Virus record (IMG/VR): IMGVR_UViG_3300011010_000140
Coordinates: 3,414-27,071 of that record
Length of the DNA: 23,658 nucleotides
Direction: 5' to 3' (one strand)
Source: a virus
Shown here: positions 1 through 23,658 of the stretch, one piece after another
Position numbering within the stretch: position 1 is the stretch's first letter
Layout: every line of letters begins with the position of its first letter
Program-made: the position numbers and the translations under genes
The notes under the pieces: model-generated
Seen by the model: the letters and a program-made list of their open reading frames with translations, nothing else
Databases searched by the model: none
Told to the model about the DNA's origin: nothing

Positions 1-936
1 CGTGAAGACTGCTGGTATGATGCAGGTGGTGCACTAGGCGCATATAGAACTGCTGGGTATTTTTCTCAAGTCTTTAAGTATCCCATTAATGCAGGTGCAA
101 CTTTAAGCACACAAGATTTGCTTTTTTCTGCATCAATTGCAACAACTAATGCAAGTACCAGTATTACTATAGCGCCAAATAATTTAGTTGCCGTTGGGCA
201 GTTAGTTGTTTCTACCAGCATAAATTCTGGCGCTATTATTTCTGTGATTACGCCTACACTGGCTTCTACCACGGCAACAGGTAGTGCTGCAGCATTTACA
301 ATTGTGGTCAACAGCGCAACTGGTATTTTACTAAATCAAGCTGTAACAGGCACAGGCATTGGGGCTGGCGCAGTGGTTATTGTTATTGTAGGAACTACAA
401 TTACGTTGTCTGTTGCTAATAGCAGCGCGGTATCTGGTACTCTTTCATTTGCAGGCCTGACATTAACATTGTCAACAACTGCAACGGCAACAATTATAGA
501 AACTGCAACTTTTAATACTACAGCAGGTAGAGTTACTTTATGGCAACATGAGATTGGTACTGATGAAGTTAGTAACGCCAATGTAAATGCTATTGAAAGC
601 TACTTCGAAACATCAGATATTGGGTCGGATCAAGGCGGTCCGGCACAAACAATGCCCATTGGCGATAACTATTGGCTAAGAATTGAGCGTATTGAGCCTG
701 ACTTTATTCAAGAAGGCGACATGTCTGTAGTTGTAACAGGCAGACCTTTTGCGCAAGCTGCTGACGTTGAGTCAGATCCATTTGTATTCACGCCTTCAAC
801 AGGTAAGATTGATATGCGAGAGCAACGAAGAGAGCTTCGTCTTCGGTTTATTAGCAATACTCAGGGCGGTAATTATCAAATGGGTAAAGTATTGCTTAAT
901 GCAACAGCAGGCGACGTTCGCCCTTACGGAAGCTAG
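1..936 (+). CDS. Virion protein, C-terminal part (5' end outside window)
   Basis: The frame is open from the first base to a TAG stop, giving 311 residues of a protein that begins upstream. It has three parts. An N-terminal stub (about residues 1-40) is rich in Tyr and Gly. A Thr/Ala/Val/Ile-rich section (about 45-170) has almost no charged residues and carries degenerate repeats around the motif VTGTGIGAG. A normal-looking C-terminal domain (about 175-311) contains GRPFAQ, KIDMREQRRE and GNYQMGK. From memory, that C-terminal domain resembles the end of podovirus tail or head-completion (DNA-stabilising, beta-propeller) proteins, but I cannot assign it firmly. The middle section looks like an inserted beta-sandwich or linker. 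It is followed after one base by the next virion gene, so it belongs to the late structural operon. Virion role is likely; exact position in the particle is unknown. Confidence 0.7.
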   Translation, partial: REDCWYDAGGALGAYRTAGYFSQVFKYPINAGATLSTQDLLFSASIATTNASTSITIAPNNLVAVGQLVVSTSINSGAIISVITPTLASTTATGSAAAFTIVVNSATGILLNQAVTGTGIGAGAVVIVIVGTTITLSVANSSAVSGTLSFAGLTLTLSTTATATIIETATFNTTAGRVTLWQHEIGTDEVSNANVNAIESYFETSDIGSDQGGPAQTMPIGDNYWLRIERIEPDFIQEGDMSVVVTGRPFAQAADVESDPFVFTPSTGKIDMREQRRELRLRFISNTQGGNYQMGKVLLNATAGDVRPYGS

Positions 937-937
937 C

Positions 938-1189
938 ATGGCACTTGCAGTTGTGTATGATCCTCGCTATCATGACTTTCAGTCATGGGCTGCACTTATG
1001 TGTGAAGCATATGCCGGTCAACAATTGATAATACCTGATGCGCTTACTGACTGGAAAGAATGGGCAGCAGGATTAAAAGCAATTGATGTATTTACTAATG
1101 AGGGTATACCTGGGCCGTACATTTATGATGACTGGCAAGACTGGGCAGAAGCATTAGTAGGCGCTATTAACCAACCGACACAAGAATAA
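938..1189 (+). CDS. Small conserved phage protein (83 aa), virion region
   Basis: An 83-residue acidic protein with several Trp residues in similar settings (FQSWAAL, DWKEWAAGL, DWQDWAEAL), which suggests two or three copies of a short helical W-x2-WA-x2-L unit. The frame is open further upstream, but the ATG at 938 is preferred. It sits one base after the stop of the preceding virion gene (TAGCATG) and has a GGAAG Shine-Dalgarno about seven bases upstream. The upstream extension would overlap the well-conserved C-terminus of its neighbour. No transmembrane segment or catalytic motif is visible. Its place between two virion genes suggests a minor structural or assembly role. Function is unknown. 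Confidence 0.75.
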   Translation: MALAVVYDPRYHDFQSWAALMCEAYAGQQLIIPDALTDWKEWAAGLKAIDVFTNEGIPGPYIYDDWQDWAEALVGAINQPTQE

Positions 1190-1195
1190 AGACAT

Positions 1196-3319
1196 ATGGC
1201 TTCTTTTCCAACAGTTGAACAGTTAAACAAAGCAAGAACAGAAGCTAGTCAGTTCTCTGGTGGGCCAACTTATTCGCTCACATTTACTGTAGACGGCAAA
1301 CAGTACAGTTACATACCTAGTAACGTTGCTGAAAACGGCGGCATGACCGCTGGAGAAAATACTTATTTATTACCCTATTTCACTAGCTTAGACAATCTAA
1401 GGGACTTTGGCAGTAAGGCTCAAGAAGTTGATTTATCAACTACGGGTGTAAATAACTATCTTAAAAGCCAAGGCTTGTCAGAAAAGGGATATTTAATCCC
1501 ATTTGGCTCTGCGCCTTTTGATAGCATGGTTAACCCAATACCTACTGAAGTATTTGGTGGTGAGTTAAATGGGTTAAAAGTTATCGATGGGCAAGTTGCC
1601 TATGGGCTTAGTGGTGGTCATGGCAGAAGATATGCCACTACTACAGGCGAGGTACATGACCCATACATTAAACAGAATGATAGTTTTTTAGCCGGCCTTG
1701 GGTCAGTAATTCAAAACATGGGACCGCTGGCAGGGTTTATAGGTAACCTGATTATGCCGGGGCTCGGAACTGGAATATCAGTAGGAAGTGCTATTGCCCA
1801 AGGTGCTAGTCCAGAAGACCTTGCAAAATCATATCTTTCCGCGCAACTTGGTAGTCAGGTTGGCGCAGAGGTTGGGGCTCAAACAGGCTCCACTACTGCA
1901 GGTTCTATAGCTGGAAGTACTACAAGTGGTTTGGCATCAGGGCAGTCATTAGAAGACGCATTGACAAACGCGGCTATTAAAACCGGAATGTCTGAAGCTA
2001 CATCAGGCAAACCTAGCACTGGTGCACTTCCCGGCGGCACACAAGTAGCATCTTCTGATGGTGGGTTACCTAGAGTTGAGATGTCTGGTGCGCCTATTTA
2101 TGCTGAGAGTTCATCAGCAAATACAGTAAGTGCGCCAGTTGGCTATGACTTAATTCCTGCATCAATGTCTGATCAAAGACCTGAAGGTTCTTATTACGAT
2201 GCATACCAGAATGCATGGTTTATGCCTAATGCAGAAGACACACAAGCATTAAAAGACCTGCAAGCACAATTACAAAACCCAACTGACACAACTTCAGTTA
2301 CTCCGCCCTTATCTTCTGGTACTACAGACTTTATACCTCCAGTACTACCTACCACAACTGATACTTCTGGCTCAGGCACAAGCGTAGGAATTGATACAAC
2401 CACAGGCGCGTTACCCACTACTACCACGCCGCCATCTGCAACAGAAATTCCTAGTACAGAAATGCCCCCAGTTGAAGTTGTCGGGTCTAAAGACCCATAT
2501 ACTGGTGAGATTGAGATGGATCTAAGTGGTAGTACCCCTACAACAACGCCAACAACTACTCCAGTTAAGACCACTACCGGTACAGGCCCATCAACACCTA
2601 CATCATTAGGCCAATTCCCTGCAAGTGGTTCAAACGTAGGGCAAATAACATCTTCCGCGTCAACAGCTGGAGCATTACCTACTGCACCATCAGCAACAAT
2701 GCTGGCAGCAGCACCTTTGGAGAAACAAAACATGGTACTAAGTGAACTTACACAACTTTACCCTCAGCTTGCAAACGTTGACCCTCGATTGCTGCAAGTC
2801 TTGTCAGGTAAAGCTAAACCCACTAGCTACTACAACTATGGTTCATCAGGCGGTGGTGCTACGCCTTTAATGAATGCAGGATCTGCAACAATGCCTACTG
2901 CAGGCATGCCTTTTAAAGCATCTACTGCCGGATCTAGTAATCTGGCAGGCTTAACTTCATCAACTGGTGCCGGTGCATTATCAAGAGCAGGCCTTAGCAT
3001 GTTGGACAGTGGCAATAATGTTGCAGGGTACGCCAAAGGTGGACTTGCTGAGCATAAGCCTGAGTTTATTACCGGCGCCACTGGCCACCACGTCAAAGGC
3101 GAAGGCGATGGGCAGTCAGACAGCATTCCGGCCATGCTAGCAGATGGCGAGTATGTGTTTGATGCTGATACAGTTGCTTCACTTGGCAATGGCTCAAATG
3201 ATGCAGGTGCCGCAATCTTGGATAAAATGCGAGAAAACTTACGTAAACACAAACGATCAGCACCAGCGGGAAAGATTCCGCCTAAAGCCAAGTCGCCTCT
3301 TGAATACATGAAAGGTTAA
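1196..3319 (+). CDS. Large virion protein with Gly-zipper and Thr/Pro-rich linker
   Basis: 707 residues. The N-terminal ~170 residues look globular. Residues about 175-285 are Gly/Ala/Ser-rich with small-residue periodicity (GAEVGAQTG, AGSIAGSTTSG), a glycine-zipper-like pattern that could insert into a membrane or pack tightly. Residues about 355-490 form a Thr/Ser/Pro-rich linker. The C-terminal ~90 residues are again ordered, with the stretch DSIPAMLADGEYVFDADTVA followed by a basic tail. I recognise that C-terminal signature as recurrent in virion proteins of environmental podovirus-like phages, without an agreed function. The gene starts seven bases after the previous stop and ends three bases before the next start. 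An ejection or internal virion protein is a reasonable guess, not a demonstrated role. Long antisense reading frames here are composition shadows. Confidence 0.8.
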   Translation: MASFPTVEQLNKARTEASQFSGGPTYSLTFTVDGKQYSYIPSNVAENGGMTAGENTYLLPYFTSLDNLRDFGSKAQEVDLSTTGVNNYLKSQGLSEKGYLIPFGSAPFDSMVNPIPTEVFGGELNGLKVIDGQVAYGLSGGHGRRYATTTGEVHDPYIKQNDSFLAGLGSVIQNMGPLAGFIGNLIMPGLGTGISVGSAIAQGASPEDLAKSYLSAQLGSQVGAEVGAQTGSTTAGSIAGSTTSGLASGQSLEDALTNAAIKTGMSEATSGKPSTGALPGGTQVASSDGGLPRVEMSGAPIYAESSSANTVSAPVGYDLIPASMSDQRPEGSYYDAYQNAWFMPNAEDTQALKDLQAQLQNPTDTTSVTPPLSSGTTDFIPPVLPTTTDTSGSGTSVGIDTTTGALPTTTTPPSATEIPSTEMPPVEVVGSKDPYTGEIEMDLSGSTPTTTPTTTPVKTTTGTGPSTPTSLGQFPASGSNVGQITSSASTAGALPTAPSATMLAAAPLEKQNMVLSELTQLYPQLANVDPRLLQVLSGKAKPTSYYNYGSSGGGATPLMNAGSATMPTAGMPFKASTAGSSNLAGLTSSTGAGALSRAGLSMLDSGNNVAGYAKGGLAEHKPEFITGATGHHVKGEGDGQSDSIPAMLADGEYVFDADTVASLGNGSNDAGAAILDKMRENLRKHKRSAPAGKIPPKAKSPLEYMKG

Positions 3320-3321
3320 TT

Positions 3322-4362
3322 ATGGCAATTACACAAGGCGCAGCCTTACCAAACATTACGACCACGCAAGGTCAAACGACTACCGCGCCTAGTTGGTATA
3401 CTGATTACTTAAGCAATCTGGCAGGTAATGTAACTAGCCAGACTACAGGACCAAATGCTGCTCAGTATGTAGGTGCTCAACCACTACAGCAGCAAGCATT
3501 TACTGCAGCTGGTGCATTGCCTGGGACTTATCAACCTACGCTAAATCAAGCAACAGGGTTGGCGTCTGGTGTAGGTGAAGCCGATGTAGCATCTAATGTT
3601 AACCGCTTCATGAACCCTTATACACAAAACGTGGTTGACGCGCTTGGTGATTTGGGTAAAAGAAATATAAATCAGTTTTTAGCACCTGCGGCAACTTCAG
3701 GCGCTGTTGGCGCTGGGCAGTTTGGTTCAAAGCGTGGTGCTGAAGTACTAGGGCAAGCCATTAATACAGGTTTGCAAAACCTAAACTTAACTCAGTCACA
3801 AGCATTGCAAACCGGCTATAGTCAAGCACTTGCTGCAGCACAGCAAGAACAAGCTAATAAACTTGGCGCGTCATCACAACTAGGTAATTTGGCCACTACA
3901 GGTCAAAACATGGGACTGGCTGACATTAATGCGCTATCTACATTAGGTGGGCAACAACAAACAATTGCACAAAACGAGCAGCTATTCCCATTGCAAACAT
4001 TAAACACTGGTGCATCTGCTTTACGTGGCTATCAAGTTCCTACAGCCGTCAATTCAACGTACACCGGCCCAATCCCTGGTGCTTATTCTGCTTCTCCATT
4101 GCAGCAGATTGCAGGCATTGGTGCATTGCTATCTGCAGCAAGTACTTCATCATCTGGTCAGCCTACGTCATTTGGCAATTGGCTAGGCACTAAATTAATA
4201 TCAGCAGGTAGTGGTATTGGCGATTTGTTTGGGGGCTCATCATCAATGCCTGATAGTAGTGGTACTGATACAACAGGCGGTGGCGGTATTACATACAACG
4301 AAGACGGTAGTTATACTACTTCAACTGGCAACACCATCTACCCTGGTGACTATTCGTACTAA
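3322..4362 (+). CDS. Virion protein, Gln/Ala-rich helical
   Basis: 346 residues. The central part (about 90-230) contains FMNPYTQNVVDALGDLGKRN, then GAGQFGSKRGAEVLGQA and a Gln/Ala/Leu-rich, probably helical region. This combination recurs in virion proteins of marine and freshwater podovirus-like phages. The C-terminus becomes Gly/Ser/Thr-rich with GGGGITYNEDGSYTT, resembling a flexible tail. The start is supported by AAAGG six bases upstream, which lies inside the last codons of the preceding gene. The same AAAGGTTAAT context precedes the next gene, pointing to duplicated or conserved translation signals in the late operon. The role is probably structural (internal or tail-associated protein); no enzymatic motif is seen. 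Confidence 0.75.
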   Translation: MAITQGAALPNITTTQGQTTTAPSWYTDYLSNLAGNVTSQTTGPNAAQYVGAQPLQQQAFTAAGALPGTYQPTLNQATGLASGVGEADVASNVNRFMNPYTQNVVDALGDLGKRNINQFLAPAATSGAVGAGQFGSKRGAEVLGQAINTGLQNLNLTQSQALQTGYSQALAAAQQEQANKLGASSQLGNLATTGQNMGLADINALSTLGGQQQTIAQNEQLFPLQTLNTGASALRGYQVPTAVNSTYTGPIPGAYSASPLQQIAGIGALLSAASTSSSGQPTSFGNWLGTKLISAGSGIGDLFGGSSSMPDSSGTDTTGGGGITYNEDGSYTTSTGNTIYPGDYSY

Positions 4363-4371
4363 AGGTTAATC

Positions 4372-6063
4372 ATGGCACTACCTACAACAATCCCGTCTGC
4401 GCCTTCTATGCTAGGCGCTGATGATGCGGCAAAAACAGAGTATTTTGCTGCATTACAGAAGACACTAAATGCTCTTGAGATGAGGGCAAATCAAGGGCCT
4501 AATATGTACCAAGTGGCTGGTGCATTGTTTGACCCAGGGCGCACAGGTAGTTCAGGTGAAGCCATTGGTAGAGTGGCTAATGTTGTAGGTGCACAGCAAG
4601 AACGTCAGAGAGAAATGGAAATTCCATTGTCGCAAATGAAGTTGCAAATTGCTGGTCAGAAATATGAAGTTGAAAATCAATCAAAGGCGTTGATGCTGCT
4701 TGCAAAAGCCATTGGCGCACCACCTGAGCAAGTGGCACAGCAATTAGCAGATGGCACATTACCGCCTGACGCGCTTTCAAGAATAACGCCTCAGTTGTTT
4801 ATGCAGATTTCTGTACTGTCGCCTAAAGTGGCAGAAATTGTTAAGAACGTGCATAGTATGGGCACGGAAGAACGAAAAATCTTTGAATCACAACGCACAG
4901 CTGCAGGTTCACAAGCAGGCATGATGTCTGAAACGCCCGGTGTAGAAAATCTTATTCCTCAACGGTTTAGATTGCTTAATCCTCCATCAGCCGCACAGCC
5001 TGTTGCAAAGCCCCCTGGCCCACCGCCTATGGTTACGCCTCCTGCAGCAGCACCGGCAGCACCGGCACCTGCGCCAGCTGTGGTACCACCTGTGTCAGCA
5101 GCGCCGCCTGTATCAGCAGCGCCGCCTGTATCGATAGCGCCTGTAACAGCGGCATCGCCACTGAATGCAGTACCTGTTGATAAGATGAAACAAGCGCTTG
5201 TTGACAATGCAATTGCAAAGAGTTCAGCATCTTCAGCAGCGCCTTCTACTGTTATGTCGCCACCGCCTGTGTCAACAATGCTAAATAGTTCAGACATTGC
5301 GCCAATGCCTAGTGCTCAAAATGCTCGTACAGGTACAGTGCCTGACCTTAAGATGGCGCAGAATGTGGCAAGTACTGCAAGTAAATTTGCGCCTGAAGTA
5401 TCACTAAGAGGTCAAGCAGATATTGCCAAGAAACGTGTTGAAGAGACTGACAAGCCTTGGATTGCTAAACGTGATGAGCTTATTAATTACACTCCACAGC
5501 TTTTAGAGCAGTCCAACTCTAATTTGCGTGAACTTGATAAGCTTGCAGCAAAGCATCCTAAAGTATTTGGCCTGATGCAAAAGCAAGGTATACTTGCAGG
5601 TCTTGCAACTGTTGCACAAGAAGGCGCCAACATATCTGTAAATGAGTATAACGTAAGGGCCGGTTTACCTGTACAAAAATTCTTAGAGTCTGTTACATTA
5701 GAACCTGCAGAACAGCAAGTTGTTCGTGATGTTAACCGCATCTTTGCAGCCGAATTCTTGTCCAACGTAAAAGCTAACAAAGGCTTATTAGGCACGCAAC
5801 CTACTGACAATGACGCAAGACTGTTGCAGGCACCTATGGCAAATATTGCTGATAATTCTAAAGCCGTGCAGTTATGGGCAAGAACTCAATTGCTTATGAA
5901 CAAGCAACGTGGCGCGTTGTATGACGCCTACTTAGACCATCTTGATACATCCGGACCAACTGCGCCGCCTGCCAGCTTTTTTAAGCGTAATAGCTTATAT
6001 GACAAAATCAATAAAGACTACTCTGACTATCGTAAGCAGCTTGATGGCCAGTTCAGAAAATAA
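4372..6063 (+). CDS. Virion protein with Ala/Pro-rich hinge and helical C-terminus
   Basis: 563 residues. Residues about 1-195 are helical and Gln/Glu-rich. About 200-300 is an Ala/Pro/Val-rich hinge containing three tandem PPVSAA-type hexapeptides. About 340-563 is a charged helical domain that includes KHPKVFGLMQKQG and LGTQPTDNDARLLQAP. The C-terminal domain looks like a folded conserved unit of the kind found in phage internal or structural proteins; I cannot name the family. ATG at 4372 follows AAAGG with normal spacing and lies nine bases after the previous stop. The position in the row of virion genes and the long helical composition fit an internal or ejection protein, which is inference. 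Confidence 0.75.
   Translation: MALPTTIPSAPSMLGADDAAKTEYFAALQKTLNALEMRANQGPNMYQVAGALFDPGRTGSSGEAIGRVANVVGAQQERQREMEIPLSQMKLQIAGQKYEVENQSKALMLLAKAIGAPPEQVAQQLADGTLPPDALSRITPQLFMQISVLSPKVAEIVKNVHSMGTEERKIFESQRTAAGSQAGMMSETPGVENLIPQRFRLLNPPSAAQPVAKPPGPPPMVTPPAAAPAAPAPAPAVVPPVSAAPPVSAAPPVSIAPVTAASPLNAVPVDKMKQALVDNAIAKSSASSAAPSTVMSPPPVSTMLNSSDIAPMPSAQNARTGTVPDLKMAQNVASTASKFAPEVSLRGQADIAKKRVEETDKPWIAKRDELINYTPQLLEQSNSNLRELDKLAAKHPKVFGLMQKQGILAGLATVAQEGANISVNEYNVRAGLPVQKFLESVTLEPAEQQVVRDVNRIFAAEFLSNVKANKGLLGTQPTDNDARLLQAPMANIADNSKAVQLWARTQLLMNKQRGALYDAYLDHLDTSGPTAPPASFFKRNSLYDKINKDYSDYRKQLDGQFRK
5086..5139 (+). repeat. Three tandem 18-bp repeats coding for PPVSAA
   Basis: Units 5086-5103, 5104-5121 and 5122-5139 differ at a few bases only. 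They encode PPVSAA, PPVSAA and PPVSIA within the hinge of the 563-residue virion protein. The near identity at DNA level suggests recent slippage or unequal recombination, so copy number may vary between relatives. Confidence 0.85.
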
Positions 6064-6072
6064 AAGGCGTAT

Positions 6073-7098
6073 ATGACTGATGCAAAACAACCTGACATAT
6101 CACAATTAGACCCGCTGTTTAGAACACAGCCCGGTCAGGCTGCAACTGAAGATGTTGTTGACTCAGGCTTAAGTCAACTAGATGCTATCTTTGGTAATCC
6201 TATTGGCCCAGACGCATCAGCAACTATAGCTACTGAAGCAGCAAGTAAAGACAAAGGTTCTGTATTTGGGTTGCCAAAAAATGAAGAACGTGGCTTAGCA
6301 GCTGCTACCGGCGCTATTGCAGGCCCTTCAATTCAAAAAGTTGCAAGTGCCGCATTTCCGTCTGCTGAAGCAAGACAAGCTGATGCGCTAAAGAAAATGC
6401 AAGAAGCTGCTAAGTTGGAAGCCACAAAACAAGAATTCATTAAGCAAGAACTTATGAAGCGAGGCATTAATCCTGCAGATCTAGAATCTTCTGCTTCTAA
6501 ATCTGCAGGTACCAAGTGGATGCAGAATTGGGCAGGTCAAGACAAGACAATTGCAGGTGGTGTACCAGAAGCAGCTCAAGCATATCAACGTGGTAAAGCG
6601 CAAGGCGATGTTAGTTCAAAATATGAGAAGCGATTTGGTATGTCGCCAAGAGGCCCAGGCATGCCTGTGCAATCTACTGTTGACAGAATGATTGAGCAAG
6701 GTAAGAAAGCTGAAGAACTGGCTGCAAGAACAGCACAAGCAGTGCCTCAAGCTGAAGCAGCAGCTGCAGCTAAAATGGCACAAGCCACACCCGGACCGCT
6801 ATCACGTATGGGCACAATGTTAAAAGCACCCTTTACAACAGGTGCATTAGGCGGCGCCGGTGCCGGTCTTAGCTTTTATGAAGCATATGACCGCTATATG
6901 AAAGGTGACCATTCAGGCGCAGTGATTGCAGCACTTGGTGGCGTAGGCGGTTTAATGACAATGGTCCCAGGCTTGCAGGCACCCGGGCTTGCGTTAGGGC
7001 TAGGTTCCATTCCACTACAGTATGCCAATGAGTACCTCAAAAGCAATAGTGGGCAGCAACCTGCCCCAACTCCAATAGCTACGCCTGTTGGGCGTTGA
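6073..7098 (+). CDS. Virion protein, possible membrane-active internal protein
   Basis: 341 residues, the last gene of the plus-strand virion block. The N-terminus repeats a short motif, DISQLDPLF and then GLSQLDAIF about 25 residues later. The middle (about 105-250) is Ala/Lys/Glu/Gln-rich and probably helical. The C-terminal quarter (about 250-325) is rich in Gly, Ala and Leu with little charge (GALGGAGAGLSFYEA, AALGGVGGLMTMVPG), like an amphipathic or membrane-inserting segment. That profile matches internal or ejection proteins of short-tailed phages, but the family is not recognised. It starts after AAAAGG. Its last 20 bases overlap the 3' end of the first minus-strand gene, so the late and early regions converge here with no visible terminator. 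Confidence 0.75.
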   Translation: MTDAKQPDISQLDPLFRTQPGQAATEDVVDSGLSQLDAIFGNPIGPDASATIATEAASKDKGSVFGLPKNEERGLAAATGAIAGPSIQKVASAAFPSAEARQADALKKMQEAAKLEATKQEFIKQELMKRGINPADLESSASKSAGTKWMQNWAGQDKTIAGGVPEAAQAYQRGKAQGDVSSKYEKRFGMSPRGPGMPVQSTVDRMIEQGKKAEELAARTAQAVPQAEAAAAAKMAQATPGPLSRMGTMLKAPFTTGALGGAGAGLSFYEAYDRYMKGDHSGAVIAALGGVGGLMTMVPGLQAPGLALGLGSIPLQYANEYLKSNSGQQPAPTPIATPVGR

Positions 7099-7366
7099 TG
7101 ATGTCAACAACCTTCTTAAGCATTGATGCTTGAAGTTGCTTAACCTCAGCTACATAGATGCTGGCGTCATCATCAAACTCTTCACTCATACCAAGTTGCA
7201 AGTCAGTTACGATAGCTTGTACACATTTGGTCTTAGTTAAGATGCTACCTGTGTGGAAAGCCTCAATCCATACGTCGTAGCTATTGGCTTGCATAGCCTC
7301 ATTATTGGTATGCTTTAGTAGCTCAATCCACTCATCATAGGTTTTTTTGATGGTATCGTCTTTCAT
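7079..7366 (-). CDS. Small acidic helical protein (95 aa), unknown
   Basis: 95 residues, mostly charged and helical (DDTIKKTYDEWIELLKH, EVKQLQASMLKKVVDIINA), with no known motif. The frame extends nine codons further upstream, but the ATG at 7366 is chosen. It forms an ATGA overlap with the stop of the upstream gene and has AAAGGG at a workable distance. It is the last gene of the minus-strand early operon and its 3' end overlaps the end of the convergent virion gene by 20 bases. Function is unknown; a small accessory protein is the most that can be said. Confidence 0.7.
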   Translation of the reverse strand: MKDDTIKKTYDEWIELLKHTNNEAMQANSYDVWIEAFHTGSILTKTKCVQAIVTDLQLGMSEEFDDDASIYVAEVKQLQASMLKKVVDIINAQQA

Positions 7367-8067
7367 ATGTCTTTCCCTTTCGTATGAAACCACATTCTTA
7401 GGCTGGTCATGCCGCCATCTATCAATACATGATTTGGAAACCGTTGGTACTTATGGTACAGTGGGTGATTAATGAAGTTCTTCATTAGTAGGTAGGCATC
7501 AGCATCAGGCGGAGACATGCCCATTGCACGGTCAGTATCAATGCAACGAACTGCAAATGTCTCACCAAACTCTTTTTCGATTGAGTGTACCTGATCTCCT
7601 AGCAAACCAATAATAGTAATCCTAGGCTTAAACAGTCTGTTGCCTTCGTAGGCTGGGTTGTGCTTTTGAACACTAAAGAAATGCTCCAGCTCCTGCACGT
7701 CTTTTAGCTTGCAACGCATTTCATCAGCAATCTTATTAGCCAGATGCGTCGCAATGGCGTTGATGGCGTCATCTACCGGGTCAATAGCCTCTACCAGAGT
7801 AACTTGATGAGTCACAGAGGCCTCAGTTACAGGGGCTGTAGGGGTCTTTATAGGCTTAATGCCTTCTAAGGTTCTAGCCCTTACTTCTTTGGTGATTTCA
7901 ACACAGCTTGAAGGGCTGTTTACGGGCCGCTGCCTATGCAAAGGTAGCACCAGCTTTTGTGCAGCTTTAACTGCCTCAAGCAATTTATAGCTTCTAAAAT
8001 GCCGTAACTCCACAGCCTGCGTGATTACAGCTTCTCGTTCTTCATGTGTCCAGAAAACTTTTGTCAT
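7363..8067 (-). CDS. Putative DNA-binding protein with DUF2325-like C-terminus
   Basis: 234 residues in two parts. The N-terminus (VFWTHEEREAVITQAVEL, then AAQKLVLPLHRQRP) looks like a Myb/SANT or HTH-type helical domain, with a short Pro/Thr linker near residues 60-90. The C-terminal ~85 residues start with RITIIGLLGDQV and contain DADAYLLMKNFINHPLYHK and LIDGGMTSL. The order of a Gly-containing beta strand, an Asp-Ala-Asp strand end, a His-containing helix and a final GG-x-T/S-S-L is how I remember DUF2325 Rossmann-like domains. This is an unverified resemblance. The gene has its own leader element with GAAAGG and ends in an ATGA overlap with the small gene downstream. A regulator or sensor of the modification operon is possible. 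Confidence 0.6.
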   Translation of the reverse strand: MTKVFWTHEEREAVITQAVELRHFRSYKLLEAVKAAQKLVLPLHRQRPVNSPSSCVEITKEVRARTLEGIKPIKTPTAPVTEASVTHQVTLVEAIDPVDDAINAIATHLANKIADEMRCKLKDVQELEHFFSVQKHNPAYEGNRLFKPRITIIGLLGDQVHSIEKEFGETFAVRCIDTDRAMGMSPPDADAYLLMKNFINHPLYHKYQRFPNHVLIDGGMTSLRMWFHTKGKDI

Positions 8068-8072
8068 AAATA

Positions 8073-8087
8073 CCTTTCAATAGTCAA
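8073..8087 (-). promoter_or_regulatory. Leader/RBS element copy 1 (TTGACTATTGAAAGG)
   Basis: A minus-strand 15-base element ending in GAAAGG, five bases before the ATG at 8067. It is one of six near-identical copies found only upstream of minus-strand genes in this window. Confidence 0.6.
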
Positions 8088-8093
8088 AAAAAT

Positions 8094-8117
8094 GTGGTTG
8101 CCCACGGAAAAATTATA
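8094..8117 (-). promoter_or_regulatory. GTATAAT box followed by small stem-loop and T-run
   Basis: On the minus strand, TATAAT (8117-8112) overlaps the stop codon of the gene at 8113. Six bases later comes GTGG-GCAA-CCAC (8105-8094), a four-base-pair stem with a GNRA-type tetraloop, then ATTTTTTT. A weak -35 match, TTCTCA, lies 16 bases upstream of the box. The unit can be read as a promoter with a hairpin at the transcript start, or as a weak terminator/attenuator. The stem is short, so confidence is modest. Confidence 0.4.
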
Positions 8118-8895
8118 CATTCAAAAGCCACTTTGAGAAGGCAAATTCAGGGTTTACGCTCTTCTCAATCAAGACGTGAGCTTCATACCTATTTATTCTA
8201 GGCGGCGCATCAACTACCGGCACATGCTCTTCATTGCTAAGAATGCTATTGAACATAGTCATTCTGGATTCATACACATGGAATGAACCGGCAGAGATTG
8301 TTAGTGTCCCCATTTCAACGTTAAGCAAAGTAGCCACAATTTCTTGCAGGAACGAGAAGGTAGGTAGGTCGTTTGCCATGCCCCACAAGATATCTTGGCT
8401 TCTCATGATTGCACGAGCATTAAGCCTACCATTCCGTAGTCTAAATTCTATGGCAATAGTGCAAGGTACATCTTTGGCTTCAGGATCCATGTGGTCAGCA
8501 CTGGAGCCATACATTGGAATAACAGCTCTACGGCTCATAGGATCCTTGGTCAGTACCCGCTGAATAAACTTAATGCCATGTACACCAAACCAGTAGCTAC
8601 CATAGTTGCTGTTAAGTTTGCCATTGAGAACTATCTTGCCCCACTGTGCAGCATGCTCAGCAATAGACAGGTCAGTTGGATCGGCGTGAATGTACCAAGC
8701 CATCTCACGCTTAAGGTACTTAACATTGAAGTTACGACCTACAAAGGAATTGAACCTTACAAAAGGATTGCAAGTATAGGAGACATTCTCAAGCTCTAGG
8801 CATCTTTCACCATTGGGGCTTGACCACTGGCCTTGATTTGCAAGAACCTTGTATAGATCAATTAGTTGCGCTTCATTTTTAATCTTGAGGTCCAT
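8113..8895 (-). CDS. Deoxycytidylate 5-hydroxymethylase (thymidylate synthase fold)
   Basis: 260 residues of the thymidylate synthase superfamily. Visible active-site elements are paired Arg122-Arg123 in SRRAVIPMY, nucleophile Cys145 in VPCT, Arg165-Ser166-x-Asp168 in MRSQD, and His206-x-Tyr208 in GSFHVYES. Canonical thymidylate synthases have an Asn (E. coli Asn177) that reads the uracil edge of dUMP; here Asp176 occupies it (WGMANDLP). From memory, T4 gp42 dCMP hydroxymethylase has the same MRSxD...ND pattern, NSNYG and GS-x-HVY. Asp at this site is known to favour cytosine nucleotides. The likely reaction is therefore dCMP plus methylene-tetrahydrofolate to 5-hydroxymethyl-dCMP; plain methylation of dCMP is the main alternative. 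ATG 8895 follows GGAG at seven bases and overlaps the kinase gene by 17 bases, so translation is probably coupled. Confidence 0.75.
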   Translation of the reverse strand: MDLKIKNEAQLIDLYKVLANQGQWSSPNGERCLELENVSYTCNPFVRFNSFVGRNFNVKYLKREMAWYIHADPTDLSIAEHAAQWGKIVLNGKLNSNYGSYWFGVHGIKFIQRVLTKDPMSRRAVIPMYGSSADHMDPEAKDVPCTIAIEFRLRNGRLNARAIMRSQDILWGMANDLPTFSFLQEIVATLLNVEMGTLTISAGSFHVYESRMTMFNSILSNEEHVPVVDAPPRINRYEAHVLIEKSVNPEFAFSKWLLNV

Positions 8896-9814
8896 ACTCT
8901 AACTCCGTAATGTGGTAAGGTTGATTGGGGTAATTTTGCATGTGATACAAAGGCGGTGGCAGCTTTTGTGCCTGCACGTTATTGTTTAAAGACCACGTAT
9001 AAGCATTGTTGCCTAGCGCATAAACACGAGCTGGCTTTAGCTTACGAAGAAACAAAACATCTGTAGGTGTACCTTGGTAGGATTGCGTGTTGATCCAGTA
9101 GCATTGGCCCTCAGATATGCCTTCACGTTCTAAAGTATCAGCCAACATGCGGCTTGGGCCATCATTGTCTAAGAAGTTAATGAAGGGGACTATGGCTGCA
9201 CCGGCCTTTATGTTAGCTCTAGGGCCCTTATCACAAAGCATTAGGTAATTACCTTCCTTAAAGCAACCGCCACCTTCAGCCTCATTCTGAATGCTTGCAG
9301 CCTTGATCTTTTCTATCAGATCATCTACTTCATCGTATTGGTAGTCATAGTGCACAACGGGTAATGAGGTCTGGTATTTTAGCGTTTCATACTCGTTATA
9401 GACCGCACTAAGCTGTGTAACAGTATCAAGGTATTCATGATCTTGTCTGTCTACAAAAGTATTGACGCATAAAGTAAAGTCAGGCTGGCAATGCACGACC
9501 ACACCACCACGAGATAGTGCTACTCTTTCCAGCATACGTTTCCTAGGCATGTCCACGCGGTTGGCGCCTTTGCGATAAACAGTGCCGTAGATAGGCTCGG
9601 ACAGCCAGCAACGATCCATGATAACATGGTCATTGTATGTAAGGGCCTGCGACATAGCACGGAAGTATGTCTTACATAACTCTTCAGCAACTAAACCTTT
9701 GAAAGGGCCATGCTTAACAATTTGCGTCATGCGGTCTTGTTGGAAATGCTGTCGCAAAGCCTCTGATAAAGTTGTTTTGCCTGCTCCGTCAGGGCCTTCA
9801 AGTATGATAATCAT
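8879..9814 (-). CDS. Deoxynucleoside monophosphate kinase fused to UDG-like domain
   Basis: 311 residues in two domains. The N-terminal ~170 residues form a P-loop nucleotide kinase of the thymidylate kinase type, with Walker A GPDGAGKTT (7-15), Asp67-Arg68 in MDRCWLSEPIYG and a LID-like stretch of basic residues near 82-94. The C-terminal part (about 185-300) has CDKGPRAN, PFINFL, YWINTQ and YALGNNA followed by a Pro-rich segment. That order resembles the uracil-DNA glycosylase superfamily domain often seen in phages. Conserved catalytic residues there are not clear, so it may bind or sense bases rather than excise them. In context the kinase may raise hydroxymethyl-dCMP to the diphosphate, as T4 gp1 does. 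The start forms an ATGA overlap with the upstream gene. The kinase call is firm; substrate and C-terminal role are inference. Confidence 0.8.
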   Translation of the reverse strand: MIIILEGPDGAGKTTLSEALRQHFQQDRMTQIVKHGPFKGLVAEELCKTYFRAMSQALTYNDHVIMDRCWLSEPIYGTVYRKGANRVDMPRKRMLERVALSRGGVVVHCQPDFTLCVNTFVDRQDHEYLDTVTQLSAVYNEYETLKYQTSLPVVHYDYQYDEVDDLIEKIKAASIQNEAEGGGCFKEGNYLMLCDKGPRANIKAGAAIVPFINFLDNDGPSRMLADTLEREGISEGQCYWINTQSYQGTPTDVLFLRKLKPARVYALGNNAYTWSLNNNVQAQKLPPPLYHMQNYPNQPYHITELEYGPQD

Positions 9815-10707
9815 TTAAGAAAGCTTTCTAATTTTTTTAGCGTATCTTGCTTTGTTGCTAACTTTGCTGATAGTGCAATTGCCTGTTCTGCAGCCATGAT
9901 GATTTGCCGTTCATCACTCATGCCTTCAATCTCACGTAAAGTGTAACTGTACGCAGTGCTTATGACTGCAAGCTCCTTGGGGTCACCGCCTAAGATTGCA
10001 CCTGCCTGTGCTGCATGTAAGTACCTAATACGCCACCAGCCACAGCCGGCATGCGCATAGGTTGGACACAAGACGCCTTTGTACTCACCATACTCCCAGA
10101 CAATATCACTTTCAAGCATACGTGGTTGGCCTAATGCCTTGCCACCAATGCTATGTACTGGCCAACTAAGGTTTTGCTTTGCCGCCCATTCATGCGCTTC
10201 AGTTGATAGTGATGCGTTGTACCACTGAGTCTTACGACGAGGCCAAGCCATTTGATGGCAGGCAGGCTGCTCATATAAAGGTGATGGGTCCCATTGCAAA
10301 ATGGTGTCTACATCAAGCCCCATCTTCTTAGTGTTACCCCAAGGAAAAAGCGGAGCAATCCACTTATGCTCACGTAAATCACTTGGAGGTATAACATCAC
10401 TCCATGAATCAAAGATTTTTTGGAATGACCAGTCATCAAGGCAAATGTATGCTGTCATGCATTCTTTTAGAACACGTTTAGCGCCTTCAGGATGTACTGC
10501 GTTTTTATCTAATGGGTAAACATACAGGAAAACTGCGTCATACTTACGTAGATCAGTATCTGCAGTTACAGCTATGTGATCTACATCATGGCCTTGGCTA
10601 AGGTATGCTTCACGCATTAGCTCGGGTATGGAAACAAACTTAGTTGAGCTTGCTCTTTGGGGATGATTGGTATGCGTTTCGGTAACGCCCGTAATGAGAA
10701 TTTTCAT
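9811..10707 (-). CDS. Putative GT-B glycosyltransferase, possibly DNA-modifying
   Basis: 298 residues. The N-terminal half begins with strand MKILITG. It is followed by a helix with FVSIPELMREAYLSQGHDVD and then KYDAVFLYVYP and YICLDDW, the alternating pattern of a Rossmann-like GT-B donor/acceptor domain. The C-terminal half contains YKGVLCPTYAHAG, GWWRIRYLHAAQAGAILGGD and REIEGM, resembling the GT-B C-terminal domain where a short helix and loops hold the nucleotide sugar. I do not see a family-defining signature, so this is fold-level recognition. ATG 10707 is preferred over an in-frame TTG at 10722 because GAAAGG lies seven bases upstream. The gene overlaps the kinase by ATGA, and the hydroxymethylase follows. 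Glycosylation of hydroxymethylcytosine in DNA is the natural hypothesis; another Rossmann enzyme is the alternative. Confidence 0.5.
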   Translation of the reverse strand: MKILITGVTETHTNHPQRASSTKFVSIPELMREAYLSQGHDVDHIAVTADTDLRKYDAVFLYVYPLDKNAVHPEGAKRVLKECMTAYICLDDWSFQKIFDSWSDVIPPSDLREHKWIAPLFPWGNTKKMGLDVDTILQWDPSPLYEQPACHQMAWPRRKTQWYNASLSTEAHEWAAKQNLSWPVHSIGGKALGQPRMLESDIVWEYGEYKGVLCPTYAHAGCGWWRIRYLHAAQAGAILGGDPKELAVISTAYSYTLREIEGMSDERQIIMAAEQAIALSAKLATKQDTLKKLESFLK

Positions 10708-10714
10708 ATGTATT

Positions 10715-10729
10715 CCTTTCAATTATCAA
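10715..10729 (-). promoter_or_regulatory. Leader/RBS element copy 2 (TTGATAATTGAAAGG)
   Basis: A copy of the repeated leader element that also encodes the last codons and TGA stop of the helicase gene. Its GAAAGG is the ribosome-binding site for the ATG at 10707. Confidence 0.6.
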
Positions 10730-12116
10730 CAAGCGCCATTGTATCACGGTTGACATAGTCACGTACCGCATTCAATAGTTTTTGTTGTGTTTTGTCTTTG
10801 CGCTTGACTGCAGAAAGAATTGCTTCATCAACAGTGTCACGAGCTATGATGTGATGAACCACAATGTGATTCTTTTGACCTTGGCGCCAGAGCCTGCGAA
10901 TGAACTGTTCGTAGATTTCAAGTGACCAAGTTAATGAATACCATATGACTGCATGGCCTGAGCCTTGTAAATTAAGCCCATGGCCTGCAGACATTGGATG
11001 TGCTAACAATACTTGTATGTTGCCTGCATTCCAGTCATTGAGGATTTTATCGAGCTTATTGCCTATCACGCCACTGCCAATGATTGGTGCATTTGGAAAT
11101 GCCTTTTTTAGCCTTTCCAAGTCATGCGCAAAATGGTACCCAATAATGCAAGGTTGACCTGAAAGTTCTTCAACCAATTCCAATGCGGCATCAGTCTTGC
11201 CGTCATGTAAATGCATTGTGATTCTTCCATTGCCAGTGCCATCATCATCTAAATAGGAACCACCATTGGCTATTTGCTGACCCTTCATAACTGCAATAGC
11301 GGCATTGGCAGCTGTAATGTTGCCTGAAGCCATTTCAATAGTAAGGTCATTTTCAAAGGTTGTGTAGAGCTTTTTTGCAACAGGTGGTAGATCTATATAT
11401 ACGTTGTTGTAAGTAAGCTCTGGAAGGTCTAGATGGTCAAGCGCCGCCATTCGTAGTACCTTGTCTTCCAGCTTTTTATAGATTCTTTGCTCACCATCAG
11501 GTTGTAGCTTCCATTCATAGCCACCGTAACCTGAAGGGTAAAAGTATTCTTGCTTGAACCGTGTTACAAAAGGCCCGAAGGTGGCGCCTTGGTCAATGAT
11601 GAATTGCGGGCCAAAGATGTCAAGCAGACTGTTAGGTGCAGGTGAGCCTGTTAAAGCCCAACGACGATCAAACTTGTTTAGCAAAGGCTTAAGGCACTTA
11701 AACCGTTGTGTGCCAGTATTCTTCATGTAACTGATTTCATCAATCACCAAAGTATCAAATGGCCAAGGCTTACCATTGAACTGCGCAGCTAGCCATTGCA
11801 GGCCTTCGTAGTTCATAACATAGATGTCGTGGTTTTGCTTAAGCACTTTGTTTTTATGGCCACCATGCAAGATGCCTACAGAATAATCTGCAAACTGATC
11901 CCACTTACTAACCTCGGCAGGCCATACTCCATGCACAGGGCGTAAAGGCGCAAGCACAAGCATCTTCTTTGCAATAGCTTTTAATTTCAACGTACGGTAT
12001 GCAGAAAGCACAATGGCAGTTTTGCCAAGACCCGGGTCAAGCCACAATGCGCCTGAGCCATGTGAAATAAGAAACTTTACAGCTTCTTTTTGATACTCAT
12101 GCGGTTCCCAATACAC
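10719..12116 (-). CDS. SF2 helicase, SNF2/DEAD-like
   Basis: 465 residues with a full set of superfamily 2 motifs: Walker A DPGLGKTA (about 27-34), motif II DEIS in TLVIDEISYMK, motif III LTGSPAPN, motif V AGHGLNLQGSG and motif VI QFIRRLWRQGQ. The layout matches SNF2-type phage helicases that work in replication, recombination or repair by ATP-driven remodelling of DNA. The longest frame starts at a TTG (12122) only one base from the Shine-Dalgarno. The GTG two codons later (12116) has AGAAGGG seven bases upstream and is chosen. The gene overlaps the upstream nuclease by 20 bases. Such SF2 helicase plus VRR-NUC pairs are common in phages and probably act together on branched DNA. The function class is firm, the exact role inferred. 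Confidence 0.88.
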   Translation of the reverse strand: MYWEPHEYQKEAVKFLISHGSGALWLDPGLGKTAIVLSAYRTLKLKAIAKKMLVLAPLRPVHGVWPAEVSKWDQFADYSVGILHGGHKNKVLKQNHDIYVMNYEGLQWLAAQFNGKPWPFDTLVIDEISYMKNTGTQRFKCLKPLLNKFDRRWALTGSPAPNSLLDIFGPQFIIDQGATFGPFVTRFKQEYFYPSGYGGYEWKLQPDGEQRIYKKLEDKVLRMAALDHLDLPELTYNNVYIDLPPVAKKLYTTFENDLTIEMASGNITAANAAIAVMKGQQIANGGSYLDDDGTGNGRITMHLHDGKTDAALELVEELSGQPCIIGYHFAHDLERLKKAFPNAPIIGSGVIGNKLDKILNDWNAGNIQVLLAHPMSAGHGLNLQGSGHAVIWYSLTWSLEIYEQFIRRLWRQGQKNHIVVHHIIARDTVDEAILSAVKRKDKTQQKLLNAVRDYVNRDTMALVDN

Positions 12117-12384
12117 GATCAATCCCTTCTTTTGAATCTAACACATGAACTGTATGTCCAAGCTTACCAAGATCATTATGCACCTTGGCTTGAATAGGTG
12201 CTACCTTACCGCCGGGGCGCTTTAGTTCTACCCATAGCACCTCACCATTTTCCAATGGCACAATTCTGTCAGGCCAACCACGAGCAAACCTAACATGCAA
12301 TTTTAGTGTAAGTAGGCCATGCTTTTTACATTGCGCTGAAAAATACCGCTCAAGGTCGCGTTCAAGAAGCACTTTAGTTGCCAT
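12097..12384 (-). CDS. VRR-NUC domain nuclease
   Basis: 95 residues, close to the usual length of a stand-alone VRR-NUC protein. It shows an early Glu in LLERDLERYF, then GWPDRIV and VLWVELKRPGGK, then a Gln in PIQAK. These are the restriction-endonuclease-like core motif (D...ExK) and the conserved Q of the family. It should be a metal-dependent, structure-specific DNA nuclease, and its coupling to the SF2 helicase gene supports work on replication or recombination intermediates. An in-frame TTG exists at 12411, but the ATG at 12384 is preferred. It overlaps the previous gene by 11 bases and gives an N-terminus fitting the domain. Its Shine-Dalgarno is weak (AAAGAAAAG), so translation may depend on coupling. 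Confidence 0.88.
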   Translation of the reverse strand: MATKVLLERDLERYFSAQCKKHGLLTLKLHVRFARGWPDRIVPLENGEVLWVELKRPGGKVAPIQAKVHNDLGKLGHTVHVLDSKEGIDRVLGTA

Positions 12385-12787
12385 AGTTCTTTTCTTTAAG
12401 TTTGTTTTCAACAGCTATCATTAAACGTTGCTTTGATTTCCATACAATTGCCAATGCTTCACGATCGCTGTCTGACAAGCCGATCCATTCAGATGTTTGT
12501 GGCTTTGTGTAAAGTGGAATTGAATCTTTAATCTTTTGTCTTTGTATGCCGTCAATCCAACTTACGTCTTGACCATCAGTAAATGCTATGGGCACCGGCT
12601 TGTTGATGATGGGGTTTTTATCCAAGGCATCTGCATAGCCTTGTTGGTATGAACTATCAAGTTCTTCTTGTATGACTTCCTTGACATTGCGTTCAGGCTT
12701 TTTAATTGCAAAGTAAGCAATACACAAAGGCTCAATAATAAATACAACGATCAATAGCCAGAAGATAATGCGTTCAAGCTTTTTCAT
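12374..12787 (-). CDS. Membrane-anchored protein (137 aa), unknown
   Basis: The N-terminus is KKLERIIFWLLIVVFIIEPL, followed by more hydrophobic residues, giving one clear transmembrane helix at about residues 7-28 with positive residues before it. The remaining ~105 residues are polar, with a glycine/tyrosine stretch (SYQQGYADAL) and a C-terminal helix containing EWIGLSDSDREALA. The last motif occurs in many uncharacterised phage proteins. A spanin-like lysis role was considered, but the gene lies among replication genes with no holin or endolysin nearby. It overlaps the upstream gene by 14 bases and the downstream nuclease by 11. Function unknown. Confidence 0.75.
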   Translation of the reverse strand: MKKLERIIFWLLIVVFIIEPLCIAYFAIKKPERNVKEVIQEELDSSYQQGYADALDKNPIINKPVPIAFTDGQDVSWIDGIQRQKIKDSIPLYTKPQTSEWIGLSDSDREALAIVWKSKQRLMIAVENKLKEKNYGN

Positions 12788-12998
12788 TTGTACGTACCCC
12801 TAGGTCTTTAAGCTTTTCTTCAAGCCTACGGATGCGTTGGCGGTTGTACTCAACAACGCTTGTGGCATACTCAAGCGACTTTTCAGCTTGCATCTTAGCT
12901 AAATACGCATCACGCATTTCAATGTCAATAAGCTCTTCCAATGTTCTTGGTCGCAACATATCTTTAAGAAATGCTACCCATGTTTCTCGTTTAGTCAT
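12774..12998 (-). CDS. Small coiled-coil protein (74 aa)
   Basis: 74 residues, highly charged. From about residue 20 onward it shows heptad-like spacing typical of a coiled coil (EMRDAYLAKMQAEKSLEYA, then RIRRLEEKLKDL). The N-terminal MTKRETWVAFLKDMLRPRTLEEL looks like a short ordered head. No catalytic motif. The ATG overlaps the stop of the upstream gene by four bases (ATGA) and its own 3' end overlaps the membrane protein gene by 14 bases, so it belongs to a coupled operon. Function unknown; it may oligomerise or act as an adaptor. Confidence 0.7.
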   Translation of the reverse strand: MTKRETWVAFLKDMLRPRTLEELIDIEMRDAYLAKMQAEKSLEYATSVVEYNRQRIRRLEEKLKDLGVRTNEKA

Positions 12999-13201
12999 GT
13001 GTTCTTCTCCAGTTTAGACAGTCGATCACCCAACTCACGTATCAGCATCCTTGCAATTGCTAGATCATCAGACAGTTTTAGGTAGTCATCCACTGAAATA
13101 GACATGAATTGCGCAGTCTTTTCTTTCATAGCCCGCACGTACTCTTGCTTAATACGAGACTCCATTTCTATGCGATTAAACTCTTCATCTTCAGGTGTCA
13201 T
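12995..13201 (-). CDS. Small charged helical protein (68 aa)
   Basis: 68 residues, predicted almost entirely helical (EFNRIEMESRIKQEYVRAM; LAIARMLIRELGDRLSKLE) with a weak coiled-coil pattern in the C-terminal half. It starts after GAGGAG at normal spacing and ends in an ATGA overlap with the next small coiled-coil gene. The two may form a complex, which is a guess from pairing alone. No family recognised. Confidence 0.7.
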   Translation of the reverse strand: MTPEDEEFNRIEMESRIKQEYVRAMKEKTAQFMSISVDDYLKLSDDLAIARMLIRELGDRLSKLEKNT

Positions 13202-13204
13202 GAT

Positions 13205-13399
13205 TTACTCCTCAAAGTCTTCAAGTTGCTCTTCAATCATCGCCTTTTTGTCTTCAGCATACAAAGCACCAAAGGGTACAAAGTGGTTTTCCTGACAACA
13301 ACTAATCTTGCCGCTTTTAGGTTCACAGCAATAGCAGCAATAAGGGCCACTTTCTTTTAGCTCTTTAATGATCTCAGTTTTCATTTCATCTTTAGTCAT
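13205..13399 (-). CDS. Cys-rich small protein, probable Zn-binding (64 aa)
   Basis: 64 residues with six Cys packed into about 15 positions: YCCYCCEPKSGKISCCQENH, followed by FVPF. The CxxCC...CC arrangement with a nearby His is compatible with a single zinc knuckle. The flanking helices are acidic (EIIKELKESG at the front, EEQLEDFEE at the end). The start follows AGGAG with good spacing. The gene stands just after the Cas4-like nuclease. A nucleic-acid-binding or protein-binding zinc module is the likeliest reading, with function unknown. Confidence 0.7.
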   Translation of the reverse strand: MTKDEMKTEIIKELKESGPYCCYCCEPKSGKISCCQENHFVPFGALYAEDKKAMIEEQLEDFEE

Positions 13400-13411
13400 A
13401 TAGTTCTCCTA

Positions 13412-14053
13412 TTACCATTGACAAGGGCCGCCATTAGATTTGCGAAAGTGACACCACCTACAACCATAGTCAGGCTTTGGTGCATACACGTCATCATTCT
13501 CAATCTTGGTGATTCGATTGGTTAACCATTCTTTCAACTCATCAAGCTGTTCACGAGTATAGGTTTTAAGTTGTATACGCTTTTTCAAATCAATATAGCA
13601 AACCTCAGTTGATACGCTATCAATCTCAGGATAAGAAGCCAAAAGCACAGTGGCATACAACTTTAACTGGTCACCATAGTCACGTTCTTTGCCAGTCTTC
13701 CAGTCAAGAACATGTGCACGTTTTTCTGAAGAATTAAAGTACGTAGCATCATAGATACCGCGTACCCATGCATTGGCATCTTTAAAGCCACAAGGTTGCC
13801 AGTCTTTAGTTACCGCAAATTCAGCCTCGCTTTTTGCGCCATACATGATGAGTTCAGCAATGTAGTCATTCCAAAAAGCATATGCGTCATTTAGCAATGG
13901 CAACGCAGTTAAAGCTTGTTCAAACTCGTAATGTATATCCTTGCCACGTTGTGCAGCCTCACCCGTAGGTTCTTGTCGATGCTCAATGCGAGTAAGTTTG
14001 TATTTGTATGGGCATTGCTCATACGATTTGATGCCTGAATTGCTATACGCCAC
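13412..14053 (-). CDS. Cas4/RecB-like PD-(D/E)XK nuclease with Fe-S cysteines
   Basis: 213 residues with the RecB/Cas4-type nuclease core: His41 in RGKDIHYEFE, Asp102 in GIYDATY, then Asp117-x-Lys119 in VLDWKTGK and a later Gln-Tyr-type helix (GDQLKLYATVL). Cys14 near the N-terminus and Cys198, Cys201 and Cys211 at the C-terminus match the four-cysteine iron-sulfur staple of Cas4/AddB nucleases. It probably is a metal-dependent DNA exonuclease for replication-linked recombination or end processing. No CRISPR array or cas genes are present, so a CRISPR role is not implied. The start is GTG at 14053, with AGGAG well placed upstream. It stands alone between the methyltransferase (34-base gap) and the Cys-rich protein. 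Confidence 0.85.
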   Translation of the reverse strand: MAYSNSGIKSYEQCPYKYKLTRIEHRQEPTGEAAQRGKDIHYEFEQALTALPLLNDAYAFWNDYIAELIMYGAKSEAEFAVTKDWQPCGFKDANAWVRGIYDATYFNSSEKRAHVLDWKTGKERDYGDQLKLYATVLLASYPEIDSVSTEVCYIDLKKRIQLKTYTREQLDELKEWLTNRITKIENDDVYAPKPDYGCRWCHFRKSNGGPCQW

Positions 14054-14086
14054 AATGTGCTCCTGCTTCTTTACAATTAATTGAAA

Positions 14087-14848
14087 TCATACATGCCTCA
14101 TGTGAATCATAGGCGTGCAGTTAAAAAAGTTCTTATAGACAAAATGTTCTTTGCGATGTACAGCAAACATGTTTTTAGAACGTAAGTATGTGTAGAAGTT
14201 TTTCTTGATTTGCCTGTTGGTGTACACCTTATCATCAAAGCCTACGTACCTGTAAAAATGCCCCGGTGCTTTTACAGAAAAACTAGAATTTTCAACCAAG
14301 TATTTCATGTCACCAAGCTGATCAAACAAAGTATGAGGCTCAATAAAGTGTTCAAAGCATTCAAAAGCAAACACAGCATCTACGGGCACAGGTGTTTCAA
14401 CATGCTGAATGTTGTTTATGCCTATTAAACCTAATAACCCAAACAATACTTTAGCTCTTTCAACTTGTGCAGGCGCAGTTTGATGATAGTAAATTGTTGA
14501 GTTGGGAAATGCTTTTGCAAGCACTACACTAGAACGGCCATCACCGCCATACAAATCAAGTATAGTTTCAGGCACAATGTTTAAGTCTTTAAAAAACTTT
14601 AGTGACGTCATCAAATTAATTCGAGTGTAATACTTAAAGCACACATCAAGATTGTTGATATATTTTGGGTGGTCATACACACTAAAGTTGTAAGCAATGT
14701 CTTTAGGGTGCGCGGTTGAGCCAATGTGATGGTTAGCATACCAAATGTCATTAAGTATATCATCAACCTCAAGCATTTCTGCTTTAGACTTTGTACACGC
14801 TTTTGCGTATGCTGATGATTGTCTTTTAGCGTCTTCAATACAAATCAT
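14087..14848 (-). CDS. Class I SAM-dependent methyltransferase, substrate unknown
   Basis: 253 residues. Residues about 93-115 form the SAM-binding motif I (TILDLYGGDGRSSVVLAKAF), with the glycine loop GGDG. Further on comes VDAVFAFECFEHFIEP, the motif IV/post-IV region typical of class I small-molecule or nucleic-acid methyltransferases. There is no DPPY/NPPY or PCQ motif, so it is not a standard N6-adenine, N4-cytosine or C5-cytosine DNA methylase. The N-terminal ~90 residues are helical and may bind the substrate. It overlaps the DNA polymerase gene by ATGA, so it is made together with the replisome. It could act on a modified base, on a sugar attached to DNA, or on something unrelated; the sequence does not decide. 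Confidence 0.75.
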   Translation of the reverse strand: MICIEDAKRQSSAYAKACTKSKAEMLEVDDILNDIWYANHHIGSTAHPKDIAYNFSVYDHPKYINNLDVCFKYYTRINLMTSLKFFKDLNIVPETILDLYGGDGRSSVVLAKAFPNSTIYYHQTAPAQVERAKVLFGLLGLIGINNIQHVETPVPVDAVFAFECFEHFIEPHTLFDQLGDMKYLVENSSFSVKAPGHFYRYVGFDDKVYTNRQIKKNFYTYLRSKNMFAVHRKEHFVYKNFFNCTPMIHMRHV

Positions 14849-16719
14849 TTTGTGTCCTGATAGGTGTTGCCAATTTTGTAATCACTAACCATAGGCACAT
14901 CCATTGCCAAAGCATTGCACATAGACCATGTTAGCGTTTCAGCCTCGCGGTCAATAAACGCCTCAGGTGCTGAGATGACCAGTTCATCATGCACACTAAG
15001 AAGTAGCCTACTACCTTTACGACGACTTTGGTATAGCAGCATGGCAGCCTTTGCCTGATCTGCGGCAGAGCCTTGAATCAAAAGGTTGACACCTTTATAG
15101 TCAAACTCACGCAATCTACCGTTGATAATCTTAGGCGGTTCCATCTTCACCAGACGCCCGCCAAGGGTTTTTATGGGTTGGCCTAATTTATACCTAGTAC
15201 GCATGGTTGATTGCATCATCCTGAGGCCCGGAGCCACCGCAGATGTATATGCATCCATCAACGTTTTGGCCAAAGAATAATCCACATCCAACATCTCACT
15301 AATCTTTTGTGGGCCAGCCCCATAAAGAATAGCAAAAGATACGCCTTTGGAATACGTACGTGATACTTCCTGATTGGCAGCCTCTGACATTAGCTTGGCA
15401 GCATACGTATGTAAGTCTGCACGTGCATCTTCTTGGTACTGCTTCATAAGGTTACCACCTTCAAAGTGCGCAAAGATCCTGAGCTCTTGTGCATTGAAGT
15501 CACATGCCACCAGCTTGTGGCCTTCATCAGGAAGAATGAAACTACGTATAAGTGGTAATGGCGCAATGTCTAAGTCTGTTGGAATGAGGATTTCGTTTCT
15601 TCCCATTCCTGTGGTTGCTCCGGCAGCGACAATTTTCGGATAACGGACAGGCGCATTTTGAAAGTTGGGGGTAGAAGAAAGTCTGCCGGTACGTGTGCCG
15701 CCACGTTCACCTCGAACACTATTCCAGTTGGTGTAGATTCGACCTGTAGATGCAGAAGCTTCAAGCCAGGGCTCAATGAAAGTTGACAAACATGTTGATA
15801 GGTTGGCTCTATATCGTAGGACACCTTTTAACTCCTCATGCGTAATTAGTGCATCCAAAGTTTCTTTGTCAGCCCTAGGCTGACCTTTGTCAGTTGTAGG
15901 CCACCCATTTGTTTTGTCCCAGTAATCGGTGAGATAAATACTATCGACTAGCTGTTTATCGCTGTCAATATTTATTTCAGGAGACTTCAATAATGCGCGT
16001 ACCCAGACACTACATTTCTCAATATCTACTATTGCTTGCTGCTTGGCTTGTTGCAAACCTTCCCTATCCACACGTACACCTAGACGTGAGTTTTCAAGCA
16101 ACATGGGCATCAAAGCCATCTCACGTTGATAAGCCTCATCTTGTGCAGGCACCACATGCTCGTAAAGATGCGCAAAAAGCAAAGAAGTAAGCCTTACATC
16201 AGCTGAAGCATAATGACCTACAAGATCCACTGGACCACGACAAATGTATGCACCCCAAGTGGACTTTTTACGATGTGCTTCAGGAACGTTTGCAATAATC
16301 CAATCACGTAATTCATCACGTTCATCAGGCTTTGCAAGCCCATAGGTAGTTACCAATTCTTTTAACGAAAGAGATTGGACATGTGGGTCATGCAGGAAAG
16401 CAAGAATAAGAGTATCATGTATCCTGTAGGGTTCAGGTAAAGGAAGATCAAGATGAGTTTCGGCAACATCAAGATCAAACATAGCGTTATGAAAACAGAT
16501 TTCACGATCAGATTCATAAATCAATTCCAAAATTGTTTTCACAATTGCCTTGGTTGTGTTGTTACCCGTTGTATGACCAAATGCGTGATAGCCATCAGGG
16601 TACTCGCCTTCAGGATCGTAAATGGCCAAGCCAACGGGCACAGGCGGGTACTTTGGCCGCGCTGCAATGCCTTCGGTTTCAAAGTCTAAAAAGACGGGTT
16701 TTTTCATACGGGGTTTCAT
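14845..16719 (-). CDS. Family A DNA polymerase with 3'-5' exonuclease
   Basis: 624 residues, with proofreading exonuclease and polymerase domains but no 5'-3' exonuclease, as usual in phages. Exo motifs: FLDFETEG, CFHNAMFDLD, YASADVRLT. Polymerase motif A is LVACDFNAQELR, motif B RTYSKGVSFAILYG (the O-helix with Lys, Phe and Tyr) and motif C LSVHDELV, so all catalytic carboxylates are present. Motif A reads DFNAQELR rather than the common DYSQIELR. The open frame runs back to 16815, but that extension lies inside the upstream gene and encodes a Cys-rich stretch from the wrong frame. ATG 16719 makes a TAATG junction with the upstream stop and has AAGGGA nine bases before it. It is the replicative polymerase of this phage. 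Confidence 0.95.
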   Translation of the reverse strand: MKPRMKKPVFLDFETEGIAARPKYPPVPVGLAIYDPEGEYPDGYHAFGHTTGNNTTKAIVKTILELIYESDREICFHNAMFDLDVAETHLDLPLPEPYRIHDTLILAFLHDPHVQSLSLKELVTTYGLAKPDERDELRDWIIANVPEAHRKKSTWGAYICRGPVDLVGHYASADVRLTSLLFAHLYEHVVPAQDEAYQREMALMPMLLENSRLGVRVDREGLQQAKQQAIVDIEKCSVWVRALLKSPEINIDSDKQLVDSIYLTDYWDKTNGWPTTDKGQPRADKETLDALITHEELKGVLRYRANLSTCLSTFIEPWLEASASTGRIYTNWNSVRGERGGTRTGRLSSTPNFQNAPVRYPKIVAAGATTGMGRNEILIPTDLDIAPLPLIRSFILPDEGHKLVACDFNAQELRIFAHFEGGNLMKQYQEDARADLHTYAAKLMSEAANQEVSRTYSKGVSFAILYGAGPQKISEMLDVDYSLAKTLMDAYTSAVAPGLRMMQSTMRTRYKLGQPIKTLGGRLVKMEPPKIINGRLREFDYKGVNLLIQGSAADQAKAAMLLYQSRRKGSRLLLSVHDELVISAPEAFIDREAETLTWSMCNALAMDVPMVSDYKIGNTYQDTK

Positions 16720-16904
16720 TAGTTGGTGTCCCTTGGAAGACATAAGAACGTGCGGTTTTGCGCAGGTGCAACTGCCTTTTGCTTTGCAATTAATTGCGTT
16801 GCAACTTTTTGGCATGCATCTTTAGTTTTAAAAGTTTCTATGCTTTCGGCATCAGACATAACGCCATTTGTGATGGTCACTACAACTAAAACAAAAGCGT
16901 ACAC
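16719..16904 (-). CDS. Small exported-type protein with two Cys (61 aa)
   Basis: 61 residues: a hydrophobic N-terminus (YAFVLVVVTITNGVM) that looks like a short signal peptide or membrane anchor, then a polar part with Cys30 and Cys55 (KDACQKVATQL and RTFLCLP). This layout, a leader plus two cysteines able to form a disulfide, recurs in small unnamed phage proteins. The longest frame begins at a TTG (16952), but the GTG at 16904 has GGAG eight bases upstream. It also lies one base after the stop of the 34-residue membrane protein, so coupling is likely. The stop overlaps the polymerase start (TAATG). It may act in the periplasm; no function is known. Confidence 0.65.
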   Translation of the reverse strand: MYAFVLVVVTITNGVMSDAESIETFKTKDACQKVATQLIAKQKAVAPAQNRTFLCLPRDTN

Positions 16905-16905
16905 C

Positions 16906-17010
16906 TTATGGTCTCCAAATAAATAAGTCAAAGACGATTGCCAGCATTGCAATAGCTGTCAGCAAATACAAGTATTTATTGAACCACGAGATGTTATCAG
17001 GATCTATCAT
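16906..17010 (-). CDS. Tiny single-pass membrane protein (34 aa)
   Basis: A short frame with ATG at 17010, AAAGG seven bases upstream and a TAA stop at 16908-16906. It encodes 34 residues: polar MIDPDNISWFNKY, a hydrophobic stretch LYLLTAIAMLAIVFDLFIW of about 19 residues, and a final RP. That is a textbook single transmembrane helix. It is followed after one base by the GTG of the 61-residue exported-type protein, so the two are probably translated as a pair and could work together at the membrane. The AAAGG belongs to a copy of the repeated leader element. No family is recognised. Confidence 0.6.
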   Translation of the reverse strand: MIDPDNISWFNKYLYLLTAIAMLAIVFDLFIWRP

Positions 17011-17017
17011 ACAGGTG

Positions 17018-17032
17018 CCTTTCAAAAACAAA
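17018..17032 (-). promoter_or_regulatory. Leader/RBS element copy 3 (diverged)
   Basis: Minus-strand TTTGTTTTTGAAAGG. It is directly joined to the terminator hairpin upstream, so its T-rich half also serves as the terminator U-tract, while GAAAGG serves the ATG at 17010. Confidence 0.55.
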
Positions 17033-17051
17033 TGGGGGCACAAGGCCCCCA
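17024..17051 (-). terminator. Strong intrinsic terminator after the 260-aa gene
   Basis: On the minus strand, TGGGGGC-CTTGT-GCCCCCA (17051-17033) forms a perfect seven-base-pair stem with a five-base loop. It is followed at once by TTTGTTTTT and lies five bases after the TAA stop of the gene ending at 17057. Confidence 0.85.
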
Positions 17052-17056
17052 ACAGA

Positions 17057-17839
17057 TTAGTACTTAGCAGCAGTATCTACAGCAATTTCTGCAGATTCTG
17101 GTTGTATGTCATTAATGACGCCTGCGGTATCAATTGCCACCTGCACTTCTTGTTCAGCACGACGCATTAATGCCTGCACAATAGCCATGTCATCAATTGC
17201 CTTGACTGCAGAAAATACCACCTTGAACTGTGTCTTAGGATCAGCTACTACTGCAATCTCAGTAATGATAGCCAATGGCGGACGCTTCATTGTTGCTGCA
17301 ATGGTTTGCACGTAGTTAGCATAGTTTTTCAAACTAGTAACGGGTGGACGCAATGCTGCAATCTCCGCAGTTTCAATTGCCTGTACTGAGCCAATGCTAT
17401 CGGCTGCAATGATAAGCAAGCGACGTGTTTCACGGCATGCTTTGCCTTTGCCACCATTACTGGCTGAGCCCCACTCATTCTTAGGGCAGCCATCGCACTT
17501 GGTATGCATAGGCTCAGTAACGCTAGGGGCGGGGCCCATGCCTGATGCAGATGCTGCAATTGCAAAACACTTTGGACCTACGATTTTTGTAGGGTCATAA
17601 CGTGAATCGTAGTACAGACGCTCAACAGGTGCGGCAAGAATTACGCATGCCAATTTGTTGTCTGTAATCGGATTGCCACGATACTTAAGAACGCCGCCCT
17701 GAGTTGACAGGAATGTGGCTGTAAGGCTCGATTGCTCGGCCTTAACAGTATCCATTGCCATTGCTGCCAATTGGTCCTCAAAGAGGGCGACTTGATTTTT
17801 TGGCGTGGTAGCCAATTTGGTTGAAGGTTGCTTTGTCAT
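17057..17839 (-). CDS. Conserved phage protein with Cys cluster; candidate ssDNA-binding
   Basis: 260 residues. The centre has a Cys cluster (KCDGCPKNEWGS, then GKGKACRETRRL), consistent with a small zinc-binding loop surrounded by basic residues, and the flanks are beta-rich (LLIIAAD, FKVVFSA). The C-terminus is acidic and flexible (NDIQPESAEIAVDT), as in many single-stranded DNA-binding proteins. The replication operon otherwise lacks a visible SSB, so that role is a fair hypothesis, but I do not recognise an SSB or RecT signature. The start follows GGAG at short spacing. A strong terminator directly follows the stop, so this may be the highly expressed end of its transcript, as expected for a stoichiometric binding protein. 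Confidence 0.7.
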   Translation of the reverse strand: MTKQPSTKLATTPKNQVALFEDQLAAMAMDTVKAEQSSLTATFLSTQGGVLKYRGNPITDNKLACVILAAPVERLYYDSRYDPTKIVGPKCFAIAASASGMGPAPSVTEPMHTKCDGCPKNEWGSASNGGKGKACRETRRLLIIAADSIGSVQAIETAEIAALRPPVTSLKNYANYVQTIAATMKRPPLAIITEIAVVADPKTQFKVVFSAVKAIDDMAIVQALMRRAEQEVQVAIDTAGVINDIQPESAEIAVDTAAKY

Positions 17840-17857
17840 AAAAACTCCATGAACTAG

Positions 17858-18223
17858 TTACTTGCGACGAACGGTAAGTTCCCAGACATCCGATGTGGTT
17901 GTCCCGGGTATGGCTTCACCTGCATCCCACCGCTCACGGAAGGCAGTTGAAGAAAGCCGCTTATGCAGCAATTCGAATTGGCCACTTTCTGCCACGTACT
18001 TATAGAACGTGTTCCAATCATCTATGGCAGGATGGCGTGTAAGTTTCATTGTGCAAGAAGCCTTGTCATTGGCTGCTTGACTAATGCCGGCATGGCTCAT
18101 AAGATCCATGATGTCTTTTTCAAGCTCGGCCAATTGCTTGGTGCACTGCTTGACCTCCTCACTAAGATCTTCACGCTTGGCCTTGGTAGTTACAAACTGA
18201 TCGATGAGTTCATTGATATTCAT
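17858..18223 (-). CDS. Conserved phage protein, helical N-terminus (121 aa)
   Basis: 121 residues. Residues about 10-45 form a charged coiled-coil-like helix (KAKREDLSEEVKQCTKQLAEL). The rest is a compact domain with HPAIDDWNTFYKYVAESGQF, LLHKRLSSTAFRERWDAG and IPGT near the end, which looks conserved and ordered. I have an impression of this pattern in uncharacterised proteins next to phage single-strand annealing or SSB-like genes, but cannot name it. It forms an ATGA overlap with the MazG-like gene upstream and lies 18 bases before the 260-residue protein. A role in phage DNA metabolism is likely from context only. Confidence 0.7.
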   Translation of the reverse strand: MNINELIDQFVTTKAKREDLSEEVKQCTKQLAELEKDIMDLMSHAGISQAANDKASCTMKLTRHPAIDDWNTFYKYVAESGQFELLHKRLSSTAFRERWDAGEAIPGTTTSDVWELTVRRK

Positions 18224-18645
18224 TTGGATGACCCCTTAGCTAATGCTTCTTTTCTTGTTGCTTGAATGACTCGCGTAAGTTCAGGCTCAGGCGGTACCCA
18301 ACCCACGGGCTTAATGACATCGTATTGAGAGCCACGAGTAGAACGCATGAGCTCATTAGCAGGTACCTTGCGCATGTTGGCCTTGTGCACAACATCAAAA
18401 AGCTTGTCAAAAGGTAGCCCCATTGCATGAGCAACGCCAAGTGCAACGTAGACCAAGTCAATGATTGCATCGGCAGCGTCAACCAAGCTTTCCTCTTCAC
18501 AAGCTTTTAGGTACTCACTCAATTCCTCCATGATAAAGCGAGCAAAGTAACTTGCCTCAGCAGGTGAAAGGAACTGTGGATAGTTGGTGATTGGCAAATT
18601 CATTTTTTGTCTGAAGATGCCAACTTTTTCAAAGTTAGTCGCCAT
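18220..18645 (-). CDS. MazG-like nucleotide pyrophosphohydrolase
   Basis: 141 residues of the all-alpha NTP pyrophosphohydrolase superfamily. The metal-binding signature is visible: EELSEYLKACEE (E-E-x2-E, about 41-52) and DAADAIIDLVYVALG (D-x2-D, about 57-71), then a helix with NMRKV. Such enzymes hydrolyse dNTPs to dNMP plus pyrophosphate. T4 gp56, which removes dCTP and supplies dCMP to the hydroxymethylase, belongs to the same broad superfamily, so this protein could do that job here; general MazG house-cleaning or dUTPase-like activity are alternatives. The gene overlaps the upstream one by 11 bases and the next by ATGA. Confidence 0.82.
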   Translation of the reverse strand: MATNFEKVGIFRQKMNLPITNYPQFLSPAEASYFARFIMEELSEYLKACEEESLVDAADAIIDLVYVALGVAHAMGLPFDKLFDVVHKANMRKVPANELMRSTRGSQYDVIKPVGWVPPEPELTRVIQATRKEALAKGSSK

Positions 18646-18898
18646 AGTAAGCTTTCAAGATACGGTTGTTTTGTTTGTGCTCGAGACGAATGCGATCACT
18701 GATGTATTTGCGATCAACGTTGCTAAGAAGAGTTGTGCAATCAACTTCACCAACGGTAAAGTGAAACCAAAAGCCTTCGTGGATCATGTCATTATCATCG
18801 CCTTCTTCGTAGGTAACATGCACGGTGCAATCACCTGTTTCAGGCATGTCATCCATGTCAAAGGGCACGTATTCAAAAGTGAATGTGAATTCAGTCAT
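18635..18898 (-). CDS. Small acidic protein (87 aa), unknown
   Basis: 87 residues, very acidic in the first half (FDMDDMPETGD, EEGDDNDMIHEG) and basic at the end (RIRLEHKQNNRILKAYYGD). The N-terminus (TEFTFTFEYVPFD) is beta-strand-like. Two Cys are present, without a metal motif. The ATG at 18898 is preferred over the ATG at 18904: it forms the ATGA overlap with the upstream stop and has GGAAG seven bases before it, whereas the first ATG is almost on top of that Shine-Dalgarno. Such an acidic profile could be a DNA mimic, but this is speculation. Function unknown. Confidence 0.65.
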   Translation of the reverse strand: MTEFTFTFEYVPFDMDDMPETGDCTVHVTYEEGDDNDMIHEGFWFHFTVGEVDCTTLLSNVDRKYISDRIRLEHKQNNRILKAYYGD

Positions 18899-19407
18899 AC
18901 ACATGCTTCCACAGCAAGCAAATCACGAAGCCACAAAGGCTGTGGATCTTTGCCACGGTTGTAGACTAGCGGAAAGATAGCAGCTTTGCTAGCATAATAC
19001 GCACGGTAAGAGCTGACTGGATCATCGCTTTTGAATTCATCAGGCATGGCAAGCGGTGGGTTAGACCACAGCAAGGGCAAGCTACGCATTGCTGATGGTG
19101 GATACATTAATTCCTTAGAAAGAATGTCACTAGACTTATGCGTGTGGCCATAGCGCCAAAAGAATTGACGGCCAAGATGACGGGCTAAATCGCTAACCCA
19201 TTCATAGTGCAGGTGAGACTTACGAATCCATACGGCTGATGGATGGTTTTTGTGTGTGGGGCGATAGGTGACATTGTGGCCGTTGCCGTACTCATGGTGT
19301 GCGGTAGCCAAGAGTTGGCATGACTCGATAAGCATTTTGCCGACATGCTTATCGCAATGATAGCCTGCAGCAATTGGCGGTAGATGATGTAAGTAGAAAA
19401 CATTCAT
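18895..19407 (-). CDS. Conserved phage protein resembling pyrimidine-dimer glycosylases
   Basis: 170 residues beginning MNVFYLHHLPPIAAGYHCDKH. A His-rich N-terminal helix (CDKHVGKMLIESCQLLATAHH) is followed by THKNHPSAVWIRKSHLHYEW, then RYGHTHKSS and MPDEFKSDDPVSSYRAYYASK. I recognise this as a widespread phage protein. Its helical pattern with a conserved H-x2-W-R segment resembles Pyr_excise (T4 endonuclease V-like) domains, though the catalytic N-terminal Thr of DenV is not evident. DNA repair or a base-related role is thus plausible but unproven. ATG 19407 is chosen because GAAAGG of the leader element lies seven bases upstream; the frame could start at a TTG (19422) inside that element, which is unlikely. 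Confidence 0.65.
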   Translation of the reverse strand: MNVFYLHHLPPIAAGYHCDKHVGKMLIESCQLLATAHHEYGNGHNVTYRPTHKNHPSAVWIRKSHLHYEWVSDLARHLGRQFFWRYGHTHKSSDILSKELMYPPSAMRSLPLLWSNPPLAMPDEFKSDDPVSSYRAYYASKAAIFPLVYNRGKDPQPLWLRDLLAVEACV

Positions 19408-19414
19408 GTAGATA

Positions 19415-19429
19415 CCTTTCAAAAATCAA
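19415..19429 (-). promoter_or_regulatory. Leader/RBS element copy 4 (TTGATTTTTGAAAGG)
   Basis: Identical over 15 bases to the copy at 19740-19754. It supplies the GAAAGG seven bases before the ATG at 19407. Confidence 0.65.
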
Positions 19430-19452
19430 TGTAGAAGACCAGAAAACGTGAG

Positions 19453-19502
19453 CAACTTGTGAAGTTGTGAGATGATTATACACTCATTGTAAGAGCTTGC
19501 AA
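19453..19502 (-). promoter_or_regulatory. Predicted sigma70-type promoter with dyad at transcript start
   Basis: On the minus strand there is TTGCAA (19502-19497), a 16-base spacer, then a perfect TATAAT (19480-19475). Seven bases after the -10 box lies a perfect inverted repeat, CAACTT-CAC-AAGTTG (19467-19453), at the expected transcription start. It could be an operator or a 5' hairpin. The -10 overlaps the stop codon of the upstream gene. The next gene starts at 19407. Confidence 0.6.
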
Positions 19503-19730
19503 ATCTTTTTCAATTTTTTTGATGTTCTCATTTGCTTGCAAATTGTAGTAGTGGCCAAAGATGCGGTCAATGTGGCCCATATACTCATTGAACTCAGCTT
19601 CCTTAGTGATGTTGGGGTTGCACATGTAAGGACGAAGGAAAGTAACGAATGCATTCAAGTCAGTGCCTAGTGCACCAAGGGTGGCAGAAGGCATAGCATT
19701 GGAGCTAGAGGGTACGAAACGATTGAACAT
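19476..19730 (-). CDS. Small helical protein (84 aa), unknown
   Basis: 84 residues. The first ~20 are Ser/Ala/Pro-rich and probably flexible (RFVPSSSNAMPSATLGALG); the remainder is helical with aromatic residues (EFNEYMGHIDRIFGHYYNL) and ends in a short amphipathic helix (ENIKKIEKDLQAL). No known motif. It has its own leader element with GAAAGG, is separated from the upstream gene by a terminator hairpin, and is followed by a predicted promoter that overlaps its stop. It may therefore be a separately controlled, abundant early protein. Function unknown. Confidence 0.7.
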   Translation of the reverse strand: MFNRFVPSSSNAMPSATLGALGTDLNAFVTFLRPYMCNPNITKEAEFNEYMGHIDRIFGHYYNLQANENIKKIEKDLQALTMSV

Positions 19731-19739
19731 AGGGGTTTA

Positions 19740-19754
19740 CCTTTCAAAAATCAA
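19740..19754 (-). promoter_or_regulatory. Leader/RBS element copy 5 (TTGATTTTTGAAAGG)
   Basis: The leader element lies between the terminator hairpin at 19768-19781 and the ATG at 19730, with GAAAGG nine bases before the start codon. Confidence 0.6.
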
Positions 19755-19767
19755 AAACACAAGAGAT

Positions 19768-19781
19768 GGGGCCGTAGCCCC
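19768..19781 (-). terminator. Stem-loop with UACG tetraloop after the DUF932 gene
   Basis: On the minus strand, GGGGC-TACG-GCCCC forms a five-base-pair GC stem capped by a C(UACG)G tetraloop, seven bases past the TAA stop at 19791-19789. The T-rich tract that follows (TGTGTTTTTGATTTTTG) begins about eight bases later, so termination may be partial, or the hairpin may protect the mRNA 3' end. Confidence 0.65.
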
Positions 19782-19788
19782 GTTGAAG

Positions 19789-20742
19789 TTAAGCCAGCTC
19801 GAGGAGTGCCGCAGTTGCCTGTCTTTTAATCTTAACACCGTTGCCAAACCATGCGTTGGCCAACCGTGCATCGCTTGTACGAGCAGTTTCCCAGTCCATC
19901 AACTGCGTAACAGCATTTAATGCACCCCAACCAGTACCTTTGGCCGATTCCATTTCAGCACCGATGCCTGCGCCTTCGAAGAGGGACAATGCACGTTGTG
20001 CTGCACGGCTTGGCTTGAGTTCATCACCGCCAAGAATCTTAGTAAAGACTTTTTGTGCTTGCAAGGAACTGATTTTCAGGCCGGCCAAGAACTTGGCTGT
20101 GTGCTCAAAATCTTTGAACGCATCGTTAAAGTCTGCAAGCTGTGACTTGACATCAAGTGCATTGAACACCGAGTTGTGACGAACCTGCACTACATTACCA
20201 CCACGTTCCTGTGCCAGTTGCAATGTGTTGTTACACACAACGCGGACGCTGGTAAGACGAGCCTGAGTTGCCAACGAGCCATCGCAGCTTGATGCTAGCA
20301 ACAGATATTGGTGAACCTTGTCACCAGCCACATTGAACTCGCCATCCATTTTGGCCAGTGCCCAGTAGTGAGCGCCATTGCGCAAAACGCCGGCTGTATC
20401 TAGGTGAGCAATTGTGCCAACCATACTGCGGAAGAATTCCAAAACTTCGATAGGTTGAACTACCTTATAAGCATTGGAAACTATGCCAAGTGGCTCGTTG
20501 GTATCTGTGCGGTACATGACGCGTTTGCCAGCGTAAGCACAAACTCTTGGGTTTTCACCAAAAGATGGTGCTTCGTACTTCACGTTGGCCATAGCCAATT
20601 TGAAATCCAAGCCAGACTCGGTAGCCCAATCATCTAGCGATGAATTAGCTGTTAGCTTCTGGCCTAAGCCATGCCAAGGGGTTTCACCGACATAAGCGAT
20701 TGCTGCTTTGCCGTCAAGAGTGTGTGCGATTAAATGTGCCAT
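19789..20742 (-). CDS. DUF932 family phage/plasmid protein
   Basis: 317 residues typical of the DUF932 (phage/plasmid-like TIGR03299) family: TPWHGLGQKL near the start, DWATESGLDFKL, YRTDTNEPLGIVSNAYKVVQ, then SCDGSLATQARLTSVRVVCNNTL in parts, and a C-terminal GTGWGALNAVTQLMDW. The family has no established biochemical function but is very common next to phage and plasmid replication genes and often strongly expressed. ATG 20742 is chosen over an in-frame upstream start at 20766: GAAAAGG lies eight bases before it, and family members usually begin MAHxI/L. It is the first gene of the minus-strand early region and is read from the divergent control region. Confidence 0.88.
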   Translation of the reverse strand: MAHLIAHTLDGKAAIAYVGETPWHGLGQKLTANSSLDDWATESGLDFKLAMANVKYEAPSFGENPRVCAYAGKRVMYRTDTNEPLGIVSNAYKVVQPIEVLEFFRSMVGTIAHLDTAGVLRNGAHYWALAKMDGEFNVAGDKVHQYLLLASSCDGSLATQARLTSVRVVCNNTLQLAQERGGNVVQVRHNSVFNALDVKSQLADFNDAFKDFEHTAKFLAGLKISSLQAQKVFTKILGGDELKPSRAAQRALSLFEGAGIGAEMESAKGTGWGALNAVTQLMDWETARTSDARLANAWFGNGVKIKRQATAALLELA

Positions 20743-20750
20743 TTTGCATT

Positions 20751-20766
20751 CCTTTTCAATAGTCAA
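20751..20766 (-). promoter_or_regulatory. Leader/RBS element copy 6 (TTGACTATTGAAAAGG)
   Basis: The same element with one extra A in the Shine-Dalgarno half. It lies eight bases before the DUF932 ATG at 20742 and fixes that start. Confidence 0.65.
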
Positions 20767-20778
20767 GTTAGTTAAACA

Positions 20779-20813
20779 ACATCACCACAATTTGATGATG
20801 TGAAGCAATTATA
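20779..20813 (-). promoter_or_regulatory. GTATAAT box followed by inverted repeat, DUF932 leader
   Basis: The minus-strand TATAAT at 20813-20808 is followed six bases later by ACATCA-N11-TGATGT (20801-20779). There is no good -35, but an A-tract lies upstream. The arrangement matches two other units in the window (8094-8117 and 19453-19480). Probable early promoter with a 5' stem-loop or operator. Confidence 0.5.
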
Positions 20814-20913
20814 CGCCAAAACGAGTACTTTTTTTGTATTTGCGTAAAAATATTTTTATCTGTTACCTAGTATTTTAGGATAATTGTGCAATGTATACTT
20901 TGGTTTCTCAGTG

Positions 20914-20935
20914 CTGTGTATCCTTTTTGACACAG
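20914..20935 (+). promoter_or_regulatory. Operator-like dyad overlapping a TTGACA hexamer
   Basis: CTGTGT (20914-20919), ten bases, then ACACAG (20930-20935) is a perfect six-base inverted repeat with about two helical turns between half-site starts, a usual geometry for dimeric repressors. Its right half overlaps a perfect -35 hexamer TTGACA (20927-20932). No -10 box stands at ideal spacing; the nearest TATAAT is 26 bases away, so promoter assignment is uncertain. Confidence 0.4.
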
Positions 20936-21056
20936 TGTTACCTCACCATGCATATAGATATAATGAGTCACTGCAACAATGATCCGACTGTGAGACCATG
21001 CTGAACCTTTTGACTTTTGACATGAATGTAGGCAATCAACCCCATAGTAATTGTGC

Positions 21057-21089
21057 AAAAAAGAAGACCCCAACACGTGAATGCTGGGG
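21057..21089 (-). terminator. Intrinsic terminator, minus strand, upstream of primase
   Basis: On the minus strand, CCCCAGCA-TTCACG-TGTTGGGG (21089-21068) pairs in seven of eight positions and is followed by TCTTCTTTTTT. It would stop transcripts running left from inside the primase gene before they reach the early operon. In the plus direction the same sequence would be a hairpin in the primase leader. Confidence 0.65.
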
Positions 21090-21136
21090 CCTCAAGGTCA
21101 TAGCAACTGCGTATGCTATTTTAAAGGGAAATGATC

Positions 21137-23230
21137 ATGCCATCAGGCTTCGCCGCACAAACAACACAACCGACAGCATTATATCAAACGTTCTTACAAA
21201 AAAGAAGCTTTACCGACCAAGACGAAAAAGCGCTAGGTCTAGAACTTCTTGACCCCGAGCAAACCTACGCATTGCTTGGCCATACTCGTGAATGGAGCAT
21301 CAAGCTCCCTTACTTTGATGTAATAGGTCAACCAACGGATTTTGCACGAGTTCGTCTGCTCTTACCTAAGGGCAAGATGAAGTACTCACAGGCAAGGTCT
21401 AGTGGCTCTCAAATCTACTTTCCTCCGACCATCAATTGGAAGCAGGTAATGACCGACGTTGATGTACCTATCATCATAACTGAGGGTGAATTCAAGTCAT
21501 GGGCTATCACCAAGCAGATTGTCGCTGATCAGTTGGTGCACGCAACCATTGGCTTGGCCGGTGTTACCAGCTGGACTGATAAGCAAGGCTTACATTTGCA
21601 TAAGGACCTAATGCAGGTTACTTGGCAACGTAAAACGCAGTTTGTACACAAGCATCGCAAGGTCTACATCATCTTCGACTATGATGGGGCCGAGGAAGAC
21701 GGTGAGCCTAATGAACAGGTTGCCATGGCCGAAACGAGATTGGCAGTCACATTACGCGGTCTGGGTGCTGAGGTACACCTTTGTCGAGTTGGCAAGTTCA
21801 GCACAGGCAAAGGCTCCAAGTTTGCTATTGATGATCACCTATTATCAGGCGGCAATCTTGGCCAAGTCCTTACCACCACCTCAACGGTGATGAACGGCGT
21901 CGATACTTTGGAAACCAAGCTATATGAGTTCAAAACTCTCTATGCTTTATACAATGGCGACGTTATCAGGCTGAAAGACGGGCTCATTATGCCGTGGAGC
22001 AAGGCCAAGATCGACTCGGCACAGCATTACTTCATGCAAATCACACAACGGCAGAACGGTCAGACCTCCAGCCGTGAGTTACCCCTTATCGATGAGTATA
22101 AGAAATGGCCGAGATGTTGTAAGCTTGAGCATGTAGGCATGTACCCTGAATACCAAGGTATTCAAATTACACCTACCAAATGCTTTAACCTCTTCAAGCC
22201 TTGGGCTTATGAGCCTGCAATAGGCGATCCCATCCCGTACTTGGAGTTTTGTGATTACTTTTTCCAAGCCGAGCCGCACTTTGCCAACTACTGGCATGAT
22301 TGGGTCGCCAATGTGATCCAGTTCCCATGGCGTAGGAATAACACAACGCCGCAGTTTATACATGATATGGAAGGTATGGGCAAGTCGGCCATTCCGGAAT
22401 TCATTGCCGAAATGCTTGGCATGGGTGAGAATGCACCGGCTGCTACGCTTGGCCCCGACGATCTATTTGGCAACTTCAACGGCGCAATGAGAGGCAAGGT
22501 CTTCGTCGTTGTAAATGAGCCATCATCGGATAGGGATGATCATTCAGCCAAGCTTAAGAACCTAATCACAGGCAAAGAAATCACTATCAACAACAAATAT
22601 GGCGCACAATACTCGATTAAGAACTACGTAAACTATGTATTTACTTCTAACAAGCCTTACATTACGCATATGGGTGCAAGCTCTAGGCGTGAAGCTATTT
22701 ATAAGTGCCCTACCTTCTCACAGCAGGATATTCTTGAAAGAGTACGAGCCATGATGAAGTGGGCCAGATCAAACAAAGGCTCCGGCTTCTCAATGGTACT
22801 TAATTGGTACATGAATCGCGATCTCACTAACTTTGACCCCTACGCACCAGCCCCTATGACTAACTACAAACAAGTTGCAATCTCTCTTTCCAAAACTCCC
22901 CTTGAATCTTTCGCCATGGATCTTGCCAACTGGGTTGACGAGCATTTGGACGGTGTTGGCGCGTTTTCAGCAACGCAGCTCTCCATACTATGTGAGCGTT
23001 GGGGCCACGATTCCAGAGCCAAAGCACAATACATACGCAAAGCGTTGCAACCGCATGGTGAGATAGAACCTAGCAAACTGATCAAGGTACATGGCAAACC
23101 GTCGCGGTTTACGTCCTTCATAACACAACGGGCAGTTAGCAATAGGGTAACACAACACAACTGGTCGCACATTGTTACCAAAACCGAAGAAGCTATAAAA
23201 CGTGAGATCGAGCAAACTGGGAGCTTCTAA
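21137..23230 (+). CDS. Primase-helicase (TOPRIM-like plus SF3-type ATPase)
   Basis: 697 residues. The N-terminal third contains a TOPRIM-like domain: IIITEGEFKSWA (about 113-124) with the conserved Glu, and VYIIFDYDGAEED (about 176-188) with D-x-D, as in DUF3854-type phage primases. The C-terminal half carries a helicase-like ATPase with P-loop HDMEGMGKSA (about 408-417), Walker B-like KVFVVVNEPSS (about 455) and a sensor stretch YVFTSNKPY, the DUF5906/SF3 pattern. The P-loop starts DMEG rather than the usual G-x4 form, but Gly-Lys-Ser is intact. The first ATG (21131) is only two bases from AAAGGG; the ATG at 21137 is better spaced and is used. It stands apart from the other replication genes, on the plus strand, and directly precedes the repeat-rich candidate origin. 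Confidence 0.85.
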   Translation: MPSGFAAQTTQPTALYQTFLQKRSFTDQDEKALGLELLDPEQTYALLGHTREWSIKLPYFDVIGQPTDFARVRLLLPKGKMKYSQARSSGSQIYFPPTINWKQVMTDVDVPIIITEGEFKSWAITKQIVADQLVHATIGLAGVTSWTDKQGLHLHKDLMQVTWQRKTQFVHKHRKVYIIFDYDGAEEDGEPNEQVAMAETRLAVTLRGLGAEVHLCRVGKFSTGKGSKFAIDDHLLSGGNLGQVLTTTSTVMNGVDTLETKLYEFKTLYALYNGDVIRLKDGLIMPWSKAKIDSAQHYFMQITQRQNGQTSSRELPLIDEYKKWPRCCKLEHVGMYPEYQGIQITPTKCFNLFKPWAYEPAIGDPIPYLEFCDYFFQAEPHFANYWHDWVANVIQFPWRRNNTTPQFIHDMEGMGKSAIPEFIAEMLGMGENAPAATLGPDDLFGNFNGAMRGKVFVVVNEPSSDRDDHSAKLKNLITGKEITINNKYGAQYSIKNYVNYVFTSNKPYITHMGASSRREAIYKCPTFSQQDILERVRAMMKWARSNKGSGFSMVLNWYMNRDLTNFDPYAPAPMTNYKQVAISLSKTPLESFAMDLANWVDEHLDGVGAFSATQLSILCERWGHDSRAKAQYIRKALQPHGEIEPSKLIKVHGKPSRFTSFITQRAVSNRVTQHNWSHIVTKTEEAIKREIEQTGSF

Positions 23231-23398
23231 GTGTCTAAATACTGTTACTTGTGTTACTTTATGTTACTCGATAAGTTGTTGATTCTAAACACAAATAACA
23301 CAGTAACAGTAAGTAACAGTATAAAATAAATTATATTAATATATATATATATCGTCGTATTATAGAGTTTTGGCTTACTGTTACTTCAGAGTGTTACC
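23146..23398. repeat. TGTTAC iteron-like cluster around AT-rich core; candidate origin
   Basis: The seven-base motif TGTTACT or TGTTACC, or its complement, occurs at 23146 (complement), 23173, 23243, 23252, 23262, 23302 (complement), 23312 (complement), 23379 and 23392. Neighbouring copies are often 9-10 bases apart, one helical turn. Between the two groups lies an AT-rich stretch (about 23319-23365) with an (AT)n run. The cluster begins in the 3' end of the primase-helicase gene and fills the 224-base gap after it, as expected for an origin bound by an initiator. An operator array for the terminase promoter is the alternative. Confidence 0.55.
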
Positions 23399-23418
23399 GG
23401 CAAAAAAGACGCAATCTG

Positions 23419-23447
23419 TTTACATCCAAAAGATAGAAGGGTACAAT
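23419..23447 (+). promoter_or_regulatory. Sigma70-type promoter for terminase small subunit gene
   Basis: TTTACA (23419-23424), exactly 17 bases, then TACAAT (23442-23447): each hexamer matches consensus at five of six positions. The expected start site falls at about 23454-23455, on the A of the ATG, which would give a leaderless or nearly leaderless mRNA. Confidence 0.65.
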
Positions 23448-23454
23448 TCACGGC

Positions 23455-23658
23455 ATGACTACAAAGACACCATCTAAGAACGGAAAGTTCTTGGGCCGTC
23501 CTACTAAGTACGACCCCGCATTTTGCGATCAAATCGTTGAGCTAAGCAAAGACGGGCTATCTCGCTGGCAGATTTGTGCTCGTCTTAACATTGGCTACAA
23601 CAACATGATGACTTGGGAAAAAGCGCACGAAGATTTTCGATGCGCCTTGGCCGAAGCC
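23455..23658 (+). CDS. Terminase small subunit-like protein, N-terminal part
   Basis: 68 residues before the window ends. After a short basic tail (TTKTPSKNGKF) comes GRPTKYDPAFCDQIVELSKD, then a helix-turn-helix-like region (GLSRWQICARLNIGYNNMMTW) and HEDFRCALAEA. The GRPTKYDP opening followed by an HTH and W-x5-H-x-DF-x2-AL is characteristic of phage small terminase subunits that recognise the packaging site and recruit the large subunit. A general phage HTH protein is the alternative while the C-terminus is missing. ATG 23455 has only a distant purine-rich stretch (GAAGGG, about 13 bases away), fitting the promoter position that predicts no leader. The packaging operon presumably continues on the plus strand beyond the window. 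Confidence 0.75.
   Translation, partial: MTTKTPSKNGKFLGRPTKYDPAFCDQIVELSKDGLSRWQICARLNIGYNNMMTWEKAHEDFRCALAEA

Follow-up and report, generated by a model that had tools for sequence, protein, structure and literature searches.

The window analysed here is a stretch of 23,658 nucleotides, corresponding to positions 3414-27071 of a 43,919-base IMG/VR virus record (IMGVR_UViG_3300011010_000140). At its core are three overlapping genes on the minus strand. The gene at 8113-8895 (260 residues) belongs to the thymidylate synthase (TS) superfamily and encodes a dCMP hydroxymethylase-like enzyme, as judged by PF00303, by PDB profile matches and by its constellation of residues. It overlaps by 17 nt a gene for a tailed kinase (8879-9814, 311 residues), a predicted hydroxymethyl-dCMP (hmdCMP) kinase assigned from PF02223, from an AlphaFold (AF2) model and from the profile matches of a tail that resembles uracil-DNA glycosylase (UDG). 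The kinase gene in turn overlaps by 4 nt (ATGA) the gene for a predicted 5-hydroxymethylcytosine (5hmC)-DNA glycosyltransferase (GT; 9811-10707, 298 residues from its ATG), for which the AF2 model has the fold of T4 beta-glucosyltransferase (BGT). A purine-rich ribosome-binding site precedes the GT start at 10707; an upstream TTG would extend the start to 10722. A gene for an SNF2 helicase (10719-12122, minus strand) is the first in transcription order, giving the order SNF2 helicase, GT, kinase, TS. Also on the minus strand are genes for a family A DNA polymerase (PolA; 14845-16815; PF00476, E 6e-56, with the exonuclease domain PF01612) and for a MazG/PRA-PH-type nucleotide pyrophosphohydrolase (18220-18645; PF01503, E 6e-16; phrog_671). 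An earlier note on this DNA had described three overlapping genes in a PolA phage, and both parts of that description hold.

The gene block is conserved. Every IMG/VR relative of sufficient length has the order SNF2 helicase-GT-kinase-TS, with identities of 59-100% (for the GT, down to about 60%), and the GT-kinase-TS order is retained where the identity of the TS protein falls to 67-78%. Among 144 IMG/VR loci with a close GT (a count in which some contigs were entered twice and 8 loci stop within 1.1 kb of the GT), the kinase adjoins it in 140, and the TS gene lies directly downstream in 136. This conservation of gene order shows that the three genes are not chance ORFs. A search of a phage collection for near DNA matches to the window returned none.

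The TS-family protein exhibited the features expected for a dCMP hydroxymethylase. It matched PF00303 (E 3e-18), and a PDB profile search placed the CMP 5-hydroxymethylase MilA first (E 2.5e-34) and thymidylate synthases next, with T4 dCMP hydroxymethylase matched at E 4e-20. We read its residues from an alignment with E. coli ThyA and T4 gp42. The nucleophile, Cys145, is retained. Asp176 occupies the position of ThyA Asn177, the residue that marks a dUMP enzyme; Asp is also present there in T4 gp42 and MilA, as it is in 119 of 120 distinct sequences of relatives in which this site is covered. Changing Asn177 to Asp switches TS from dUMP to dCMP, removing dUMP specificity (PMC8670742). Ser166 and Arg122 form the deoxyribose-type pair, which selects deoxyribose over ribose and is replaced by Ala and Lys in MilA (PMC5175136). 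The protein also has Asp142, three residues ahead of the catalytic Cys145, together with Ser96-Asn97-Tyr98. An Asp three before the Cys plus Ser-x-Tyr is the signature of hydroxymethylation, not methylation, according to a structural study of the T4 enzyme (PMC6400193), whereas the corresponding residues of E. coli ThyA are Leu and Pro. In the window clade, Ser96 and Tyr98 are found in 78/78 TS sequences and Asp142 in 77/78, the one exception being a sequence that does not cover Asp142. Finally, His147 is replaced by Thr, and the C-terminal closing tail of TS is missing.

As every discriminating residue tested is carried (Asp176, Ser166/Arg122, Asp142 and Ser96/Tyr98) and Asp176, Asp142 and Ser96/Tyr98 are conserved in the relatives counted, the sequence makes a strong case for a predicted dCMP hydroxymethylase. 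The earlier suggestion of a dCMP hydroxymethylase-like enzyme is thus supported by the full residue signature when compared to ThyA and MilA. A CMP hydroxymethylase of the antibiotic type, like MilA, was rejected in view of the deoxyribose-type Ser166/Arg122, and ordinary thymidylate synthesis in view of Asn177Asp, His147Thr and the absence of the TS tail.

The tailed kinase consists of a kinase domain (residues 1 to about 178) and a UDG-like C-terminal domain (residues about 183-305). The kinase domain matched PF02223 above the cut-off (E 8.5e-7). It has both the P-loop and the fold of thymidylate kinases (TMKs): the best PDB match to its AF2 model (pLDDT 91.0) was YorR (3kb2, Z 15.2), and TMKs matched with Z of about 15. 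We also compared it with T4 gp1, whose annotated substrates are dTMP, dGMP and HMdCMP, with dAMP and dCMP not converted. Homology to gp1 was not found beyond the P-loop, the only region aligned by hhalign (probability 6%), and gp1 (1dek) was not seen among the best 50 structural matches listed for the model, which by itself does not argue against kinship. Overall, there is fair support for the predicted role as an hmdCMP kinase.

The resemblance of the tail to UDG is weak but specific. All but one of its PDB profile matches up to E 1 were uracil-DNA glycosylases, the best being of UDG family 4 (E 0.007), and tails of 5 of 19 relatives matched the Pfam UDG family (best E 0.0055). The UDG active-site motifs (a VGE-type motif 1 and an HP motif 2) are absent from the window-clade tails, which have CDKGPR and PP(P) in 43/43 sequences; in a second count, PP stood for HP in all 36. 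The HP motif is retained in 21/21 divergent relatives of the tail, and the divergent tails of Stenotrophomonas phage AXL3 and phage G keep VGE- or NPG-like motifs as well as HP. Of the dNMP kinase with a UDG-like tail that had been proposed, the kinase fold is supported, and the tail is a UDG-like domain that has lost the motifs of the UDG family. In AXL3, phage G, MW202621 and DSL-LC01, the tailed kinase gene has as its neighbour a gene for a TS with Asp in place of ThyA Asn177 (Asp-type TS), and from this pairing a link between the tail and cytosine modification is visible at the level of sequence. More speculatively, the tail could be a non-catalytic base-recognition domain, with which the kinase accepts hmdCMP and rejects dCMP. 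A search for kinase-UDG fusions found no paper in the literature collection covered.

The GT protein was recognised from its predicted structure. Searches of its sequence against Pfam, NCBIfam and the PDB gave no match, and its sole sequence-family match was a PHROG of unknown function. An AF2 model built from a 71-sequence alignment of the window and IMG/VR proteins had a mean pLDDT of 91.4 and a pTM of 0.88. In a VIA-align search with this model, the four top chains were all T4 BGT (best Z 18.3, rmsd 3.5, 282/298 residues), followed by SenB (Z 17.1) and T4 alpha-glucosyltransferase (AGT, Z 15.7); the model thus has the GT-B fold of the BGT/AGT type that is expected of GT63/GT72. Many cell-wall GTs scored highly as well, and in Foldseek alone SenB ranked first and BGT lower. 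As BGT and SenB are near ties, the fold by itself is no proof of a DNA acceptor. The invariant residues of the GT family include D91, D92, R226, R228 and E245, among which D91/D92 resemble Asp100 of T4 BGT and R228 resembles Arg269, in a by-eye motif register rather than a computed residue-level alignment. Sequence homology to T4 BGT was not found (hhalign probability 2.7%, E 0.017, for the GT profile against a single BGT sequence as target). By sequence, the GT family has no detectable trail to the T4 enzymes. Modelling therefore gives good support for a GT-B glycosyltransferase with the fold of T4 BGT, predicted to act on 5hmC DNA. A GT-B-like glycosyltransferase had been proposed earlier, to be abandoned if the protein folded as something else; the fold closest to the model is that of T4 BGT, so the proposal withstood this check.

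Homologues 23-30% identical to the GT are encoded by actinophage DSL-LC01, by Gordonia phages, by a Manatee Spring siphovirus and by cyanophage C48C1. Three of these carriers, Gordonia phage Sixama, DSL-LC01 and MW202657 from Manatee Spring, have an Asp-type TS too. Within the actinophage lineage, a GT paralogue (hhalign probability 100, E 4e-45) follows directly downstream of the GT; tandem GT pairs are thus present in many of these phages, and in some genomes a UDP-galactopyranose mutase lies between or beside the two. In cyanophage C48C1 a UDP-galactopyranose mutase is directly downstream of the GT homologue. No TS of the Asp-type family was found in the whole 156 kb genome of C48C1, the one exception to the association of GT and TS, which shows that a dCMP hydroxymethylase need not accompany a GT of this family. 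A search for UDP-galactopyranose mutase with hmC likewise found no paper in the literature collection covered.

Other genes could supply accessory functions. In T4, gp56 lowers dCTP. The MazG/PRA-PH protein of the window may be an accessory with this dCTPase-like role; it is 39% identical to AXL3 gp30, which is encoded directly upstream of the AXL3 kinase. Its family, PF01503, co-occurs with TS domains on modified-cytosine contigs in MetaGPA (PMC8670742). Neither dCMP deaminase nor ThyX was found in the 43.9-kb record of the window itself, which is possibly incomplete. The proteins scanned included none recognisable as acting on sugar nucleotides, and a sugar of host origin would therefore be used.

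What do these genes do together? We consider it likely that the window holds a compact cytosine hypermodification cassette, which makes hmC nucleotides, charges them and glycosylates hmC in DNA. The TS-family protein would make hydroxymethyl-dCMP, and the tailed kinase would convert this hmdCMP to the diphosphate, from which a host diphosphate kinase would form hmdCTP. The UDG-like tail might help the kinase, non-catalytically, to tell hmdCMP from dCMP, although this part is speculative. The MazG-type pyrophosphohydrolase, encoded elsewhere in the early region, may lower the dCTP pool, and PolA would insert hmC into DNA from the modified dCTP. The BGT-fold GT would then put a host-derived sugar on hmC in DNA, giving protection from restriction; the modified DNA probably hides the phage from bacterial defences. 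If this is true, hundreds of uncultivated phages would have glycosylated-cytosine genomes, produced by a GT family that searches by sequence fail to link to the T4 enzymes, and the restriction and CRISPR resistance of common environmental phages would be explained. The cassette would also be a source of new DNA-modifying reagents, and would show how, in nature, the fold of a DNA-repair glycosylase has been put to new use on a nucleotide kinase. A bolder proposal, which we regard as possible but doubtful, is that the GT represents a third family of phage DNA GTs, without sequence kinship to the others and often present as tandem paralogues, that adds non-glucose sugars to hmC (galactofuranose where the mutase is adjacent), and that the dead UDG domain of the window-clade kinase acts as a reader that passes only modified dCMP.

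The main alternative for the GT concerns its acceptor. The DNA could contain only 5-hydroxymethylcytosine (or 5-methylcytosine), with the GT acting on a virion protein or a host cell-surface glycan. Such a role would be compatible with a GT-B fold, which leaves the acceptor undefined and brings SenB and many cell-wall GTs to high scores, and with the C48C1 homologue, which has no TS partner at all. We nevertheless consider it unlikely: the single best structural match of the GT is T4 BGT, its gene overlaps within the operon, the GT is found together with an Asp-type TS in several phage lineages that are only distantly related, and the GT-kinase-TS order is held even where TS identity is 67-78%. 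For the kinase, the alternative substrate is hmC within DNA. Here the UDG-like tail would flip the base, which would be phosphorylated and then replaced or decorated. SP10 and M6 have 5hmdU DNA kinases, which act on 5hmU in DNA, the SP10 enzyme is among the structural neighbours of the window kinase (BFVD rank 47), and UDG-superfamily domains bind flipped bases. However, the kinase domain resembles YorR and thymidylate kinases much more closely than it does the SP10 DNA kinase, and the early region yielded neither a pyrophosphorylase-type partner nor radical-SAM/PLP genes. Without a kinase for free hmdCMP, moreover, the pathway would lack a step. Phosphorylation within DNA appears quite improbable.

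Ordinary nucleotide metabolism, in which a thymidylate synthase and a thymidylate kinase boost dTTP and the GT is an unrelated neighbour, is what the database names of the two enzymes would suggest. We find this scarcely credible, as the change of Asn177 to Asp removes dUMP specificity (PMC8670742), His147 is Thr and the closing tail of TS is absent; moreover, AXL3 has a ThyX besides its Asp-type TS.

The glycosylating cassette that we favour can be compared with several known systems. The closest solved relative of the TS protein by score, MilA, likewise uses Asp for cytosine, but has Ala176 and Lys133 for ribose where the window protein has Ser and Arg for deoxyribose. The 5hmC carbamoyltransferase clusters found by MetaGPA (PMC8670742) resemble the window in combining an Asp-type TS with another enzyme that works on the hydroxymethyl group, and in the co-occurrence of PF01503; this other enzyme is a carbamoyltransferase there and a predicted GT in the window.

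AXL3 resembles the window in having an NTP-PPase, a tailed kinase and an Asp-type TS in a row (gp28-gp30), and its kinase is 31% identical to that of the window over the full length. It differs in having a methyltransferase and a hypothetical gene where the window has the GT. No homologue of the window GT was found in the 20.9-kb cassette region of AXL3, which is also absent among the tblastn matches listed. AXL3 DNA was uncut by 35 of 37 restriction enzymes, and the two cutters have A/T-only sites (PMC7504290), a pattern that complete cytosine modification would give. As no GT of the window family was found in that region, the resistance of AXL3 DNA speaks for modification of cytosine and not for its glycosylation. 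The lineage of DSL-LC01 and Gordonia phage Sixama, with its IMG/VR relatives, shares the Asp-type TS, kinase, PolA, SNF2 helicase, MazG and a GT of the same family. There, in contrast to the window, the GT is apart from the kinase-TS pair and usually has a second, paralogous GT downstream of it, and some genomes have UDP-galactopyranose mutase. The TS proteins of AXL3, DSL-LC01 and phage G have Gly at the position of window-clade Ser96, so these relatives need not share the exact chemistry.

T4 shows the same order of chemistry as predicted for the window: a dCMP hydroxymethylase, an hmdCMP kinase and a DNA GT of GT-B fold. The differences are that the window GT and kinase have no detectable sequence homology to BGT or gp1, that the kinase sits inside the operon and bears a UDG-like tail, that a possible MazG-type enzyme stands in place of the gp56-type dCTPase, and that the window phage replicates with PolA. 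Judged by sequence, the window GT and kinase would count as analogues of T4 BGT and gp1, as homology could not be demonstrated. The earlier note had contrasted the window with T4 as a phage in which these functions are spread over separate loci. This is not so for beta-gt and gene 42, which are adjacent, 23 bp apart and co-directional, only the distant gene 1 being elsewhere. Clustering as such is thus not what sets the window apart: its cluster takes in the kinase, the kinase has a UDG-like tail, and the GT belongs to a family with no sequence trail to those of T4. There is thus good support for regarding the window system as a variant of the known hmC-glycosylation strategy, one that is widespread in environmental phages.

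Bacillus phage G (L303) is likely to be another cytosine-hypermodified phage, because a tailed kinase, an Asp-type thymidylate synthase (TS) and an annotated alpha-glucosyltransferase share one region of its genome (gp313, gp315, gp317 and gp319). Its tailed kinase carries the UDG-like motifs NPG and HPAY. Among the AXL3-like TS proteins (the IMG/VR TS sequences nearest that of Stenotrophomonas phage AXL3), Asn replaces Asp at the specificity position in one of 21, which offers a natural contrast for testing the Asp specificity rule.

In the window, as in many relatives, the TS gene is immediately followed by a gene for a conserved 234-aa protein (7363-8067), which shows 33-43% identity in more distant relatives. 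A weakly class I methyltransferase-like protein (window 14087-14848), whose gene overlaps that of the family A DNA polymerase by 4 nt, possibly provides a further modification step.

The glycosyltransferase (GT) is directly adjoined by a UDP-galactopyranose mutase in several unrelated phages (loci L027, 11031-12128; L156; L160; and cyanophage C48C1, L295, 21023-22033), and this proximity hints that galactofuranose is the sugar in these phages. Cyanophage C48C1 has both the GT homologue and the mutase, and no thymidylate-synthase-family gene was found in its entire 156-kb genome. In the actinophage lineage, a GT paralogue lies downstream of the GT (L027, 12148-13137, and homologues in L152-L231; hhalign probability 100 against the GT). 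Many phages of the lineage therefore have tandem GT pairs, which recall the two glucosyltransferases of T4.

Follow-up and report, generated by a model that had tools for sequence, protein, structure and literature searches.

A TGTTAC repeat array at the 3' end of a primase-helicase gene as a probable replication origin of a tailed phage and its relatives

We propose, with a probability of about 85%, that a repeat array at the 3' end of the primase-helicase gene of an uncultivated phage is the replication origin of this phage and is read by the C-terminal winged helix of the primase-helicase. As to the type of origin, a self-loading initiator as in SaPI/PICI or phage P4 would be the best explanation by analogy. 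The window, i.e., the whole stretch of DNA analysed, comprises 23,658 bases and corresponds to bases 3414–27071 of a 43,919-base phage record (IMG/VR record IMGVR_UViG_3300011010_000140); positions refer to the window unless stated otherwise. A replication origin had already been suggested here by a sequence-only reading. This suggestion gains support from a layout conserved in relatives, from a coupling of the repeat motif to the C-terminus of the helicase and not to the terminase small subunit (TerS), and from arrays after distant primase-helicases; the non-random nature of the array, the concerted change of its repeat word and the predicted fold of the C-terminal domain complete the computational evidence.

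The hexamer TGTTAC occurs in nine exact copies within 251 bases (23147–23397). Two of these lie within the last 30 codons of the primase-helicase gene (21131–23230, + strand), one reversed (23147–23152, − strand) and one forward (23173–23178, + strand), so that the array straddles the stop codon at 23230. The other seven are located in the gap of 224 bases between this gene and the start of terS (23455–23658, + strand; PHROG terminase small subunit, E 3.9e-10). A position directly after the primase-helicase gene, as previously claimed, thus holds for the seven copies 3' of the stop codon, but the first two are coding. The in-gene copies are followed by a left group of three forward copies (23243–23248, 23252–23257 and 23262–23267, + strand), an IHF-like site AATCAACAACTTA (23272–23284, − strand) assigned by pattern match to the consensus WATCAANNNNTTR, and a reversed middle group with two exact copies (23303–23308 and 23313–23318, − strand). 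The reversed group is extended by one degenerate copy that can be read from the sequence, TGTTAT (23296–23301, − strand; ATAACA on the top strand), and an exact third reversed copy near this position is frequent in relatives. An AT-rich core with 91% A+T and (AT)n, the proposed melting site, spans 23308–23352, and a right group of two forward copies (23379–23384 and 23392–23397, + strand) closes the array. The groups therefore flank an AT-rich stretch of ~45 bases as had been described. Many of the copies had been noted to be one helical turn apart; the spacing within the groups is 9 and 10 bases on the left, 10 in the reversed and 13 in the right group. Of the reported seven-base motif, a six-base core is common to all nine copies, while the seventh base varies. 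The array also contains two inverted-repeat pairs, each 12/12 complementary. A block like GTATATAGTTTTC/TATAGAGTTTTGG (23353–23372), immediately to the right of the core, recurs in nearly all relatives.

That the repeats exceed chance was borne out by 3,000 dinucleotide shuffles of this 253-base stretch, which yielded at most four copies of TGTTAC and at most six of any hexamer. The array is also the densest hexamer cluster of the 43.9-kb genome, with 8–9 copies compared to 5 in the runner-up and to 7 in the densest cluster of 60 shuffled genomes. A search for a second TGTTAC array elsewhere in the genome revealed scattered single copies only. The cumulative GC skew of the record, which is approximate as a circular skew since the record has no end repeats, shows a broad minimum at ~19–27 kb that includes the array, with no sharp switch at the array itself. 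The lowest point, at 21.9 kb of the record (window ~18529), is ~4.6 kb away from the array, which is adjoined by another low stretch at 26.4–27.2 kb of the record. The skew agrees with an origin at the array but does not point there.

Relatives were found by scans with the primase-helicase and the DUF932 protein, and all loci come from one collection. Among 116 loci containing the primase-helicase C-terminus (about 70 distinct), the array is present between primase-helicase and terS in every relative with enough downstream sequence, down to ~50% identity (L161). In the more distant L163 (41–43% identity) the primase-helicase is directly followed by a DUF932 gene, and both the array and an adjacent terS are absent. 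The layout is nearly constant, with the left group 0–45 bases after the stop codon, the reversed group at ~50–110, an AT-rich stretch, and the right group at ~135–195. A few relatives carry insertions before or after the array, and in some the left group is also reversed in orientation. Of 34 representatives, 18 have a match to the IHF consensus in the gap and on this strand, compared to 0.7 expected from shuffles, and in nearly all of these 18 it sits between the left and the reversed group. In L013, L015 and L017 (gap of ~405 bases) an insertion of ~190 bases with a long inverted repeat around TTGATCACCTTCTATT...AATAGAAAGTGATCA lies between gene and array, and L133, L134 and L135 (520-base gap) possibly have an additional small gene between the array and terS, with the array still adjoining the primase-helicase. 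In L081, terS (369–848 of the locus) contains a stretch of undetermined bases (10 X residues) just past the window end.

The repeat word itself varies across relatives and falls into three classes, TGTTAC, TGTAAC and TGTAAT. Most copies within one phage share one word, including the in-gene copies, and own-class copies occur at the end of the coding sequence in nearly all relatives. A valine codon in the in-gene copy differs synonymously, GTA to GTT, between L056-like phages and L058/L059, in step with the array.

Since the binding surface of the reader protein should change together with the word, motif class was compared with the divergence of each protein window. This comparison also bears on a different explanation of the array, namely a packaging site, in which the repeats are TerS-binding elements of pac or cos. 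Phage P1 pac, with hexamers around the cut, and lambda cosB both combine repeats with IHF sites. Because of this likeness, and with terS as the next gene, only 58 bases past the last repeat, packaging had to be tested as a rival; the IHF-like site of the array fits to it, and array and terS are neighbours in close relatives. All TerS-anchored loci with enough sequence, among the best 80, have a primase upstream; lacking a locus without primase, this search is uninformative within the family.

The coupling test used 34 representatives and 20-residue windows, and related motif class to divergence given the divergence of the helicase core, with relatedness handled solely by regression on core distance. 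The five highest partial correlations were obtained for primase windows within residues 631–690 (0.19–0.24); the next highest primase window reached 0.115, and the windows of TerS at most about 0.07–0.08. In permutations, residues 631–665 gave r 0.23 (p 0.001), compared to r 0.03 (p 0.21) for the HTH of TerS and a partial r of 0.01–0.03 (p > 0.2) for TerS with its HTH included. Residues 631–665 are encoded upstream of the in-gene repeats of the window and their coupling is therefore not a by-product of the coding repeats, while for residues 666–699 a confounding effect of these repeats is possible. Across the primase and TerS alignments the best columns were primase 650 (z 10.3), 636 and, in third place, 652 (z 7.7); by these column scores the codons of residues 650–652 (Leu-Ile-Lys; 23078–23086, + strand) encode some of the strongest statistical specificity positions. 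All ten TGTTAC representatives have Leu at residue 650, where Val is found in most phages of the TGTAAC class and Pro, Ser, Ala or Val in the TGTAAT class. With few exceptions, phages with TGTTAC or TGTAAC carry Lys or Arg at residue 652; in TGTAAT phages this residue is Thr, Ser, Met or Leu. The combination of TGTTAC and Leu650 is scattered over the core tree (L151 beside L133, L142 beside L136, L031 beside L058). The number of motif-class changes needed was 9 on the tree of the C-terminal domain, which is lower than in any of 1,000 shuffles, compared to 11 on the core tree and 13 on the TerS tree. These sequence comparisons, together with the model described below, point to the C-terminal domain of the primase-helicase as the probable reader of the iterons, and no coupling of the motif class to TerS, its HTH included, was seen.

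The primase-helicase (699 aa) consists of DUF3854 (E 3.4e-13), a DUF5906 SF3-type helicase (E 3.1e-18; Walker A GMEGMGKS) and the C-terminal domain; its PHROG match is a DNA primase, and thus a predicted primase and an SF3 helicase are combined in one protein. The helicase part matches the C-terminal region of NrS-1 polymerase (6k9e) by sequence with E 3.7e-10. A full-length model from 10 sequences was poor (pLDDT 50.7), and the model of the domain alone was used. The C-terminal domain (residues 585–699; 22883–23227, + strand), proposed to bind the repeats from its AlphaFold2 model and the co-variation of residues 631–690, is confidently predicted to be a winged helix (48 sequences; pLDDT 91.4, pTM 0.85). 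Its model shows the order helix, strand, helix, helix, two-stranded wing and long C-terminal helix; by numbering, residue 636 falls into the helix before the wing, and 650 and 652 into the first wing strand. Most structural neighbours of the domain (Z ≤ 5.6) are winged helices; RepE, an iteron-binding initiator, is found among the neighbours, as are ORC subunits and the tail of NrS-1 polymerase. As Foldseek alone returned no significant match for the domain, the assignment rests on the topology and on the neighbour list as a whole. The origin-binding domain of P4 is missing from this list, where absence cannot exclude a match. Sequence searches of the domain against the PDB gave E 0.004 to the engineered protein 4rzp; all other matches, which include a few ETS-type winged helices, had E values above 0.3.

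Arrays built of unrelated words were also found after distant primase-helicases. The Pseudomonas phages PG1 (L242:3188–3518), pAN (L244:2948–3273), Presto (L245:3086–3422), Turba (L248), Lodos (L252) and SC_9 (L253) carry ~9–11 words of the CCCAACAC type over 330 bases after the stop codon of a primase-helicase that is roughly 24–29% identical to the present one over part of the protein. Their order, too, includes a reversed group between two forward ones, and the DNA from the reversed to the second forward group is AT-richer. Further arrays are present in Moraxella phage Mcat3 (word CCTGCACA; L256, about 2999–3340) and in Stenotrophomonas phage S1 (word CCGCACA; L249, about 2454–2800). All these distant arrays reached p 0.0033, the minimum possible in the test. 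The S1 array is GC-rich and overlaps the small annotated gene gp2, and its core is thus less like the others. The arrays of the Pseudomonas phages carry no annotation in their records. At ten homologous primase-helicases with roughly 24–43% identity (AXL_3, PW916, MW202621, MW202496, RDJL3, Ab18, KsaM-C1, Vibrio 1.111, KLEP18 and L163) no downstream array was detected, and the arrangement is therefore not universal in the primase-helicase superfamily.

These distant loci argue further against packaging. terS is not the next gene at the arrays of PG1, pAN, Presto, Lodos and Turba; in PG1 it belongs to the P27 family and is located 1.9 kb beyond the array, behind three genes. In addition, a TerS with 42% identity (MW202520) has no repeat array upstream. 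A packaging site is disfavoured and unlikely, since no coupling to TerS was found and the arrays stay with the primase-helicase rather than with terS. With terS adjoining in the close family, the array of the proposed origin may nevertheless serve packaging or late transcription as well.

A function in transcription only, with the repeats serving the terS promoter or the primase gene as sites for a repressor or activator and having no role in initiation, is suggested by a sigma-70-like promoter between the last repeat and terS, outside the proposed origin (TTTACA-17-TACAAT, 23419–23447, + strand; 10/12 matches). Initiators often repress transcription via the same sites. However, an operator would not usually comprise nine sites spread over 250 bases with an AT-rich core among them, the distance of the reversed and forward groups around the core is kept across relatives, the region upstream of the primase gene shows no enrichment of own-class motifs, and some arrays are not directly followed by terS. 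We regard such an operator array as very unlikely. An origin at this site may affect the terS promoter as well.

In phage P4 the iterons form two elements, with crr as the second one beside ori. A site for copy control, incompatibility or partition, bound by the primase-helicase with melting elsewhere, e.g., in the gap between the DUF932 and primase genes, would be in line with this, and two more TGTTAC copies are present in that divergent gap (20861 and 20936). Across relatives, however, own-class motifs in the upstream gap occur at about chance level (15 compared to a mean of 12.5 for the other classes), with no enrichment, and the AT-rich core lies within the present array. Such a function in place of initiation appears highly improbable.

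As in lambda ori, the iterons of the proposed origin adjoin an AT-rich region within the initiator region of the genome. The four iterons of lambda differ in being tandem repeats within a replication gene that all lie to the same side of the AT-rich part, and the initiator O is not itself a helicase. P4 has two separated elements in contrast to the one gene-adjacent array found here. The alpha protein of P4 resembles the present one in that primase, helicase and winged helix, here predicted, are combined in one polypeptide, and its winged helix binds the origin repeats (PMC4234260). A likeness to SaPI/PICI is seen in several features. PICI origins are located 3' of the initiator gene and have an AT-rich region between two iteron sets (PMC6092414), and the C-terminal domain of SaPI Rep reads iterons just 3' of its own gene (PMC7581432). 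Correspondingly, the present array (23147–23397) lies at the 3' end of an initiator-helicase gene with its stop at 23230, as in the relatives, short iteron sets are placed on either side of an AT-rich region, the iterons would be read by a C-terminal domain (proposed here from co-variation and fold), and the iteron words differ between elements (PMC6092414; PMC7581432). Differences are the three iteron groups in a fixed layout plus in-gene copies, an IHF-like site in about half of the relatives, and an N-terminal DUF3854, where SaPIbov1 and SaPI5 are reported with an AEP primase. Moreover, the elements studied here are complete tailed phages and not satellites: terminase and virion-type genes are present in the record itself, which makes the proposed origin PICI-like, yet the phage not a PICI.

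From co-variation and fold, we propose that all three groups of TGTTAC iterons, left, reversed and right, are bound by the winged helix at the C-terminus of the primase-helicase. Where the conserved IHF-like site is present, host IHF may bend the DNA between the left and the reversed group. Following the models of SaPI Rep and Cch2 (PMC7581432), of PICI origins (PMC6092414) and of P4 alpha (PMC4234260), helicase rings may assemble on either side of the AT-rich core, which would then be melted while the helicase loads itself. The primase part of the same protein would provide primers, to be extended by a family-A DNA polymerase (DNA_pol_A), which the phage encodes; the latter steps are suggested by gene content.

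The organisation of PICI origins was stated to be found in no other known bacterial replicon (PMC6092414), and this exclusivity no longer holds if the arrays are origins. Among open-licence papers, we found no description of such an origin in these phages. The wider proposal, with roughly even odds, is that satellite-type (PICI/P4-like) origins occur in a widespread class of complete tailed phages and that the word was rewritten about ten times in the present family, each time together with winged-helix positions 650, 652 and 636. If true, this would constitute a natural specificity code, with mutually orthogonal initiator-origin pairs in an unchanged layout, and the repeated concerted rewriting makes initiator-origin co-evolution directly testable. 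These phages appear to share the PICI-type organisation, which bears on the source of the replication modules of satellites. Origins are unknown for most environmental phages; here a candidate origin, its probable reader and the likely contact residues are legible from the sequence across dozens of uncultivated phages. Analogous arrays in isolates, such as the Pseudomonas phages PG1 and Lodos, make an origin test feasible there.

A last likeness concerns NrS-1 polymerase (gp28) of a Nitratiruptor phage. It shares the homologous helicase domain mentioned above and differs in its N-terminal Prim/Pol, a primase of another type. The fold of its Tail was described as novel, and the domain was not given an origin-binding role (PMC7102993). 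The Tail (residues 616–718; PDB 6lrb, 6k9c) aligns with the C-terminal domain of the present protein over 75 residues with an rmsd of 3.0 and 21% identity. Since the latter is proposed as an origin-binding winged helix, this alignment suggests a role for the NrS-1 Tail, which is possibly origin-binding as well.
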